This document shows, piece after piece, positions 1 through 64,000 of a stretch of DNA of 64,000 nucleotides (its first letter is position 1; every line of letters begins with the position of its first letter). The notes beneath the pieces are model-generated. The model was not told the origin of the DNA. It made no database searches and was given only the letters and a program-made list of their open reading frames with translations. The position numbers were made by a program, and so were the translations under genes. This stretch comes from Pandoraea pneumonica (GTDB lineage: Bacteria > Pseudomonadota > Gammaproteobacteria > Burkholderiales > Burkholderiaceae): contig NZ_CABPSK010000004.1 in the NCBI RefSeq assembly GCF_902459645.1, forward strand, positions 620,001-684,000. The letters are read 5' to 3'.

Positions 1-289
1 TGCCGAGCGTGGTGACGAGGCCCTTGCGGCGGCCCACGTTGTCGATATACGCGCCCAGCACGATGGCACCGAGCGGTCGCATCAGGAAGCCTGCGCCGAA
101 CACGGCGAAGGTCAGCATGAGCGAGGCAAACTCACTGTCCGTCGGGAAGAAGACGCGGGAAATTTGGGTGGCGTAGAAACCGAACAGGAAAAAATCGAAC
201 TGCTCGAGAAAATTGCCGGCGGTGACGCGCAGTACCGCGCCGGCTTTCGAGGGTCGACGCGAAATCGCGTCCTGGGGGCGCTGTGGCAT
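1..289 (-). CDS. MFS transporter, citrate/tricarballylate proton symporter-like (partial, 3' end outside window)
   Basis: Only the first 96 residues lie in the window; the gene runs off the left edge. The N-terminus has the pattern [25 protein letters not shown] followed by [12 protein letters not shown] and the loop sequence NVGRRKGL. This layout is typical of the metabolite:H+ symporter branch of the major facilitator superfamily that contains CitA and TcuC, which import citrate or tricarballylate across the inner membrane. The ATG is preceded by GGAGAC at a suitable distance. A LysR gene is divergent, as in many carboxylate uptake loci, so that regulator probably controls this transporter. 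The exact substrate cannot be told from the fragment. Confidence 0.8.
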
Positions 290-643
290 GCGCTGTCTCC
301 GTGTTGCCTGCGGCCCGGGGGGTCGGTCCGCAAAAATCGTCGCAATGCTGCGCCTCTGCCAGAGGGGACGTGTCGAAACCGTCGTGGGCGCTTTTTTGAA
401 GCCGCCAATGTTGCGCCGGAAGTTCCTCGCTTGTGAATTGCAAGTTTTGGAAAGATTGATGCGCACACGCTATCAATCGTAGGATGCTGATGCACCGACC
501 GAGCGGTAACACGGTAGACTCGCGGACCCTCATGAACCCCTCATGAAACCTTATGGCACGGGGGGTTTTGCGTGGTTTTATCAGGCGCAACACCGCCGAT
601 CTGAGTCCCCCGTCAACGACATGCCTTCTTTCCCCCCGACGTC
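290..643. other. Divergent intergenic region, MFS/LysR
   Basis: The 354 bases between the transporter and lysR start codons hold no convincing ORF. An 11-bp-period direct repeat of CTCATGAA occurs at 529-536 and 540-547, just upstream of the LysR gene. This is where a LysR autoregulatory site would be expected, but I could not identify a clear T-N11-A box. Confidence 0.4.
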
Positions 644-1567
644 ATGGCGATCAACTTCGATCTGAACGATTTACAGGCTTTTCGCGCCGTCGCGCAGCTT
701 TCCAGTTTCCGGCGCGCGGCGGAGTCCATCCACCTTTCGCAACCTGCCCTGTCGCGACGTATCGACAAGCTCGAAGAAGCGCTGGGCGTGAAGCTCTTCG
801 AGCGCAGCACGCGCCGCGTAGCGCTCACCAACGTGGGCCGGGCGTTTGCCCGCGATGCGGAGCGCATTCTCGACGATCTCGATAACGCGCTGCTCGGCAT
901 TCGCGACGTGGCGTCGACTAGCCTCGGGCACGTGACGATCGCCTGTGTCCCGTCGGCGGCCTACTACTTCATGCCGCAAGTGATTTCGCGGTATCACAAG
1001 GCGTTTCCGCGCATTCGCATTTCGGTGCTCGATGCGAGCGCCAACGAAGTGCTGGCGGCAGTGGTCAATGGCGATGCGGATTTCGGTCTCAACTTCATCG
1101 GCAGTCAGGAACCGAACATCGAGTTCAAGCTGCTGTTGCAAGAGCGGTATGTGGCTGCGTGCCGGCGCGATCATCCGTTGGCCGGAAAAAAACGCGTGAC
1201 GTGGCGTGAGCTTTACGAGTACGACTACATCACCGTAGGCAAGGTGTCGGGCAACCGTTTGTTGCTCGATCAGGCACTGACCGGACTGCCGCAACGCCCG
1301 CCGAGCATCTGCGAGACGCAGCACGTGACGACGATGCTCGGTCTGGTGGAAGCGGGTCTTGGGGTGGCGGCGGTTCCCACGATGGCAATGCCGGGGGCGG
1401 ACCATCCGCTGCTGACGAGCGTGCCGCTGATCGACCCGGTGGTTACGCGCCGTGTGGGGATGATTCGCAGCAAAGGGCGACCGCTCTCCCCCGCAGCGGC
1501 GCAGCTTTACCGGTTTGTGGCAGAGATGAAAGTGAGCTCGCGTCGGCGGGTGGATGCGCCAATATAA
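644..1567 (+). CDS. LysR-family transcriptional regulator
   Basis: A 307-residue protein of normal LysR length. Residues 6-65 form the winged helix-turn-helix, including LNDLQAFRAVAQLSSFRRAA and LSQPALSRRIDKLEEALGVKLFER. The rest is a periplasmic-binding-protein-like effector domain, recognisable from GHVTIACVPS and from GLVEAGLGVAAVPTMA near the C-terminus. It is divergent from the citrate-type transporter at the left edge, so its target is likely that transporter and possibly linked carboxylate genes outside the window. The effector molecule is unknown. Confidence 0.9.
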   Translation: MAINFDLNDLQAFRAVAQLSSFRRAAESIHLSQPALSRRIDKLEEALGVKLFERSTRRVALTNVGRAFARDAERILDDLDNALLGIRDVASTSLGHVTIACVPSAAYYFMPQVISRYHKAFPRIRISVLDASANEVLAAVVNGDADFGLNFIGSQEPNIEFKLLLQERYVAACRRDHPLAGKKRVTWRELYEYDYITVGKVSGNRLLLDQALTGLPQRPPSICETQHVTTMLGLVEAGLGVAAVPTMAMPGADHPLLTSVPLIDPVVTRRVGMIRSKGRPLSPAAAQLYRFVAEMKVSSRRRVDAPI

Positions 1568-1701
1568 CCAATCCGCCCTGAGGTCACGCTGCGATACATT
1601 TTGTTACCCGTCTTACGAAAGATGAAACATTGAGGTACGGGCAGTGCGGCGACGTCTCTTTATACTTGGCTGCGCGATTAACCCGAAACGACTCAAGCCT
1701 C

Positions 1702-2136
1702 ATGTTCAAGCGAATTTTCCCGATGTTGGCCTTGGCTGCACTGGCTGCAACCACTTCCCTGACGGCCACGGCCAGTGATATGAACAATGCCCTCGGCGGT
1801 GCGCTGGGCGGTGTCGCGGGGGCAGCCGTGGGCGGTGCGCTCGGCGGCAGCACGGGCGCGGTGGTGGGTGGCGCGGTCGGCGGCGGCGCCGGTGGCGCGA
1901 TCACGTCGAACCGTCGCGAGCGCACGGGTGCGATTCTTGGCGGCGCGTTGGGCGGCGGTGCCGGCACGGCCGCAGGCAATGCGATGGGCGGCCGCTCCGG
2001 TGGCCTGATCGGTGCCGCCGTGGGTGGCGGCGCAGGTGCGGCACTCGGCGGCAACATGTCGCGCTCGAGCTCCTACGACGACGATTACCGCCATGGCAAG
2101 CGCCGCGGTCATTACAAGAAGCATCACCATCATTGA
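1702..2136 (+). CDS. Glycine-zipper envelope protein with His-rich C-terminus
   Basis: A 144-residue protein. I chose the ATG at 1702 over an upstream in-frame start because it gives a clean signal peptide (MFKRIFPMLALAALAATTSLTATAS). The mature part has repeated small-residue blocks such as GGALGGVAGAAVGGALGG, a pattern known from outer-membrane-associated glycine-zipper lipoproteins and scaffold proteins; no lipobox cysteine is visible here. The tail is charged and histidine-rich (YDDDYRHGKRRGHYKKHHHH). The zipper is expected to pack in a membrane, and the tail could bind metal, though that is speculation. A TATACT element at 1661-1666 may be the -10 box, and a strong terminator follows the gene. 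Confidence 0.75.
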   Translation: MFKRIFPMLALAALAATTSLTATASDMNNALGGALGGVAGAAVGGALGGSTGAVVGGAVGGGAGGAITSNRRERTGAILGGALGGGAGTAAGNAMGGRSGGLIGAAVGGGAGAALGGNMSRSSSYDDDYRHGKRRGHYKKHHHH

Positions 2137-2175
2137 TTCCGCTGGGCGCCGATGGCGTCCAACGATGGCTAAAGA

Positions 2176-2208
2176 AACGCCCTGCGAGTGGATTGCAGGG
2201 CGTTTTTT
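2176..2208 (+). terminator. Rho-independent terminator after the glycine-zipper gene
   Basis: The arms AACGCCCTGC and GCAGGGCGTT form a perfect 10-bp stem with a 9-base loop, followed directly by a run of T residues. Confidence 0.9.
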
Positions 2209-2227
2209 GTTGGTGACGGCAACTGAC

Positions 2228-3415
2228 CTACGCCCCGGCAGGCTCCTCCATATACGGCCCAAGGCCGGTCGGGTAGCTGCCCGGTAGGAGCATCGACGGG
2301 TCGAGGCGGGCGACGGTCGTGCGGCCGGTGAGTGCCATCGTCACGTCCATTTCCTTCTGGATGACCTCCAACGCGCGACGCACGCCCGCTTCACCCATCG
2401 CCCCCAGACCGTACAAGAACGGGCGGCCGATCAGCGTGCCCTTCGCGCCCAACGCCACCGCCTTGATCACGTCCTGCCCCGAGCGAATGCCGCCGTCGAG
2501 CCACACCTCAGTGTCGCGTCCCACGGCCGCCACGATGTCGGGCAGCGCGCGAATCGTCGACATCGTGCCATCCAACTGGCGCCCGCCATGGTTGCTCACC
2601 ACAATCGCATCAGCCCCCGTGTCGCGCGCCGCCCGCGCATCTTCAGGATCGAGCACGCCCTTCAGGATCAACTTGCCGCCCCAGCGCTTCTTGAGCCACT
2701 CGACATCGTTCCACGACAGGCACGGATCGAACTGCGCCGCCGACCACGCGGCGAGCGAGCCGATGTCGTCCACCCCTTTCGCATGCCCCACGATGTTGCC
2801 GAACGTCCGGCGCTTCGTGCCCAACATGCCCATGCACCAACGCGGCTTGGTCATCATGTTGGCGATGTTCGGTAACGTGAGCTTCGGCGGCGCCGACAGC
2901 CCGTTCTTGATGTCGCGATGGCGCTGGCCGCTGATTTGCAGATCCATCGTCACCATCAGCGCCGAACAACCCGCCGCCTTCGCCCGATCGATCAAGCGCT
3001 CGATGAAGTCGCGATCGCGCATCACATACAACTGGAACCAGAACGGCGCCTTCGTGTGCGCCGCAACGTCCTCAATCGAGCAGATCGACACGGTCGAGAG
3101 TGTGAACGGCACGCCGAACGCCTCAGCCGCCTTGGCCGCCAGAATCTCGCCGTCGGCATGCTGCATGCCCGTCATGCCCGTGGGCGCCAAGGCCACCGGC
3201 ATCGCCACATCGGTCCCCAGCATCGTCGTGCGCGTGCTGCGGTGCTCGATGTTGACCGCCACCCGCTGACGGAAGCCAATCTTGCCGAAATCCTCGGCGT
3301 TGGCGCGGTACGTCGACTCGGTCCACGAACCGGAATCGACGTACTCGTAGAACATGCGCGGTACGCGCCGCTGGGCGAGAACCCGCAAGTCCTCGATGGT
3401 GGTGATCACTGCCAT
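2228..3415 (-). CDS. lldD: FMN-dependent alpha-hydroxy-acid dehydrogenase (L-lactate dehydrogenase family)
   Basis: A 395-residue enzyme when started at the ATG at 3415, which has GAGA upstream; a longer in-frame start would add 31 unlikely residues. The FMN-binding TIM barrel is evident from VALAPTGMTGM, FWFQLYV and the active-site motif SNHGGRQLDG, with DGGIRSGQDV and ALGAKGTLIGRPFLYG closing the phosphate site. Family members oxidise L-lactate or related 2-hydroxy acids and pass electrons to the respiratory chain. The insertion typical of LldD between the two barrel halves is present. An Lrp/AsnC gene lies upstream in the same direction. L-lactate is the most likely substrate, but mandelate-type substrates cannot be excluded. 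Confidence 0.85.
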   Translation of the reverse strand: MAVITTIEDLRVLAQRRVPRMFYEYVDSGSWTESTYRANAEDFGKIGFRQRVAVNIEHRSTRTTMLGTDVAMPVALAPTGMTGMQHADGEILAAKAAEAFGVPFTLSTVSICSIEDVAAHTKAPFWFQLYVMRDRDFIERLIDRAKAAGCSALMVTMDLQISGQRHRDIKNGLSAPPKLTLPNIANMMTKPRWCMGMLGTKRRTFGNIVGHAKGVDDIGSLAAWSAAQFDPCLSWNDVEWLKKRWGGKLILKGVLDPEDARAARDTGADAIVVSNHGGRQLDGTMSTIRALPDIVAAVGRDTEVWLDGGIRSGQDVIKAVALGAKGTLIGRPFLYGLGAMGEAGVRRALEVIQKEMDVTMALTGRTTVARLDPSMLLPGSYPTGLGPYMEEPAGA

Positions 3416-3510
3416 GCTGCGTCTCTTTAGTTTTGATAGCGCCGATTCAAAGATCGGCGTGTGGCTTCGTTTGGGAAGAACCCGAGAAGTGGTTGATAAG
3501 CGCCCCACTA

Positions 3511-3561
3511 AGCGATTGAGAATCGACTCGAAATCGATTGATAACCGGCCGTGAAGCGATT
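3511..3561. promoter_or_regulatory. Candidate operator: three 22-bp-phased copies of A(G/T)CGATT
   Basis: AGCGATT at 3511, ATCGATT at 3533 and AGCGATT at 3555 start exactly 22 bases apart, about two helical turns. They lie in the gap between the Lrp/AsnC gene and lldD. Helically phased sites suit the oligomeric Lrp/AsnC family, but binding is an inference. Confidence 0.45.
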
Positions 3562-3599
3562 ATTGCGAAAATTACAGATAGTTAATATGCTCTATTGTT

Positions 3600-4073
3600 T
3601 TATTTCGACTTGACGAGATCAACAAGTGACTGCGTGTTCTTAATTGTCTTGAGCACGATGTTCGACTGAATCGACATGACAGCAGGTGCTCTGTATAGCT
3701 CATTGACGATGAAGTCGGAATAATGCGCGAGGTTGCGCGCTCTTACCGTCAAGATGTAATTCGCTGAACCGGTGACAATTCGCGCGGTGACAACTTCAGG
3801 CCAGTTTTGCACGCACGCGAGAAACTTTTCATGCCACTGATCGACGTCTGGACGCAATGTAATTTGCACTAGCGCTTCGAACTCCAGCCCGATATGCTGT
3901 GCGTCCACGATACAGCGGTATCCGGAAATCACCCCACGGTCTTCAAGCAATTTGACCCGGCGCAAGCATGCCGATGGCGATAAACCCACGGCATCGGCGA
4001 GCTCCTGGTTGGAGATGCGGCCATTGAGTTCCAGATGGCGCAGGATGCGCAGATCGGCAAGGTCAAGGTTCAT
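3600..4073 (-). CDS. Lrp/AsnC-family transcriptional regulator
   Basis: A 157-residue protein of the standard size. The N-terminal winged helix reads DLRILRHLELNGRISNQELADAVGLSPSACLRRVKLLEDRGVI. The C-terminal half is the RAM/AsnC ligand-binding domain, with VVTARIVTGSANYILTVRARNLAHY as the characteristic stretch. Members sense amino acids and form octamers. It is upstream of and co-directional with lldD, 184 bases away, and the intergenic gap has phased repeats. It may therefore regulate lldD or itself. Nothing in the sequence tells which amino acid it senses. Confidence 0.88.
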   Translation of the reverse strand: MNLDLADLRILRHLELNGRISNQELADAVGLSPSACLRRVKLLEDRGVISGYRCIVDAQHIGLEFEALVQITLRPDVDQWHEKFLACVQNWPEVVTARIVTGSANYILTVRARNLAHYSDFIVNELYRAPAVMSIQSNIVLKTIKNTQSLVDLVKSK

Positions 4074-4385
4074 TGGCAGAATCCATCAAGTTTTGCTGGA
4101 TTTTGGCAGAACCTTCGAGTCCCCGCCAGTTCGCCAGCATAAATAGCAAGCAAATTCAATTTTTGCGTTGATATGATAGCTCTCGGTTTTCGGCCGGGAG
4201 CCCGTGATGTTTTGGCCGAACATCAGGCGTTTGCTCGCGTTGCGCATCCGCTCAAGGGCCAGCAGAGGGTCGTCCCGGTCGTCGCCGTTGTCGTGCAAAG
4301 AGCGTCCGTCATCTCCTATATCGGAAGGAGAAGCGGGCCAGTTTCGACAATTGTTTTGCGTCTACAAGACTAAAAAAGGAGACCC
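4074..4385. other. Divergent intergenic region, AsnC/porin
   Basis: This 312-base gap has no supported gene. The stretch 4140-4180 is AT-rich, and an imperfect hairpin (GCTCTCGG/CCGGGAGC with one wobble pair) lies at 4178-4200 in what would be the porin leader. Either could be relevant to porin regulation, but no known site was recognised. Confidence 0.35.
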
Positions 4386-5474
4386 ATGAAGTCTGCGCTT
4401 CCGGCCACTCTGGCCATTGTTTCGGCCGCTTGCGGCCTGGCATTCAGCACCACCGCCGCCGCCCAAAGCTCTGTCACCCTCTACGGGATCGTCGACCAGA
4501 GCGTTCGCTATCAAACCAACGCCAATGCCAACAACGACGCCCTGTGGCAAGTCGCCAACGGTGCCGTGACCAATAGCCGTTTCGGCTTCAAGGGCTCGGA
4601 AGACCTCGGCGGTGGCACGAAGGCGATCTTCCAACTGGAGTCGGGGATCAACCCGCAGAACGGCACGCTCGCCAACGGCCCGCGTATGTTCGACCGCTAT
4701 GCGTTTGTCGGCCTGCAAAACCAATACGGCACCATCAAGATCGGCCGTCAGGCGACTGAGGCGTTCAACGTCTACGGCGACTTCGACCCGCTCACGATCG
4801 GCAACTACGCGAACAACTCGTGGATGTACAACATCACGCGCGGCCGCGTGGACAACGCCGTGAGCTATGCCGGCACGTTCGGCGGCTTGTCGGTGGGTGC
4901 CACGTATGGCTTCGGCAACACGGCGGGCACGATGGCCGCCAGCAACTACTGGGGCACGCGTGCCTCGTATGCAATGGGCCCGTTCCAGATCGCCGGTACG
5001 TATCAGCAAGCGCGTGACGCTGCCAAGCGCGTGCAGCAGATGTGGGGGCTGGGCGGTATCTATAGCGTCTCGATCGCCAAGGTCTTCGTCGGCTACATCG
5101 GCGGGCGCGACCGCAGCGGCTGGCTCGACAGCACGCTCAACGATCCGTCGCAAACCGTCACCACGGGCAACCTGAGCGACAACCCGCGCAAGGACATGAC
5201 GTTCTACCTCGGCACGACCATTCAGGCCATGCCGAACCTCGCGATCACGGGTGCCGCCTACTTCGACGACATCAAGAACATCAACGCCCAAGCGGGCGAT
5301 GCCGGTTCGGGCCGTCGTTACACCTATGTGCTGCTCGCCGAGTACGCGCTGTCCAAGCGCACGCAAGTCTACGGCACGGTCGATTACAACAAGGTCAGCG
5401 GCGCAGCACGCGTCGAACTGCCGGGTAACTCGACGCAAGTGGGCGTAGCCACGGGTATCCGCCACATCTTCTAA
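4386..5474 (+). CDS. Gram-negative trimeric porin (OmpC-like, betaproteobacterial type)
   Basis: A 362-residue outer-membrane protein. Residues 1-26 are a signal peptide ending in TTAAA before QSSVTLYG. SSVTLYGIVDQSVRY is the usual first strand of 16-stranded porins in Burkholderiales, followed by SRFGFKGSEDLGGGTKAIFQLESG and GRQATEAFNVYG, which contributes to the constriction loop. The C-terminus ends in GVATGIRHIF, with the terminal phenylalanine needed for Bam-dependent insertion. AAAAAGGAGACCC provides a strong ribosome-binding site. It forms a general or anion-selective diffusion channel. The following amino-acid permease gene suggests no firm functional link. Confidence 0.93.
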   Translation: MKSALPATLAIVSAACGLAFSTTAAAQSSVTLYGIVDQSVRYQTNANANNDALWQVANGAVTNSRFGFKGSEDLGGGTKAIFQLESGINPQNGTLANGPRMFDRYAFVGLQNQYGTIKIGRQATEAFNVYGDFDPLTIGNYANNSWMYNITRGRVDNAVSYAGTFGGLSVGATYGFGNTAGTMAASNYWGTRASYAMGPFQIAGTYQQARDAAKRVQQMWGLGGIYSVSIAKVFVGYIGGRDRSGWLDSTLNDPSQTVTTGNLSDNPRKDMTFYLGTTIQAMPNLAITGAAYFDDIKNINAQAGDAGSGRRYTYVLLAEYALSKRTQVYGTVDYNKVSGAARVELPGNSTQVGVATGIRHIF

Positions 5475-5560
5475 GGCGTATCCCCCGAGCGAAATGCGGC
5501 ACGGGATGCGGTTACGTCCCGCGACGCGATTTCGCCGCTTCCCTTTTGCAGTGGTTTGAC

Positions 5561-5584
5561 CCGCCCCGGTTTCGGCCGGGGCGG
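5561..5584 (+). terminator. GC-rich hairpin after the porin gene, possible terminator
   Basis: CCGCCCCGG and CCGGGGCGG form a perfect 9-bp stem with a 6-base loop. No T run follows, so termination would be inefficient or factor-dependent. Confidence 0.45.
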
Positions 5585-5683
5585 TGGGGCCCGTTCGGCG
5601 CACAGGCGCGAACGGGCGATCACAAGCAATGCGGTTTTCATGCGGGTGCCGCCTCATGCCAACGGCGCCCCAAGAGGTGTGTC

Positions 5684-7132
5684 ATGGCGCGTTCTCCCCT
5701 GCCCCCGTCTCCCCGTAACTTCGCTCACATCACGCGTCGCGAACAAGGTTTGCGCCGCTCGCTCACTGCCAGTCAGATGGCCATGATCGCTATCGGCGGT
5801 GCCATCGGTACCGGCCTCTTTCTCGGCAGCGGTTTCGCCATCGGTTTTGCCGGACCCAGCGTGTTGCTCTCGTATGCGATCGGCGCGTTCATCGCGCTGA
5901 TGCTCATGGGGTGTCTCGCCGAGATGACGGTCGCGCACCCGACGTCGGGCTCGTTCGGTGCCTATGCCGAGCACTACATCGGCCCGTGGGCCGGGTTTCT
6001 CGTGCGTTACGCCTACTGGTCGTGCATCGTGCTCGCCGTGGGTACGGAAGTGAGTGCCATCGCCGTCTACATGAAGTATTGGTTCCCGCAGGTGCCCGGC
6101 TGGTATTGGGTGGCGGGATTCTCTGCGGCACTCGTGCTGGTGAACGCGATGTCGGTGAACCTGTTCGGTGCTATCGAATATGGGTTCTCGCTCATCAAGA
6201 TCGCGGCGATCGTCGCGTTCATCATGATCGGCGCGTACGTGGTGTTCATCGCGCCGAGCTCGGTCGTCAACGCCGATCACTCGCCGGCCGGATTCGCGAA
6301 CTACACCGCGCACGGCGGCTTCTTTCCGAAAGGGCTGTGGGGCATGTGGATCGCCGTAATCATTTCGATCTTCAGCTATCTGTCCATCGAGATGATCGCG
6401 GTCGCCGCAGGGGAAGCGGAGAACCCCGAGCGCGCCGTCACCCGTGCGTTTCGCTCGACGGTGGTGCGCCTCGTGTTGTTCTACCTGCTCACGCTGGCAT
6501 TGATGCTCGCCATCGTGCCCTGGACCGCCGCCGGTCATGACGAAAGTCCGTTCGTGAAGGTGATGCAGGCCATCGATATTCCGGGTGCCGCAGGGGTCAT
6601 CAACTTCGTGGTGCTCATTGCCGCGCTCTCGTCGATGAACAGCCAGCTCTACATCACCACGCGCATGATGTTCTCGCTCTCGCGTGCCGGTTACGCGCCC
6701 GCGCGCTTCGGTGAGGTCAACAAGCGCGGCGTGCCATTTGCGGCGCTCATGCTCTCGACGGTCGGGATTGCGCTCGCCACGCTCGTGAACTTCCTGTACC
6801 CCGAGTCGTCGTTCACGTTCATGATGGCGATCTCGATGTTCGGCGCGATGCTCACGTGGATGATGATCTTCGTCACCCACTTCTTCTTCCGCCGCGCATG
6901 GCAACGGGGCGATCACCCGCCGCTCGCGTTTCGCATGTGGGGCTTTCCGTGGCTCACGCTGCTGGGCGCGGGCCTCATGGCCGCAGTGATGGTGACCACG
7001 CTCTTTACCGGCGTGTTCCAGATGACGCTGCTCTTCGGCGTGCCGTTTGTGGCAGTGGTGCTGTTGGTTTATTTCCTCTGGTATCGCAAGCGCGATGGCG
7101 AGGGAGACGTTCAGGCTGCTACGACGCGGTAA
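5684..7132 (+). CDS. Amino-acid permease, APC superfamily
   Basis: A 482-residue inner-membrane permease when started at the ATG at 5684, which has AGAGG upstream. About 12 hydrophobic segments are visible. The first carries GGAIGTGLFLGSG (residues 38-50), the substrate-binding loop of the AAT family of APC permeases (ProY, AnsP, GabP, LysP). GEAENPERAVTRAFRSTVVRLVLFY is the conserved region after transmembrane helix 6. The protein imports an amino acid by proton symport. The sequence resembles the branch containing proline, GABA and aromatic permeases, but the substrate cannot be fixed. A strong bidirectional terminator separates it from the convergent TetR gene. Confidence 0.88.
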   Translation: MARSPLPPSPRNFAHITRREQGLRRSLTASQMAMIAIGGAIGTGLFLGSGFAIGFAGPSVLLSYAIGAFIALMLMGCLAEMTVAHPTSGSFGAYAEHYIGPWAGFLVRYAYWSCIVLAVGTEVSAIAVYMKYWFPQVPGWYWVAGFSAALVLVNAMSVNLFGAIEYGFSLIKIAAIVAFIMIGAYVVFIAPSSVVNADHSPAGFANYTAHGGFFPKGLWGMWIAVIISIFSYLSIEMIAVAAGEAENPERAVTRAFRSTVVRLVLFYLLTLALMLAIVPWTAAGHDESPFVKVMQAIDIPGAAGVINFVVLIAALSSMNSQLYITTRMMFSLSRAGYAPARFGEVNKRGVPFAALMLSTVGIALATLVNFLYPESSFTFMMAISMFGAMLTWMMIFVTHFFFRRAWQRGDHPPLAFRMWGFPWLTLLGAGLMAAVMVTTLFTGVFQMTLLFGVPFVAVVLLVYFLWYRKRDGEGDVQAATTR

Positions 7133-7166
7133 GCAGCAGTAAGCAGCGGTCAGCCATCCGATGAAA

Positions 7167-7192
7167 CAAGGGGTGCCGTCTGGCACCCCTTG
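7167..7192. terminator. Hairpin between convergent permease and TetR genes
   Basis: CAAGGGGTGCC and GGCACCCCTTG form a perfect 11-bp stem around a 4-base loop. It is symmetrical and sits between convergent genes, so it can serve both strands, although T runs are weak. Confidence 0.7.
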
Positions 7193-7200
7193 CGATGGCG

Positions 7201-7950
7201 TTACTTCGATGCCTTGCGGCGTTTGACGAGCAACTCCAGCATGTCGCGGGTCTGCTCCACCACGACTGCGCGAATTTGGCGGTTGCGCTCGGGATTTTCG
7301 TCCGTCCACCCCATCGAGCAGTTGACCGAGCGGCCCATCACTCGGAACGCCATCCCGGTGGTGCTGATACACACCGCGCGCATCAGCGTCAGTTCGTCGT
7401 CCGTCGACGTGCCGCAAAGGCGCGCCACGATACCGCCGGTCACGCCCGCGATCCGCTGTGACACGCGCTCGTGAAACACCTTGAAGCCAGCGTCCGGGCC
7501 TAACCCCGCTTGCTCGCGTGCCATGAACATGTGCCAGCCGTCGATCTGCGGCACGTCTTCGAGAAATCCGGCTTTCTGGTTCTGCAACGCGCAGAACGCG
7601 TCGATCAATTGCTTGTCGGTGGCCGACGCGTCGGCCAGCACCGCCTCGGCCGCCATCACGGCGTCGCCCAACTGCTTCCACACCAACTCGACGATGTACT
7701 CGACGCACGCCGTGTACACGCCTTCCTTGTTATCGAAGTAGTACTGCAACGCCGGGGCATTCACCCCTGCCTCGTTGGCAATGTCGCGCGTCGACGCGCC
7801 CGCAAAACCATGCTCGCCGAAGCACTTGATCGCGGCGAGGATGATGCGCCCACGCGTCTCCTCCCCACGTTGGTAACCCGTGTCGACGGCATGTCGCGGG
7901 CGGGCTGCCGCGCGGGGCGCGCGTTGTGTCTGCGGTTGTGTCCGTGCCAT
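7201..7950 (-). CDS. TetR-family repressor (CecR/DUF1956-type C-terminus)
   Basis: A 249-residue regulator. After a basic leader, residues 28-75 form the TetR helix-turn-helix (TRGRIILAAIKCFGEHGFAGASTRDIANEAGVNAPALQYYFDNKEGVY). The C-terminal region, with GWHMFMAREQAGLGPDAGFKVFHERV, resembles the CecR-type ligand domain. AAGGAGC precedes the ATG. It is divergent from the tripartite efflux operon across a 103-bp gap with overlapping promoters and a direct repeat, the usual arrangement of a local repressor of a drug pump. The inducer is unknown. Confidence 0.88.
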   Translation of the reverse strand: MARTQPQTQRAPRAAARPRHAVDTGYQRGEETRGRIILAAIKCFGEHGFAGASTRDIANEAGVNAPALQYYFDNKEGVYTACVEYIVELVWKQLGDAVMAAEAVLADASATDKQLIDAFCALQNQKAGFLEDVPQIDGWHMFMAREQAGLGPDAGFKVFHERVSQRIAGVTGGIVARLCGTSTDDELTLMRAVCISTTGMAFRVMGRSVNCSMGWTDENPERNRQIRAVVVEQTRDMLELLVKRRKASK

Positions 7951-7982
7951 GAAGCTCCTTGCTTGCCAAAACTTTCGTCAAA

Positions 7983-8039
7983 AATATAACACTTGACATA
8001 AATCGATCAACTGGAATAATTCTGCCAATTGGAATAATT
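7983..8039. promoter_or_regulatory. Overlapping divergent promoters and TetR operator candidate
   Basis: Rightward: TTGACA (7993-7998), a 16-base spacer and AATAAT (8015-8020). Leftward: TTGATC (complement of 8004-8009) and TATATT (complement of 7983-7988) with a 15-base spacer. TGGAATAATT occurs twice, at 8012-8021 and 8030-8039, on an 18-bp period covering the rightward -10 box. A repressor bound there would block the pump operon. The promoter match is seen directly; repressor binding is inferred. Confidence 0.6.
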
Positions 8040-8053
8040 TGAGGAGTTTTCCG

Positions 8054-9406
8054 ATGTCTACCGCAGCGCAGGCCCGACTCGAAACGTCGGCAGAGTCGAT
8101 CGATACGGCCACGCGTCAGCCCGAAGAGGCGAAGACAGCCCCCGGCACCGCATCCCCGTCAGCCGCTCCGGGCGGCACCCCTACCCCCGCCCAGAAAGCC
8201 CCCGGCAACCCCCGTCGCAAGAAACTCGCCCTTGGTGCGGGTGCATTGGCACTGATTGCCGCGCTCGGCTGGGGCACGCATTGGTGGTTCGTCGGGCGCT
8301 TTATCGAGTCGACCGACGACGCCTATCTGCAAGCCGACAGCATGACCGTCGCCCCGAAAGTCGGCGGCTACGTGACGGAAGTGCTCGTGCGCGACAACGA
8401 AACCGTGACGGTCGGCCAGCCGCTGGTGCGCCTCGATGGCCGTCAGTATCAAGCCGCCTTCGACGAGGCGCAGGCCACGGTGGCCGCCCGCGAAGCCGAT
8501 GTGGCACGCGCACAGGCCGAACTGTCGCAGCACGCCGCCAACATCGCCCAGACGCGCGCCGAACTGGAGAGTGCGCGCGCGAATGCCGCCTATTCAGCCG
8601 GACAGGTCAAGCGCTACGCCCCGCTCGTCGCCACGGGCGCTGAGACGGACGAACGTTTGGCCGAATTGCGTAACGCCAGTACGCGTGCGGACGCCACGCT
8701 CAAGAGCAATGAAGCCAGCGTCGACGCCAGCGTGCGCCAGACCGACACGCTCACCGCCGCCCTCGCCCAAGCGAAGGCCCAGTTGTCGGTGGCACAGGCC
8801 AGCGCGCGCAAGGCAGAGCTCGATCTCGCCGATACCGTGGTGAAGAGCACACTCGCCGGACGCGTGGGCGACCGGGCCGTACGTGTCGGCCAGTTCGCGC
8901 AGCCCGGTACGCGTTTGCTGACCGTGGTGCCGGTGCAAAACGTCTATCTGACGGCGAACTTCAAAGAAACGCAGGTCGGTCATATGCGCCCCGGCCAGCC
9001 GGTGACGGTGCATGTGGATGCGCTGCCGGGCGAGCCGATTCACGGTGTGGTCGATTCGCTCTCGCCGGGCACGGGCGCGCAGTTCGCTTTGCTGCCCGCG
9101 CAAAACGCGACCGGTAACTTCACGAAGATCGTGCAACGCGTGCCGGTGCGCATTCGCCTGGACGTGCCCGAGTCGCTGCGCAGCGTGCTGCTGCCGGGAC
9201 TGTCGGTCACCGCCGATGTCGATACGCACGCGCGTAAGGAAAGCGCTGGCGCGGCGCCCGCGAAGGCCGCGCAGACCTCGCCGTCATCCGGGTCGAACGC
9301 AATGCTGGCACTTAGCGCGCCGCTGAACAGCAGCGTGGGCCCGGTTACCAACACGACCGGCCACGCCGCGCCGGCCAGCAACGGCACCGGAGTGCAACGT
9401 GGCTGA
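8054..9406 (+). CDS. EmrA-type membrane fusion protein (HlyD family)
   Basis: A 450-residue periplasmic adaptor, started at the ATG at 8054 with GAGGAG upstream. A long Pro/Ala-rich cytoplasmic tail precedes one transmembrane helix (about residues 58-79). IESTDDAYLQADSMTVAPKVGGYV is the signature of the EmrA/VceA lipoyl domain. A long coiled-coil hairpin follows (QATVAAREADVARAQAELSQ and onward), then the beta-barrel region with VYLTANFKETQVGHMRPGQPV. It bridges the inner-membrane exporter and the outer-membrane channel. Its last codons overlap the start of the next gene by 8 bases, indicating translational coupling in the pump operon. Confidence 0.9.
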   Translation: MSTAAQARLETSAESIDTATRQPEEAKTAPGTASPSAAPGGTPTPAQKAPGNPRRKKLALGAGALALIAALGWGTHWWFVGRFIESTDDAYLQADSMTVAPKVGGYVTEVLVRDNETVTVGQPLVRLDGRQYQAAFDEAQATVAAREADVARAQAELSQHAANIAQTRAELESARANAAYSAGQVKRYAPLVATGAETDERLAELRNASTRADATLKSNEASVDASVRQTDTLTAALAQAKAQLSVAQASARKAELDLADTVVKSTLAGRVGDRAVRVGQFAQPGTRLLTVVPVQNVYLTANFKETQVGHMRPGQPVTVHVDALPGEPIHGVVDSLSPGTGAQFALLPAQNATGNFTKIVQRVPVRIRLDVPESLRSVLLPGLSVTADVDTHARKESAGAAPAKAAQTSPSSGSNAMLALSAPLNSSVGPVTNTTGHAAPASNGTGVQRG

Positions 9407-10991
9407 AGCCCCTACGCTTGCCGCACCGGCGAGTTTGCCGGGCGCCGCGCCACGCAACGCGTCTGCGTCCGACTGGATCGCGGTCGCGGCCGGTGCGATG
9501 GGCGCGCTGCTCGCCACGCTCGACATCTCGATCACCAACTCGGCATTGCCGCAGATTCAAGGGCAGATCGGCGCGTCAGGCACCGAAGGCACCTGGATCT
9601 CGACCGGCTATCTGATGTCGGAAATCGTCATGATTCCGCTCGCGGCGTGGCTCACGCGCGTGCTGGGTCTGCGACGTTTTCTGACACTCAACGCGGTGTT
9701 CTTCACCATCTTTTCGATGATGTGTGGCATTTCCAGCAGTCTTCCGGAAATGGTGATCGGGCGCATCGGTCAGGGCTTCGCCGGTGGTGCCATGATTCCG
9801 ACCGCGCAGATGATTATCCGTACGCGCTTGCCACGGCATCAGATGGCCGTGGGGATGGCGATGTTCGGCCTGATCGTGCTACTGGGGCCATTGCTCGGCC
9901 CGGTGGTCGGTGGCTGGCTCACCGAGAACGCGAACTGGCGCTGGTGCTTCTTCTTGAATCTGCCGATCTCGGTGGCCATCGTCTCGCTGCTCATGCTCGG
10001 GCTCAAACGTGAGCCAACCAATCTGCATGCGTTCGTCAAAGCCGATTGGCTGGGGATCGTCGGCCTGACCATCGGTCTGAGCTCGCTCACGGTGGTGCTT
10101 GAAGAAGGTCAACGCGAACGGTGGTTCGACTCGCACATGATCATCTGGCTGTCGATTCTCTCGGCGGTCGGCATCGGCATGATGCTCGTTGCGCAGTTCA
10201 CGGCGGAGAAGCCTATCGTCAAGCTCTCGCTGCTGCGTAACAAGAACTACGCGAGTGTGATCTACATCGTGTTCACGGTGGGCGCGGGGCTTTATGGCGT
10301 GTCGTATCTGTTGCCGCAGTTTCTCGCGACGATTGCGGGCTACAACGCGCAACAGTCGGGCAACATCATGCTGCTCTCGGGACTGCCTGCGTTTTTGATG
10401 ATGCCGTTTTTGCCGCGACTGATTAGCCGCGTCGATATTCGCTTTCTGGTGATTCTCGGGCTGCTCTGCTTCTTTGGGAGTTGCATTCTCGATATCGACC
10501 TGACGGCGCAGAGCGTGGGGCATGACTTCACGGTGTCGCAGTTATTGCGCGGTGTGGGGCAAATGCTCGCGATGATGCCGCTCAATCAGGCCTCGATGGC
10601 CGCCGTCGATGCGCAAGACGCAGGCGACGCTGCCGGGCTTTACAACATGGCGCGTAACCTCGGGGGTTCGGTGGGGCTGGCGTTGCTCGGCACGCTGATC
10701 GACCGGCGCACCGATTATCACGACGCCATGCTGCGCGAGACGATCACTGCTAACAGTTCGCTGGGACAAGAGCACTTGGCCGCGAATGCTGCGGGCTTCT
10801 TTGCGCAGACAGGCGATATGGCGCATGCGCAATTGCAGGCCACCGCTCAACTCGCGGCGCAAATTGCGCAACAAGCCAGCGTCATCACGTTCTCCGAGAC
10901 CTTCTATGCGCTGGGCATTGCGCTGCTGTTATGCGTGCCGCTCGCCCTACTGCTCAAGCAACCCGCAGGTTTCAGTTCCGGCGGGCACTAA
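9399..10991 (+). CDS. EmrB-type multidrug exporter (MFS, DHA2 family, 14 TM)
   Basis: A 530-residue drug:proton antiporter. The GTG start at 9399 lies inside the end of the adaptor gene, with GGAG upstream. DHA2-family markers include LDISITNSALPQIQG in helix 1, GYLMSEIVMIPLAAWL in helix 2, GQGFAGGAMIPTAQ and the motif-C stretch LLGPLLGPVVGGWL. Together with the adaptor and the downstream outer-membrane factor it makes a complete pump for hydrophobic or aromatic compounds. Substrates are not predictable from sequence. Only 2 bases separate it from the next gene. Confidence 0.9.
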   Translation: MAEAPTLAAPASLPGAAPRNASASDWIAVAAGAMGALLATLDISITNSALPQIQGQIGASGTEGTWISTGYLMSEIVMIPLAAWLTRVLGLRRFLTLNAVFFTIFSMMCGISSSLPEMVIGRIGQGFAGGAMIPTAQMIIRTRLPRHQMAVGMAMFGLIVLLGPLLGPVVGGWLTENANWRWCFFLNLPISVAIVSLLMLGLKREPTNLHAFVKADWLGIVGLTIGLSSLTVVLEEGQRERWFDSHMIIWLSILSAVGIGMMLVAQFTAEKPIVKLSLLRNKNYASVIYIVFTVGAGLYGVSYLLPQFLATIAGYNAQQSGNIMLLSGLPAFLMMPFLPRLISRVDIRFLVILGLLCFFGSCILDIDLTAQSVGHDFTVSQLLRGVGQMLAMMPLNQASMAAVDAQDAGDAAGLYNMARNLGGSVGLALLGTLIDRRTDYHDAMLRETITANSSLGQEHLAANAAGFFAQTGDMAHAQLQATAQLAAQIAQQASVITFSETFYALGIALLLCVPLALLLKQPAGFSSGGH

Positions 10992-10993
10992 TC

Positions 10994-12433
10994 ATGACTC
11001 TCTATTTGCGAACATTGGCCGTTGCCTCGGCCCTTCTCGTTGCGGGCTGCACGGTCGGCCCCGATTATCACGGCGCGCCCGAAGTGGCTGGCGATGCAAT
11101 GCGCACTGGCGCTTATCCGCACGCGGGTAGCGGTGTCGAAGCGCATACGCCGGGTGTCGCGCGCTGGTGGACCGCGCTCGACGACGCCCAACTCACTGCG
11201 CTCATCGACGATGCCATCGCCCACAGCCCGGATATTCGCGCGGCACAAGCGAAGGTGCGTCAGTCGCGCGCGAGCTTGCGCAGCCACGAGGCGGATCTGC
11301 TGCCGAAGGGCACCGTGGATGTGACGATGCTGCGCACGCGCTCGCCCGATCTGAGCTTGCTTGGCGGAAATAGCGGCAGCGGGTCGAGCGGACGCGGGCC
11401 GCTCGATCTCTATATGGCCGGTTTCGATGCCAGTTGGGAAGTCGATCTGTTTGGCGGCACGCGTCGTGCCGTGGAAGCAGCAAGCGCCGATGCCGACGCT
11501 GCGTCGGAAGACCTCGCCGACGCGCATGTTCAGTTGGCCGCGGAAGTGGCGCAAACGTACGTCGCGTTGCGCGATCAACAAGCCCGGTTGGCGCTGGTGC
11601 GTGACTCTGCGCAAATCGAAGGCGAGATGCTCGACCTCACGCGTCAGCGACGCGCCGGGGGCGTGGCGTCTGAACTCGATGTGGAACGGCTGGTGACGCA
11701 GGTGGAGCAGACGCAATCGCGGGTGTTGCCTCTGGAGGCCGACGTCATCGAATCGCTCGATCAGTTGGCGCTGCTCACTGGCCGCGCGCCGGGGGCGCTC
11801 GATGCCGAGCTGAAGACCGCCAAGGCGCTGCCGAGCGTGCCCGCGAAGGTGGCGATTGGCGACCCGACGGCGCTGTTGCAGGCACGCCCGGATATTCGCG
11901 CGGCGGAGCGACGTTTGGCGTCGCAGAATGCGCAGATCGGCGTGCAGACGGCGAACTGGTTCCCGAAGCTCTCGATCATGGGCGAACTCGGCTACTCGGC
12001 GCTCGACCCCGGTCATCTGGTTCGCAAGGAGAACTTCAGTTGGCTGGCGCTACCGCGTCTGCAATGGAATGTACTCGACTTCGGGCGCGTGCAGGCCGGT
12101 GTCGATGGGGCGAAAGCCGGGCGCGATCAGGCACAGGCGAAGTACGAGAGTGCAGTGCTCACCGCGCTGCGTGACGCCGACGTGGCACTTAGCCGTTACG
12201 GGCACCAGCGCGAGAACGTCTACCGGCTGCGCAGTGTAGAAGCCTCGGCCACGCGCGCCGCAACGCTCACGCGTCAACGCTATCGTGCGGGCACGGCCAG
12301 CACGCTCGACTGGCTCGACGCGGAACGTACGCGCTTCTCCGCCGAACAGGATCGCATTGCAGGCGATGCGCAACTGCTCAAGTCGTTCGTGACGCTGCAA
12401 AAGGCGCTGGGGTTGGGCTGGCAGGTGGGGTGA
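10994..12433 (+). CDS. Outer-membrane efflux lipoprotein (NodT/OprM family)
   Basis: A 479-residue outer-membrane factor. The ATG at 10994 gives a lipoprotein signal with lipobox LVAGC (Cys19), followed by TVGPDY, the usual start of mature NodT proteins. Two TolC-like repeats are present; the first contains AQAKVRQSRASLRSHEADLLPKG and the second ERRLASQNAQIGVQTANWFPKLSI. It ends with LQKALGLGWQVG. It forms the trimeric channel of the pump encoded by the two preceding genes. Loss of this gene alone would usually be expected to impair the pump unless another channel substitutes. Confidence 0.92.
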   Translation: MTLYLRTLAVASALLVAGCTVGPDYHGAPEVAGDAMRTGAYPHAGSGVEAHTPGVARWWTALDDAQLTALIDDAIAHSPDIRAAQAKVRQSRASLRSHEADLLPKGTVDVTMLRTRSPDLSLLGGNSGSGSSGRGPLDLYMAGFDASWEVDLFGGTRRAVEAASADADAASEDLADAHVQLAAEVAQTYVALRDQQARLALVRDSAQIEGEMLDLTRQRRAGGVASELDVERLVTQVEQTQSRVLPLEADVIESLDQLALLTGRAPGALDAELKTAKALPSVPAKVAIGDPTALLQARPDIRAAERRLASQNAQIGVQTANWFPKLSIMGELGYSALDPGHLVRKENFSWLALPRLQWNVLDFGRVQAGVDGAKAGRDQAQAKYESAVLTALRDADVALSRYGHQRENVYRLRSVEASATRAATLTRQRYRAGTASTLDWLDAERTRFSAEQDRIAGDAQLLKSFVTLQKALGLGWQVG

Positions 12434-12441
12434 TGCGTGAG

Positions 12442-12468
12442 CAAGCGGCGGCTGAGAGTCGCCGCTTG
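12442..12468 (+). terminator. Weak hairpin after the efflux operon
   Basis: CAAGCGGCG and CGCCGCTTG pair over 9 bp around a 9-base loop; only TTGT follows. Just beyond, at about 12470-12510, the phrase GGGACGGTTGCT is repeated on a 15-bp period. Confidence 0.45.
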
Positions 12469-12540
12469 TTGTCGGGACGGTTGCTGACGGGACGGTTGCT
12501 ATCGGGACGGATGCCGAACGTGCAACATTTCCGTCGCACC

Positions 12541-12579
12541 AAAGAAAAACGCTCCAGAAGCTTTCGCCTCTGGAGCGTT
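12541..12579 (-). terminator. Terminator for tRNA-Arg copy 2
   Basis: Read on the minus strand, AACGCTCCAGA and TCTGGAGCGTT form an 11-bp stem followed by TTTTTCTTT, 15 bases after the end of the tRNA. Confidence 0.85.
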
Positions 12580-12593
12580 TCTGCCAACTAGGT

Positions 12594-12670
12594 TGGCGCG
12601 GCTGGCAGGATTCGAACCCACGACCCCTTGGTTCGTAGCCAAGTACTCTATCCAACTGAGCTACAGCCGC
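12594..12670 (-). tRNA. tRNA-Arg (anticodon ACG)
   Basis: A 77-base cloverleaf with encoded CCA. The acceptor arms are GCGGCTG and CAGCCGC with a G discriminator. The anticodon stem CTTGG/CCAAG encloses CTACGAA, giving anticodon ACG (complement of 12634-12636). The T-loop reads TTCGAAT. It decodes CGU/CGC/CGA after deamination of A34. It is identical to the second copy 120 bases upstream on the same strand. Confidence 0.97.
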
Positions 12671-12751
12671 ACGTACTGCACGCGAGTTACTTTTCTCATC
12701 AACGCGGGCCAGATGCAGAACATCCGACGCGTCACTGGGAAAAGACTCCCG

Positions 12752-12780
12752 AAAAACTAAGGGTCTCCGTGAGGAGACCC
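12752..12780 (-). terminator. Hairpin with T run between the two tRNA genes
   Basis: GGGTCTCC and GGAGACCC pair around a 4-base loop; on the minus strand TTAGTTTTTC follows. It can separate the two tRNA transcripts or help processing. Confidence 0.75.
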
Positions 12781-12790
12781 TCGAAATAAG

Positions 12791-12867
12791 TGGCGCGGCT
12801 GGCAGGATTCGAACCCACGACCCCTTGGTTCGTAGCCAAGTACTCTATCCAACTGAGCTACAGCCGC
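12791..12867 (-). tRNA. tRNA-Arg (anticodon ACG), copy 1
   Basis: Same 77-base sequence as the copy at 12594-12670, including acceptor stem, anticodon ACG and encoded CCA. It is the promoter-proximal copy of the tandem pair. Duplicated tRNA-Arg(ACG) fits the heavy use of CGC/CGT codons in this high-GC genome. Confidence 0.97.
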
Positions 12868-12881
12868 GCTGTGAGAACAGA

Positions 12882-12910
12882 ATTATGTAAGAAACCAACC
12901 CGCCACGCAA
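12882..12910 (-). promoter_or_regulatory. Promoter of the tRNA-Arg pair
   Basis: On the minus strand TTGCGT (complement of 12905-12910), a 17-base spacer and CATAAT (complement of 12882-12887) end 14 bases before the tRNA. The spacing is ideal for sigma-70. Confidence 0.65.
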
Positions 12911-13285
12911 GTGTTTTTTGCAATTCTTTTGTCATATCTCGGATTTCGCCGCCTCACCGCGCATTCCATGCGGGATTAGCGCGGAATCGACCACACTGGC
13001 AAGTGTTTGCCGCTAGAGCAATTACTCCACGCAAACCCGCGCCAAATCATGGGTTTCCCTGTGCTACGTGCGCAAACGGCACGGTATCCTACGGCTTTTT
13101 GCGACGCCGCTTTTTCTGCGCTTACTGCGCTCAAAATGCATGAGGCCACCGAGCACAGTCCCCCAAGGGGACATCGGGCAGCGCACCATTTCGCGCGTCG
13201 ACATTCAAAACAGGCACGGCGCCACGGGATACCCCCTTCCCCCGTTAGCGCCGATGCGATAAAAACCATATTCAAGGAGGCGCTC
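12911..13285. other. Intergenic region upstream of fadD
   Basis: No supported gene. The fadD reading frame stays open far upstream, but the AAGGAGG at 13274-13280 fixes the real start. No FadR-like operator was recognised. Confidence 0.4.
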
Positions 13286-14938
13286 ATGGAAAAAGTCTGG
13301 CTCAAGAGCTATCCGCCCGGCGTGCCGGCCGAGATCGACGTCAACGCATATCGTTCGCTCAACGACCTGTTTCTGCAAAGTTGCCAGAAGTTTGCAAATC
13401 GCCCGTCCTTCTCGAACCTCGGCGTGACGATGACGTTCGCCGACCTCGAGAAAAAGTCGCGCGACTTCGCCGCCTACCTCCAAAGTCTGCCCGGTCTCGA
13501 GCGCGGCTCGCGCGTCGCCATCATGTCGCCCAACCTGCTGCAATACCCGGTTGCCGTGTTCGGCATCCTGCGCGCAGGCATGGTCGTCGTGAACGTGAAT
13601 CCGCTCTACACCGCCGGTGAGCTCGAACACCAACTCAAAGACGCCGGCTGCGCCGCCATCGTCGTCATCGAGAACTTCGCCGCCACGCTGCAAAAGGCGC
13701 TCCCCGATACGCCCGTCAAGCACATCATCACGACCGCCATCGGCGACCTCGTGCCCGCACCGAAGCGCTGGATCGTGAATTACGTCGTGCGCCACGTGAA
13801 GAAGATGGTGCCCGCCTGGAGCATTCCGCATGCCGTGCCGTTTCGCGACGCACTCTCGCAAGGCGCACGCGCCAAGCTGAACGAAGTCCAACTCGATCAC
13901 GACGATATCGCCTTCCTGCAATACACCGGGGGCACCACCGGCGTGGCCAAGGGCGCAATGCTCACCCACGGCAACATGATCGCCAATATGTTGCAAGCGC
14001 GTGCGTGGATCGGCTCGGGCCTCGAAGAGGGCAAGGAGATCATCGTCACGGCGCTGCCGCTGTATCACATCTTCTGTTTGACGGCGAACTGCCTCGTGTT
14101 CCTGCAACTGGGCGCGCTCAACCTGCTCATCACCAACCCGCGCGACATGCCGGGCTTCGTGAAAGAACTGGGCAAGTGGAAGTTCACGTTCATGACGGGC
14201 GTGAACACGCTTTTCAACGGCCTGCTCAATACACCTGGATTCGACAAGCTGGACGTCAGCGCTCTCAAGTGCGCCCTCGGCGGCGGTGCCGCCGTGCAGC
14301 GCGCCGTGGCCGACCGCTGGCAGAAGGTGACCGGCCATCCGCTCATCGAAGCCTACGGTCTCACCGAGACGTCGCCCGCCGTTTGTATCAACCCGCTGGG
14401 CAGCGAGTTCAACGGCTCGATCGGGCTGCCGATTTCGTCGACCGAGGTGAGCATTCGCAATGACGCGAACGAAGCGCTCGGCTTCGGTCAGGAAGGCGAG
14501 ATCTGCGTGCGCGGCCCGCAAGTCATGAAGGGTTACTGGCACCGCGACGACGAAACGGCCAAGACCATCACGCCCGACGGTTGGCTACGCACCGGCGACA
14601 TCGGCACGATGGACGAGCAAGGCTACGTGCGCATCACCGATCGCAAGAAGGACATGATCATCGTCTCGGGCTTCAACGTGTATCCGAACGAAGTGGAAGG
14701 CGTACTAGCGATGTGCCCGGGCGTTCTCGAATCGGCGGTCGTCGGCGTACCGAGCGAGCGCACCGGCGAAGCCGTCAAGGCAGTGATCGTCAAGAAGTCT
14801 GCCGATCTGACCGAACAGATCGTGATCGACTTCTGCCGTCAGCACCTCACGAACTACAAGGTGCCGCACGTCATCGAGTTCCGCAAAGAACTGCCCAAGA
14901 CGCCCGTGGGCAAGGTGCTGCGCCGCGAGCTTCGCTGA
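13286..14938 (+). CDS. fadD: Long-chain-fatty-acid--CoA ligase
   Basis: A 550-residue AMP-forming ligase, with AAGGAGG ideally placed before the ATG. It activates long-chain fatty acids to acyl-CoA for beta-oxidation at the inner membrane. The core motifs are all present: the P-loop-like YTGGTTGVAKGAMLTHGN, YGLTETSPAV, the hinge GWLRTGDIGTMDEQGYVRITDRKKDMII and the C-terminal lysine region TPVGKVLRREL. MEKVWLKSYPPGVPAEID is the usual FadD N-terminus. The gene stands alone and ends before a strong bidirectional terminator. Residues KDMIIVSGFNVYPNEVE mark the fatty-acid subgroup. Confidence 0.95.
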   Translation: MEKVWLKSYPPGVPAEIDVNAYRSLNDLFLQSCQKFANRPSFSNLGVTMTFADLEKKSRDFAAYLQSLPGLERGSRVAIMSPNLLQYPVAVFGILRAGMVVVNVNPLYTAGELEHQLKDAGCAAIVVIENFAATLQKALPDTPVKHIITTAIGDLVPAPKRWIVNYVVRHVKKMVPAWSIPHAVPFRDALSQGARAKLNEVQLDHDDIAFLQYTGGTTGVAKGAMLTHGNMIANMLQARAWIGSGLEEGKEIIVTALPLYHIFCLTANCLVFLQLGALNLLITNPRDMPGFVKELGKWKFTFMTGVNTLFNGLLNTPGFDKLDVSALKCALGGGAAVQRAVADRWQKVTGHPLIEAYGLTETSPAVCINPLGSEFNGSIGLPISSTEVSIRNDANEALGFGQEGEICVRGPQVMKGYWHRDDETAKTITPDGWLRTGDIGTMDEQGYVRITDRKKDMIIVSGFNVYPNEVEGVLAMCPGVLESAVVGVPSERTGEAVKAVIVKKSADLTEQIVIDFCRQHLTNYKVPHVIEFRKELPKTPVGKVLRRELR

Positions 14939-15016
14939 TCGGCGGCCGATTGCGGTGCCCTCTCGTCAGGCGTGACGAACTTCGAGAGATTGCACCGTAA
15001 AACGCCACGCCATAAA

Positions 15017-15053
15017 AAAACGGCCGGTGATCTGAACTGATCCCGGCCGTTTT
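15017..15053. terminator. Bidirectional terminator between fadD and tcdA
   Basis: AAAACGGCCGG and CCGGCCGTTTT form an 11-bp stem with A and T runs on both sides, so it can end both convergent transcripts. Confidence 0.85.
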
Positions 15054-15142
15054 CTATTTCCCCGCGCTTTGCTGGCAACGGCACGCATTCGTAACTTTTG
15101 GTTACAGACGTGGCGCGCACGTCTTGGTACAACAACGGCACG

Positions 15143-15967
15143 TCAGGTGCGTGCTCGCGGGGCACGCATCGTCATTTGCTTCAGAACGTGCGCGGCAGCC
15201 GCCATGCCGAATGTCGCTGTGACACACATGCTCGAGCCGAAACCCGCGCAATTGAGCCCCTGAGGCCCGGCAGCCGCATCGGCCGATTCAGGTGCCTCAC
15301 CCGGCGCGCAAACCGCTTCGGGGTACTGCAAAGGCTCGTCGGAGTACACGGCGGGCACGTTGAACTTGGCTTTGGGACCACGGACAAAACCATGTTGCTT
15401 GCGTAATTGCGCACGTACTTTCGCAAGCAGTGGGTCCTGAATCGTGCGAGCGAGATCGTCGATACGAATACGTGTCGGATCGATCTGACCGCCGGCCCCG
15501 CCGACGGTGACAAGACGCTGCTTGTGCGCAACGCACCACGCGATGAGCGCCGTCTTTACCCGCACGCTGTCGATGGCATCGATGATCCAGTCGAAGCCGC
15601 CGCCGAGCATCGTGTCGAGGTTCTCCAGTTCCACAAAGTCCTCGATCAGCGTAACTTGGCAGGCAGGATTGATGGCCAGAACGCGCTCGGCCATCGCGGC
15701 GACTTTCGGCTTTCCATAGTTGCCATCGAGTGCGTGCACCTGACGATTGGTATTGCTTTCGGCGACGTTATCGAGGTCGATCAGGGTGAGCCGCCCCACC
15801 GCGCTACGCGCCAGGGCTTCGGCCACCCACGAGCCAACGCCGCCGATGCCGATGACGGCAACGTGCGCTTCACGCAGGCGCGCGAGACCGTCGTCACCGT
15901 ATAAACGCGCGATGCCGCCAAAACGGCGGTTCGCGTCAAAATCTTCCTCCGATGGTGTGGCAGACAT
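15143..15967 (-). CDS. tcdA: tRNA threonylcarbamoyladenosine dehydratase (TcdA/CsdL)
   Basis: A 274-residue E1-like enzyme when started at the ATG at 15967, close to the E. coli length; an ATG at 16000 would add 11 residues. It catalyses ATP-dependent cyclisation of t6A37 to ct6A37 in tRNAs reading ANN codons. RFGGIARLYGDDGLARLREAHVAVIGIGGVGSWVAEALARSAVG is the HesA/MoeB/ThiF nucleotide-binding fold, with the adenylating Arg context NTNRQ. The central stretch GGAGGQIDPTRIRIDDLARTIQDPLLAKVR is typical of TcdA and separates it from MoeB and ThiF. Its start region overlaps that of the divergent AsmA-family gene. Confidence 0.92.
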   Translation of the reverse strand: MSATPSEEDFDANRRFGGIARLYGDDGLARLREAHVAVIGIGGVGSWVAEALARSAVGRLTLIDLDNVAESNTNRQVHALDGNYGKPKVAAMAERVLAINPACQVTLIEDFVELENLDTMLGGGFDWIIDAIDSVRVKTALIAWCVAHKQRLVTVGGAGGQIDPTRIRIDDLARTIQDPLLAKVRAQLRKQHGFVRGPKAKFNVPAVYSDEPLQYPEAVCAPGEAPESADAAAGPQGLNCAGFGSSMCVTATFGMAAAAHVLKQMTMRAPRART

Positions 15968-15998
15968 CGGAGCAACAACGATCGACGGGGTACTGTTC

Positions 15999-18086
15999 AT
16001 GATGCGATGGATAACGTCCTTGAAATGGCTGGCGATGACATTGGTCGCCATCGTGCTGGCATTCGCGGCGTTCATCACGTGGTTTGACTGGAACTACGCC
16101 CGGCCCTGGATCAACCGGGAAGTGAGCACCGCGACCGGCCGGCCGTTCGAGATTCGTGGCGACTTGTCACTGCACTGGCTCGCCCCGAACGCGCAGGCCC
16201 CAGGGCTGGGGCGCTGGCTGCCGCGGCCTCGCCTGATCGCGAATGATATCGTGTTAGGCAACGTTGCGTGGAGCGACACGCCGAACATGATCTCGCTCGG
16301 CCGTCTCACCTTCTCACTCGAATGGCTGCCGCTGCTCGACAAACGCGTCGTTCTGCCCGAAGTCACGCTCTCTGCCCCCAAGATTCTTGTCGAGGAACGG
16401 GCCGACGGCCAAAACAACTGGACCTTCACCAAGAGCAACGGCGAACCCTCGCCTTGGAAGCTGCGCATCGGGCGGCTCATTCTCGAAGACGGCGTCATTC
16501 GCGCCAACATCGTGCCGCAGCAACTGGACCTGACGGCCAACGTCGCCACCATCGACGGACAGGCGCCCTACGGCATTGGCGTGGCGCTCAAAGGCACGTT
16601 CCGAAAAGTCGCCGTGACGGGCAAGGCACGCGGGGGCGACGTCCTCTCGCTCGAAGACACCGGAGACCCCTACCCGCTAGACGCCAGCGTACGCATTGGC
16701 CGCACGCAGATTGCCGCGCGCGGCACTTTCACGAACCCCGCCACGCTCTCCGCGCTCGACATGCATCTGCGCTTGGCCGGGCCGACGATGGCGGACCTGT
16801 ATCCGATTACCGGCGTGCTGCTGCCCGAAACCCCTGCCTACGAGACCAACGGCCATCTGCTGCATACCGCGGGCGTGTGGCGTTACGAGCGCTTTCAGGG
16901 CAAGGTCGGCCAGAGTGACCTGTCGGGCACGCTCGTGTTCCGCCAGCGCGAGCCGCGAAACGTGCTGCAAGGTGCCGTGGTCTCGAATCAATTGCGGCTG
17001 GTCGATCTCGGCCCGGTGATCGGTGGCCAGAACCCGTCGGGCGGCAGCGATCTTTCGGGCAAGCCGAAAGCGCCGCCGTCGGATAAGGTGCTGCCGGTCG
17101 ATCCGTTCAAGACAGACCGCTGGCGCGCCATCGATGCCGACGTGCAATTCACCGGCCGCAAGATCATCAAAGACAAGAGCCTGCCGATCGACAATCTCGT
17201 CACGCACGTGGTACTCGACAACGGCGTGCTCTCGCTCAAGCCGCTGGAATTCGGCGTGGCCGGCGGTCGCATCACGTCGACGCTGGTACTCAACGGCCAA
17301 GCCGAGCCGATGAAGGTCGATTCGCAGGTCTCGTTGCGGCACCTGAAGATGAAGCAATTGCTGCCTGACGTCGACCTAATGAAGACGAGCGTCGGGGAAG
17401 TCAACGGCGACGCGGCGCTCACCGCCACCGGCAACTCCATCGCCGCGCTGGCGGGGTCGTCGAATGGCGAGATCAAGACGCTGATCGATCGCGGCTCGGT
17501 GAGCAAGCTGCTGCTCCAGTACCTTGGCTTGAACGTCGGCAATATCGTGCTCACAAAACTCTTCGGCGACAAACAGATCGAGATGCGTTGCGCCGCCGCC
17601 GACTTTGCCGTGCGCGACGGTGTCATGGACGCGCGCACGTTCGTGATCGATACCGACGACACGAGCATTGGCGTGACCGGGAAAATCGATCTCAAGCGCG
17701 AGCATTTCGACCTGACGATCCGGCCCGAGCCGAAACACTTCGGCCTCCTGTCTTTGCGCTCGCCGTTGTACGTGAAGGGAACGTTCAAGAAGCCCGACGT
17801 GGGCGTGAACGTGCCCACGCTGGTCGCCCGCGCGGGCGGCGCCATTGCCTTGGGCGTGCTGGCCCCCTACACCGCGCTCGTGCCGCTGCTCGAACTCGGC
17901 CCGGGTAAGGACAGCCCGTGTGGCGAACTCCTCGCCAATCTGCAACGGCCGGCAAGCCGGAACCCGGCGGCGGTCAAGGCGGTGCCGGGGGCGAACGGCA
18001 ACGCGTCCGCCGGGACCGCGCCGCGTAACACGCCTGCCGGGCGCAGCACGGCGCCCACGTTCGGGGCCGATCGCGAGGCCCCCTAA
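15999..18086 (+). CDS. AsmA-family envelope protein
   Basis: A 695-residue protein anchored by one N-terminal transmembrane helix (about residues 9-29, LAMTLVAIVLAFAAFITWF), with the bulk in the periplasm. WFDWNYARPWINREVSTATGRPFEIRGDLSLHWLAP is the recognisable AsmA domain start, and the C-terminal third carries the second AsmA region (GVTGKIDLKREHFDLTIRPEPK). AsmA proteins are bridge-like lipid transport or outer-membrane assembly factors. The start is ATGATG at 15999/16002; which is used is uncertain. The C-terminus ends in a low-complexity Ala/Pro/Gly tail. It is divergent from tcdA with almost no spacing. Confidence 0.88.
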   Translation: MMRWITSLKWLAMTLVAIVLAFAAFITWFDWNYARPWINREVSTATGRPFEIRGDLSLHWLAPNAQAPGLGRWLPRPRLIANDIVLGNVAWSDTPNMISLGRLTFSLEWLPLLDKRVVLPEVTLSAPKILVEERADGQNNWTFTKSNGEPSPWKLRIGRLILEDGVIRANIVPQQLDLTANVATIDGQAPYGIGVALKGTFRKVAVTGKARGGDVLSLEDTGDPYPLDASVRIGRTQIAARGTFTNPATLSALDMHLRLAGPTMADLYPITGVLLPETPAYETNGHLLHTAGVWRYERFQGKVGQSDLSGTLVFRQREPRNVLQGAVVSNQLRLVDLGPVIGGQNPSGGSDLSGKPKAPPSDKVLPVDPFKTDRWRAIDADVQFTGRKIIKDKSLPIDNLVTHVVLDNGVLSLKPLEFGVAGGRITSTLVLNGQAEPMKVDSQVSLRHLKMKQLLPDVDLMKTSVGEVNGDAALTATGNSIAALAGSSNGEIKTLIDRGSVSKLLLQYLGLNVGNIVLTKLFGDKQIEMRCAAADFAVRDGVMDARTFVIDTDDTSIGVTGKIDLKREHFDLTIRPEPKHFGLLSLRSPLYVKGTFKKPDVGVNVPTLVARAGGAIALGVLAPYTALVPLLELGPGKDSPCGELLANLQRPASRNPAAVKAVPGANGNASAGTAPRNTPAGRSTAPTFGADREAP

Positions 18087-18349
18087 GCCATCGATCGAGC
18101 GCCGCAAAACCCATGCCAGCCTCAGGGATTTGCGGCGTCTCGTCGGACCGCGCCGTCAGCTAGCCGCCACAGTCCGCCGAAATACTTCACTCCTTAAATA
18201 TCAAGCACATGGCGCGTAACGCCCGTATCACGGGGCATTCGGCGCGATGGCGTGCGCGCGACGCGACAAATCGCCACGTGCACACATTCGGCGACTCTTC
18301 GCTATACTGTGTCGCAACCCCCAACCGCAACTGACGGACAACGATCGTC

Positions 18350-18997
18350 GTGACCCAGACGCCATCACTCGCGGACCTGCGCAAAAATTACGCCCTCGGC
18401 TCGTTGTCCGAAGCCGACGTCGCCGCGAGTCCGATCGACCAATTCCAACGCTGGTTCGAGCAAGCGCTCGCGGCAGAACTGCCCGAGCCCAATGCGATGA
18501 CGCTCGCCACGGTCACGCCCGACGGCCGCCCCGATGCCCGCATCGTGCTCATCAAAGGCGCCGACGAACGCGGCTTCACCTTCTTCACGAATTACGAATC
18601 GCGCAAAGGCCAGGAACTGGCCGCGACGCCGTATGGCTGTCTGCTGTTCCACTGGATCGAACTCGAGCGTCAGGTGCGCATCGAGGGGCGCGTCGAGAAG
18701 GTGACCGAAGCCGAAAGCGACGCCTACTATCACTCGCGCCCCGTCGGCTCGCGTCTGGGCGCATGGGCCTCGGTGCAAAGCGCCGAAGTGGCCGATCGCA
18801 GCATCATCGAGCAGCGTGAAGCGGATTTCCGGCGCCAGTTCGGCGACGCACCGCCGCGCCCGCCGCACTGGGGCGGCTACCGCCTCAACCCCGAGAGCAT
18901 CGAATTCTGGCAGGGCCGCGTGTCGCGCCTGCATGATCGCATCAAGTATTTCCGGCTTGCCGATGGGTCGTGGCGCGTTGCGCGCCTCTCACCCTGA
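18350..18997 (+). CDS. pdxH: Pyridoxine/pyridoxamine 5'-phosphate oxidase
   Basis: A 215-residue FMN enzyme that oxidises PNP and PMP to pyridoxal 5'-phosphate, the last step of vitamin B6 synthesis and salvage. The start is GTG at 18350, giving [17 protein letters not shown]. Key stretches are [25 protein letters not shown] (FMN phosphate and substrate contacts), [16 protein letters not shown], and the family signature [14 protein letters not shown] before the usual C-terminal VARLSP. A TATACT at 18303-18308 is a plausible -10 box. PLP made here would serve KynU and other enzymes, but no operon link exists. Confidence 0.96.
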
Positions 18998-19111
18998 CCC
19001 ACGCATCGGCTTGGCCGACGCGGTACGCCTGCCCGCCCGTTTGACGAGGAGACGTCGCCGCGCCGTGCGGTACGGACTTAAAGTTTTTTTGGTGACACTT
19101 GGAGCACATCC

Positions 19112-20329
19112 ATGTTGTGGGAGAAAAAACTCGAAAGCTGGGTCAGCGGCGTCAAGACTTCCTCCAACCTGCCGATCCGCCTCGCGCTTTGGAACGGGCA
19201 GCACTATGATTTCGGTGCTTTCGACAACCCTAGCGTGACGCTGCGCGTGAATGGCCCTGCGGCCATGACGCGCTTGCTCACCCCTAGCCTCGACAATCTC
19301 GGCGAGGCTTACGTGAAGGGCGAAATCGACGTCGAAGGCAGGCTCGCCGACGTCATCGACATGAGTTACGCGCTCGCCGGCAGCAGTCTCACGGCGATCG
19401 GGCCGCTCGGCCGTATTACGCGCCACTTCAATCACACGAAGCAGTCCGACAAGCGCTCGATCGAATATCACTACGACGTCTCGAACGAGTTCTACCAGCT
19501 CTGGCTGGACAAGAACATGGTCTATTCGTGTGCCTACTTCGAGCACGGCGACGAAGACCTCGATACGGCGCAGGAAAAGAAGATCGATCACATCCTCACG
19601 AAGATTCAGTTGCAGCCCGGGCAGACGTTGCTCGACATCGGCTGCGGGTGGGGGGCGCTCGTGATTCGTGCGGCGAAGAAATTCGGCGCCAAGTGTGTCG
19701 GCGTCACGCTCTCGCAGAATCAGTACGATCTGGCGACGCAGCGTGTGAAGCAAGCGGGCCTCGAAGATCAAATCGAGATTCGCATTCAGGATTACCGCGA
19801 CGTCGAAGGTCAGTTCGACCGCATCACCAGCGTGGGGATGTTCGAACACGTGGGCCGTAAGAATCTCAAGGATTACTTCGCGAAGATGGCGTCGCTGCTC
19901 AAGGACGACGGCATTGCGATGAATCACGGCATCACGTCGACCGACCCGGACAGCGGCGAAACCGCCATGGGCGGCGGCGAGTTTATCGACAAGTACGTGT
20001 TCCCGAACGGCGAGTTGCCGCACATCAGTCTTGCGCTGGAGTCGATGCAGCGCGGCGGACTCGAGGCCAGCGACGTCGAGAGTCTGCGCCGTCACTACGC
20101 GCGCACGCTCACCCTTTGGTCGGAACGCTTCGAGGCAAATGCGCCGCGTCTGCGCGAACTGGCTGGCGAAGAACGCTTCCGCGTGTGGCGTGTGTACCTC
20201 GCAGGCTGCGCGTACGCGTTCGAGCACGATCATGTGTCGATTTATCAGATCGTGTGCCGCAAGGCGGGGCAACCGGCGAAGGGGCTGCCGTGGTCGCGCA
20301 ACTATATGTACGAGGGTACGGCGCGGTGA
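19112..20329 (+). CDS. cfa: Cyclopropane-fatty-acyl-phospholipid synthase
   Basis: A 405-residue SAM-dependent enzyme that adds a methylene bridge to unsaturated acyl chains in membrane phospholipids, usually on entry into stationary phase or acid stress. GGAG lies upstream of the ATG. The N-terminal lipid-binding domain precedes IEYHYDVSNEFYQLWLDKNMVYSCAYF, then the SAM motif LLDIGCGWGALVIRAAKKFG. The active-site region includes SVGMFEHVGRKNL and GGGEFIDKYVFPNGELPH, and the C-terminal IYQIVCRKAG matches the family end. It is followed closely by the DUF72 gene, possibly co-transcribed. Confidence 0.95.
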   Translation: MLWEKKLESWVSGVKTSSNLPIRLALWNGQHYDFGAFDNPSVTLRVNGPAAMTRLLTPSLDNLGEAYVKGEIDVEGRLADVIDMSYALAGSSLTAIGPLGRITRHFNHTKQSDKRSIEYHYDVSNEFYQLWLDKNMVYSCAYFEHGDEDLDTAQEKKIDHILTKIQLQPGQTLLDIGCGWGALVIRAAKKFGAKCVGVTLSQNQYDLATQRVKQAGLEDQIEIRIQDYRDVEGQFDRITSVGMFEHVGRKNLKDYFAKMASLLKDDGIAMNHGITSTDPDSGETAMGGGEFIDKYVFPNGELPHISLALESMQRGGLEASDVESLRRHYARTLTLWSERFEANAPRLRELAGEERFRVWRVYLAGCAYAFEHDHVSIYQIVCRKAGQPAKGLPWSRNYMYEGTAR

Positions 20330-20404
20330 CGTGGGCTGTGATGGGTGCGGTGAAGGCCTGTCACATGTTTTAATGGCGTTTTCCATCGCCATCTCGATGC
20401 ATTC

Positions 20405-21580
20405 ATGAGTCAGATCGATCTGTTTGGGGCTCCGCCTGACGATGCTGCGCCAGGCGGGCGCGCCAGTCAGGTCGACGGCAAGCCCCCACTTGCCGCCGAT
20501 GCTACCGATATCACCGGCCGCCGCGCGGGCACACCCCGTCGCGGCGGTGTCGGTGCAGCCGATGTCTCTCCTTCTCTCCAAACGTTAGGCAACACCCTGC
20601 CGGGCAACGTGCGGCTGGGGACATCGTCATGGTCGTTTCCCGGCTGGAAAGGCATCGTCTGGGATGACGACTACAGCGACACCAAACTCTCGCGTCAAGG
20701 ACTCACCGCTTACGCCAGCCATCCTGTGCTGCGTTGCGTCGGCATCGACCGGTCGTTCTACAAACCGATGACGATCGTCGAGTATCAGAAGTACGCCGAG
20801 CAGGTACCCGAGCACTTCCGATTTCTCGTGAAAGCGCCGAGCGTCGTGACGGATGCCGTCGTGCGTGGCGAAAAAGGCGAAGGGCTGTCGCCGAACCCCT
20901 GCTTTCTCGATGCGCGTATTGCTGAAGAGCAGTTTGTCACCCCGTGCCTGACGGGGCTTGGCGCGAAGGCCGGAGTGCTGGTGTTTCAGATGTCGCCGCT
21001 GCCTGCGGACTTGCTGCGCGATATTCCGGCACTGGTGCAGCGTATCGAGGCTTTCTTTGCTGCGTTGCCACCGCTGCCGTCATTCCCGGCAATGGCTAAC
21101 GTGGACGATGCGGCTGACGAAAGCCACGTGAGCGCTGGCCCTTGCTACGCCTTGGAAATTCGTGACGGCGCGTTGCTCACCCCTCGCCTCATGCGCGCGC
21201 TAGGTCAGTTAGGCGTGCGCTACTGCATCGGTTTGCACGCCAGAATGCCCCACGTCGAGCGGCAGGCGGCAGCGCTTGCGATGCTCGACGAGGCGGGTGC
21301 CGGGCCGCTCGTCGTACGTTGGAATCTGAATAGCGGCCATCGTTACGAGCAAGCCAAAGCGAAGTACGCGCCCTTCGACAAGATCGTCGACCCCGACCCC
21401 ACCACGCGCGACGTGCTTGCCGCGCTGGCCACGCACTACGCCCTTGCCGGTCATCCGGTCTACGTGATCGTCAACAACAAGGCAGAAGGCTCGTCGCCGT
21501 TGTCGTGTCTGGCGTTGGCCGAGAGGATTTCCGAGCTGTCTGAGACGGATACCCCGGACGCACAAACGCCGAGGGCCTGA
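20405..21580 (+). CDS. DUF72 domain-containing protein (YecE-like)
   Basis: A 391-residue soluble protein. The first 70 residues are a variable, low-complexity extension; MSQIDLFGAPPD at the start is often seen in this family. The TIM-barrel-like DUF72 core begins at VRLGTSSWSFPGWKGIVW and includes RCVGIDRSFYKPMTIVEYQKYAEQVPEHFRFLVKAPS, and it ends with VYVIVNNKAEGSSPLS. Members occur in most bacteria and no enzymatic activity has been firmly assigned. It follows cfa by 75 bases. Its stop codon is embedded in the arm of the following long hairpin. Confidence 0.85.
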   Translation: MSQIDLFGAPPDDAAPGGRASQVDGKPPLAADATDITGRRAGTPRRGGVGAADVSPSLQTLGNTLPGNVRLGTSSWSFPGWKGIVWDDDYSDTKLSRQGLTAYASHPVLRCVGIDRSFYKPMTIVEYQKYAEQVPEHFRFLVKAPSVVTDAVVRGEKGEGLSPNPCFLDARIAEEQFVTPCLTGLGAKAGVLVFQMSPLPADLLRDIPALVQRIEAFFAALPPLPSFPAMANVDDAADESHVSAGPCYALEIRDGALLTPRLMRALGQLGVRYCIGLHARMPHVERQAAALAMLDEAGAGPLVVRWNLNSGHRYEQAKAKYAPFDKIVDPDPTTRDVLAALATHYALAGHPVYVIVNNKAEGSSPLSCLALAERISELSETDTPDAQTPRA

Positions 21581-21609
21581 CCCAGCGCATTCGCTGGTGT
21601 CAGGCCCTC
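21571..21609. terminator. Long hairpin overlapping the DUF72 stop codon
   Basis: GAGGGCCTGA pairs with TCAGGCCCTC, and the inner CCAGCG pairs with CGCTGG around CATT. The outer arm includes the last codons and the TGA of the DUF72 gene. It lies between convergent genes and is likely bidirectional, though no long T run follows. Confidence 0.75.
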
Positions 21610-21642
21610 GTCGGACAACCTTGTGAAACGGATGCCGTCGGC

Positions 21643-22836
21643 TTACGCGACCAGATGCGGGATCGCCACGTCCGGGTTCACGTCGGCTTCATAGTCGACG
21701 CCGTCGATTTCGAAGCCGAACAAGCGCAGAAACTCTTGCTTGTAGCCCGCGAAGTCGGTCAGTTCGTACAGATTGTCGTTGGTCACCTTGTCCCACAGCG
21801 CCATCACTTCCAACTGCACTTCCGGCGACAGTTCCTTCTGGTCGGTGCGCACACGGCCTTCCTCGTCGAGCAGCGGCGAGGCGTTGTACAGGCTGTCCTT
21901 GTACAGACCGTAGATCTGTTCGATACAGCCTTCGTGCGTGCCCTTTGCCTTCATCACCTTGAACAGCAGCGACAGGTACAGCGGCATCATCGGGATCGCC
22001 GAGCTAGCCTGCGTCACCAGTGCTTTGAGCACGGCCACGCGGGCGTCGCCACCGTTGGCGGCGAGCTTGGCGCGAATGTTCAGCACCTTGTCGTCGAGAT
22101 CCTTCTTGGCGGCGCCGATCGAGCCGTTCCAATAGATGTCGTGCGTAATCTTCTCGCCGAGGTACGTGAACGCCGTGGTCTTGGCGCCCGGAGCGAGCAC
22201 ACCGGCTTCGGCCAGCGCGTCGATCCACAGTTGCCAGTCTTCGCCGCCCATGACGGCCACGGTGTTGTCGATTTCTTCCTGCGTGGCCGGTTCGAGCACC
22301 GACTCCTTGACCACTTCCTTATCGGTATCGATGCCACGCAGCGTCACCGATTGACCGATAGGCTTGAGCACCGAGTTGAACACCTGCCCGGTTTCCGGGT
22401 GGGTGCGGCGCGGTGCGGCCAGGCTGTAGACGACCAGATCGACCTGACCGAGATCGTTCTTGATCGTCTCGATGGTCTTGGCCTTGATTTCCTTGGAGAA
22501 CGCGTCGCCGTTGATGCTCTTCGCGTACAGCCCCTTTTCGGTGGCGAACTTGTCGAAGGCGGCGGTGTTGTACCAGCCCGGCGTTGCCGGCTTGGTGTCT
22601 GAGCCGGCGCGCTCGAAGAACACGCCGAGCGTCGCGGCATCGCTGCCGAACGCTGCGGTGATGCGCGCAGCCAGGCCGTAGCCGGTCGATGCGCCCAGCA
22701 CGAGCACCTTCTTCGGGCCGTTGGCGATCGGGCCTTGCGCCTTCACGTAATCGATCTGTTGCTTGACGTTGGCTTCGCAGCCGACGGGATGGGTGGTGAC
22801 GCAGATGAAGCCGCGCACGCGTGGCTTGATGATCAT
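21643..22836 (-). CDS. fabV: Enoyl-[acyl-carrier-protein] reductase FabV
   Basis: A 397-residue NADH-dependent enoyl-ACP reductase for the last step of the fatty-acid elongation cycle. I start it at the ATG at 22836 ([21 protein letters not shown]) with GAGG upstream; an ATG 15 bases further up is less likely. The dinucleotide-binding loop is [16 protein letters not shown] (about 45-60). The catalytic pair Tyr235 and Lys244 is visible in [13 protein letters not shown], the Y-x8-K spacing that sets FabV apart from FabI. FabV isozymes are known to be refractory to triclosan, so this gene predicts intrinsic tolerance. Confidence 0.96.
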
Positions 22837-23040
22837 GGAAACCTCGTTCACAAAATTCGGTAATGCCGTTGGGTGGCCGTTGGGTGAGGCCGGTCGACAA
22901 CGCGACTCCCCTGGCGAACACCGCGCATTGTAAACGAGGTCGGTGCGCCCCCGGTGTTTTGGCCGCCATTTCGCTCGGGGACGCTTTAGTTTTCAGTCTG
23001 CGGCTAGGGTGCTCTCGGACGAATCCGGTGACCTGTCGAC

Positions 23041-24615
23041 TTATTCCGGCGCGACCACGACCGAGCGGTCGAGGCGTTTCGGAAACTGAATTTGGCGAAT
23101 ACGGCGCACCAGCAACGCCGCGGCAATCGCCGCCACGCCGGTGAGCAGCACACCCGCGTGAACCGCGCTAACCAACGTCTGGCGGGCGGTTTCGACCAGC
23201 GGCATGCCGTCGATGCCCATCGCGTGAAGGTCGGTGAGCAGGTCGCCACGCAGCGACGGGTCGATCAGAATGCGCGGATCGAGCGCACGGGCCACCGCAT
23301 GCGACGCGGGCGTGCCGTCGAAGGCGCTCACGGCACCCGCAACACCGCTCGAATACCAGTGATTGACGAGCGTGCCGACGATGGTCGTACCGAGCATGCC
23401 GCCGACCATGCGCGTCGACTGAAGCAGCGCGGTGGTGATGCCGAAGCGCTCGCGACCGGCAATCTCCTGACCGAACACGTTCATGTTGTTCAAGATGAAC
23501 CCGATGCCGATGCCCGCAAACGCCATCATCAACGCCAGCAGCGCGTGCGAGGTCTCGCGATGCGCCAGCCCCACCCCAGCCGAGGCGACGGCCAACAGGC
23601 AGAAGCCGAGGATCAGCATATTGGTCGGACGCGACAGGCGCACGACGATCGGCGTGTTGATAAAGCTGCCCAGCGCAATGCAGGCGGCAATCGGCGTCGC
23701 GATCAGCCCCGCGGTTTGCGGGCTCAGGCCGAAGCCACCTTGCAGAAGCAGCGGGGCGAAGAAGATCAGCGAATACATCACGAAGCCGATCAGCACCGAC
23801 AGCGTGAAGAGCACCACCAGTTGCGGGTGCCGGAACATATCGAGCGGCACGATCGGGTGTGTGGCGCGACGTTCGGTACGCAGCAGCACCCAAAATCCGA
23901 CCGCGACGGCCACGATCAGCAGCACGTTGGTGAGCGACGCCCCGTGCGCCGGGACGTTTTCGATAAAGACCTGAAAGCCGCCCAGCACCACCGCGATCCA
24001 GAGCGCACCGCGCCAGTCGACGCGCACGTCGCCCTTATGGGCGGGCGCGAATTTCGGCAGATAACGCCATACGAAATACAGCGCGGCGAGGCCGACCGGC
24101 AGGTTGATGAAGAACGTGGAGCGCCAGCCGAAGTGTTCGGAGAGCAGCCCGCCTAGCGATGGGCCAGCCGCCGTGCCGATGCCGTAGGCCGTGGTGATCA
24201 CCACCTGCCAGCGCACGCGCGAGCGCGCATCGGGAAAGAGATCGGGCACCGAGGCGAAGGCCGTGCCGACCATCATGCCCCCGCCGAGCCCTTGCAACGC
24301 ACGCGCGAAGATGAGGAACGGCATGTTGGGGGCCAGACCGCACAACACGGAGGCGGCGGTGAAAGTCACCACCGACGCGATGACGAACTGGCGACGGCCG
24401 AAATAATCGCCTAGTCGCCCGAACACAGGCACGGTCACGACGGACGCGAGCAGATAAATGCTGGCGATCCAGGCGTAATACTCGAAACCTTTGAGTTCGG
24501 CGACGATGGACGGGAGGGCGGTACTGACAACGGTCTGGTCGAGAGCGACCAGCATGTTGACGAGCGCGATGCCAATCATGGCCATCAACGCATCGCGAAA
24601 AGGCAGGGGGCGCAC
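23041..24615 (-). CDS. DHA2-family MFS multidrug exporter (EmrB/QacA-type)
   Basis: A 524-residue, 14-helix drug:proton antiporter, started at GTG 24615; an ATG ten codons later is possible. LVALDQTVVSTALPSIVAEL is the helix-1 signature, VFGRLGDYFGRRQFVIASVV is motif A, ARALQGLGGGMMVGTAFA is motif B and TAYGIGTAAGPSLGGLLSEHFGWR is motif C. The hydrophilic loop before the last helix (HAMGIDGMPLVETARQ) is a common feature of MDR exporters of this branch. No adaptor or outer-membrane gene adjoins it, so it probably moves substrates to the periplasm only. No dedicated regulator is adjacent. Confidence 0.88.
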   Translation of the reverse strand: MRPLPFRDALMAMIGIALVNMLVALDQTVVSTALPSIVAELKGFEYYAWIASIYLLASVVTVPVFGRLGDYFGRRQFVIASVVTFTAASVLCGLAPNMPFLIFARALQGLGGGMMVGTAFASVPDLFPDARSRVRWQVVITTAYGIGTAAGPSLGGLLSEHFGWRSTFFINLPVGLAALYFVWRYLPKFAPAHKGDVRVDWRGALWIAVVLGGFQVFIENVPAHGASLTNVLLIVAVAVGFWVLLRTERRATHPIVPLDMFRHPQLVVLFTLSVLIGFVMYSLIFFAPLLLQGGFGLSPQTAGLIATPIAACIALGSFINTPIVVRLSRPTNMLILGFCLLAVASAGVGLAHRETSHALLALMMAFAGIGIGFILNNMNVFGQEIAGRERFGITTALLQSTRMVGGMLGTTIVGTLVNHWYSSGVAGAVSAFDGTPASHAVARALDPRILIDPSLRGDLLTDLHAMGIDGMPLVETARQTLVSAVHAGVLLTGVAAIAAALLVRRIRQIQFPKRLDRSVVVAPE

Positions 24616-25030
24616 GGCTAACTACCTGAAGACTTCATGGAGGGGGAAGCGCCATTCTATGCGAAAAATAATGAAGATATGAACGTTTAATGCCGACGCG
24701 GGTTTCCAGCCGAAATCGACTGGAGATTGGCGGATTCATTGAACGCGGTGCTTTCCTAGGGCGTTTCCTAGGGTGTTTTCGGAAGTCCCTTGCACTACCG
24801 GCTGGCCCATCCGGGCATCATCGATCCATCCCGATGTTCAGGGCGTGACGCCCCGGCCGGACAGCGTTCGGCAGGCACCGCAGGTGGCAAAGCGCCACCT
24901 GGCGACACGATGCGGATTCTGCAAAACCGTGCCCATTCGCAAAAACCGGCGCGCGTCACATGCCCCACCATCGCCCGGCGCCTTGCAGGCGCCATCGTCA
25001 TTCCCAAGGAATTTCCAAGGAGATATGCCC
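24616..25030. other. Intergenic region between the MFS gene and the 115-aa ORF
   Basis: This 415-base gap has no convincing gene. It contains a short tandem repeat at 24752-24775. AAGGAG at 25016-25021 is the ribosome-binding site of the following ORF. Confidence 0.4.
24752..24775. repeat. 12-bp tandem repeat TTTCCTAGGG(C/T)G
   Basis: Two head-to-tail copies, each containing the palindrome CCTAGG. The element is short and its role is unknown. Confidence 0.7.
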
Positions 25031-25378
25031 ATGACGGATCGGCCCTTTCGTGAAGACTATCAACGCTGGCTGGACGCCCGAACGCAAGTTCGACCGGCAA
25101 CGGCCGCCCCAAGCGCCGATACGGCCACAATGCCCGAGCCGCCCACTGCCCTGCCGTTTGGCGGCTACGTCGTCTGGTTTCACGAGAGCGATACGTATCT
25201 CGATATCCGTTTCGATCACCACCGCTTCGAGATCGTGACGCAACAAGTGCCCGACGCGAGAGAGGCATTCGTCTTCGAGAGCTTCGACGCCGCCTACGGT
25301 CACGCGCTCGATGTCGGGGATCGCTGCCTGGTTCTCTTCGCCGAAGCCGAAGGAATGCCGGTGAGTGTGGTGGGATAG
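25031..25378 (+). CDS. Hypothetical protein, 115 aa
   Basis: I chose the ATG at 25031 because AAGGAG ends 9 bases before it; the ATG at 25025 is too close. The protein is soluble and acidic, without signal peptide or membrane helix. After a linker of about 35 residues, the rest looks like a small mixed alpha/beta domain (GYVVWFHESDTYLDIRFDHHRFEIVTQ, then FESFDAAYGHALDVGDRCLVLFAE). The ribosome-binding site, codon use and length support a real gene. I do not recognise the family. It is monocistronic as far as can be seen. Confidence 0.65.
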   Translation: MTDRPFREDYQRWLDARTQVRPATAAPSADTATMPEPPTALPFGGYVVWFHESDTYLDIRFDHHRFEIVTQQVPDAREAFVFESFDAAYGHALDVGDRCLVLFAEAEGMPVSVVG

Positions 25379-25470
25379 GCGAGCCGTCATAAGCAAGCCG
25401 TCATCGGGCCAGCGACCGCTCATGGCCCGATGTCATCCCATCGATCTGAATTCAACGCGATATTCCCCCT

Positions 25471-26298
25471 ATGCCCAGCATTGCACTTGTCAACGCAACA
25501 CCGCCATCCTGCCCCTCTGCCCCCGTTCCCACACCTTACTTTGCTGACCAGCACGCGTCCTTTGCTCACGGATTCCGCGTGGTGAGACAGTCGAGTGCGG
25601 CATCAGATATGGGCGTCCCTCCCCAAGGGGCACCGGTGCCGTCAAATAGTGAACCGTTGTCGGCCAGCACTATCGAGCACTTCCAACGCTCAGCGATTCG
25701 GTGCGAATTGGTGCCCGTCAAAAAGTATTTTTTCGAAGCGCTCATGGAACTCGTGGGGACCACGGGCGAGTGCCCGAAACCATGCCTCGCAAGCAACGCA
25801 CAGTTGCGCCGCGCCCTGGTTGAGGTGCTGGCGCTGCATCCTGAAGGCGACACGATTTCGGTGGATGCCATGCTCAAAGACAGCGCGCCATCGCTGTTGC
25901 TGGACGACCCAAGCTACTCGCCCGGCACGCTCAAGGCGTTGCGCTACGACATGGGCGTGAATGCCCTAAAACAAGGGCTGTTTTCGATGAGTGGTGAGGC
26001 CCCTGCCGAAGAAGATTTTTTGTTTTTTGGTGAGAGCGAGATGATGTTTCTGAAGGACGGAAACCAGTATCGTAACGAGGTTGCTCGCCGCCATTCCACC
26101 GTCATCGGCTTTCACTACACCGCAGCAGGCATGCCCGGATATACGTTGCAGCCTGGGATGCTCAGACGGCATTCCTCATCGCTCGGGCGCATTGAAGATT
26201 TCGTGGACCATCTCGCAGCGTGTCAGCAACGCAGAGACGCGCCAACCGAGGGACGTAGTCCGTCGGCGCCTCCCTCTTCCCAGTGCACGCTTACGTGA
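25471..26298 (+). CDS. Orphan hypothetical protein, 275 aa, possible secreted effector
   Basis: I do not recognise this protein. The first 70 residues are rich in Ser, Pro and Ala with no hydrophobic signal peptide. A globular part follows (about 70-255), with ALMELVGTTGECPKPCLASNAQLRRALVEVLALHPEGD and EEDFLFFGESEMMFLKDGNQYRNEVARRH. The C-terminus is again Ser/Pro-rich. Local GC is visibly lower than the neighbours (about 50 percent over 25981-26100), and no Shine-Dalgarno precedes the ATG; an alternative ATG at 25609 is also without one. Such composition is seen in horizontally acquired genes and in some type III effectors. That reading is a guess. Confidence 0.55.
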   Translation: MPSIALVNATPPSCPSAPVPTPYFADQHASFAHGFRVVRQSSAASDMGVPPQGAPVPSNSEPLSASTIEHFQRSAIRCELVPVKKYFFEALMELVGTTGECPKPCLASNAQLRRALVEVLALHPEGDTISVDAMLKDSAPSLLLDDPSYSPGTLKALRYDMGVNALKQGLFSMSGEAPAEEDFLFFGESEMMFLKDGNQYRNEVARRHSTVIGFHYTAAGMPGYTLQPGMLRRHSSSLGRIEDFVDHLAACQQRRDAPTEGRSPSAPPSSQCTLT

Positions 26299-26448
26299 TG
26301 CGATACCTTGCTGCTTAGTACAGCCTCATGAACGCGAGTGCATTCAGGCATGTGGGTGCCCGCGCATACCGGGGTTCACACCGCGGCATGCGCGAGCGCA
26401 CGGTCAAGCCGACAACGCTCGCGACGATTCGGCTTGCCGCACCAGCGC

Positions 26449-27018
26449 TCAAGCCGCCTTCAAGCGGCGCGAAAACTTCTCGCGGAATTTTTTGAGTTTC
26501 GGGGCGACCACGTACGCGCAATACCCTTGGTCGGGGTGCTGCACGAAGTAGTTCTGGTGATAGGCCTCGGCCGGCCAGAACGTCTGCTCGGCTACCACCT
26601 GCGTGACGATCGGTGCCGGGTACGTCATCTCTGCCATCAGTTCGGCGATCAGATGTTCGGCCACCTGCTTCTGCTTGTCGTCGTGATAGAAGATCGCCGA
26701 GCGGTATTGCGTGCCGATGTCGTTCCCCTGCCGGTTGACCGTGGTCGGATCGTGAATCGAGAAGAACACGATCAGCAATTCTTCGAAGCTGACGATGTCC
26801 GGATCGTAAGTCAGACGGACCACTTCGGCATGGCCTGTCTCGCCCTCGCAAACCTGCTCGTAGCTCGGGTTATCGACATGGCCGCCCTCGTAGCCTGAGA
26901 CGACGCGCTTCACGCCGTCGAGCTGCTGGTAACAAGCCTCAAGACACCAAAAACAACCGCCAGCCAGCGTGGCCGTTTCGGTGTGGGCATCGTTTGGGGA
27001 ATTCGTCTGCTCTGTCAT
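26449..27018 (-). CDS. msrA: Peptide-methionine (S)-S-oxide reductase MsrA
   Basis: A 189-residue repair enzyme that reduces the S epimer of methionine sulfoxide using thioredoxin. The ATG at 27018 has GAGG upstream. The catalytic motif GGCFWCLEA is near residue 20, followed by GVKRVVSGYEGGHVDNPSYEQVCEGETGHAEVVRLTYDP, which is diagnostic. FFSIHDPTTVNRQGNDIGTQYRSAIFY and PAEAYHQNYFVQHPDQGYCAYVVAPKL complete the fold, and a cysteine for recycling is visible in GYCAYV. No signal peptide is present, so it acts in the cytoplasm. Confidence 0.96.
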   Translation of the reverse strand: MTEQTNSPNDAHTETATLAGGCFWCLEACYQQLDGVKRVVSGYEGGHVDNPSYEQVCEGETGHAEVVRLTYDPDIVSFEELLIVFFSIHDPTTVNRQGNDIGTQYRSAIFYHDDKQKQVAEHLIAELMAEMTYPAPIVTQVVAEQTFWPAEAYHQNYFVQHPDQGYCAYVVAPKLKKFREKFSRRLKAA

Positions 27019-27101
27019 CGTGACCTCGCTTGTCGACGTCGGACGGCGGGCCCGCTGCGAAATCCGGGTGATTTTGCGGCGGCGCACCAAAACACGTACC
27101 A

Positions 27102-27143
27102 AACAAATAGGGCGGGCGATCACTTCTGATCGCCCGCCCTATT
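27102..27143 (-). terminator. Strong terminator downstream of hutG
   Basis: AATAGGGCGGGCGATCA and TGATCGCCCGCCCTATT form a perfect 17-bp stem with a 4-base loop. On the minus strand it is followed by TGTTTGG. It insulates hutG from msrA. Confidence 0.85.
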
Positions 27144-27189
27144 GTCGCGCAGAATTTCCGCGATTGGCGCAAATAACCTTGCGCCGCCC

Positions 27190-28137
27190 TCAGTTCTGCA
27201 ATTGCGTAATCAACGGATGCAGCAGACGTGCGCCGACGCGCGCCGTCAGGCCATCGCGGTCGTACGTCGGGTTGTACTCAGCGATGTCCGCCACGCGCAG
27301 CTTGCCCGAGCGGCGCACCACGCCAATCAGCGCTTCGACGACTTCGAGCGCCACGCCGTGCGCTGCCGGTGCCGACACGCCCGGCGCTTTCTCGCCCGGC
27401 AACACGTCCATATCGATCGTCAGGTAGACATGGCTCACGCGCTCGAGCTTCTTCTCGAGCTGCTCGCACATCTCCGGCAGACGGTGCGCGAGCATCGCGT
27501 CGTCCATCCAGAAATCCACGCCCAATTCCTTCGCACGCTCGAACAACGCCTCGGTGTTGCTGTAGCGGCTCACGCCCAGACACGCGTAATGGAACGGTGC
27601 CTGACGACCGGCGAGCAACTGCGAGATTTGCCAGAACGGCGTGCCCGAGCTGGCCGTCGGTTGCGCGCGCAAGTCGAAGTGCGCATCGAAATTGAGGATG
27701 AGAATCGGCTCGTCGCGCAGGCGATCGCCAAAATGCTCGGCCACGCCAAGGAACGTGCCGTACGCGATCTCGTGTCCGCCACCGAGCACCACCGGGCGAG
27801 CACCCGCCGCGAGCACTTCCGCGACGCGATGGCCCAATGCGGCTTGCGCCGCCTCGAGGCGATCGTCGGCGCACACGATGTTGCCGCCGTCGAACACGGC
27901 CGGTGTGCCCTGCACGGGCAAGCTCGCCAATGCACGACGCAGCATGTCGGGACCAGCCACCGCGCCCTGACGTCCATGATTGCGGCGCACGCCTTCGTCA
28001 CTGCAAAAACCCAGCACGACCGCGCCGCCGGCAACCGCTGCCGCGTCGTAGTCGCGCAGCACCTGATGCAAACGCAGGGTGTGTCCGGCTTCGCCGGTAT
28101 CTACGCGGCCTTGCCAGACCGTTCGATCGATTGTCAT
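27190..28137 (-). CDS. hutG: Formimidoylglutamase (arginase/agmatinase superfamily)
   Basis: A 315-residue binuclear manganese ureohydrolase. The metal-ligand motifs are GGGHEIAYG, NFDAHFDLR and TIDMDVL. The sequence between them (SSGTPFWQI and the QAPFHYACLGVSRYSNTEALF stretch) fits HutG, which splits N-formimidoyl-L-glutamate to glutamate and formamide in histidine degradation. Arginase or guanidinobutyrase are alternatives, but the match of the middle region favours HutG. No hutH, hutU or hutI is in the window. It is 19 bases downstream of an amino-acid ABC transporter operon, suggesting coupled histidine uptake and catabolism. Confidence 0.82.
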   Translation of the reverse strand: MTIDRTVWQGRVDTGEAGHTLRLHQVLRDYDAAAVAGGAVVLGFCSDEGVRRNHGRQGAVAGPDMLRRALASLPVQGTPAVFDGGNIVCADDRLEAAQAALGHRVAEVLAAGARPVVLGGGHEIAYGTFLGVAEHFGDRLRDEPILILNFDAHFDLRAQPTASSGTPFWQISQLLAGRQAPFHYACLGVSRYSNTEALFERAKELGVDFWMDDAMLAHRLPEMCEQLEKKLERVSHVYLTIDMDVLPGEKAPGVSAPAAHGVALEVVEALIGVVRRSGKLRVADIAEYNPTYDRDGLTARVGARLLHPLITQLQN

Positions 28138-28156
28138 ACGTGTACCTGCCTTGCCC

Positions 28157-28933
28157 TTACCGTGCGATCACTGCTTGCAGAAACTCACGCGTACGCGCTT
28201 CACGCGGTGCGGTGAAAATCTGTTCGGGCGAGCCCGCTTCGATGATGCGGCCTTGATCCATCACGACCACCACATCGGCCACTTCGCGCGCGAATCCCAT
28301 TTCGTGCGTCACCACCAGCATGGTCATGCCGTCGTTGGCGAGCGCCTTCATCACTTGCAGCACTTCGCCCACGAGTTCCGGGTCGAGCGCCGACGTCGGC
28401 TCGTCGAAGAGCATGACCTGCGGTTGCATCGCCAGCGCGCGGGCAATCGCCACACGCTGCTTCTGGCCGCCGGACAGCGTGCCCGGGAACACGTCGGCCT
28501 TGGCGGCAAGCCCCACTTTCGCGAGCAGTTCGCGAGCGAGCTTTTCGGCGTCTGCGCCCTTCATGCCGCGCAGCTTCTTCGGGGCGAGCGTGACGTTCTC
28601 GAGCACCGTCAAATGCGGGAACAGGTTGAACGACTGGAACACCATGCCCACTTCGGTACGCAGTGCGTTGAGTGCGTTCTCGCCCATCATCTTGCCGTGA
28701 TCGACGAGCTTCTTGCCGACGATCTCGATGGTGCCCTGCTCGGCCGTTTCCAGCCCGTTGCAGCAGCGCAGGAACGTGCTCTTACCCGAGCCGCTCGGCC
28801 CGATGACGACCACCACCTGACGCGCATCGACTTCGAAGTCGATGCCCTTGAGCACCTGATGGCTGCCGTAAGCCTTGCCCAGCCCTTCGATCTTGAGGAT
28901 CGGCGCGCCGATGTCTTTCTTCACATTGCTCAT
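28157..28933 (-). CDS. Polar amino-acid ABC transporter, ATP-binding protein
   Basis: A 258-residue ATPase of the GlnQ/HisP type. Walker A is GPSGSGKST, the Q-loop region [20 protein letters not shown], the signature [15 protein letters not shown] and Walker [17 protein letters not shown]. The H-loop histidine is in [13 protein letters not shown]. It energises the permease encoded just upstream, which it overlaps by 4 bases. Gene order on the minus strand is regulator, binding protein, permease, ATPase, hutG. Confidence 0.95.
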
Positions 28934-29598
28934 TGCACGGCACCTCCGGCACGCAGGGACTTCTCGGCGCGCTGCAACAGCAGCGTGGTGGTGCCGGTCA
29001 GAATCAGATAAACAAAAGCAATCGCCAGATACACTTCCAGCGAGCGATACGACACGCTGATGATCTTCTGGCCTTCGTGCATCACGTCGTGAATGGTGAG
29101 CAGCGAGACGAGCGCAGAGTTCTTGATCAACGCGATGAATTCGTTACCCAGCGGCGGAATCATGCGCACGATGGCTTGCGGCAGAATCACCGAGCGCATC
29201 GCCATGCCGTAGGGCATACCGAGCGAGCGGGCGGCTTCCATCTGGCCGCGCTCGATCGATTGAATGGCGCCACGCACGATTTCCGAGACATAGGCACCGC
29301 TATAGATGCCAAGGCCCAGCACACCGCACAGGAACGCCGGCAGCAGAATGTTGAACTGCGGCAGACCGAAGAACAGGATAAAGAGCTGCACCAGCAGCGG
29401 CGTGCCACGAATGAACGTGACATAAATCGTGCAGATGCCGTAGCGGATGCGGTGCGCCGGGTTCAGGCGGCCCATGCCGACCAGCAAGCCCAACACGCAG
29501 CCCAGTGCCAGTGCGCAAATCGTTACCTCGACGGTAACAAGCGCGCCGTGCGCGAGGTCTTGCCAGTTTGCCCACACCGGCGAAAAATCGAGTTCCAT
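28930..29598 (-). CDS. Polar amino-acid ABC transporter, permease
   Basis: A 222-residue inner-membrane permease of the HisMQ/GlnP family with about five helices. The EAA motif region is [55 protein letters not shown], the docking site for the ATPase. [22 protein letters not shown] is also highly typical. Only one permease gene exists, so it probably acts as a homodimer. The gene start is the ATG at 29598; 137 bases separate it from the binding-protein gene. Confidence 0.94.
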
Positions 29599-29657
29599 GC
29601 GTACTCCGTCAGTTGCTCTACTGCTTTATTGCGACTTTCTTGCCGCTGCCGACCTGC

Positions 29658-29682
29658 GACCGGGCGAGGCGTCTGCCCGGTC
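29658..29682 (-). other. Stem-loop between binding-protein and permease genes
   Basis: GACCGGGC and GCCCGGTC form a perfect 8-bp stem with a 9-base loop and no T run. Such hairpins after binding-protein genes commonly stabilise the upstream mRNA or reduce read-through, giving excess binding protein. Short direct repeats (AGTACGACG) sit between it and the binding-protein stop codon. Confidence 0.5.
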
Positions 29683-29735
29683 TCAGATCATTGCGGCTTG
29701 CGTACTTTTACTTCGTCGTACTGCTTCCGTCGTAC

Positions 29736-30473
29736 TTACTTCGACGTACCGAAGTACTTCGTCACCAGCGCGGCGTAGGTGCCGTCGGCGCGAATCTTTT
29801 CCAACGCTTGGTTCATTTCGTTGGTCAGTTCGGTATCGCTCTTACGCACGGCGAAACCGTAACGTTCGATCGTCAGCGTCTTGTCGAGCACCTTCACGCC
29901 CGGACGTGCCTTGGCGTACAGCAGCGCTGCCGGCTTGCCGGTCACCGCGGCGTCAGCACGGCCGATTTCCACCAGGTTGAACATTTCCTGGTTCTTCTCG
30001 ACTTCCACGCGTTGCACCTTCGGGTAGTTTTCCGTCAGGAACTGCACCGACTTCGTGCCCACCTGCACCGACACCTTCTTGCCGTTCAGATCGGCCGGTT
30101 CTTTGATGGTGTTGTTATCCGCCTTGACCATGATGGCCAGACCGCCCGTGTAGTACGGGTGCGTGAAGTTCACCACCTTCAGACGCTCGTCGGTGATGTA
30201 GATGGCCGACGCAGCGACGTCCACACGCTTCGATTGGAGTGCCGGAATCAGGCCCTTGAAGTCGATGTCGGTCCATTCGACCTTCTTGCCCATTGCCTTG
30301 CCGAGCGCTTCGATCATTTCCACGTCGAAGCCGGTGCGCTTACCGTTTTCCACATATTCGAACGGCGGGAAGGTGGCATCGGTGGCGACGCGCAGCACGT
30401 CGTCAGCCGCGAAAACCTTGCTCGAACACGTGACGGCCAGCGCCATCGTGAACAGAATGTGACGCAATTTCAT
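29736..30473 (-). CDS. Amino-acid ABC transporter, periplasmic substrate-binding protein
   Basis: A 245-residue family-3 solute-binding protein. Residues 1-22 are a signal peptide (MKLRHILFTMALAVTCSSKVFA). VATDATFPPFEYVENGKRTGFDVEMIEALGKAMGKKVEW is the classic N-lobe, including the family signature around GFDVEM. The C-lobe has LNGKKVSVQVGTKSVQFL and IGRADAAVTGKPAALLYAKARPG. It delivers a polar amino acid, plausibly histidine given the linked hutG, but glutamine or a basic amino acid cannot be ruled out. A probable IclR regulator gene precedes it. Confidence 0.94.
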   Translation of the reverse strand: MKLRHILFTMALAVTCSSKVFAADDVLRVATDATFPPFEYVENGKRTGFDVEMIEALGKAMGKKVEWTDIDFKGLIPALQSKRVDVAASAIYITDERLKVVNFTHPYYTGGLAIMVKADNNTIKEPADLNGKKVSVQVGTKSVQFLTENYPKVQRVEVEKNQEMFNLVEIGRADAAVTGKPAALLYAKARPGVKVLDKTLTIERYGFAVRKSDTELTNEMNQALEKIRADGTYAALVTKYFGTSK

Positions 30474-30510
30474 CTGGTACTCCTTCGTGTAGTCTCGGTC
30501 GGGTAACCGG

Positions 30511-31257
30511 TTAAAAGTATTGCAATCGGTTCGAAATACGCTCGGCTGCCGCCACGGTCAGGCGGATCAGCTCTTCGTGGCGCTGAGCCACGCGCACGGC
30601 CGGCGCCATCAGCGTGATGGTGCCCTCCAGACGCTCTTTCGCGGCAAACACCGGGGCCGACACGCCCCAGACGCCGAAATCCACTTCACTCTCGGACACC
30701 GCGTAGCGCTGCTTACGAATCTCTTCGACCTGCGCGATCAGTCGCTCCTGCGCGACCGGTTGACCCGCCAGTTGGCGGCCGATCAGGCTCTCGCGAGTGG
30801 CTTGCGGCAGGAAGGACAACAAGGCCTTGGCCGATGCGCCATGCACCAACGGATGGGCGCGGCCTTTTGCGAACGAGCAACGCAGCGACTGCTCGCTCTC
30901 GTGCATGTCGAGGCAAACCACCTGACCATTGGCCGCTACGAGCAAGCCGACGGTCTCGCCGGTGCGTTGCACGAGGGCATCGATTTCTTCACGCGCCTGC
31001 GTGACAAGATGCGAGTTGTGGTCGAAACCCCACGCCAGTTGCACGCCGACCGGACCCGGTTCATACAACGCCTCGTGGGCGTGTTCCTGCACCAAGCCCC
31101 ACTTCTTCAGGGGTACGAGGTGGCGGTAAACCGTGGAGAGCGGCAGGCTCGTCTGCGCGGCGATCTCGCGTGCCGCGATCGGTCGTCCGTGACGCGCTAC
31201 GGTCACAAGGACCTGTAAAACGCGTTCAGAGACCGAGTGAGCTTCGGTGGTGTCCAT
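30511..31257 (-). CDS. IclR-family transcriptional regulator
   Basis: A 248-residue regulator. I start it at the ATG at 31257 (MDTTEAHSVSERVLQVL), which has AGGA upstream; the longer frame would add an AT-rich, implausible leader. Residues 8-70 form the winged helix (IAAREIAAQTSLPLSTVYRHLVPLKKWGLV), and the rest is the GAF-like IclR effector domain (CLDMHESEQSLRCSFAKGRAHPLVHGASAKALLSFL). It is 37 bases upstream of the binding-protein gene and co-directional, so it probably controls the transporter and hutG. The ligand is unknown. Confidence 0.88.
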   Translation of the reverse strand: MDTTEAHSVSERVLQVLVTVARHGRPIAAREIAAQTSLPLSTVYRHLVPLKKWGLVQEHAHEALYEPGPVGVQLAWGFDHNSHLVTQAREEIDALVQRTGETVGLLVAANGQVVCLDMHESEQSLRCSFAKGRAHPLVHGASAKALLSFLPQATRESLIGRQLAGQPVAQERLIAQVEEIRKQRYAVSESEVDFGVWGVSAPVFAAKERLEGTITLMAPAVRVAQRHEELIRLTVAAAERISNRLQYF

Positions 31258-31331
31258 CGTCCTAAAAACCAGAAAAAAGCAAAAGAATCGACGTGGTTGA
31301 ACGCCGATGACGACATGGGCGTATCTTGCGA

Positions 31332-31363
31332 TGAGATTCCCAAAGTAAAAAATGAAATTCCCA
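31332..31363. promoter_or_regulatory. Direct repeat TGA(G/A)ATTCCCA, candidate IclR operator
   Basis: TGAGATTCCCA at 31332-31342 and TGAAATTCCCA at 31353-31363 lie 21 bases apart upstream of the IclR gene in an AT-rich region. Two helical turns of spacing fits a tetrameric IclR-type regulator. This is inference only. Confidence 0.4.
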
Positions 31364-31432
31364 GCGGATGATAACAAAATGGGCAATTACGCATAGGGAC
31401 TTTCCCTTATGCAGTGCGCAATGCGCGAAAGC

Positions 31433-31476
31433 AAAAGCGCCGAACCCCTTGATGCACAAGGGGTTCGGCGCTTTTT
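31433..31476. terminator. Strong bidirectional-type terminator
   Basis: AAAAGCGCCGAACCCCTT pairs with AAGGGGTTCGGCGCTTTT over 18 bp around GATGCAC, with T runs on both strands. On the minus strand it lies just after the CoA ligase operon, which ends 26 bases earlier. Confidence 0.9.
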
Positions 31477-31501
31477 TAGACGATTCGAAGGAGTCTTCGG
31501 A

Positions 31502-33052
31502 TTATCGACTGTCAGTTGCGATTGATGTGGCGGGCTGTTTCGATAGCCATGCGGTGAGAATCGGTTTTTGCACTTTCCCAAGCGCGCTCTTCGGTAACGC
31601 GTCGACGATCACCACACGGCGCGGCAATTTGAAGCGCGCGATGCGAGTGCCGAGAAAGTCGAGCACTGCCTGCGATGTCACTTCCACGGACGGTGCGGCG
31701 ACGATCGCGGCTACCGGCACCTCGCCCCAACGCTCATCGGCAATGCCGACCACTGAAGCTTCCAGCACGCCCGGGCAGTCCACCAGCGCATTCTCGATTT
31801 CCGCCGGATAGATGTTCTCGCCGCCCGAGATGATCATGTCTTTGCTGCGGCCCACCACCTCGAAATAACCATCGTCGCGCAGTCGCGCAAGGTCGCCCGA
31901 GCGGAACCAGCCGTCGACGAACGCCGTATGTTGCGGCGCGCGCCAGTACTCGCGCATCACGTTCGGGGCGCGAATGAGAATTTCGCCCACCTCGCCCGGC
32001 GCTACGTCGATACCAGCGCCATCCGCCAGACGCACTTCCACGGCGGGGCAGGCTCGGCCGACGGTACCGGGATGTTCCCGCGCCTCGCCGAAGCGAAGCG
32101 CAATCGACACCGGGCCGGTTTCCGTCGCCCCATACACCTGACCCAGCGGAATGCCACGCGCGTGAAACGCCTCGATGGCCGAGAGCGGCACCACGGACGA
32201 GCCCGCCATCACACCGCGCAACGACGACAGATCGGCCGCCGCCCATGCCGGATGCAATTGCACCGCGCGCATGGTGGCCGGGACCATCAACGAAAGTGTC
32301 GGGCGGCGCGATGCCACGTCGGCCAGCCATGCCGCCGGGTCGAAACGCGGATGCAGCGTCACGCTCGCCCCACACAGCAACGCAGGCAACGTCTGAATGC
32401 ACAGCCCACCCACGTGGAACATCGGCAGCGTCGAGAGCACGTGATCGTCGGCACGCATGTCGTGCGCCCACCAACTGGCCTCCGCGTTGGCAAGCAACCC
32501 GGACTGCGTATGCAACGCGCCCTTCGGCTCCCCCGTCGTGCCCGATGTGTAAGCGAGCAGCACGGGCGCGTCGGGCTGCACGTCGGGATAGTCGACCGGC
32601 TTGATCGACGGCACAGCAATCAGCCCTTCGATGGGCGCGATAGCCGATGGCGGGAGATCGGTGATGGCGTCTTGTTCGAGCGCGTCACGAATCTCGCGGG
32701 CGGCGTCGCGATGCGCTGCGTCGAACCACAGCACGCGCACGCCCGCATGGCGCACGATGGCGGCAAGCTCCGGCACGGCTAGCCGGAAGTTCAGCGGCAG
32801 GAAAATCGCCCCGGCACGTGCGCACGCGAACAGCAACGCAATCTGCAACTCGTCGTTCAGGCCGAGACAGGCAATACGGTCGCCCGGCGCGATGCGCCAG
32901 GTCTCGCGCAGATGCCCGCCCACACGTTCGATACGTCGCCACAACGCGGCGTAGTCAGTCTCTTCGGCTCGCTGGCCGACACCGCAACGCAGCGCCAGCC
33001 GCTTGGGCGTGGCGCGCGCATGACGGGCGAGCGCTTCTACAAAAGGCGTCAA
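31502..33052 (-). CDS. AMP-forming acyl/aryl-CoA synthetase
   Basis: A 516-residue member of the adenylate-forming superfamily. The motifs are LLAYTSGTTGEPKGALHTQSG, YGATETGPVSIALRFGE, WFRSGDLARLRDDGYFEVVGRSKDMIISGGENIYPAEIENAL and the C-terminal lysine region PKSALGKVQKPIL. It makes a CoA thioester from a carboxylic acid. The sequence is equally compatible with medium-chain or aromatic acids. It is the last gene of a four-gene operon with a ring-cleavage dioxygenase, so an aromatic or heteroaromatic acid, or a ring-cleavage product, is a reasonable substrate. A 39-base gap separates it from the preceding gene. Confidence 0.88.
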   Translation of the reverse strand: MTPFVEALARHARATPKRLALRCGVGQRAEETDYAALWRRIERVGGHLRETWRIAPGDRIACLGLNDELQIALLFACARAGAIFLPLNFRLAVPELAAIVRHAGVRVLWFDAAHRDAAREIRDALEQDAITDLPPSAIAPIEGLIAVPSIKPVDYPDVQPDAPVLLAYTSGTTGEPKGALHTQSGLLANAEASWWAHDMRADDHVLSTLPMFHVGGLCIQTLPALLCGASVTLHPRFDPAAWLADVASRRPTLSLMVPATMRAVQLHPAWAAADLSSLRGVMAGSSVVPLSAIEAFHARGIPLGQVYGATETGPVSIALRFGEAREHPGTVGRACPAVEVRLADGAGIDVAPGEVGEILIRAPNVMREYWRAPQHTAFVDGWFRSGDLARLRDDGYFEVVGRSKDMIISGGENIYPAEIENALVDCPGVLEASVVGIADERWGEVPVAAIVAAPSVEVTSQAVLDFLGTRIARFKLPRRVVIVDALPKSALGKVQKPILTAWLSKQPATSIATDSR

Positions 33053-33091
33053 CTTGTCCTCCGCGACAAGTGGGGGTTCAGCGGGCCCAGC

Positions 33092-34336
33092 TCACTCGTC
33101 GCGTTCGCCCGGTTCGTACAGCGCCTCGCGGCCGATGCGATCGAGACACAGCTCGGCCGTCCACGGCAGCATCAGTGCGCCGCAACGCGAGTCGCGATAC
33201 ATCCGTTCGAGTGGCAGCGTCTTGAGCATCGACTGTCCGCCGCACGTGCGAATCGCCAGACGGCACATCTCGTTGGCGTTCTCCATGATCGTGTACTGCG
33301 CGGCGTAAGCCCGCAGACGCGCTTCCTTGCCTGGATCGGCGCGGCCGTCCTGCAATGCGCGCAGGAACAGCGCACGCGTTTGCTCGAGCATGATGTGCAT
33401 CTGCGCCACAGCAATCTGCTTGGTCGGGTACATGCGGCGTTTGACCGGTGCGCCCATGCCTTCGGCTTCGCCACGCAGATACTTCACCGTGAAGTCGTAC
33501 GCAGCCTGCGCGATACCCATGTACGTCGGCGCAAGCGTCATGAACATGTGCGGCCAGCGGCTCGCGGCTTGATAGTAGACACCGCGCGGCATGAGTTGCA
33601 GTTCATCCGGCACGAACACGTCTTTGAACAGCAGCGTACGCGAGACCGTGCCGCGCATGCCCAAGGGGTCCCAATCGCCGGTGACCGTCACGCCCGGCGC
33701 GTCGCCTGGCACGGCGATGTACATCGTGTCCTTCATCGACAATTCGGGCTTGTCTTCGGTGCAAAGCACGCCGTAGTAATTGGCGGCGCCCGAGAGCGAG
33801 GCGAAAATTTTGCGCCCGTTGATCATCCAGCCGCCGTCGACCTTCGTGGCCGTCGTGCCGAACGGTGCCTTGCCTGCGGCCGCCGCGCTGCCTTCGGAGA
33901 ACGGCTGCGCGTAGACCGCGCCGTCTTGCGTCACGCGCGCGAAATGATGCTCACGATAGCGAGCGTGCTCGGTGCGCTGCTCGTCCGTCATGTCGAGATC
34001 GTCGGCCAAGATGCCGGTCCACATCATCGAACACGTATGCATGTTGAACGTGAGCGCGGTGGCACCGCAATGCCGTCCCAGTTCCGCCGACACCATCATG
34101 TAAGTCGCGAAGTCCGCACCCAACCCGCCATGCGCCTCGGGAATGCAGAGCTTGAGCAGCCCGGCAGCGCGCATATCGTCGTAGTTCTCGAACGGGAACG
34201 TGGCCTCGCGGTCCCAGCGCGCGGCGCGCGGGGCGAGCGACTCGCGTCCGACCTGTTCGGCCAGCGCCAACAGACGGCGTTGCTTGTCGGTGAGCGGATA
34301 GTGTTCGCCGACGATCGATGGGGGCTGATAGGCCAC
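33092..34336 (-). CDS. Acyl-CoA-dehydrogenase-fold flavoprotein lacking the usual catalytic glutamate
   Basis: A 414-residue protein started at GTG 34336 with AGGAGA upstream. The N-terminal helical, middle beta and C-terminal helical domains of the ACAD fold are recognisable (LCIPEAHGGLGADFATYMMVSAELGRHCGATAL; GTTATKVDGGWMINGRKIFASLSGAANYYGV; GMRGTVSRTLLFKDVFVPDE). Where normal members read RDA..IYEGT, this one reads YRDSRCGALMLPWTAEL, so the catalytic Glu of the YEGT motif is absent. ACAD-fold flavin monooxygenases such as DszC and HpaH also lack it. With a flavin reductase encoded next door it may be the oxygenase of a two-component hydroxylase. A dehydrogenase with a relocated base remains possible. 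Confidence 0.75.
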   Translation of the reverse strand: MAYQPPSIVGEHYPLTDKQRRLLALAEQVGRESLAPRAARWDREATFPFENYDDMRAAGLLKLCIPEAHGGLGADFATYMMVSAELGRHCGATALTFNMHTCSMMWTGILADDLDMTDEQRTEHARYREHHFARVTQDGAVYAQPFSEGSAAAAGKAPFGTTATKVDGGWMINGRKIFASLSGAANYYGVLCTEDKPELSMKDTMYIAVPGDAPGVTVTGDWDPLGMRGTVSRTLLFKDVFVPDELQLMPRGVYYQAASRWPHMFMTLAPTYMGIAQAAYDFTVKYLRGEAEGMGAPVKRRMYPTKQIAVAQMHIMLEQTRALFLRALQDGRADPGKEARLRAYAAQYTIMENANEMCRLAIRTCGGQSMLKTLPLERMYRDSRCGALMLPWTAELCLDRIGREALYEPGERDE

Positions 34337-34352
34337 GGTTGTCTCCTGGATC

Positions 34353-35186
34353 CTAAAGTGTTGCGAGGAAAGCGCGCACTTCGGCGTCGAACGACGTCGC
34401 ATGCGTCAGATTCATCAGATGCCCGGCGCCGGGCAGGCAGACATAACGCGCGTTCGGGATGGCTTCCGCCATGCGCGCCATGACCTTCGGCGGAGCATTC
34501 GTGTCGTGCTCACCGGCAATGAGCAGCACAGGTACGGCAAGTCGAGCCAGCGCCGCGCGTTGCTCGAAGCCGACGAGTGCCTGCAACGCCGCGCGATACG
34601 CATCGGGTGTCAGTGCGCCCATCGCGTCGACGGCGATGGCGTGCGCTTTGGTTCGCGTCGCCTCGTCGGGCTCGCCAAGCATGCTGGGCACAATGGCTTC
34701 GGCCATCTCGCGCAACGTCTTACCGGCGTCGAGCGGCGCAGTGCGCTGTCGCACGAATTCGCGTTGAAAATCGCCATCCGGCTTGCCGAAAGCGGGCGAC
34801 GTGCCGCATAGCACCAGCGCCGCGATGTCACGCGTGAACGGTTCACCGCGCGCCATCAGCTCCTGCACCACCATGCCGCCCATGCTGTGACCAACCAGTA
34901 CGAAGCGCGATGCGCCGGACGCCGTTGATGTGTCGAGCGCGGCGAGCGCGTTGAGCAAAGCCCGCAGGCTGTCGGCCAGCGCCGCCATCGTCGGCGCTGC
35001 GGGCATGGCGCTCTCGCCGTAGCCGGGCATATCCCATGCAACGACGCGGTGGCCTTCACGCGTGAACGTGTCGAACTGCTGCGGCCAGACGTCGCGATTG
35101 CCGCCGATGCCGTGCAGCAGCACGAGTGTCAGCGGGCCGTCGCCTTCGGCTCGGAAGGCGGGCACTGGCGTGGGGATCGCTGTCAT
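34353..35186 (-). CDS. Alpha/beta-hydrolase (possible NicD-like amide/formyl hydrolase)
   Basis: A 277-residue serine hydrolase. The oxyanion motif LLHGIGGNRDVW, nucleophile elbow VGHSMGGMV, acid region LLIAGEHDTNAPPKV and histidine GAGHLMNLTH give a complete triad. The start ATG at 35186 overlaps the end of the dioxygenase gene by 4 bases, a strong coupling signal. In nicotinate and picolinate degradation an alpha/beta hydrolase (NicD/PicE) deformylates N-formylmaleamate made by the 2,5-dihydroxypyridine dioxygenase. The pairing here suggests the same kind of step. An enol-lactonase or C-C hydrolase role is an alternative. Confidence 0.82.
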   Translation of the reverse strand: MTAIPTPVPAFRAEGDGPLTLVLLHGIGGNRDVWPQQFDTFTREGHRVVAWDMPGYGESAMPAAPTMAALADSLRALLNALAALDTSTASGASRFVLVGHSMGGMVVQELMARGEPFTRDIAALVLCGTSPAFGKPDGDFQREFVRQRTAPLDAGKTLREMAEAIVPSMLGEPDEATRTKAHAIAVDAMGALTPDAYRAALQALVGFEQRAALARLAVPVLLIAGEHDTNAPPKVMARMAEAIPNARYVCLPGAGHLMNLTHATSFDAEVRAFLATL

Positions 35187-36229
35187 GCGAACTCGCCTTG
35201 CAGCACGCCATCGCGCACGACGACGTTGCCGTCGAGTGCAATCGTGCAACGACGCAATGGCAGATCGAAGTGCCCCAGCGTATGACGCCCTGCCACTTCG
35301 TTCGCCCCAGTCGAATAGAGGAAGTTACCGGCGAACGCGCGCTGCTCGGTGCCGTTGCAGTCGCGTTTGTCGTAGCAGGCGAGCGCGTCCCAGCGGGCCC
35401 GCTGGTTCAGACCGAAGCCGACGTGCGACACCGCATACGCATCGCGATCGCCCCACGCCGCGAAATACTCGCGCATGAGATCCACGTCGACGCCCTCGCC
35501 TTCGATCTCGACGACGTAATCGTCTTCGATCGTCAGCGCGATGCGATCGCGTAAGTACTGTTTGAAAGTGAGATTGATGTCGCCCGGGGCCAGCACCAGT
35601 TGGCCGTTCACGCTGTGTGCCGCGGGAAACGCCAACGCCAGACCGCCCGGCCAATGCGCTACTTGTCCCGGTTTTGCACACCAGCCCCAGACACCGCCAA
35701 CGCGGGCGTCGCGCAAACTGATGCGTAAATCGGTACCGGCTTGCGACGTGACGTGCATTTCTGCTGCACTGCGCAAGCGCTTGATCGCAGCACGCACTTT
35801 CGGCTCCAAGGCCGGGTCGGTCGCGCAGCGTTCGAGAATTTCGGGGTGTTCGTTGGAGACCATCAGCACGCGCGCGCCACCGCCCAGAATCTCGGGCAGT
35901 TCGGGCGCGTGTAACAGCCCTTCCACGGTGCAATCGACGACCAGCGCGGCCCCTTTGAGGGCCGCCACGACTGGGGCGAGTTGCCCCAGCGCATCGCTCG
36001 CGCCGGTGGAGCGCACGGGCACCGGCGCACTCACGCGAGGGCTCGGTATCACCAGGCGAAAAGGCCGCGCGCCGAGCGCCTGCACGGCGAGTTCGGCTAA
36101 TTCCACATTGACAGGCCGGGATTGCGTTTCGGCTACAATCGCCACCACATCACCGGGTTGTATGTCGCAGCGCCGCAAGGTCTCGGCAAATACGTCGATC
36201 CACTTATGCTCGATTCGCTCGATCAGCAT
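35183..36229 (-). CDS. NicX-like 2,5-dihydroxypyridine 5,6-dioxygenase family protein
   Basis: A 348-residue protein of the aminopeptidase-M29-like dioxygenase family. The iron ligands reported for Pseudomonas NicX (as I recall, H265, H318 and D320) are matched by His269 in SHVGFGLNQRARWDALACYDKRD and by His320/Asp322 in HTLGHFDLPLRRCTIALDG, with nearly the same spacing. Length is also the same. NicX opens the ring of 2,5-dihydroxypyridine to N-formylmaleamate. It is the first gene of the minus-strand operon and is coupled to an alpha/beta hydrolase. The real ring substrate may be a related N-heterocycle. No nicotinate hydroxylase, NicC, NicE or NicF is seen nearby. Confidence 0.78.
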   Translation of the reverse strand: MLIERIEHKWIDVFAETLRRCDIQPGDVVAIVAETQSRPVNVELAELAVQALGARPFRLVIPSPRVSAPVPVRSTGASDALGQLAPVVAALKGAALVVDCTVEGLLHAPELPEILGGGARVLMVSNEHPEILERCATDPALEPKVRAAIKRLRSAAEMHVTSQAGTDLRISLRDARVGGVWGWCAKPGQVAHWPGGLALAFPAAHSVNGQLVLAPGDINLTFKQYLRDRIALTIEDDYVVEIEGEGVDVDLMREYFAAWGDRDAYAVSHVGFGLNQRARWDALACYDKRDCNGTEQRAFAGNFLYSTGANEVAGRHTLGHFDLPLRRCTIALDGNVVVRDGVLQGEFA

Positions 36230-36332
36230 ATCGTCTCCTGAGCGTCTGACCCTCTCGCCCGCCAGGGGCTCTGCCCCGCGGCACGACGTTGGCCGTCACG
36301 CGTCTTGTCGATCTGTTGTTCGTGCCATAGTA

Positions 36333-36346
36333 TATGAATATTCATA
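36333..36346. promoter_or_regulatory. Perfect palindrome TATGAATATTCATA, MarR operator candidate
   Basis: A 14-bp perfect palindrome in the 160-base divergent gap between the NicX-like gene and the flavin reductase gene. AT-rich palindromes of this size are typical MarR-family operators, and a marR gene is the second gene of the rightward unit. It can control both directions. Confidence 0.65.
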
Positions 36347-36389
36347 CAAATCAACCCGATCAAATTAGCTCGACGGGAGTGCAGGGACA

Positions 36390-36908
36390 GTGAACGCCAA
36401 ACGCGCCACGGCGCCAGATTTCGACAGTGCTGCTTTTCGTCAAGCGCTCGGGCAATTTGCCACGGGCGTGACGGTCATTACTACACGCGCCGACGACGGC
36501 TCGCTCATCGGCATTACCGCCAGTTCGTTCAATTCGGTGTCGCTCACGCCGCCGCTCATCTTGTGGAGCCTGGCCACGCGCGCCGGCAGCATGCCGGTGT
36601 TTCGCGAGAATTCGCACTATGCGGTGAATGTGTTGGCCGCCGATCAACTCGACATCTGCCAGCGCTTTGCCACGATGAAGGGCGACCGCTTTGCCGGTGT
36701 GCCGTACACGCTGTCGGCTTCGGGCACGCCGGTGCTCGATGGCGCGCTCGCGTGGTTCGAGTGTCACAACCGCAGCCGTTACGACGAAGGCGATCACGTG
36801 ATTTTCGTGGGTGAAGTGGAGCGCTGCGGTGTGCACGCCGATGTGGCCAATCGTATGCCGCTCGTCTTTCACGCCGGCGGCTTCCACAAGCCGCAATCGC
36901 TCGGGTAA
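36390..36908 (+). CDS. Flavin reductase (HpaC-like component of a two-component monooxygenase)
   Basis: A 172-residue FMN-binding split-barrel protein, started at GTG 36390 after AGGGA. FRQALGQFATGVTVITTRADDGSLIGITASSFNSVSLTPPLILWSL is the diagnostic N-terminal half of the flavin_reduct family, and the closing motif is FHAGGF. It reduces free FMN or FAD with NAD(P)H and hands it to a partner oxygenase. No HpaB-type oxygenase is adjacent; the only flavoprotein oxygenase candidate is the ACAD-fold protein in the divergent operon. A MarR gene follows 9 bases later. Confidence 0.88.
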   Translation: MNAKRATAPDFDSAAFRQALGQFATGVTVITTRADDGSLIGITASSFNSVSLTPPLILWSLATRAGSMPVFRENSHYAVNVLAADQLDICQRFATMKGDRFAGVPYTLSASGTPVLDGALAWFECHNRSRYDEGDHVIFVGEVERCGVHADVANRMPLVFHAGGFHKPQSLG

Positions 36909-36917
36909 GCGCAGCAC

Positions 36918-37367
36918 ATGAGCGCCGGCACACCTTTCGTCGACGACTATCTGGCGTATTTGCTGGCACGCGCCAGTACGCTGGTGTCCGATGAGTTTCA
37001 TCGCGAGGTCGCGGCAGCGGGCCTTGGCGTGTCGGAGTGGCGCGTGCTTGCCACGCTCTCCGACGGCCGCGCCCGCACCATCAATCAGTTGGCGGACATC
37101 GTGCTCGCCAAACAACCGACGGTGACCAAGGTCATCGACCGGCTGGAAGCGGCAGGCGACGTGGTGCGCGGTGAAAGCGCGACCGACCGGCGTCAGTCGC
37201 TCGTCTCGCTCACCGAGGCGGGGCGCGAACTCGTGACGCCGCTGCTCGCCAGCGCGCGACGCCACGAAGCCGGGGTGCTTGCGCGCTTCGGTGCGGAGCA
37301 ATCGGCACAACTCAAAGAGACACTGCGTCGCCTCATCGACGAGATGGCGCGTCCCCACAGCGAGTGA
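36918..37367 (+). CDS. MarR-family transcriptional regulator
   Basis: A 149-residue winged-helix regulator. The DNA-binding core is VSEWRVLATLSDGRARTINQLADIVLAKQPTVTKVIDRLEAAGDVVRGESATDRRQSLVSLTEAGREL, with the wing residues DRRQ typical of MarR proteins. It forms a two-gene unit with the flavin reductase and faces the NicX-like operon. NicR and PicR, the repressors of nicotinate and picolinate pathways, are also MarR proteins, which supports a heteroaromatic inducer. Confidence 0.9.
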   Translation: MSAGTPFVDDYLAYLLARASTLVSDEFHREVAAAGLGVSEWRVLATLSDGRARTINQLADIVLAKQPTVTKVIDRLEAAGDVVRGESATDRRQSLVSLTEAGRELVTPLLASARRHEAGVLARFGAEQSAQLKETLRRLIDEMARPHSE

Positions 37368-37428
37368 TCTGGGCCGATTCAAGATCGCTCACAGCCACGT
37401 CCTAAACTTCCCCGCCCGAATCGTACGA

Positions 37429-37476
37429 AATTCGACCTTATCCTGATATTGTCGAATTTTGTGCCGATAATTCGAC
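37429..37476. promoter_or_regulatory. AATTCGAC repeats upstream of kynB, candidate operator
   Basis: AATTCGAC at 37429-37436, its inverse GTCGAATT at 37451-37458 and AATTCGAC at 37469-37476. The last two form a perfect inverted repeat around 10 bases, the first two around 14 bases. They lie 114-161 bases upstream of kynB. A kynurenine-responsive regulator such as KynR (Lrp family) could bind, but no kynR is adjacent. Confidence 0.5.
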
Positions 37477-37589
37477 GAAAATGTTTGTGCAATTGCAAAT
37501 CGCGCCGCCAAGGCCCGCGAATACGCAAGCACTTGCAACGCGAATTCTTCTAAGATGCCCTGTATCGAATCTTGTATTTGAGCAAGGCA

Positions 37590-38246
37590 ATGACCGCACC
37601 CCAAAACCACCGCAGCGACGAGCGTCGTGTGTGGGATATCAGCGCGCCGCTCTCGGCCGACACACCGGTCTGGCCGGGCGACACCGCGTTTTCGGAAGAG
37701 GCGGTGTGGCAGATCGGTCCCGGGTGCCCGGTCAACGTCGGGCGCATCACGCTTTCGCCGCATACCGGCGCCCACGCCGATGCCCCACGTCACTACGACG
37801 AGGACGGGGCATGCATTGGTGAGGTAGCGCTCGACACCTATCTGGGACCGTGCCGCGTCATTCATTGCATTGGCGCATCGCCCGTGGTCACGCCGGAGAT
37901 GGTCGCTGCCCATCTGAACGATTTACCCCCGCGCGTCTTGCTGCGCACTTATGAGCGTGCCCCGATCGCTCGCTGGGACAGCGCGTTCTGCGCCGTCGCG
38001 CCTGAGACCATCGATTTGCTGGCCTCGCATGGCGTGAAACTCGTGGGCATCGACACGCCGTCGCTCGATCCGCAGGAAAGCAAAACGATGGATGCGCACC
38101 ACCGGATTCGCGCCCATCGCATGGCCATTCTCGAAGGACTGGTGCTCGACGCGATTGCGCCCGCCGATTACGAACTGATCGCGCTGCCGCTCAAGTTCAT
38201 GCGTCTCGATGCCAGCCCTGTGCGCGCCGTGTTGCGCTCGCTTTGA
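37590..38246 (+). CDS. kynB: Kynurenine formamidase (arylformamidase)
   Basis: A 218-residue metal-dependent hydrolase, started at the ATG at 37590 rather than six codons upstream. It converts N-formylkynurenine to kynurenine in aerobic tryptophan degradation. The zinc-binding motif is [12 protein letters not shown], and [21 protein letters not shown] and [18 protein letters not shown] are typical of KynB-type cyclase-fold enzymes. It is the first gene of the kynB-kynU-kynA set, although 250 bases separate it from kynU, so a second promoter may exist there. Confidence 0.95.
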
Positions 38247-38496
38247 GCGCGATGACTTGCGTCGCGTTGCAACGTAACGCCTTCGGCCAATCAGGACGCT
38301 AGTCACCAACGAACATACAGAGCCACGCGCAGCCACATCGGACAGATTTATTGATTTGGACTGACGCGGGCCGTACAAGAGGCATCGACGTATCTCGGAA
38401 GTACGCGGCTTGTGAGCCGACGGCGACGACGATGACCTTGCACTTCACCAACCCTTTCGATTTTTAACGCATTGTCTTTACTCAAGAACCGACACC

Positions 38497-39750
38497 ATGA
38501 CGTCTTCTCGCAATGACTGTTTGGCCCTCGACGCGGCCGATCCGCTTGCCCCGCTGCGCGCACAGTTCGACCTGCCGCAAGGCGTGATTTATCTCGATGG
38601 CAACTCGCTGGGCGCGCGTCCGATCGCCGCTGCCAAGCGCGCACAGGAAGTGATTACCGGTGAATGGGGCAATGGCCTGATTCGCAGCTGGAACGATGCC
38701 AACTGGTTCGCGCTGCCGCGCACGCTGGGCGATGCGATGGCACCGATCGTCGGCGCCGGTAAGGGCGAAGTCGTGGTAACCGACACCACGTCGAGCAACC
38801 TGTTCAAGGTGATGGCTGCGGCGCTGGACGCCCAACGCACGCGTTCGCCGCAACGTAAGGTGGTGGTCTCCGAGCGCAGCAACTTCCCGACCGATCTGTA
38901 CATCGTGCAAGGCCTCACGCGCCTGCTCGACGACGGCTACTCGCTGCGCCTGATCGACTCGCCGGCCGAGCTGGTGGGCGCATTGGGCGATGACGTCGCT
39001 GTGGTGCTGCTCACGCACGTGAACTACCGCACGGGCGCAATGTACGACATGGCTGCGCGCACTGCCGAGATTCATGCTGCCGGCGCCCTTGCGGTGTGGG
39101 ATCTGTGCCACTCGGCCGGTGCAGTGCCTGTCGATCTGAACGGCGCGAACGCCGACTACGCGGTCGGTTGCACGTACAAGTATCTGAACGGCGGCCCGGG
39201 CTCGCCCGCGTTCGTGTGGGTGAACAAGCGTCACCAAGACACGTTCTGGCAACCGCTGTCGGGCTGGTGGGGTCACCGCACGCCGTTCGCGATGACGCCG
39301 GAATACACGCCGGACGACGGCATCGGCCGTTATCTCTGTGGCACGCAGCCGATCGTCTCGCTGGCGCTCGTGCAGTGTGGACTGGATATCTTCGCGCAAA
39401 CGTCGATGGACGCCCTGCGCCGCAAGTCGCTCGCGTTGACCGATCTGTTTATCAAGCTGGTGGAAGAGCGTTGCAGCGAGTTCCCGCTCAACCTCGTGAC
39501 GCCGCGCAATCACGCCGATCGTGGCTCGCAGGTGAGCTTCGAGCATCCGGAAGGTTTCGCTGTCATTCAGGCGCTGATCGCCCGTGGCGTGATTGGCGAT
39601 TACCGTGAGCCGCGCATCATGCGCTTCGGTATGACGCCGCTGTACACGAGCTTTGCCGACGTGTGGGATTCGGTCGAGATTCTGCGCGACGTACTCACCA
39701 CCGGTTCGTGGGACAAGCCCGAATTCCATCGCCGTGGCACGGTGACCTAA
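38497..39750 (+). CDS. kynU: Kynureninase
   Basis: A 417-residue PLP enzyme that cleaves kynurenine to anthranilate and alanine. [11 protein letters not shown] near the N-terminus and [42 protein letters not shown] are unmistakable; the Schiff-base lysine is Lys228 in TYKYLNGG. The C-terminal [24 protein letters not shown] contacts the substrate. The product anthranilate must be used elsewhere; no ant dioxygenase genes lie in this window. The gap to kynA is 15 bases, so the two are co-transcribed. Confidence 0.97.
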
Positions 39751-39765
39751 GCAGGAGCAGTACGC

Positions 39766-40761
39766 ATGACAAAGACATCTTCCCCCGCAAGCAACGTGCA
39801 CGATCTCCCGGGCCAGGCGTCAAAAGCGTCTGATACGCCGCAGGGCGGTTGTCCGTTCGGGCATGGCGCATCGGCCGACGCACCGGCGGCGGGCAGTGCT
39901 TCTGCCAACACAGATGCGACCGCCGCCGCTGCGGCGGGCGACCCGCAGTGGCACGACGCTCAGCTCGATTTCTCGAAAAGCATGAGCTATGGCGACTACC
40001 TGTCGCTCGATCCGATTCTCAACGCGCAGCATCCGCGCTCGACCGACCACAACGAGATGCTGTTCATCATCCAGCATCAGACGAGCGAGTTGTGGATGAA
40101 GCTGGCGTTGTACGAGTTGCAGGCGGCGCGCACCGCCGTGCATAACGATGCGTTGCCGCCAGCGTTCAAGATGCTCGCGCGCGTGTCGCGCATTCTCGAG
40201 CAACTGGTGCAGGCGTGGAGCGTGCTCGCCACAATGACGCCGTCGGAGTATTCGTCCATGCGGCCCTCGTTGGGGAGCTCGTCGGGCTTCCAGTCGTATC
40301 AGTACCGCATTCTTGAATTCATGCTGGGCAACAAGAACGCGGCGATGCTCAAGCCTCACGAGCATCGTCCGGACTTGTTCAAGCAGGTGGAAGCGGCACT
40401 GAACGCGCCGTCGTTCTATGACGAGGTGGTGCGCTTGCTGGCGCGTCGCGGGTTTGCCATTGCACCGGAGCGGCTCGAACGCGACTGGACGTTGCCCACA
40501 CCGCACGACAAGAGCGTCGAGGCGGCATGGCTCGAGGTGTATCGCAATCCGTCGCAGCACTGGGAGCTGTACGAGATGGCCGAGGAACTGGTCGATCTCG
40601 AAGATGCGTTCCGTCAATGGCGCTTCCGCCACGTGACGACCGTCGAGCGCATCATTGGCTTCAAGCAAGGAACGGGCGGCACGAACGGCGCCCCTTACCT
40701 GCGCAAGATGCTAGACGTGGTGCTGTTCCCTGAGCTTTGGCACGTGCGCACGTTGCTGTGA
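39766..40761 (+). CDS. kynA: Tryptophan 2,3-dioxygenase
   Basis: A 331-residue heme dioxygenase that opens the indole ring of tryptophan to N-formylkynurenine. The catalytic core starts near residue 65 with [47 protein letters not shown] and ends with [46 protein letters not shown], which includes the heme-ligating region. The first 60 residues are a low-complexity extension with a Cys-Pro motif (GGCPFGH, Cys29), resembling heme-regulatory motifs. It is last in the operon and followed by a terminator. Confidence 0.97.
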
Positions 40762-40784
40762 TGGGGTTGATGTCTTGATGTGAC

Positions 40785-40814
40785 AATGCCGGTGGTTCAT
40801 CCACCGGCATTTTG
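40785..40814. terminator. Terminator after kynA
   Basis: AATGCCGGTGG and CCACCGGCATT form an 11-bp stem with a 5-base loop followed by TTTGC. Confidence 0.85.
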
Positions 40815-40844
40815 CTTTCTACGGCCTGGTTTGCGCTGTGACGC

Positions 40845-41693
40845 TCACGCCTGGCCGATCAGCCGCGCTGCCAATTGCTTCAAGCGCGGGCCAATCTCAT
40901 CGCGAAATACCGCGTCGGGAATCGACGACGACGGCCCGCTGCAACTGATCGCCAGCCAACGATTCTGACGCACATCGCGCAGCGGCACGGCGACCGCATT
41001 CACGCCCTCGTGCCATTCGCGAAACGAGTAGCAGCACCCTTCGCGTTTGTAAGTCTCCAGCCCCCGATCCACGCTCTTCTCCAGCGCATCCCAGCCGATA
41101 TTGCGTAATGCGGCGGGGTTTGCGTCGTACGCGTCGCGCAGGTCGGCGAGCATCATCTCGCGCTCGGTGGGCGTCATCACCGCCAAGTAGACGCGCCCCA
41201 TCGAACTCGTCAGCATAGAAAGACGCGACCCTGCCGTGAGCCCCAGCGTGAGGTGCGCGGCGTCGCTGCGAATGGTTTCGAGATACATCATGTCGAGGCC
41301 CTCGCGGCAGCCGAGCGAAATCGAACAGCCCATTTCCTTCGCCAGTGCGCGCATGTGCGGGCGGGCAAGCGTGAGCATGTCGGTGCCGTTCAGGAATGCG
41401 TAGCCCAGCGCCAAGACCCCGGCGTCGAGCGCATATTTACCGAGGTCCACGTCGTAGCGCAGATAGCCGAGTTCGGTGAGCGTGTAGGCCAGACGGCTCA
41501 CGGTTGCCTTGGGCAAACCGGTGCGTGCCGCGAAGTCACGGTTGCCCAACAGAGCGTCGTCGGGACCGAAGGCACGCAACAATTCGAGCCCCCGCGCGAG
41601 CGCCGTCACGAACTTGCGCTCGTCGTGCGAGGGCGGCACGCCGTGCGCCGGCGCACCAGCAAAGGCAGACAGAGAAGTTTTGACCACAGCCAT
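40845..41693 (-). CDS. IclR-family regulator (PcaR/PobR branch)
   Basis: A 282-residue protein. Residues 25-95 form the winged helix (FVTALARGLELLRAF, then NRDFAARTGLPKATVSRLAYTLTELGYLRYD), a layout typical of the PcaR/PobR/CatR branch. The effector domain contains SISLGCREGLDMMYLETIRS and the C-terminal WHEGVNAVAVPLRD. It is divergent from the glutaryl-CoA dehydrogenase gene, with a perfect inverted repeat in the gap, so it is likely the local activator or repressor. Confidence 0.9.
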   Translation of the reverse strand: MAVVKTSLSAFAGAPAHGVPPSHDERKFVTALARGLELLRAFGPDDALLGNRDFAARTGLPKATVSRLAYTLTELGYLRYDVDLGKYALDAGVLALGYAFLNGTDMLTLARPHMRALAKEMGCSISLGCREGLDMMYLETIRSDAAHLTLGLTAGSRLSMLTSSMGRVYLAVMTPTEREMMLADLRDAYDANPAALRNIGWDALEKSVDRGLETYKREGCCYSFREWHEGVNAVAVPLRDVRQNRWLAISCSGPSSSIPDAVFRDEIGPRLKQLAARLIGQA

Positions 41694-41793
41694 CGCGCAC
41701 CCCGCGTCAAGAAATGAAGGACGGCCAGTGCACGCACTGGCCGTTGCCGAACAAAAAACTTTAGTGCTAAACTAACTTCGATTTCAGAACATT

Positions 41794-41810
41794 GTTCCGC
41801 ATTGCGGAAC
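41794..41810. promoter_or_regulatory. GTTCCGC-ATT-GCGGAAC, IclR operator candidate
   Basis: A perfect 7-3-7 inverted repeat between the IclR gene and gcdH, 86 bases before the gcdH start. Symmetry and the GTTCCGC/GCGGAAC arms are like known IclR-family sites. A degenerate half (ATTCCGCAGAAT) lies about 25 bases further on. Confidence 0.7.
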
Positions 41811-41895
41811 TTTCGTCAAGACGTCGATTTCGGCATTCCGCAGAATCGACACAGGTCGCAAGACTGTTTCACGAGGACATCGGAGGAGATAGGTC

Positions 41896-43089
41896 ATGGC
41901 AGGCAACGCACAGTTTCATTGGGAAGATCCGCTGCTGCTCGACGCACAGCTCACTAGCGACGAGCGCATGATTCGCGATGCCGCCGCTGCTTACTCGAAC
42001 GACAAGCTCATGCCGCGCGTGCTCGAGGCATTCCGTCACGAACGCACCGACGCTGCGATCTTCCGCGAGATGGGTGAAATCGGCCTACTCGGCCCGACCA
42101 TTCCCGAGGAATACGGCGGCCCCGGCCTGAGCTACGTGGCCTACGGTCTGATCGCGCGCGAAGTGGAGCGTGTCGATTCGGGTTACCGCTCGATGATGTC
42201 GGTGCAGTCGTCGCTCGTGATGGTGCCGATCTATGAATTCGGCACTGAAGCGCAGAAACAGAAATACCTGCCGAAGCTGGCCAGCGGCGAATGGATCGGT
42301 TGCTTCGGCCTGACCGAACCGAACCATGGCTCCGACCCCGCCGGCATGATTACGCGCGCCAAGAAGGTCGCGGGCGGCTTCGAACTGAGCGGCAGCAAGA
42401 TGTGGATCACCAACTCGCCGATCGCCGACGTTTTCGTGGTGTGGGCGAAGCTCGCCGACGACAACGGCGAAGAGAAGATCCGCGGCTTCATTCTGGAAAA
42501 GGGCTGGAAGGGACTGTCGGCGCCTGCGATCCACGGCAAGGTGGGCCTGCGTGCATCGATCACCGGCGAAATCGTGCTGGATCAGGTGTTCGTGCCGGAA
42601 GAAAACCTGATGCCGGGCGCTTCGGGCTTGAAGGGTCCGTTCACGTGCCTGAACTCGGCGCGTTACGGTATCGCCTGGGGGGCGCTCGGTGCCGCCGAAT
42701 ACTGCTGGCATACGGCACGTCAATACGTGCTCGATCGTCAACAATTCGGCCGTCCGCTCGCCGCCAATCAGCTGATTCAGAAAAAGCTCGCCGACATGCA
42801 GACGGAAATCACGCTGGGTCTGCAAGGCTGCCTGCGCCTCGGCCGCATGAAGGACGGAGGGACCGCCGCCGTCGAGATCACGTCGATCATGAAACGTAAT
42901 TCGTGCGGCAAGGCACTCGACGTGGCCCGTCTCGCGCGCGACATGCTCGGCGGCAACGGTATCTCGGACGAGTTCGGGATCGCGCGCCACCTCGTGAACC
43001 TCGAAGTGGTCAACACGTACGAAGGCACGCACGATATCCACGCGCTGATTCTCGGACGCGCACAAACCGGCATTCAGGCGTTCTTCTGA
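41896..43089 (+). CDS. gcdH: Glutaryl-CoA dehydrogenase
   Basis: A 397-residue FAD enzyme that oxidatively decarboxylates glutaryl-CoA to crotonyl-CoA in lysine, hydroxylysine and tryptophan catabolism. The catalytic Glu is in [21 protein letters not shown] near the C-terminus, and this [12 protein letters not shown] ending is characteristic of GcdH rather than short-chain dehydrogenases. [22 protein letters not shown] and [26 protein letters not shown] bind FAD and substrate. GGAGGAGA precedes the start. No acyl-CoA transferase is adjacent. Confidence 0.95.
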
Positions 43090-43199
43090 TCCGGTAGCCC
43101 GGTAGGCCCGGACGCAAGGGCGAGCCGGGCGGCATCGGTCATCGGTGCCGTCTTGGTTTGCGCTTCGCCGGGCTTGTCAGCGTTTTTGGCATTGTTGGA

Positions 43200-43276
43200 C
43201 TTGTCGGGTACGCGTCGTTCTCAGGCCGCGTGTTGCGGGCCGTCAATCCCCCGAGCAACGGCGCGTACCCGACAAG
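43200..43276. repeat. Long inverted repeat, 20-bp stem
   Basis: Positions 43200-43219 pair with 43257-43276: 15 perfect base pairs (CTTGTCGGGTACGCG/CGCGTACCCGACAAG), then one G-T wobble and four more pairs, around a 37-base GC-rich loop. It lies in the gcdH-peroxiredoxin gap and is not a normal terminator, because no T run follows and a separate terminator exists 100 bases on. It may be a dispersed palindromic (REP- or MITE-like) element. The rest of this 357-base gap (43090-43446) has no gene. Confidence 0.7.
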
Positions 43277-43375
43277 CCTGCGATAGCTAACGTCGCATTC
43301 GCTTCTTCTCTTCTTCGCATCGCCCTCGCCACCCCCGTCATTCCGTGCCACCCCATGCCATCGGGATGGCCAAAC

Positions 43376-43406
43376 AAAAAGCCAGCTCTCGCGAGCTGGC
43401 TTTTTT
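43376..43406. terminator. Bidirectional terminator between gcdH and peroxiredoxin
   Basis: AAAAAGCCAGCTC and GAGCTGGCTTTTTT pair around TCGC with T runs on both strands between convergent genes. Confidence 0.92.
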
Positions 43407-43446
43407 GTGTCCTCCGGCGACGTAGTCACCGGATACGCGTGGCCGA

Positions 43447-44085
43447 TTACTTGTTCGGCTGCGGCGTCAGGCGCAGGTACGGGCGCACGGCCTTATAGCC
43501 CTTCGGGAATTTTTCCTTGAGCACGGCTTCGTCCTTGAGCGACGGCACGATCACCACGTCTTCGCCATCTTTCCAGTTGCCCGGGGTGGCGACCGAGTAG
43601 TTGTCGGTCAGTTGCAGCGAGTCGATGACGCGCAGGATTTCGTCGAAGTTACGGCCCGTGCTTGCCGGGTACGTAATGATCAGACGCACTTTCTTCTTCG
43701 GATCGATCACGAACAGCGAGCGCACCGTCACGGTTTCGCTGGCGTTCGGGTGGATCATGTCGTACAGCTGCGAAACCTTGCGGTCGCCGTCAGCCAGAAT
43801 CGGGAAGTTGACCGAGGTGTTCTGCGTTTCGTTGATGTCGCTGATCCAGCCCTTGTGCGACTCAGCGTCGTCCACCGACAGTGCGATGGCCTTAACGTTA
43901 CGCTTCTCGAACTCGCCCTTCAGTTTGGCGGTCAGACCCAGCTCAGTTGTGCACACCGGCGTGTAGTCGGCCGGATGCGAGAACAGCACGCCCCAGCCAT
44001 CGCCGAGGAATTCGTGAAACTTGATAGTGCCGACCGACGAATCCTGCTCGAAGTCGGGAGCGATGTCACCCAAACGCAAAGTCAT
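43447..44085 (-). CDS. 1-Cys peroxiredoxin (Prx6 type)
   Basis: A 212-residue cytoplasmic peroxidase. The peroxidatic cysteine is Cys45 in HPADYTPVCTTELG; the longer C-terminal domain with STGRNFDEILRVIDSLQL and TPGNWKDGEDVVIVPSL is that of the Prx6/1-Cys subfamily. It reduces hydrogen peroxide and organic peroxides using an external thiol. The upstream region is AT-rich and shared with the divergent DUF883 operon, so oxidative or stationary-phase control of both is plausible, though no OxyR site was recognised. Confidence 0.93.
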   Translation of the reverse strand: MTLRLGDIAPDFEQDSSVGTIKFHEFLGDGWGVLFSHPADYTPVCTTELGLTAKLKGEFEKRNVKAIALSVDDAESHKGWISDINETQNTSVNFPILADGDRKVSQLYDMIHPNASETVTVRSLFVIDPKKKVRLIITYPASTGRNFDEILRVIDSLQLTDNYSVATPGNWKDGEDVVIVPSLKDEAVLKEKFPKGYKAVRPYLRLTPQPNK

Positions 44086-44302
44086 TTACGGTCTCCTTGA
44101 GATCCTTCAACTGAGTGGACAAAGACTAAAGGATGCTAAGCTTTGCAAGAACGAATAAAAAATTGGTTGCAAATAAGTATTGGAAATATAGCGGCGCAAC
44201 GGTTGTTGTTTTCTGGCAACGACACGTTGAAAGCGTTACGATAACCCCCATATCCAACCTTACCCCCTCGCATTTCCTCCCCAGCACAACGGGGTGACGA
44301 TC

Positions 44303-44611
44303 ATGTCGCAAATGCAAACCAACAAGGAGAAGTTTATGACGGATATCAAAACCGTATTGGCCGACGCCGAAGACCTGCTCAAGCAAGCCGCGAACACGAC
44401 CGGCGAACGGGCCTCCGAGCTGAGCGACAAGGCGCTGGCATTGCTCAAGCAAGCCAAGGAAAAAGCCTCCGACGTGCAAGTCGTCGTGGTGGAGAAGAGC
44501 AAGCAAGCGGCTCGCGTGACCGACGACTACGTGCACGATCATCCGTGGCAAGCCGTGGGCATCGCTGCTGGCATCGGCGTGGTGGTCGGCCTGTTGCTCA
44601 ACCGCAAGTAA
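44303..44611 (+). CDS. DUF883 family protein (ElaB/YqjD-like inner-membrane ribosome-associated type)
   Basis: A 102-residue protein if started at the ATG at 44303; the ATG at 44336 (91 residues) has a better-spaced AAGGAG and may be the true start. A long amphipathic coiled-coil (DIKTVLADAEDLLKQAANTTGERASELSDKALALLKQAKEKASDV) is followed by the family signature DDYVHDHPWQAVGIAAGIGVVVGLLLNRK, a C-terminal membrane anchor. E. coli ElaB and YqjD bind ribosomes at the membrane in stationary phase. It heads a three-gene unit with a YqjE-like protein. Confidence 0.88.
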   Translation: MSQMQTNKEKFMTDIKTVLADAEDLLKQAANTTGERASELSDKALALLKQAKEKASDVQVVVVEKSKQAARVTDDYVHDHPWQAVGIAAGIGVVVGLLLNRK

Positions 44612-44758
44612 GCACAAGTAAGCTACTGTCAGTCTGCCTTGCGCCGGTGCTTGCCGGCGCAGGATGCGCACACTGATGCTTCGCCCACTCAGCCTGAAGC
44701 GGAGCCCGCCTGACCCGCGCCAAGGCACGAAGGTTCAGGCGCCCGCTGAGTCCAGCCC

Positions 44759-45142
44759 ATGACCGACAATGATCGCACGACCCCGCCGCGGCCTTCGCTG
44801 CGGCGCATCGCCGGCGCGTTGCTCGAGATCGTCCAGTCGCGCATCGAACTGATCGGCATCGAACTCACCGAGGAAAAAGAGCGCCTGATGGGTGTGGCCT
44901 TCCTCGGCCTTGCCGCGATGCTCTTCGGCGTTCTCGCCCTCGTCTCGCTCACCGCTTTGGTGATCGTGGTGTTCTGGGACACGTATCGTCTCCAGGCGAT
45001 GACCGGCATTTTCATCGTGTATCTGCTGCTTGCCGCGTGGTGTGCGATACGCGCACGCAATATTCTGCGCGATGCCCCGATGCCGTTCGAGGCGACCTTG
45101 GCCGAGTTCGAAAAGGACCGCGACGCATTGCGTCCGGACTGA
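44759..45142 (+). CDS. YqjE-like (phage-holin-fold) membrane protein
   Basis: A 127-residue protein with two closely spaced membrane helices (VAFLGLAAMLFGVLALVSLTALVIVVFW and AMTGIFIVYLLLAAWCAI). RIAGALLEIVQSRIELIGIELTEEKERL before them is the signature of the YqjE/holin-X family. Despite the family name it has no phage context and follows the DUF883 gene as yqjE follows yqjD in enterics. Role is unknown beyond membrane association with stress. Confidence 0.85.
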   Translation: MTDNDRTTPPRPSLRRIAGALLEIVQSRIELIGIELTEEKERLMGVAFLGLAAMLFGVLALVSLTALVIVVFWDTYRLQAMTGIFIVYLLLAAWCAIRARNILRDAPMPFEATLAEFEKDRDALRPD

Positions 45143-45154
45143 AGGAGACCTCCC

Positions 45155-45664
45155 GTGCCGCTAGAACCCAATCGTTCCCGCCGCCAACGTCCCTCGCGGC
45201 GCTCGCGCCACGACCTGCTGGCGATTCGCAAGGAATTGGTGCTCACGCGTATCGCCGTCGAGCGTGCCGAGTTGATTCAGGTGACGCACAACACGCGTGA
45301 ACGCCTGCGCAACTTCCGCTGGGTGCGCTATCTGCTCCCCGGTGGCCTGTCGAAGCTCTCCGGCCTCGGTGGCCTCGGCGGGCTCGCCGGTTCGGGGCTC
45401 AAGCTCGGTGGCCTGCTCGAACGCTACCCGCTTGTCAGCTCCGTGGCGTCGATCGCGCTCACCGGTTTGTCGCATACGCCCGTTGGCCGCGTGGTGCGCC
45501 GTGGCCTCAAATGGGGCGGTCTCGGTGTGCTGGCCTATCAAGGCCTCAAGATGTGGCAACAGTCGTCGAAGGCACCCACCGAGACAGCCGACACAAGCGC
45601 CAGCACGAGCACACAGGCGAGCAAACCGAGCTCCACCGATGGCGGCCCGCCGCCGCTCATTTAG
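45155..45664 (+). CDS. Hypothetical protein in YqjK position (possible DUF3318)
   Basis: A 169-residue protein 12 bases after the YqjE-like gene. The N-terminus is strongly basic (NRSRRQRPSRRSRHDLLAIRKELVLTRIAVERAEL). The middle is Gly/Leu-rich (GGLSKLSGLGGLGGLAGSGLKLGGLL) with a possible membrane-associated segment, and the C-terminus is a Ser/Thr linker. It occupies the place of yqjK in the enteric yqjCDEK operon and probably belongs to a betaproteobacterial domain family; DUF3318 is my best guess. Its end overlaps the convergent pilin gene by 8 bases. Confidence 0.7.
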   Translation: MPLEPNRSRRQRPSRRSRHDLLAIRKELVLTRIAVERAELIQVTHNTRERLRNFRWVRYLLPGGLSKLSGLGGLGGLAGSGLKLGGLLERYPLVSSVASIALTGLSHTPVGRVVRRGLKWGGLGVLAYQGLKMWQQSSKAPTETADTSASTSTQASKPSSTDGGPPPLI

Positions 45665-46184
45665 CACACACCCGCTCCACCCGCGGCCGCCCATAGGCAT
45701 TGATCGTGATGCAGATGCGTCGGCCGTGTCCCTCGATGGTGACGTTTCCGGAGAGCCAGCCGCGCTTCTTCGTACGTAAGAAGCCATTTTCCGCGAATGC
45801 CATCACCGGCTGCGCGTAAAGTCCCCAGTTCGTGATCACCTGCACCCCCGATGGCAATGGCGCGTAGCGGGCGAGGCGCAACTCTCCCGCGTCGTAGGTA
45901 TCGTTGAGGTTGTCGTCAACGAACGTGATCCACCCGCTATTCCAGTTGGCACTGTCATCGGGCGCAATGGCCACGCGGCGATGCCGTCCCAGCGCTTCGG
46001 CGCGCGCCGTGTTTATCGCGGCCAGCAGCGCTCTCGCTGTCATTTCGACGGCCACCCGATGACGCACTGCCTGTATCGAAGGTGCCGCCGCCACCGCGGC
46101 AATCGCCAGCACGGCCATGACGACGAGGCACTCCAGCATCGTGACGCCACGCGCCCGCATCGAGCGCTCAGTCATCTTGCGCAT
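45657..46184 (-). CDS. Type IV minor pseudopilin, GspH/FimT family
   Basis: A 175-residue prepilin-like protein. The leader MRKMTERSMRARG is followed by VTMLECLVVMAVLAIAAVAAAPSI, a class III signal with the conserved Glu at mature position 5; +1 is Val instead of the usual Phe. The GspH domain (NTARAEALGRHRRVAIAPDDSANWNSGWITFVDDN) is clear. It would be cut by prepilin peptidase and prime pilus assembly at the tip. It is the last gene of a tightly overlapping minor-pilin set. Confidence 0.85.
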   Translation of the reverse strand: MRKMTERSMRARGVTMLECLVVMAVLAIAAVAAAPSIQAVRHRVAVEMTARALLAAINTARAEALGRHRRVAIAPDDSANWNSGWITFVDDNLNDTYDAGELRLARYAPLPSGVQVITNWGLYAQPVMAFAENGFLRTKKRGWLSGNVTIEGHGRRICITINAYGRPRVERVCAK

Positions 46185-46845
46185 CGCTGTGCCAGATCAC
46201 CACTTCACGCCAATTCAATCGTCGCGACATCCATCTGGGCGCGCTGTTGCGGGACACGCCAACAGGCACAGGCATCGGTCTGATCTCGTAGATCGCTTGC
46301 AAGTACACATTCGTGCCCGGCAGGTCCGCATACCCCACCGCACTCACACGGTACAGACGGGTCGACGGATCGCGCTTCGTCGGTCCTGCCGAACCGTCGA
46401 ACGCCTCCGCGCTGTAGGCAATCCGCTCGATGAAGTATTGCCCCCGCGAAGTCGTGGCGGTCCGTGCGCCCATCGTCGCGTCCGTGAGCGCGCGCATCGG
46501 AACACTGCCCGTCGAATCGCCTGTCACGTTCGCAGCATCGCGATTGCCCCAACGCATCGTTTGCCACCGTCGCATCCGGTGCAGCGGCCAATCGACACGA
46601 TTCTCCGGCCCCAATACGCCGTACGGACCTGCCATGTCCTCACGTGCCGCTGCAATATCTGCCGCCTGCGCCCCCTCGGTGAGCCAGCGCCGGGCATCCG
46701 ACAGCGCATGTTCAGCGGCCGAGAATGCCCGCGCCCGATCATTCGTGAAGGCCACAAAACGAACCGCCAACTGGCGATGGTGAGAGCCCGAAGCCGCCAA
46801 CGTCATCAGCGCCGCCAGCCACATCATCATGAAGACGCCAACCAC
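46168..46845 (-). CDS. PilX-like minor pilin component
   Basis: A 225-residue protein started at GTG 46845 with GGGAGG upstream, overlapping pilW by 19 bases. It begins directly with a hydrophobic segment (VGVFMMMWLAALMTLAASGSHHRQL), with AFSAAEHALSDARRWLTEG after it, matching the PilX pattern of a helix and then AEHALSDAR. A cleavable GF-type leader is not evident. Its C-terminal region has WPLHRMRRWQ and YFIERIAYSAEAFDG. Gene position between pilW and fimT-like genes supports the assignment. Confidence 0.7.
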   Translation of the reverse strand: MVGVFMMMWLAALMTLAASGSHHRQLAVRFVAFTNDRARAFSAAEHALSDARRWLTEGAQAADIAAAREDMAGPYGVLGPENRVDWPLHRMRRWQTMRWGNRDAANVTGDSTGSVPMRALTDATMGARTATTSRGQYFIERIAYSAEAFDGSAGPTKRDPSTRLYRVSAVGYADLPGTNVYLQAIYEIRPMPVPVGVSRNSAPRWMSRRLNWREVVIWHSDAQDD

Positions 46846-47780
46846 GCTGCCTCCCGACCGAAGCCACCATCGTTACGGCGATGCGCGATGGCCGTCATCA
46901 CGTGCAGATGGAACTGACCGGCATTGGTCAGGCGCTGGTACGCTCTCCCGCCCGATGCCGCATCGAACACTTCGACCACGCGCGCCATGCCAGGCTTGCC
47001 CCCCGCTCGGGGCGCTCCGCGCAGTACGAGCGAGAAGGCCACTGCCGCCACGTTCTCCCAATCACGTACACCTGCAGGCGACACCGGCGGCTTACCGCGC
47101 GCACTTTTCACGGGGTCGATCCAACGCAATGTCCCGCCGCTGCCGCTGCGAACGCCGAGTCGCACATACATCGCCTCCACGCCGCCCACCAACACCTGCG
47201 CAGGCTGCAACCTCGGCGGCACTTGTCCTAGCTCGCTATAGCGGCAGAACAACGAGGGAATGCCATCCTCGCCTTTGCCCACATAGAAGACGTTGCGATG
47301 CGTGTCTGCGGTGTAGTGGGTCGAGCCGACGCGCCGCCCGCCGCAGTTCTGTACGGCCCCGTTGCCTTGGATCACGCCTGCGCCGTGGTACTGCACTTCA
47401 ATCAGTGCACTCCCTTGCCAGCCCCGGCTAGGGCACGTATCGACATTGCCCGCACATTCGGCACTCGCACGCAATGATGTCCAGTCGCGCTTGCCTTGCG
47501 ATGGCGCTTTTGCAACGCCCTCCATCGGGTCCCAGTTTCGATACCCAGCCATGTGGACCGCCCGCGTGAGTTGCGTGAGGGCGAATACGGCGCGCTCCTG
47601 CACGTCGAGACGTGCCGCTTGAACGCGCCAGAGCCTCAGGCCCGCAAGATAGATGGCGATGGCCGCCATCACCACTAACAGGCCAAGCGGCATGGCGAGC
47701 GTCAGTTCCAGCAGGGTGAACCCGCGAGCTCGCCGGGCACCCAGCGAGCCACGGCGATAGCCGCCAACCCATCGCCTCAT
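46827..47780 (-). CDS. PilW-family type IV pilus assembly protein
   Basis: A 317-residue minor pilin. The basic leader ends in RARG before FTLLELTLAMPLGLLVVMAAIAIYLAGL, a canonical class III prepilin signal. The PilW domain has AVFALTQLTRAVHMAGYRNWDPM and later VLVGGVEAMYVRLGV. Overlaps of 4 bases with the upstream gene and 19 bases with pilX show one translationally coupled operon. It forms part of the priming complex at the pilus tip. Confidence 0.85.
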   Translation of the reverse strand: MRRWVGGYRRGSLGARRARGFTLLELTLAMPLGLLVVMAAIAIYLAGLRLWRVQAARLDVQERAVFALTQLTRAVHMAGYRNWDPMEGVAKAPSQGKRDWTSLRASAECAGNVDTCPSRGWQGSALIEVQYHGAGVIQGNGAVQNCGGRRVGSTHYTADTHRNVFYVGKGEDGIPSLFCRYSELGQVPPRLQPAQVLVGGVEAMYVRLGVRSGSGGTLRWIDPVKSARGKPPVSPAGVRDWENVAAVAFSLVLRGAPRAGGKPGMARVVEVFDAASGGRAYQRLTNAGQFHLHVMTAIAHRRNDGGFGREAAWLASS

Positions 47781-48223
47781 GACAGCCGCCCATCGAGAAA
47801 CACATCGGGAGTCACATCGGTGGGCACATCGTTGGCGATGAGCGGCCTCTTGAGCGACACGCCATCGACCGACTGCCAGTGTGCAAAACCCTGCGCCCCC
47901 GTCGCCAGCGCCGCGACGGTAAGCACGATCTCCATCAACGCGGCACCACGCATTCGACCTCGCCCACCGGGTGAGCGGCGCGGCCGGGTAGATTTCGCCA
48001 ACGACGGTGCTGATACCTGCTGCAATGTGGGCGACAGATTGGCAACACGGGTACCGTCATGTGAAGCGTGGCCCAGCCGCGTGACTTGCGCCAACCGCCC
48101 CAACGCACTCCGTGACGCTTCTAACAATGTCGGCACGACCACCCTGCGAGCGTTGCCACGAGCACTATCTCGTTGCGTCTTGCGATCGGAACGCCGTTTT
48201 TGATGCCTACGATCTTGTTGCAT
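47777..48223 (-). CDS. PilV-like short pseudopilin with unclear start
   Basis: From the ATG at 48223 (GAGACGAGGA upstream) it encodes 148 residues, but only the last 58 look like a pseudopilin: RMRGAALMEIVLTVAALATGAQGF, a class III-like signal with Glu at +6. The first 90 residues are basic and low-complexity, an atypically long leader. A second ATG at 47953 with GCGAGG upstream gives just the 58-residue part, and an ATG at 48271 gives 164 residues. It ends 4 bases into pilW. The normal PilV globular domain is missing, so the gene may be degenerate. Confidence 0.5.
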   Translation of the reverse strand: MQQDRRHQKRRSDRKTQRDSARGNARRVVVPTLLEASRSALGRLAQVTRLGHASHDGTRVANLSPTLQQVSAPSLAKSTRPRRSPGGRGRMRGAALMEIVLTVAALATGAQGFAHWQSVDGVSLKRPLIANDVPTDVTPDVFLDGRLS

Positions 48224-48342
48224 GCTTCGATTCCTCGTCTCAAAGATAACGAGCTCATCGTCGCTCCGCACACGCCTCGCGCCAATCGGACATCACCGCA
48301 AAACCCACCACTCCATAAGCGCCCGCACTCCTTGAACACAGC

Positions 48343-48372
48343 AAAAAAAACGGCGACCCTGGGTCGCCGTTT
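48343..48372 (-). terminator. Terminator after the acyl-CoA-binding protein gene
   Basis: AAACGGCGACC and GGTCGCCGTTT pair around 3 bases; on the minus strand eight T residues follow. Confidence 0.88.
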
Positions 48373-48391
48373 CTTCATGATCGAACTTCGA

Positions 48392-48652
48392 TCAGCCTTG
48401 CTTGAGCGTCTCGATCAGCTCGACGTACGCTTGTTGCACGTCTTCTTTCGACTTGCCCTTGAGCATTTCCCACGCGTCGAACTTGGCGCGGCCGACGAAA
48501 TCCATCGCGCCCGGACGTGCACCCGACACGTCGCCTTCCGTGCCTTGCTTGTACAGCGCATAAATGCGCAGCAGCGTGAGATTGTCGGGACGTTCGGGCA
48601 GCGTCTTGGACTGGGCCACTGCCTCGTCGAAACGGGCTTGAAGATCGCTCAT
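48392..48652 (-). CDS. Acyl-CoA-binding protein
   Basis: An 86-residue ACBP, the standard size, with GGGAGAGA before the ATG at 48652. It reads MSDLQARFDEAVAQSKTLPERPDN then LLRIYALYKQGTEGDVSGARPGAMDFVGRAKFDAWEMLKGKSKEDVQQAYVELIETL; the YALYKQGTEGDV and KFDAWEMLKGKS motifs bind the CoA moiety and acyl chain. It buffers and transports long-chain acyl-CoA in the cytoplasm. Bacterial ACBPs are sporadic but common in Burkholderiaceae. It stands alone. Confidence 0.95.
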   Translation of the reverse strand: MSDLQARFDEAVAQSKTLPERPDNLTLLRIYALYKQGTEGDVSGARPGAMDFVGRAKFDAWEMLKGKSKEDVQQAYVELIETLKQG

Positions 48653-48945
48653 GGTGTCTCTCCCTGGAAAAACGGTCAGCTTATAAGTGAACCGTGCGGC
48701 GATCGGCAAAGCGAATTGGCCTTTGCGTCGACGCTCGGTGTGTTGCGGATACAACTGGGGCAAGGATAACGACGAAGCCTCGCGCGAGGTAGAGGCCAGC
48801 GTAGAACCCTGCGTCTAAACCTCTCGGGAACTACGAGCATTTTCTCGCACGCCGTTTCAACACGCGGCAATCGCAGCCGCCATCGCACCGCGCGAAAAAA
48901 CCGCTACAGGTAGCACTTTTTCAAGTGCATCGCACGTCGCCTAAT
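48653..48945. other. Intergenic region upstream of the ACBP gene
   Basis: Together with the following terminator this 397-base gap (to 49049) contains no supported gene; it holds the ACBP promoter and the 3' end of the RND operon. No known motif recognised. Confidence 0.4.
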
Positions 48946-48973
48946 GAAAAACGCCCGGCAATTTGCCGGGCGT
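48946..48973 (-). terminator. Terminator of the RND efflux operon
   Basis: ACGCCCGGCAA and TTGCCGGGCGT form an 11-bp near-perfect palindrome; on the minus strand TTTTTCATT follows. Confidence 0.85.
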
Positions 48974-49049
48974 CTCACACTGCATTTCTTGCAAGCTCGC
49001 AAGACAATCGCGCACCGAATTTACATCGGCGCGATGTCTCGCGAAGCCA

Positions 49050-50540
49050 TCACGACGACGAAGCGGCGGGTGCCGATGCGGCGTTCGCGTTCGCCGGCAC
49101 CGTACGCTCTTCCCAACCGCCGCCGAGCGCCTTATACAGCGTCACGAGGTTAGTCCAGCGTGCCAGACGCGTCGCGATCAGCGACTGCTGCGCGGTGTAC
49201 AACGAGCGCTGCGAGACGAGCGCGTTCAGATAGCTGTCCACGCCGTTGCGGTAGCGCAGATCCGAGAGCTTGTAGCTCTCGTCGCTCGCCTTGACGAGCG
49301 ACTCTTGCGCGGCCACCTGATCGTCGAGCGTGCCGCGTGCTGCCAGCCCGTCCGACACTTCGCGGAATGCCGTCTGAATCGACTTCTCGTACTGCGCGAC
49401 GTCGATACGCTTTTGCACCTTGGCCAATTCGAGGTTGGCGATGTTCTGCCCGCCCGCGAAGATCGGCAGCGTGATGGTCGGTGCGAACGACCAGGCACCC
49501 TGCCCGCCCTTGAACAAGTTGCTCAGCGACGCGCTCGCCGTCCCCGCACTCGCGGTGAGCGAGATCGACGGGAAGAACGCCGCACGCGCTGCGCCGATAT
49601 TGGCGTTAGCACCCTTGAGCGTGTGCTCGGCCGCCGTGATATCCGGACGGCGCAGCAGCAGGTCGGACGGCAACCCAGCGGGCAGATCGGCCAACAGGCC
49701 CTGCCCGTCGAGCGGACGCCCGGCCGGCAGATCGGCCGGCAACGGCTGGCCGATGAGCAGTGCCAGCGCGTTCTCGTCCTGTGCCACCTGACGCGTGTAC
49801 TGCGCATAGTTCGCGCGCGCCGTATCGACCGGCGTTTGCGCCTGACGCAGATCCAGCCCGGAGGCCGTACCGACATCGAAGCTGCGCTTGGTCAGGTCGT
49901 AGGACGATTGCTGGCTCTTGAGCGTGTCTTGCGTCAGCTTGAGCAGTTCCTGATCGGCCAGCCACGTCAGATACGCCGAAGCGACTTCCGAGACCAGCGT
50001 GATTTGGGCTGCCTTCGCGTTATCTTCGGTCGCGAAGTACGATTCCAACGCCTGATCTCTCAGGCTCTGGATACGACCGAACAGATCGAGTTCATACGAC
50101 GTGAAACCCACGCCCACTTGATAGCTGCGGCTGATGCCGGCACGTCCGCTCGACGACAAGTCGGCCGGCGAGCGCTGCACCGAGCCCTGACCTGCGACGC
50201 CGATGTTCGGCAGCAATGCCGAACGCTGGATCTGATACTGCGCACGCGCAGCATCGACGTTGAGCATCGAGACGCGCAGATCGCGGTTGTTCTCCAACGC
50301 GATCTCGATCAGCTTCTGCAAACGCGGGTCGGTGAAGAAATCGCGCCAGCCCAGTTCGGCGGCGATGACCGCATTGCGGTCAGCCGTGCCGTTCTGGTTG
50401 GCTGCACCAGGCGTTTTATAAGCCGGGCCCGTGGGGAACGAATTGGCAACCGGTGCCTCGGGCCGCTCATAGTGCGGCGCGAGGGTACAGCCTGCCAGGA
50501 ACGCTGCCGCCAAGGCAATCGGCAATGCTTTGTGCTTCAT
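49050..50540 (-). CDS. RND pump outer-membrane lipoprotein (OprM family)
   Basis: A 496-residue outer-membrane factor with lipobox LAGC (Cys18) followed by TLAPHYERPEAPV. The two TolC repeats contain LIEIALENNRDLRVSMLNVDAARAQYQIQRSALLPNIGVAGQG and AEHTLKGANANIGAARAAFFPSISLTASAG. The end YKALGGGWEE is typical of OprM/AdeK-like channels. It is 3 bases downstream of the RND transporter gene and completes an AcrAB-TolC-like pump. Closest functional analogues are OprM of MexAB, OpcM/OprB of Burkholderia pumps; the exact ortholog is not certain. Confidence 0.93.
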   Translation of the reverse strand: MKHKALPIALAAAFLAGCTLAPHYERPEAPVANSFPTGPAYKTPGAANQNGTADRNAVIAAELGWRDFFTDPRLQKLIEIALENNRDLRVSMLNVDAARAQYQIQRSALLPNIGVAGQGSVQRSPADLSSSGRAGISRSYQVGVGFTSYELDLFGRIQSLRDQALESYFATEDNAKAAQITLVSEVASAYLTWLADQELLKLTQDTLKSQQSSYDLTKRSFDVGTASGLDLRQAQTPVDTARANYAQYTRQVAQDENALALLIGQPLPADLPAGRPLDGQGLLADLPAGLPSDLLLRRPDITAAEHTLKGANANIGAARAAFFPSISLTASAGTASASLSNLFKGGQGAWSFAPTITLPIFAGGQNIANLELAKVQKRIDVAQYEKSIQTAFREVSDGLAARGTLDDQVAAQESLVKASDESYKLSDLRYRNGVDSYLNALVSQRSLYTAQQSLIATRLARWTNLVTLYKALGGGWEERTVPANANAASAPAASSS

Positions 50541-50543
50541 AGG

Positions 50544-53500
50544 TCAGTTTCCTTCCTTGGCGGGGCCTTCGGGCGCGCCCGGTGCCTCATGACGGGCTTC
50601 CGGATGTTCCACGGTGTCCAGGTTCTCGTGTGCGAAGCGCTTGCGCACCAGCACGAAGAACACCGGCACGTAGTAGATCGCGAGGAACGTCGCCGCCAGC
50701 ATACCGCCGATCACGCCGGTACCGATAGCGTGCTGCGAAGCCGAGCCGGCACCGTTCGAAATCGCGAGCGGCAGCACCCCGAGAATGAACGCCATCGACG
50801 TCATCAGAATCGGGCGCAGACGCAGTCGCACCGCTTCCATCGTCGCTTCCATCAAGGTGCGGCCCTGCATTTGCAGATCCTTGGCGAATTCCACGATAAG
50901 AATCGCGTTCTTCGCCGACAGACCCACTGTCGTCAACAGACCCACCTGGAAGTACACGTCGTTGGACAACCCGCGCAGCGTCGCCGCCAGCAGTGCACCC
51001 AACACGCCCAGCGGCACCACCAGAATCACCGAGAACGGAATCGACCAGCTTTCGTACAGCGCGGCCAGACACAAGAACACGATCAAGATCGAAATCGCGT
51101 ACAGCGCCGGTGCCTGCGAGCCGGAAATGCGCTCTTCGAACGACAGCCCCGTCCATTCCAGACCGATACCCGTCGGCAGATCCTTCGCGATTTCCTCGAC
51201 CGCCTTCATCGCGTCACCGCTCGACTTACCCGGCGCAGGCATGCCCTGAATTTCCACGGCTGGCACACCGTTGTAGCGTTCCAGACGCGGCGAGCCGTAA
51301 GTCCACTTGCCGGTAGCGAAGGCCGAGAACGGCACCATCGTCCCGCTGGCATTACGCACGAACAGCTTGTTGATGTCCTGCGGCAGCATGCGGTCCTTCG
51401 CTTCCGCCATCACGTAGACCTTCTTCACACGACCACGGTCGATGAAGTCGTTCACGTAGGACGAACCCCACGACGCCGAGAGCGTGCCGTACACGTCGGC
51501 AATCGACAGGCCCAGCGCAGACGCCTTTTCTTCGTCGACGTCCACCTTGTACTGCGGCGTATCGTCGAGACCGTTCGGACGCATGTTCGCGAGGTTCGGG
51601 TTCTTCGCCGCTGCGGCCAGCAACTGGTTACGTGCTGCAATCAGCGCGTCGTGGCCGAGGCCTGCGCGATCCTGCAACTCGAAGTCGATACCGCCCGCGT
51701 TACCCAGTTCAGGCACCGACGGCGGGTTGATGGCGAAGATCATGGCGTCCTTCACGCTCGCGAAAGCCTGATAGGAGCGCGCAATCACCGCCTGCACCTT
51801 GAGATCGGACGACTGACGGTCTTCCCACGGACGCAGCATCGTGAACGCCAGACCCACGTTCTGACCGCGGCCGTTAAAGCCGAAGCCCGTCACCGTGAAG
51901 ATCGAACGCACAGCGTCCTTTTCCTTCTCGAGGTAATGCTTCTCGACCTGCTTCATGACTTCGAGCGTGCGCTCTTGCGTCGCGCCCGGCGGCAACTGCA
52001 CCAGGTTGAAGAAGTAGCCCTGATCTTCATCCGGCAAGAAAGCCGTCGGCATGCGCACGAACAGGAAGCCCACCGCAGCGACGATCACCACGTAGACGAT
52101 CAACAGCGGCGCGCTGCGCTTGAGAATGCGCTCGACCTGGCCTTGATACTTCTTCGAACCCTTGTCGAACGTGCGGTTGAACCAGCCGAAGAAGCCGCGC
52201 TTCTCGTGCACTTCGCCCTTCTTGATCGGCTTGAGAATCGTCGCGCACATGGCCGGCGTGAGCACGATAGCCACAAGCACCGACAACGCCATGGCCGCCA
52301 CGATCGTCAGCGAGAACTGGCGATAAATAGCACCGGTCGAGCCACCGAAGAACGCCATCGGCACGAACACCGCCGAGAGCACGAGCGCCACACCGACCAG
52401 CGCGCCGACGATCTGATCCATCGCCTTCTTGGTCGCTTCCTTCGGACTCAGCCCCTCTTCGGCCATCACCCGCTCGACGTTTTCCACCACCACGATGGCA
52501 TCGTCGACGAGCAGACCAATAGCGAGCACCAACCCGAACATCGATAGCGTATTGATCGAGAACCCTGCCGCGCCCATGATGCCGAACGTACCGAGCAACA
52601 CGACCGGCACGGCAATCGTCGGGATGATCGTTGCCCGCAGGTTTTGCAGGAACAGATACATCACCAAGAACACCAGCACGATACCTTCGATGAGGGTCTT
52701 GATCACTTCCTCGATCGAGATCTTCACGAACGGCGTGGTGTCGTACGGATAGTCGACCTTCATGCCTGCCGGGAAGTACGGCTCGAGCTCAGTGACGGCC
52801 TGCTTCACGGCGGTAGCCGTTTGCAGCGCGTTGGCACCGGTGGCCAGCGTAATGGCCAGACCGGCGGCGGGCTTGCCGTTGTAGCGAGCGACTACTTGAT
52901 ACGATTCGCCGCCGAGTTCAACGCGAGCCACATCGCCCAGACGAACTTGCGAGCCGTCCTTGTTGACCTTGAGCAGAATCTTGCGGAACTGCTCCGGCGT
53001 TTGCAGACGGCTTTGGGCCGTCACAGTGGCATTGAGCTGCTGGCCCTTTACCGCCGGTGCGCCGCCCAATTCACCCGCCGAGATCTGCACGTTCTGCGCC
53101 TGAATGGCGTTCGAGACGTCGAGGACCGTCAGGTTATAGCCGTTGAGCTTCTGCGGATCGACCCAGACCCGCATGGCGTACTGCGAACCGAAGAGCTGCA
53201 CCTGACCGACACCGTTCACACGGCTGATCGGGTCCTGCACGTTGGCGGCGATGTAGTTCGACAAGTCGATGTCGCTCAGCGTGCCGTCGTCGGAATACGC
53301 ACCGATCACCAGCAAGAAGTTCTTGGTCGCCTTGGCCACCTTGATACCCTGCTGTTGCACCTGCTGCGGCAGCAGCGGTGTGGCGAGTTGCAGCTTGTTC
53401 TGCACCTGCACCTGTGCGATGTCCGGGTTCGTGCCCTGCGAGAAGGTCAGCGTGATCTGTGCCGTACCCGAGCCGTCAGACGTCGACGACATGTACTCGA

Positions 53501-53723
53501 GGTTGTCGATACCGTTCATCTGCTGCTCGATCACCTGCGTAACCGTATCCTGCACGGTCTGCGCCGAAGCGCCCGGGTAGGTCGCGGTGATCTGCACCGA
53601 AGGCGGTGCGATGGGCGGATATTGCGAGACCGGGAGCTTCAGAATCGAAAGCGCACCGGCCAGCATGATGACAATCGCGATCACCCACGCAAAAATCGGG
53701 CGATCGATAAAAAACTTTGCCAT
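50544..53723 (-). CDS. RND multidrug efflux transporter, HAE1 family (AcrB/MexB-like)
   Basis: A 1059-residue inner-membrane antiporter of full AcrB length. [45 protein letters not shown] is the typical start. Proton-relay residues are visible as the Asp pair in [18 protein letters not shown] and the Lys in [18 protein letters not shown]. The pore-domain stretch GSVQ-like [23 protein letters not shown] and the funnel-domain [19 protein letters not shown] match hydrophobic/amphiphilic drug pumps. It exports lipophilic antibiotics, dyes and detergents by proton motive force. The gene is in the middle of the adaptor-transporter-channel operon. Confidence 0.97.
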
Positions 53724-53738
53724 GAATAAGGCTCCGCG

Positions 53739-54971
53739 TTATTGAGCTTTGGCGGCCGAGGCTGCACTTGCCTGCGAGGCAGGTGCGGCGGCGGCCGGTG
53801 CGCTGGCACCCGCCGGTGCCGCAGCGGCACCCGGTTGTTGCGCCGGCACAGCCTTCACCGGTGCGCCCGGACGAATCTTTTGCAGACCCTGCACGATCAC
53901 CTGATCGCCCGCTGCCAGACCCGACGTCACCAGCCACTTGTCGCCGATGGCACGATCGGTCACCAACTGACGCAGTTCGACCTTGCCTTCCTTGTTCACG
54001 ACGAGCGCGGTCGGTTGGCCCTTCTGGTCACGCGTAACGCCTTGTTGCGGCACCAGCAACCCGCCTTCCTTCACACCCTCGGCCAGCTTGGCGTGCACGA
54101 ACATGCCCGGCAGCAACTCGCGATTGGGGTTCGGGAAGATCGCGCGCACGGTCACCGAGCCGGTCGTCTGGTCGACGGTGATGTCCGAGAACTGGAGCTT
54201 GCCGTCGAGCGGATACTGCGTGCCGTCTTCCAGCGTCAGTTGCACCTTAGCGGCGTTCGGGCCGGCGCTTTGCAGCTTGCCGTCGGCCAGTGCACGGCGC
54301 AGGCGCAGGCCATCGGCGGCCGATTGCGTCACGTCCACGTACATTGGATCGATCTGCTGCACCGTGGTCATCAGCGTGGCGGCGCCCGCTTGCACATACG
54401 CGCCTTCGGTCACCTGCGACAGACCCGTACGGCCCGTGATCGGCGCCGGCACATCGGTGTAGCCCAAGTTGATGCGCGCGGTGTCGACGGCGGCCTTACC
54501 GGCAGCAACGTCGGCGTCGGCTTGCAGTGCGGCAGCCACGGCGTTGTCGTAATCCTGCTTCGACACGGCCTCGACGGCCACGAGCGACTTGTACCGGTCG
54601 GCCAGCAGCTTGGTGGAGGCTTGATTCGCGACAGCCTTGGCGAGCGTCGCCTTGGCGTTTTCGAAGGCAGCCTGGTAGGTCGCCGGATCGATCTTGTACA
54701 GACGCTGACCTGCCTTGACCTCGCCGCCTTCAGTGAAGTCGCGCTTGAGCACGATGCCGTCGACGCGCGCACGCACGTCGGCGACGCGATAGGGCGAGGT
54801 GCGTCCGGGCAGGTCGGTCGTCAGTGTTACGTTCTGGGGTTGCAGCGTCACGACGCCGACTTCCGGCACCATGCCCTGCGGCTGCTGCGGCTTCTTGCCG
54901 CACGCGGCCAGGGTCAATACCGCGAGTGCGACGGCAGTGACCATCCCCAGTGAACTTCTCTTGACGTGCAT
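53739..54971 (-). CDS. RND pump periplasmic adaptor lipoprotein (AcrA/MexA-like)
   Basis: A 410-residue adaptor started at the ATG at 54971, which gives a lipoprotein signal with lipobox LAAC (Cys24). The core has VVTLQPQNVTLTTDLPGRTSPYRVADVRARVDGIVLKRDFTEGGEVKAGQRLYKIDP (lipoyl half), a helical hairpin, then YTDVPAPITGRTGLSQVTEGAYVQAG and the barrel and membrane-proximal domains. The tail is Pro/Ala-rich. It links the RND trimer to the outer-membrane channel. Transcription probably starts some 380 bases upstream at the operator-containing promoter. Confidence 0.95.
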   Translation of the reverse strand: MHVKRSSLGMVTAVALAVLTLAACGKKPQQPQGMVPEVGVVTLQPQNVTLTTDLPGRTSPYRVADVRARVDGIVLKRDFTEGGEVKAGQRLYKIDPATYQAAFENAKATLAKAVANQASTKLLADRYKSLVAVEAVSKQDYDNAVAAALQADADVAAGKAAVDTARINLGYTDVPAPITGRTGLSQVTEGAYVQAGAATLMTTVQQIDPMYVDVTQSAADGLRLRRALADGKLQSAGPNAAKVQLTLEDGTQYPLDGKLQFSDITVDQTTGSVTVRAIFPNPNRELLPGMFVHAKLAEGVKEGGLLVPQQGVTRDQKGQPTALVVNKEGKVELRQLVTDRAIGDKWLVTSGLAAGDQVIVQGLQKIRPGAPVKAVPAQQPGAAAAPAGASAPAAAAPASQASAASAAKAQ

Positions 54972-55358
54972 ATACGCCCCCGATAAATGGAATGCGGTCA
55001 AACAAAATGACAAGTACGTTGCGACGATTGCGACGGCGAAGGCCGGTCCGCAATCCCATCGCACATAAGCGGGCAAGCGAGTGTCAGGCAACGGGTCACC
55101 GGAAGGCCGGCTACCGAAAAGGCGGATATACGGGTCGCAGGATAGCAGCCCGGATGGCCTTCGGCAGCGCGCCCCAGCATGGCATACACCGCCGCTGCTG
55201 GCACTCGTGTGGATCGTCGAACAGGCTCCGGGACACCGGGTGACAGATAACAACCGCGAGCGGCTCTCCTCTGTCGAATCGCCCCTCGGGCCCCTTCAGG
55301 TGTTTCCCGTAGTCGAAGGAGCTTAAATGGTCCCTGTGCAATAGAGCAAGCGGCTGCT
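54972..55358 (-). other. Long 5' leader of the RND operon
   Basis: If the sigma-70 promoter at 55359-55388 is the only one, the adaptor mRNA has a leader of about 380 bases. I see no supported ORF and no known riboswitch in it. The leader could carry an additional promoter or post-transcriptional control. Confidence 0.4.
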
Positions 55359-55388
55359 ATTATAGATACATTCATGAATGTATGTAAA
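55359..55388 (-). promoter_or_regulatory. RND operon promoter with embedded AcrR-type operator
   Basis: On the minus strand TTTACA (complement of 55383-55388), an 18-base spacer and TATAAT (complement of 55359-55364). The 18-bp perfect palindrome ATACATTCATGAATGTAT (55366-55383) fills the spacer. The 24-base stretch 55363-55386 differs from the E. coli AcrR operator as I remember it (TACATACATTTG then TGAATGTATGTA) at only three positions. Repressor bound here would block RNA polymerase directly. Confidence 0.85.
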
Positions 55389-55463
55389 TCGCATTGCGTC
55401 GCACCATATGGCAACGCGGTTTACATGACATTTCACATTTTTCGCTGTTCCCGTGACACGACG

Positions 55464-56129
55464 ATGGCCCGCAGAACCAAAGAGGAAGCGATTGAGACGC
55501 GCAATCTGTTGCTCGACACCGCAGAGACGGTGTTCGCACAGAAGGGCGTGTCGCGCACGTCGCTGGCCGACATCGCCGAAGCCGCCGGCCTCACCCGCGG
55601 CGCAATTTATTGGCACTTCAAGAACAAGATCGATCTCTTCAACGCGATGACGGACCGTATCCGTCTGCCGATGGAGCGCATGATCGACGAAGAGTGCGCC
55701 GAGCCCGAAGACGGCGATCCGATGGTGCGCATGCACGACATCTGCAAGCTGGTGCTCAAGGAAACGGCGCGCAACGAGCGCCGCCGCCGCGTGCTCGACA
55801 TTCTTTTCCACAAGTGCGAATACACCAACGAGATGCTCTCGGTGCTCGAGCGTCAGCGCGAAGCCTGCGCGGACGGCAAGCAGCGAATCATGCGCGATAT
55901 GGAACGGGCCATTGAACGCGGTCAGTTGCCCGCACGGCTCGATACGCGGCGCGCGGCCATCATGCTTCACGCGCTGGTCGTGGGCATGATGTCGGACTGG
56001 TTATTCCTGCCCGACTACGATCTCGGTGCCGAATGCGACGCCATCGTCGACGGCTTTTTCGACATGCTGCGTACGAGCCCGGCCATGCTCCGGCCGGGCA
56101 CCCCGGCGGCGACACCGGCGACAGTGTGA
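55464..56129 (+). CDS. AcrR-type TetR-family repressor of the RND pump
   Basis: A 221-residue repressor started at the ATG at 55464 (MARRTKEEAIETRNLLLDTAETVFAQKGVSRTSLADIAEAAGLTRGAIYWHFKNKIDLFNAM), a near-consensus AcrR/TtgR/MexZ-type DNA-binding domain. The C-terminal ligand domain (VLKETARNERRRRVLDILFHKCEYTNEMLSVLERQREAC) is that of the TetR_C_2 (AcrR) family. It is divergent from the RND operon and faces an AcrR-box operator, so it almost certainly represses the pump until drugs bind. A terminator follows. Confidence 0.93.
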   Translation: MARRTKEEAIETRNLLLDTAETVFAQKGVSRTSLADIAEAAGLTRGAIYWHFKNKIDLFNAMTDRIRLPMERMIDEECAEPEDGDPMVRMHDICKLVLKETARNERRRRVLDILFHKCEYTNEMLSVLERQREACADGKQRIMRDMERAIERGQLPARLDTRRAAIMLHALVVGMMSDWLFLPDYDLGAECDAIVDGFFDMLRTSPAMLRPGTPAATPATV

Positions 56130-56201
56130 CGAAACGATCACCTGGCAGCCGCTGAAGGCCGCCGAAATCCCGCCGCTCACGAATTACTGCATATATTAAT
56201 T

Positions 56202-56231
56202 AGCAGGCATCGTCGTCGATGCCTGCTTTTT
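56202..56231 (+). terminator. Terminator after the AcrR-type gene
   Basis: GCAGGCATCG and CGATGCCTGC form a 10-bp stem with loop TCGT, followed by five T residues. Confidence 0.92.
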
Positions 56232-56402
56232 GTCGCCTGCCTGTCGGCTGACTGTCGGTGGCCCGTCGGTGACGCGCAACGAGACGCGCGCCGCCGCGTC
56301 GTTTCATCCACCGTCCCGAATATTCGCGATCCGTATGCGGCGTTGCCGCGCCGAAAACCATTCGGACGCCGTGATACTTCGTATACCTGTACAGCGTCGC
56401 AC

Positions 56403-56426
56403 CGTTATATATAATCCTACACAACG
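56403..56426. promoter_or_regulatory. ModE-box-like site upstream of modA
   Basis: CGTTATATA (56403-56411), six bases, then TACACAACG (56418-56426). The known ModE site has arms of the type CGnTATATA and TATATAACG separated by six bases. The left arm is perfect and the right differs at two positions. It lies 213 bases before the modA start, and a ModE-type regulator is encoded at 61492-61920. Confidence 0.65.
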
Positions 56427-56638
56427 CGACGCACCAACATCACGCCGATTTCGCTGCGGCTTGGCCGCAACGCCACCGTGGTTTCGCAGCAAGACCACTG
56501 CCCCCTTGCCGACAAACCGTTGCAATTCTGCGACATGAGGGCGTGCTTGCTGCGGCGTAAGTGATTGCCTCTGAGCACCGCGCGGATTTCGCACGACTTC
56601 GCAAGACTATCAAGCCACTACATGCGGGAGACCACCCT

Positions 56639-57451
56639 GTGAAAGCTGTCGTTACTGCTACGCCCAACAAGTCCCAAGCCACCCGTTCGCGCGTGACGCT
56701 GCGCCGTGTTTTCGGTGCCGCCGCCATCGGCGCAAGCCTGCTGTTTGCCGGTCAGGCCGCCGCGCAACAAGTGTTTGCCGCCGCGAGCATGAAGGACGCG
56801 CTCGACGACCTGTCCGCTGCCTACACCAAGGAAACCGGCAAGAAGCCGGTGCTCGTGTACGGCGCAAGCTCCACGCTCGCTCGCCAAATCGAGAAAGGCG
56901 CGCCCGCCGACGTCTTCATCTCGGCCGATCAGGACTGGATGGACTACGCGCAGAAGCACGATCTGATCGACACCGCATCGCGCCGCAACCTGCTCGGCAA
57001 CGAGCTCGTGCTGATCGCACCGGCCACCACCTCGGATAAGGTCGACCTGAAGCCGGGCGTCGACCTCGACGGCAAGTTGGGCGGCGGCAAGCTCGCTATG
57101 GGCGACCCCGCGCACGTGCCGGCCGGTCTCTACGGCAAGGCAGCGCTGGAAAAGCTCGGCGTCTGGTCGAAGGTGCAAGGCAAGGTTGCGGCAGCCGACA
57201 ACGTGCGTAATGCGCTGTTGCTGGTGGCCCGTGGCGAAGCGCCGTACGGCATCGTGTACAAGACCGATGCGAACGCCGAGAAGCGCGTGCGTATCGCTGG
57301 CACGTTCCCGGCTGACAGCCACGCTCCGATCGTCTACCCGGTCGCCGTGACCAAGCAGGCCGATCGCGCCGCGGCCGATCCGTTCTACAAATTCATCACC
57401 ACGCCGGCGGCACTCGCCACGTTCGAGCGTTACGGCTTTACGCGTCCGTAA
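56639..57451 (+). CDS. modA: Molybdate ABC transporter, periplasmic binding protein
   Basis: A 270-residue binding protein started at GTG 56639 after GGGAGA. A signal peptide with an extended basic n-region ends in LLFAGQAAAQ. The oxyanion-binding motifs are visible: VFAAASMKDALDDLSAAYTKETGKKPVLVYGASSTLARQIEKGAPADVFISADQDWMDYA, with Ser residues in SMKD and GASST. GDPAHVPAGLYGKAALEKLGVW and APYGIVYKTDANAE complete the family. It binds molybdate or tungstate. First gene of modABC. Confidence 0.96.
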   Translation: MKAVVTATPNKSQATRSRVTLRRVFGAAAIGASLLFAGQAAAQQVFAAASMKDALDDLSAAYTKETGKKPVLVYGASSTLARQIEKGAPADVFISADQDWMDYAQKHDLIDTASRRNLLGNELVLIAPATTSDKVDLKPGVDLDGKLGGGKLAMGDPAHVPAGLYGKAALEKLGVWSKVQGKVAAADNVRNALLLVARGEAPYGIVYKTDANAEKRVRIAGTFPADSHAPIVYPVAVTKQADRAAADPFYKFITTPAALATFERYGFTRP

Positions 57452-57612
57452 TTGCGAATAGCATGACGGATTGAAGTCGCGATTGACCTCGCGATTGAAG
57501 TCACGAATGACTTCACACATGGCCGGGACTGTCCTCGACAGTCCCGGCTTTGCCATGGGCGCCCGTCTTCGTGCACGATGGCCCATCGATCCTTTCAAGG
57601 TTTTCTCGCCGT

Positions 57613-58317
57613 ATGTCCATGAGTCTTACCCCGGAAGAATGGGGCATCGTCGAACTCAGCCTGCGCGTGGGCCTGTGGGGCACGCTGTGCAGCCTGCCCT
57701 TCGCCTACGCGGCGGCGTGGCTGCTCGCGCGCCGTCACTTCCCCGGCAAGGCGCTGCTCGATGCCATCCTTCACTTGCCGCTCGTGCTGCCGCCGGTGGT
57801 CGTCGGTTTTGCGCTGCTGGTGCTGTTCGGCACGCAGGGCGCTATCGGCAAACTGCTGAAGGAGTGGTTCAACATCACCCTCGCCTTTCGCTGGACGGGC
57901 GCTGCGCTCGCCGCCGGGGTGATGGGTTTCCCGCTGCTCGTGCGCGCGATCCGTCAGGCGCTCGAAGCCTCCGACACGAAGCTCGAACAAGCCGCGCAAA
58001 CGCTCGGCGCCGGGCCGTGGCTCACGTTTCTGACCGTGACGCTGCCGCTGACCGCCACCGGCGTGCTGCACGGCTTCGTGCTGGCCTTCGCCCGGGCGCT
58101 CGGCGAGTTCGGTGCCACGATTACCTTCGTCTCGAATATTCCGGGACAAACGCAAACGCTGCCGTTGGCGATCTACACCGCAACGCAGGTGCCCAATGGC
58201 GATGCGATGGTCTGGCGCATGTGCGCGATTTCGGTCGTGCTGGCGGTCGCCACGCTCATCTTCTCTGAAATTCTGATTCGCTTCGGCAATCGCAAGGCGC
58301 TTGGCTATGACGGTTGA
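57613..58317 (+). CDS. modB: Molybdate ABC transporter, permease
   Basis: A 234-residue permease with five to six helices. I start at the ATG at 57613 (MSMSLTPEEWGIVELSLRVGLWGTLCSLPFAYAAAWLLAR); the second ATG at 57619 is also possible. LHLPLVLPPVVVGFALLVLFG and the EAA loop EASDTKLEQAAQTLGAGPWLTFLTVTLPLTATGVLHGFVLAFARALGEFGATI are diagnostic of ModB. A 161-base gap separates it from modA, while modC overlaps its 3' end by 11 bases. Confidence 0.96.
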   Translation: MSMSLTPEEWGIVELSLRVGLWGTLCSLPFAYAAAWLLARRHFPGKALLDAILHLPLVLPPVVVGFALLVLFGTQGAIGKLLKEWFNITLAFRWTGAALAAGVMGFPLLVRAIRQALEASDTKLEQAAQTLGAGPWLTFLTVTLPLTATGVLHGFVLAFARALGEFGATITFVSNIPGQTQTLPLAIYTATQVPNGDAMVWRMCAISVVLAVATLIFSEILIRFGNRKALGYDG

Positions 58318-59404
58318 AGTTCGGCTCCAACATCGTTTCGGCGCGTTCGAACTCGACGCCGAATTCGCCGCCGGGATGGGCGTGACCGCCCTCTTCGGCC
58401 CGTCCGGCAGCGGTAAAAGTACGGTCGTCAATGCCGTCTCCGGCCTGCTCAAACCCGAGGCTGGGCGCATCGTCGTCGGCGACGACGTACTCTTCGACAG
58501 CGCCGCGGGTATCGCGCTGCCGACGTGGCGGCGGCGCATCGGCTATGTGTTTCAGGACGCACGTTTGCTGCCGCACCTGACCGTGCGCCAGAACCTGTTG
58601 TTCGGCCGGTGGCTGCGTCGACGCGATGTCAGCGCGGCAGGCACCGGGGCCATCGCCTTCGATCACGTGGTGGAAGTGCTGAACCTCGGGCATCTGCTCG
58701 CCCGTCGGCCCGGTGCGCTCTCGGGCGGGGAAAAGCAACGTGTCGGGATCGGCCGCGCCCTGTTGTCGTGCCCGCGTTTGCTGCTCATGGACGAGCCGCT
58801 CGCGTCGCTCGATCATTCGCGTCGCATGGAAGTGCTCGATTACCTGAACCGCATCCGACACGAGTTGAAGCTGCCAGTGCTCTACGTCACGCACTCGCTC
58901 GACGAGGTCATGCGTTTGGCCGATCAGGTGGTGTTGTTCCGTGAAGGCCGCACGATCTCGCAAGGCAATCCAGCCGACGTGCTCAACGTGCATCGCGATG
59001 CGCTGGATGGCACGGCCGAAGCGCCGGGGACGGTGCTTGAGACGAAGGTGGTTGCACACGACGCCGCGTATGGGCTGACGGAGCTTGCGGTGAACGGCGG
59101 CGGCACGATTCGCCTGCGCGTGCCGCGTGTGAGCGGCGAGACGGGGGACGCCTGCCGGATTCTGGTGCGCGCGCGCGATGTGGCTGTCGCGACGGCGCCG
59201 CCGACGGACACGAGCGTGCTCAATGTGTTGCCCGCGCGCGTGACGGCGTTGCGCGATTTAGGCGATTCGGTGGAAGTACAAGCCGCATTGCACGACGGCA
59301 CCGCGTTACATGCGCGTATTACCCGCTTCTCAGCCGATCAACTGAAACTCGCGCCCGAGCGCGAGGTTTTCCTGCTGATCAAATCGGTGGCGCTCACGCG
59401 TTGA
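58307..59404 (+). CDS. modC: Molybdate ABC transporter, ATP-binding protein
   Basis: A 365-residue ATPase. Walker A is [10 protein letters not shown], the signature LSGGEKQRVGIGRALL, Walker B LLLMDEPLASLDHSRR, with VLYVTHSLDEVMRLADQVV as H-loop. The C-terminal third (about 285-365) is a TOBE/Mop-type molybdate-binding domain (NVLPARVTALRDLGDSVEVQAALHDGTALHARITRFSADQLKL), which can act as a trans-inhibition sensor. The ATG lies within the end of modB. Confidence 0.96.
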   Translation: MTVEVRLQHRFGAFELDAEFAAGMGVTALFGPSGSGKSTVVNAVSGLLKPEAGRIVVGDDVLFDSAAGIALPTWRRRIGYVFQDARLLPHLTVRQNLLFGRWLRRRDVSAAGTGAIAFDHVVEVLNLGHLLARRPGALSGGEKQRVGIGRALLSCPRLLLMDEPLASLDHSRRMEVLDYLNRIRHELKLPVLYVTHSLDEVMRLADQVVLFREGRTISQGNPADVLNVHRDALDGTAEAPGTVLETKVVAHDAAYGLTELAVNGGGTIRLRVPRVSGETGDACRILVRARDVAVATAPPTDTSVLNVLPARVTALRDLGDSVEVQAALHDGTALHARITRFSADQLKLAPEREVFLLIKSVALTR

Positions 59405-59416
59405 TGCACCGATACC

Positions 59417-59452
59417 CCGGGCGTGGCGGCAACCGCTAGCCGCCGCGCCCGG
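59417..59452. terminator. GC-rich hairpin between convergent modC and the repeat-protein gene
   Basis: A 14-bp stem with one wobble pair (CCGGGCGTGGCGGC/GCCGCCGCGCCCGG) and an 8-base loop. No T run follows, so it may block RNA polymerase only partly. Confidence 0.6.
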
Positions 59453-59459
59453 CGACATC

Positions 59460-59765
59460 TCACTGCCCCTGCGGCTTGCTCATCGCATCGCCCTTGCCCA
59501 TGGCATCGCCCTTGGACATTGCGCCGCCCTTGCTCATGGCATCGCCCTTGGACATCGCACCGCCCTTGCTCATGGCGTCGCCCTTGCCCATCGCGTCGTG
59601 CTTGGCCATGCCGTCCTTGGACATCGAACCGCTCTTGTCCATTTGCTTGCTCATAGCGTCGCCCTTGCCCATGGCATCGCCTTTGCTCATCGCGTCCTGC
59701 GCAAACGCTGCGCCGGTGCCGAGTGCCAGACCCATCGCCATCACTGCCAGATATCGCATTTTCAT
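59460..59765 (-). CDS. Secreted pentapeptide MxKDx-repeat protein
   Basis: A 101-residue protein. Residues 1-23 are a signal peptide (MKMRYLAVMAMGLALGTGAAFA). The whole mature part is built from about 14 pentapeptides of the type MSKGD/MGKGD/MSKGG, encoded between about 59475 and 59690, with one divergent stretch (QMDKSGSMSKDGMAKHD). This is the TIGR-defined MxKDx pentapeptide repeat family, of unknown function. Alternating Lys and Asp with regular Met suggests a flexible polyampholyte or a metal-binding or methionine-oxidation buffer in the periplasm, which is only a guess. It lies 30 bases downstream of a molybdoenzyme gene. Confidence 0.9.
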   Translation of the reverse strand: MKMRYLAVMAMGLALGTGAAFAQDAMSKGDAMGKGDAMSKQMDKSGSMSKDGMAKHDAMGKGDAMSKGGAMSKGDAMSKGGAMSKGDAMGKGDAMSKPQGQ

Positions 59766-59795
59766 TGTCGTTGCTCCATGAAGTGAGTGAAAAAA

Positions 59796-60614
59796 TCAAC
59801 TGCCGCCAAACCAGTTGTAGCCCTGGTCTTCCCAGTACCCGCCCGGGTAGGTGTTCGTCACGAAAATCGCGCGGATATGTTTGGGATTCTTGTAGCCGAG
59901 CTTCGTCGGGATGCGCAGCTTCATCGGAAAGCCGTACTCCCTCGGCAGCGTCTGGCCGTCGTAAGTCAGCGCGAGCAGCGTCTGCGGATGCAGTGCCGTC
60001 GGCATATCGATACTCGTGTAGTAGTCGTCGGCGCACTTGAAGCCGACGTAACGCGCCGTGGTGTCGGCACCGATGCGCTTGAGAAAATCGGCAAACGTCA
60101 CGCCGCCCCAGCGCCCAATCGCGCTCCACCCCTCCACGCACACGTGGCGCGTGATCTGCTCGGCCGCACGCGCCTGAGCAAACGTGGTTAGCGTGTCGAG
60201 CCGCCACGGGGCTTTGTCGGCGATCAGGCCCGACAACTCCAGTTGATACTCGGCCGGGTCGACCACGGGGGCCTCGTCCATCGAATAGAACGCGTTGAAC
60301 GGAAACGGCCGCGTGATCTGCGACGCCTTAAACGTCGGTGCCAGCACGTCGCCGCGAAACAGCGCCGCCTGCACCCGGTCGTTCCAGCGCGACATCTTGT
60401 CGAGCGCCGATTCCACGCTCGGGTTGTCGTCAAGCGAGCAGCCCGAGAGCAGCGCTACGCCGCCGAGCGTCAAGGTGCGCGAGAGAAATGCGCGGCGCGA
60501 CGGCTCGCTCACCCGGCGTGTCACCAGCGCGCGCGCCTCCTTGAGAATCGCGTCGCCGTCGCGCACGATCAGCGACTGACCATCGTCGTTGCCGCTACGT
60601 TTAAAGAGAGCCAT
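59796..60614 (-). CDS. Molybdopterin-dependent oxidoreductase, sulfite-oxidase/YedY-like, Tat-exported
   Basis: A 272-residue protein started at the ATG at 60614. A twin-arginine signal (SRRAFLSRTLTLGGVALLSGC) lies unusually far in, at about 37-57, and ends in a lipobox-like LSGC, so it may be a Tat lipoprotein. The molybdenum-ligating cysteine is in RHVCVEGWSAIGRWGGV. FADFLKRIGADTTARYVGFKCADDYYTSIDM and REYGFPMKLRIPTKLGYKNPKHI are typical of the small catalytic subunits of the YedY/sulfite-oxidase fold. The next gene encodes a cytochrome b, so electrons probably pass to the membrane. The substrate is unknown. Confidence 0.9.
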   Translation of the reverse strand: MALFKRSGNDDGQSLIVRDGDAILKEARALVTRRVSEPSRRAFLSRTLTLGGVALLSGCSLDDNPSVESALDKMSRWNDRVQAALFRGDVLAPTFKASQITRPFPFNAFYSMDEAPVVDPAEYQLELSGLIADKAPWRLDTLTTFAQARAAEQITRHVCVEGWSAIGRWGGVTFADFLKRIGADTTARYVGFKCADDYYTSIDMPTALHPQTLLALTYDGQTLPREYGFPMKLRIPTKLGYKNPKHIRAIFVTNTYPGGYWEDQGYNWFGGS

Positions 60615-60667
60615 GGCAGTGTCTCGTCGTGAGTCTGTGAGGTATCGATGGGATAGCGACGGAACGC

Positions 60668-61378
60668 TTAGCGGCCGGTAATCATCGTGCGCAGCGTGCG
60701 GGGCACGAGCGCCACCATGACCACGTGCACCACGATGAACGCGACCAACCCTGACATCGCGAGAAAGTGCACCCAGCGCGCGCCTTGGAAACCGCCGAAG
60801 AGGTCGCACAGCCAACCGAGTTGCACGGGTTTCCAGATCGCCAGCCCTGACGCGACGAGCAACACCAGATCGAGGACTGCAAACAGGTACGCGGCGCGTT
60901 GCACGTAGTTGTAATGACGCGGATCCTCATGCGTGAGGCGGCCACGCAGCGCGGCAAGCGCGTCGCGCACCACGCCTTTGATGGACAGCGGGAAGAAACG
61001 GCGTCCCATGCGCCCGCTCGCCAGATTCACCAGCAGATAGACGAGCCCATTGGCCACCAGCAGCCACATCGCGGCGAAGTGCCAGCGCAGTGCGCCGCCC
61101 AGCCAGCCGCCGAGGGTGATGTCGTTGGGAAACCGGAAATCGAACAGCGGCGAGGCGTTGTAAATACGCCAGCCGCTCGTGATCATCACGAGCACCGCCA
61201 CCACGTTCACCCAGTGGGTGATGCGCAGCCAGCCCGGCTGAACGACTGGGGAGGGGGTACGCACCGGAGACGGTGCACCGAACGGGTCCGACGGATCAGA
61301 CGCGCGCTTGGCTCGCGGATCGGCCGTAGCGGATGAGGCCGGTACGGCTAAGACAGCGGATTTTTGAGGGGCTCGCAT
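60668..61378 (-). CDS. Cytochrome b561-type membrane subunit of the molybdoenzyme
   Basis: A 236-residue membrane protein. After a Pro/Ser-rich cytoplasmic tail of about 50 residues come four helices, with heme-ligand histidines in WLRITHWVNVVAVLVMITSGWRIY, RWHFAAMWLLVANGLVYLLV, LLVASGLAIWKP and WVHFLAMSGLVAFIVVHVVMVAL. It belongs to the bacterial cytochrome b561/Ni-Fe hydrogenase b-type family. It is 53 bases upstream of the molybdoenzyme gene in the same direction, so the two form an oxidoreductase pair that connects to the quinone pool. Confidence 0.9.
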   Translation of the reverse strand: MRAPQKSAVLAVPASSATADPRAKRASDPSDPFGAPSPVRTPSPVVQPGWLRITHWVNVVAVLVMITSGWRIYNASPLFDFRFPNDITLGGWLGGALRWHFAAMWLLVANGLVYLLVNLASGRMGRRFFPLSIKGVVRDALAALRGRLTHEDPRHYNYVQRAAYLFAVLDLVLLVASGLAIWKPVQLGWLCDLFGGFQGARWVHFLAMSGLVAFIVVHVVMVALVPRTLRTMITGR

Positions 61379-61491
61379 GACGTCTCCATCGCTTGTTGTT
61401 GGCGTCGATGGAGACAGTGTTGTTCACTTTCAGTCACAAAGTCCTGTCAAAAAGATAAGCATTTTGTGAGATTTGGTCAGGACTTACGGAA

Positions 61492-61920
61492 TTACACGTC
61501 GTCGGGGTCCTGTTCGGAGGCCCCTTTGAGGTAGGCATCGAAGGTGGGGACGTGGGCGTCGAGCAGCGACCGAATCTCCCGGATGAGGGTGTCGTAGTGC
61601 GCGGTGAGGTTCTGGGCGAACGGCGTGAGCTGGGCCCCGCCGCCCGACACGCCGCCGATGTGGCGGGTTACCAGCGGCTCACGAAACTCGTGATTCATCG
61701 CCTCGACGAGCAGCCACGCGCGCCGATACGACATGCCCATTTGCCGGGCTGCCGCCGAGATCGAACCTGTGGCGTCGATGGCGCGCAACAGCGACAGACG
61801 CCCGGGGCCGAACACGGGCGTCTCGCCGTCGCGAATGCGCACCCGCACGTCGTAACCGGCCACGCCGGGCGGCACAAGCGTTTTTTCGGTGGTTTCCAAC
61901 AACGGCTCCTCAACTGGCAT
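61492..61920 (-). CDS. ModE-type winged-helix regulator without molbindin domains
   Basis: A 142-residue protein. Residues 20-130 match the ModE N-terminal domain: VRVRIRDGETPVFGPGRLSLLRAIDATGSISAAARQMGMSYRRAWLLVEAMNHEFREPLVTRHIGGVSGGGAQLTPFAQNL. E. coli ModE has two additional C-terminal molybdate-binding (TOBE) domains, absent here. Similar short proteins regulate molybdenum genes without binding molybdate themselves or bind it differently. It could read the ModE-like box before modA. It overlaps the following minus-strand gene start by 11 bases. Confidence 0.88.
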   Translation of the reverse strand: MPVEEPLLETTEKTLVPPGVAGYDVRVRIRDGETPVFGPGRLSLLRAIDATGSISAAARQMGMSYRRAWLLVEAMNHEFREPLVTRHIGGVSGGGAQLTPFAQNLTAHYDTLIREIRSLLDAHVPTFDAYLKGASEQDPDDV

Positions 61921-62542
61921 GGTTGCCCCACATCACGATAAGTATCAGGATCACCACGGCCACGACCCAAGGCCACCAGCGCGCCAGTCCGCTGCGACGC
62001 GCCGTACCAGGCGCGACGCGCGTCGCCCCCCCTGCGGCCCCTGCGGCCATTGCCGCGGCCACCTCACCGTCGGCGGCCACCGGCTCGCCCACGGCATGAT
62101 GCGGCGCAACAACGGCAATAAAGCGCGTGAGAAATTCGTCGGCAAAGCGGCGTGCCGCGTCGTCAATGAGAGAACTGTCGAGATGCGCGAGTTCGCCGCC
62201 GATCTGGGCGCGCGCGTCGTAGGTCAATACGGTAGTCATCGGTCCTTGCGGTTGGAGCGTAATGGCGGCAGTGCCGCGCCCGAACCCGGCAGACGGGCCC
62301 AGCCCGTCGAAATGGAGTGTGTAAGACGTGGGCGCGATCACGTCGGTGAGCGTCATCCGCCCGGTGAAGCGCCCTTTGACGGGCCCGGCCGAAGCCGCCA
62401 TCACGATCGACCAGGTGGTGTCGTCGATACGATCGAGCGATTCGCACCCGGGAATGCACTGGCGCAGCACGCCGGGATCGTTCAGCGCAATCCACGCAAC
62501 ATCCCGCGCCATCGGCAATTGCCGGCGATTCTGAAGTTCCAT
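61910..62542 (-). CDS. CoxG/SRPBCC-family protein with C-terminal membrane anchor
   Basis: A 210-residue protein with AAAGGG upstream of its ATG at 62542. The first 150 residues are a CoxG-type START-like domain (MELQNRRQLPMARDVAWIALNDPGVLRQCIPGCESLDRI, then GRFTGRMTLTDVIAPTSYTLHFDGLG). An Ala/Gly-rich linker leads to a terminal helix (WWPWVVAVVILILIVMWGNH). CoxG anchors or assembles molybdenum hydroxylases such as CO dehydrogenase at the membrane. The partner hydroxylase is not in the window, but the divergent XdhC/CoxI gene indicates that one exists. Confidence 0.88.
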   Translation of the reverse strand: MELQNRRQLPMARDVAWIALNDPGVLRQCIPGCESLDRIDDTTWSIVMAASAGPVKGRFTGRMTLTDVIAPTSYTLHFDGLGPSAGFGRGTAAITLQPQGPMTTVLTYDARAQIGGELAHLDSSLIDDAARRFADEFLTRFIAVVAPHHAVGEPVAADGEVAAAMAAGAAGGATRVAPGTARRSGLARWWPWVVAVVILILIVMWGNHAS

Positions 62543-62948
62543 TGCCCTTTCCCCTTTGCCGTCAGGCCACACGAAAAACGTGCCGGTGTTGCGGGTCTAC
62601 GGATCTGTCTGATGCGGCTGCTTTCCGGTTCGTCTCGAACATCGAAGTATTGTGACACGAGTTACCGCCCGAAGCGTCTCCTGCGACATTGGGTCCGAGG
62701 CCGCCGCCGTGCCGAATATCCGCTCGAATACAGCGCAAGGCAAGCCGGGCGCAGGCGCGATATACTCGCCGCATCACATCGAGCGGTTTCTCTTCGGCAA
62801 CAGCCGGTCCCTCGGCTGCCTGCATCGGCACTGCCTCCGCGCCTAGCGCGAGACATGGCGCCAGCTTGCGTGCATTGCCGTGTGACCGTGTCTTCGGTGC
62901 CTTGGCCCATCCGGGCCGCCGCTCGCGTATAGGCGAAGGAACCGTGCA
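62543..62948. other. Divergent intergenic region, CoxG/XdhC
   Basis: This 406-base gap shows no gene with support. It should contain the promoters of both flanking genes; GATATACT at 62758-62765 may be the -10 region for the rightward gene. Confidence 0.4.
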
Positions 62949-63971
62949 ATGGACAGTGTCGATCTGGAAGTGCTGAAGTCCGCCGTACAGTGGACCCGCG
63001 CGGGCTTTTTCGTCACGCTGGGCACTGTCGTGCGTACGTGGGGCTCGGCCCCGCGCCCCGTGGGCTCGATGCTCGCAATTCGTGAAGACGGCCATCTGGT
63101 CGGCTCCGTCTCCGGCGGTTGCGTCGAAGACGACCTCATCGCGCGTATTCGTGCCGGTGACTGGCCGCAAGACCGTCCGCAACTCACGAGCTATGGCGTG
63201 ACGGCCGAAGAAGCCCATCGTTTTGGTTTGCCGTGCGGCGGCACGCTGCAATTAGTGCTCGAGCCGGTGCGCGCGTCGTCGCGCATTCCCGATTTGCTCG
63301 ACGCCATCTCGCAGTTCCGCCTCGTGGTGCGCGAGTTGGACATGACCACCGGCGCGGTGCAAATCGCGCCCGGGCATCGCACACCGTCCGTCGAGTTCGA
63401 CGGGGAGCACCTCATCACGTCGCATGGTCCGCGTCACCGGTTGGTGGTGATTGGCGCGGGACAGTTGTCGAAGTACGTGGCGAGCATGGCCAACGCGCTC
63501 GACTATCACGTGATCGTGTGCGACCCGCGCACGGAGTACGCGGACGAGTGGCAGGTGCCGGGCACCGAACTCTCGCGCGAAATGCCCGACGATCTGATCG
63601 TGCGACTGCAACTCGACTCGCACAGCGCGGTGTTGACGCTCACGCACGATCCGAAGCTCGACGACATGGCGCTGCTCGAAGCGCTCAAATCGCCGGCGTT
63701 CTACATCGGCGCCATTGGCTCGCGCGTGAATAATGCGCGGCGGCGCGAGCGGCTGTCGCTATTCGATCTGAGTCAGGAAGAAATCGAGCGGCTGCACGGG
63801 CCGGTCGGTATGCACCTCGGCGCGCGCACCCCAGCCGAGATTGCCGTGGCAATTCTCGCTGAGATGACCGCCATCAAGAACGGCATCACGGTCACGCAAA
63901 CGTTTGCCGTGCGCTCGCCTGACGATCTGGACGGCGCCTCGCCTGCGTCGGAGTGCCGCACGGCGGCGTGA
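62949..63971 (+). CDS. XdhC/CoxI-family molybdenum-cofactor maturation protein
   Basis: A 340-residue protein. The N-terminal XdhC_CoxI domain contains TLGTVVRTWGSAPRPVGSMLAIREDGHLVGSVSGGCVEDDLIARI with the conserved cysteine in SGGCVE, and a second Cys in GLPCGG. The C-terminal Rossmann domain has RLVVIGAGQLSKYVASMANALDYHVIVCDPRTEYA and AFYIGAIGSRVNNARRRERL. Members bind molybdenum cofactor and insert the sulfurated form into xanthine-dehydrogenase/CO-dehydrogenase-type hydroxylases. The gene ends 29 bases before the window edge; a target enzyme may follow. Confidence 0.94.
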   Translation: MDSVDLEVLKSAVQWTRAGFFVTLGTVVRTWGSAPRPVGSMLAIREDGHLVGSVSGGCVEDDLIARIRAGDWPQDRPQLTSYGVTAEEAHRFGLPCGGTLQLVLEPVRASSRIPDLLDAISQFRLVVRELDMTTGAVQIAPGHRTPSVEFDGEHLITSHGPRHRLVVIGAGQLSKYVASMANALDYHVIVCDPRTEYADEWQVPGTELSREMPDDLIVRLQLDSHSAVLTLTHDPKLDDMALLEALKSPAFYIGAIGSRVNNARRRERLSLFDLSQEEIERLHGPVGMHLGARTPAEIAVAILAEMTAIKNGITVTQTFAVRSPDDLDGASPASECRTAA

Positions 63972-64000
63972 GCGAAGGATTCGTTCACCCATAAAAAAAG

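Follow-up and report, generated by a model that had tools for sequence, protein, structure and literature searches.

A conserved NicX-like gene unit in Pandoraea pneumonica is tied to anthranilate catabolism and may open the ring of an indole-type acid

The window, the whole stretch of 64,000 nucleotides of Pandoraea pneumonica DNA that was analysed, contains a homologue of the dioxygenase NicX lying beside genes for a CoA ligase, an acyl-CoA-dehydrogenase-fold (ACAD) flavoprotein, a hydrolase, a flavin reductase and a regulator. This raises the question of which ring such a set of genes would open, and from which compound. The features of the locus are as follows:

31433..31475, no strand: hairpin just 3' of the LIG stop, probable terminator (RNA fold)
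31502..33052, minus strand: LIG, AMP-forming acyl-CoA ligase (TTG start behind GGAGG; Pfam AMP-binding 1.5e-76)
33092..34336, minus strand: ACAD, ACAD-fold flavoprotein, proposed oxygenase component (GTG start, AGGAGA ribosome site)
34353..35186, minus strand: ABH, alpha/beta hydrolase, proposed deformylase or amide hydrolase (GHSMGG nucleophile motif)
35183..36229, minus strand: NICX, NicX homologue, proposed non-haem Fe(II) ring-cleaving dioxygenase (PDB 7cn3 match)
36333..36346, no strand: palindrome TATGAATATTCATA with core ATGAANNTTCAT, candidate MarR operator common to both units (from the sequence)
36390..36908, plus strand: FRED, flavin reductase (Flavin_Reduct 4e-42)
36918..37367, plus strand: MARR, MarR-family regulator (Pfam and NCBIfam searches)
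37590..40761, plus strand: kynBUA, arylformamidase, kynureninase and tryptophan 2,3-dioxygenase (context, outside the unit)

All six genes were confirmed at these coordinates as two divergent units around the conserved operator ATGAANNTTCAT, just as a sequence-only reading of the locus had described them, with one shared palindrome. The stop codon of NICX and the start codon of ABH overlap (ATGA), and a longer ORF of ACAD begins at 34402. The hairpin behind LIG, picked by eye and then folded, reached -37.4 kcal/mol (z -8.7, with 0 of 200 shuffles as low); it is absent from the list of a promoter/terminator consensus scan, in which counts were no higher than chance. Of 95 rows, with duplicates counted, 42 carry the operator core no more than 300 bp upstream of NICX, where base shuffling would predict 0.01; it is present in 36 of 73 unique NICX upstream regions, and in 36 of the 45 unique regions whose NICX was at least 63% identical. 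It is conserved among Burkholderiales carriers, and it is absent in two divergent genomes of the same genus (L023 and L024), where another palindrome is found instead. An operator common to the NICX unit and to the abm genes of 2-aminobenzoyl-CoA catabolism was also considered and dropped, since a search with the core motif alone did not find it in six abm loci (L175-L180).

The same genes co-occur widely in other genomes, a check that the sequence-only reading had proposed and whose outcome bears out its view of a conserved catabolic unit. Among the best 80 NICX loci of named genomes, within at most 8 kb, ACAD was found at 73, ABH at 71 and LIG at 61, some of the seven loci missing ACAD being on short contigs; a genome search with ACAD found it together with NICX in 32 of 39 genomes. 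The unit occurs in Pandoraea, Cupriavidus, Limnohabitans, Polaromonas, Bradyrhizobium, Roseibium and actinobacterial metagenome genomes, and this wide occurrence makes it a likely route for a common natural compound of soil and freshwater. Five carriers were confirmed to have a class-A monooxygenase beside NICX and ABH in place of ACAD, and in one genome with NICX and the abm enzyme (G626) a search at E 1e-90 did not find ACAD. The place of ACAD is taken in a sister group by a FAD_binding_3 hydroxylase, suggesting that ACAD and FRED fill a hydroxylase slot.

NICX matched NicX from Pseudomonas putida KT2440 (PDB 7cn3) with E 4.3e-55 and 124 identities in 324 aligned residues, and NicX was also the nearest fold to its predicted structure (TM 0.89-0.90, against 0.54-0.65 for aminopeptidases). 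The Fe(II) ligands of NicX (H265, S302, H318 and D320) were invariant in 75/75 aligned NICX rows and 80/80 named loci, and L104, H105, H189 and R293 are likewise kept in the protein of the window. The earlier proposal of a NicX-type iron site followed by a hydrolase is supported. Unlike NicX, however, NICX has Val180 in the position of the pyridine-binding Glu177. This position was E in 4, Q in 1 and V, G, T or N in 70 of the 75 aligned rows, and V in 61, G in 15, N in 2, S in 1 and I in 1 of the 80 named loci. The E177A variant of NicX keeps 2.7% activity, according to excerpts of PMC7910607. NICX further differs from NicX in being on a separate side of the tree, in having an ACAD-fold protein with a flavin reductase as its partner hydroxylase, and in the absence of the NicE and NicF partners.

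In ACAD, the position that usually holds the catalytic glutamate in this family is proline in 18/18 aligned orthologues, which matches the earlier description of a flavoprotein without this residue and argues against an ordinary acyl-CoA dehydrogenase; the alternative glutamate site that other dehydrogenases use was assessed by visual inspection. The closest PDB relatives by sequence were 5gj7 and 5z8t, the latter titled as a flavin-containing monooxygenase. By fold, the predicted model (mean pLDDT 82) matched ordinary dehydrogenases as well as 5z8t and did not tell dehydrogenase from oxygenase; an ordinary dehydrogenase is disfavoured by the invariant proline. An ACAD-type fold paired with a gene for a flavin reductase, a feature of group D two-component flavin monooxygenases, supports the earlier prediction from sequence that ACAD and FRED form such an oxygenase. 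The best NCBIfam model for FRED was the p-hydroxyphenylacetate 3-hydroxylase reductase, with a score below the model cut-off. ABH was weakly similar to the two NicD-like proteins of the genome (E 1e-6 and 1.6e-4 in a comparison of six sequences). LIG was best matched by 8weu and 8wev (fatty-acyl / feruloyl-CoA synthetase, 341 bits) and far more weakly by the anthranilate-CoA ligase 4wv3 (138 bits), which is in turn the best PDB match of the abm ligase.

The NICX unit is tied to anthranilate catabolism, a well-supported link that is new relative to the sequence-only reading. The 2-aminobenzoyl-CoA monooxygenase/reductase (abm enzyme) is an anthranilate-degrading enzyme, and it was found full-length in all 32 genomes with NICX and ACAD, in 14 of them on the same contig and at most 17 kb from NICX or ACAD. 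In an order sample it was present in 16/16 carriers of NICX and ACAD versus 41/383 other genomes, and in a phylum sample in 19/19 NICX carriers (18 with ACAD, and G626 without) versus 52/379, the best two candidates per genome being scored in both. Of 72 genomes with a match in the order sample, 15 had the reductase half only and were excluded, which left 57. Fisher tests gave p values of about 4e-15 and 7e-16, respectively, which are not true probabilities, given the overlap between the two samples and the relatedness of the genomes. The abm enzyme was absent in all five carriers with the class-A monooxygenase and in a genome (G772) whose NICX match is a true NicX; leaving these classes out, it was present in all 33 carriers tested. 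Around the best 80 named loci (about 8 kb), at least two abm genes were found at 24, at least two kyn genes at 11 and either at 34; neither was found at 46, where the stretches examined were often short. In Bradyrhizobium (L171), kynUAB, NICX-LIG-ACAD-ABH and the abm SDR and hydratase genes all lie within 17 kb.

The kynBUA genes, which produce anthranilate, all pass their NCBIfam cut-offs here, and in 10/10 named Pandoraea and Cupriavidus loci it is they, not abm, that adjoin the cluster, the abm operon of this genome being about 324 kb from the NICX unit. The earlier suggestion of a tryptophan-derived compound is supported as a candidate substrate. The association with abm is one of shared carriage, it does not give the order of steps, and the cluster might act on an abm product. 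The abm pathway of anthranilate (PMC4539516, in part) is a neighbour of the NICX unit in several lineages, but its genes stand in an operon apart, which includes an anthranilate-type ligase, and the NICX unit is found in only some of the genomes that have the abm enzyme.

The reading that we prefer, and for which we see about an even chance, is that of an aerobic catabolic operon that opens the N-heterocyclic ring of an acid of the indole type and supplies the abm pathway with anthranilate. Its substrate, order of steps, individual reactions and regulation we infer as follows. LIG would convert the acid, for instance indole-3-carboxylate, into its CoA ester. FRED would pass reduced flavin to ACAD, and this would hydroxylate the ring, possibly displacing the activated carboxyl in the way that NicC displaces that of 6-hydroxynicotinate, to give a 3-hydroxyindole carrying N-CH=C-OH, the motif cleaved by NicX. 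NICX would then use O2 to cut the C(OH)-CH bond, yielding N-formylanthranilate, and ABH would take off formate to leave anthranilate. MARR may bind ATGAANNTTCAT and repress both units, the binding of an aromatic acid then lifting the repression. Weighing against this reading are the 46 loci with neither abm nor kyn genes nearby, the distance of the abm operon in this genome, the missing operator core in the six abm loci, the absence of ACAD from G626 and from seven of the 80 loci, the distant similarity of ABH to NicD and the fold matches of ACAD to ordinary dehydrogenases. A more novel form of the reading, in which NICX is a 3-hydroxyindole 2,3-dioxygenase producing N-formylanthranilate and is fed by an ACAD-driven, CoA-dependent oxidative decarboxylation of indole-3-carboxylate, is put forward only tentatively. 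In this form the flavoprotein would attack an activated acyl group, which would be the thioester that LIG makes or, for Rhizobiales, an amide made by the glutamine-synthetase-like enzyme.

Two rival readings also involve the 2-aminobenzoyl-CoA pathway. Indole-3-acetate, or another side-chain acid like it, may be degraded as its CoA ester, ring opening giving 2-aminobenzoylacetyl-CoA and then 2-aminobenzoyl-CoA, with no free anthranilate, in keeping with the conservation of LIG, with the CoA branch of anthranilate breakdown in all carriers tested and with the anaerobic iaa route to 2-aminobenzoyl-CoA described in excerpts of PMC9613470. We regard it as unlikely, since no thiolase was found among the selected neighbours searched with Pfam or NCBIfam, and the aerobic iac and iad routes, as outlined in that source, rest on aromatic-ring-hydroxylating dioxygenases, whose subunits (IacCD/IadDE) are absent from the Pfam matches of the six proteins. 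Alternatively, the cluster could act downstream of the 2-aminobenzoyl-CoA pathway or on a side product, NICX cleaving 5-hydroxyanthranilate or its CoA ester, where the hydroxyl is para to the other N- or O-bearing substituent, as in 2,5-dihydroxypyridine. Dependence on the abm enzyme would explain its presence in every carrier at least as well; an anthranilate-gentisate route is reported to pass through 5-hydroxyanthranilate (part of PMC4539516), and cupin and fumarylacetoacetate-hydrolase-family genes adjoin NICX in one locus (L090). Yet a second ligase, ACAD with FRED, and a deformylase-like hydrolase would be left unexplained, and dehydrogenase, hydratase and SDR genes are already provided by the abm operon itself, which makes this alternative quite improbable.

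A third pyridine pathway, from nicotinate, picolinate or a hydroxypyridine through N-formylmaleamate to maleamate, would suit a NicX homologue with an intact iron site in a genome with NicE- and NicF-like genes elsewhere. At E 1e-30, however, NicE was matched in 4 and NicF in 9 of 36 carrier genomes (three of the NicF matches fell below 43% identity, and the 36 include a true nic genome), and the stretches covering the 80 named loci contained neither. With Glu177 lost in the clade and two separate nic clusters already in this genome, this scarcity makes a nicotinate or picolinate pathway unlikely, and we consider any such pyridine route very doubtful. A pyridine substrate of the nicotinate or picolinate kind is accordingly not supported, the maleamate branch being missing in most of the 36 carriers; the statement of the sequence-only reading that NicC, NicE and NicF are missing stands for the locus but has to be set against the two nic-type clusters elsewhere. 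Overall, that reading is partly supported. Homologues of NICX are labelled peptidase M29 in public plasmid records, and on that basis NICX would be an aminopeptidase of the M29 type, with the operon serving to salvage peptides or fatty acids; the peptidase was rejected on the fold and on the four invariant iron ligands, the proline of ACAD argues against an ordinary acyl-CoA dehydrogenase, and the whole explanation is scarcely credible.

The unit, present in many bacteria of soil and freshwater, looks like an uncharacterised way to open an N-containing aromatic ring, probably that of an indole compound, and so to form anthranilate, perhaps with 3-hydroxyindole and N-formylanthranilate as intermediates; it looks less like the vitamin-B3-type pyridine pathway to which the resemblance of NICX would point. 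No description of this gene set was found in the parts of the open-licence literature searched. If the proposal is true, the NicX family gains ring-opening chemistry outside pyridines, some of what feeds the 2-aminobenzoyl-CoA pathway is accounted for, and genes can be assigned to an N-formylanthranilate route that, according to excerpts of PMC6221969, was put forward in older work with no genes attached.

As in the nic and pic clusters, a hydroxylase would be followed by a NicX-type enzyme and an alpha/beta hydrolase, but the unit lacks the Mo-hydroxylase, NicC, NicE and NicF, adds a CoA ligase and is associated with abm. It shares with the iif indole cluster a flavin-reductase-fed oxygenase and an anthranilate product (PMC6221969, in part), and with the iac and iad indole-acetate loci a MarR regulator and, for iad, the anthranilate product (PMC9613470, in part). 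It differs from them in that ring opening is assigned to a NicX-type iron enzyme and a CoA ligase is conserved; iif/ind comprises an IifC-type oxygenase with IifD, the SDR IifB and IifA, and no SDR was found among the Pfam matches of the six genes. TdaE, by its description in part of PMC8283759, is an ACAD-like flavoprotein that oxygenates a CoA ester, the chemistry proposed here for ACAD, but its electron donor is its own substrate, whereas a flavin reductase gene is present in our unit.

In Bradyrhizobium there are additional genes for an octopine-dehydrogenase-like protein and a 3-hydroxyacyl-CoA dehydrogenase, and one Rhizobiales clade has a glutamine-synthetase-like gene in the place of LIG; neither feature sits easily with the indole reading. 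This glutamine-synthetase variant adjoins abm genes in one locus (L088), and an anthranilate-type ligase gene and kynA in Shinella (L092).

All six genes of the candidate catabolic system proposed in the sequence-only reading were found in the window where that reading had placed them, and they are followed by kynurenine genes:

35183-36229, minus strand: NicX homologue (NICX, proposed ring-cleaving dioxygenase)
34353-35186, minus strand: alpha/beta hydrolase (ABH), its start overlapping the NICX stop
33092-34336, minus strand: ACAD-fold flavoprotein (ACAD, proposed oxygenase), with a GTG start and a good ribosome site
31502-33052, minus strand: AMP-forming CoA ligase (LIG)
36390-37367, plus strand: flavin reductase (FRED), then MarR-family regulator (MARR)
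3' of FRED-MARR, plus strand: kynB, kynU and kynA, all three passing NCBIfam cut-offs

An alternative, longer ACAD reading frame runs into the hydrolase gene, and a strong hairpin lies 3' of LIG in the minus-strand unit. The NCBIfam model NF045919 (p-hydroxyphenylacetate hydroxylase reductase) matches FRED with its N-terminal part and MARR with its C-terminal part (36390-37367); both matches lie inside a single predicted 333-residue ORF at L085:7680-8681, and at L090:17701-18879 the reductase carries a fused LysR substrate-binding domain. MARR may be a ligand-sensing reductase domain or derive from one.

Close NICX homologues were found in 35 of 200 family genomes, including 22 of 23 genomes listed for the window's genus (that of the window counted), the family listing leaving out 145 genomes with no NICX match. 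The hydrolase, reductase and MarR genes adjoin NICX in 29/29 relatives' loci fetched from this search, which cover ACAD in part and end before the ligase. At E 1e-70, NICX was matched in 21 of 399 genomes of the order and 20 of 398 of the phylum; a whole-genome search with ACAD detected it in 32 of 39 of these genomes, and in 31 of the 32 it lay no more than 6 kb from NICX. The best 80 of 589 related loci came from Burkholderiales, several alphaproteobacterial groups and various metagenome genomes (labels including Acidimicrobiales, Microthrix and Methylomirabilota). Within about 8 kb of NICX in these 80 loci, many on contigs that stop early, ACAD occurred in 73, the hydrolase in 71 and the ligase in 61 (identity at least 40%), the reductase in 51, MarR in 46 and all six genes in 34; NicC-, NicE- and NicF-like genes occurred in none. 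Of 73 unique upstream regions, 36 contain the palindrome core ATGAANNTTCAT; it also occurs in 35 of the best 80 named loci, all of them Burkholderiales as far as labels tell.

NicX was the sole PDB sequence match of NICX, and the NICX model superposes on it with a TM of 0.90. An excerpt of the NicX study (PMC7910607) gives H265, S302, H318 and D320 as iron ligands and L104, H105, E177 and H189 as substrate residues. In a 75-row alignment, which the window's protein entered twice, all four iron ligands were unchanged in every row, whereas Glu177 was present in four: NicX, the NicX proteins of two nicotinate-type (nic) clusters of the window's genome, and genome G772. One row has Gln at this position and another 70 rows have V, G, T or N, and in the tree a well supported branch separated the Glu-bearing rows from the rest. 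Invariant iron ligands together with the loss of Glu177 mean that NICX retains the ring-opening machinery but not the pyridine-recognition site. A second NICX-like gene (33% identical, Gln at the Glu177 place) adjoins a cupin gene at L073:15551-17688, and at L090:8263-11883 NICX lies beside genes for a related cupin, an FAA-hydrolase and a carbon-nitrogen hydrolase.

A maleamate route is judged not to be the general function, since the window's genome already has two nic-type clusters elsewhere (L093 and L094, G000:C1:862000-896000, about 15 kb apart) and NicF and NicE were matched in 9 and 4 of the 36 genomes searched. Each of these clusters contains FAD_binding_3, Amdase, alpha/beta hydrolase, NicX and isochorismatase genes; a further NicE-like gene lies at C1:808957.

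In Limnohabitans and other Burkholderiales the cluster adjoins genes for a protein of about 780 residues (domains FAD_binding_3 and Oxidored_FMN), an SDR, an enoyl-CoA hydratase, an ACAD, a second ligase and a Rid protein; in Bradyrhizobium and at locus L088 a partial set (large protein, SDR, hydratase) lies beside it. The large protein of the window's genome passes NF006101 ("bifunctional salicylyl-CoA 5-hydroxylase/oxidoreductase"), and the best PDB match of its operon-partner ligase is anthranilate-CoA ligase. The two-domain build presumably marks 2-aminobenzoyl-CoA monooxygenase/reductase, and from this build and the partner's match the large protein is predicted to be that enzyme. The 2-aminobenzoyl-CoA pathway is described in PMC4539516. 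Genome-wide, the full-length enzyme was found in 30 of 36 genomes and not in the other six, namely G772 and the five f19 genomes, in which a class-A monooxygenase gene lies beside NICX and the hydrolase. At six loci (L080, L081, L082, L182, L183 and L074), FAD_binding_3 monooxygenases take the place of ACAD next to NICX and the hydrolase. The 2-aminobenzoyl-CoA enzyme was present in 16/16 carriers vs 41/383 others in the order sample (f19 genomes among the others) and in 19/19 vs 52/379 in the phylum sample, the p values of this association being inflated by genome relatedness. Carriers span nine families (labelled f1, f3, f11, f49, f59, f88, f91, f95 and f114) and at least two classes. In 14 of 32 genomes no more than 17 kb separates the enzyme's gene from NICX or ACAD; G857 has its ACAD 10 kb from that gene, with NICX on a different contig.

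Kynurenine genes likewise yield anthranilate, and they flank the cluster in five Pandoraea, five Cupriavidus and one Bradyrhizobium of the best 80 loci; kynA is also near a Shinella locus. NicX cuts a C(OH)-CH(N) bond, giving a carboxylate and an N-formyl group, and the simplest N-heterocycle that would yield anthranilate through such a cut and deformylation is 3-hydroxyindole. Because the ligase is conserved, the substrate is probably an acid, and the presence of ACAD and the reductase, whose slot is occupied by a class-A flavin monooxygenase in a sister group, argues for a hydroxylation step. Were indole-3-carboxylate oxidised at the ipso position, the gene set would parallel NicC-NicX-NicD; the NICX unit's substrate, step order and individual reactions are what we infer. 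The association with the 2-aminobenzoyl-CoA pathway by itself fits a cluster upstream or downstream of it alike, and a downstream position is therefore kept as an alternative to such an upstream supply of anthranilate. In excerpts of work on indole degraders, N-formylanthranilate is proposed or detected (PMC6221969, PMC9871250), one Gram-positive degrader is unable to decompose it (PMC6221969), and an iad-pathway compound, C8H7NO3, is found not to be N-formylanthranilate (2025 preprint, PMC12633357).

Some observations do not fit the proposed route: a Rhizobiales variant, extra genes in Bradyrhizobium, the absence of ACAD from 7 of the best 80 loci, and the weak similarity of ABH to the NicD-like proteins of the window's genome. 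The Rhizobiales clade (L087-L092) has NICX, ACAD, a flavin reductase, a glutamine-synthetase-like protein in the ligase's place, a hydrolase that carries a fused Polyketide_cyc2 (START-like) domain, and an extra TetR regulator and amino-acid permease; L088 differs in the hydrolase fusion and has no permease within the stretch covered. Bradyrhizobium clusters (L083:6389-8467 and others) contain additional octopine/nopaline-dehydrogenase-like and 3-hydroxyacyl-CoA dehydrogenase genes.
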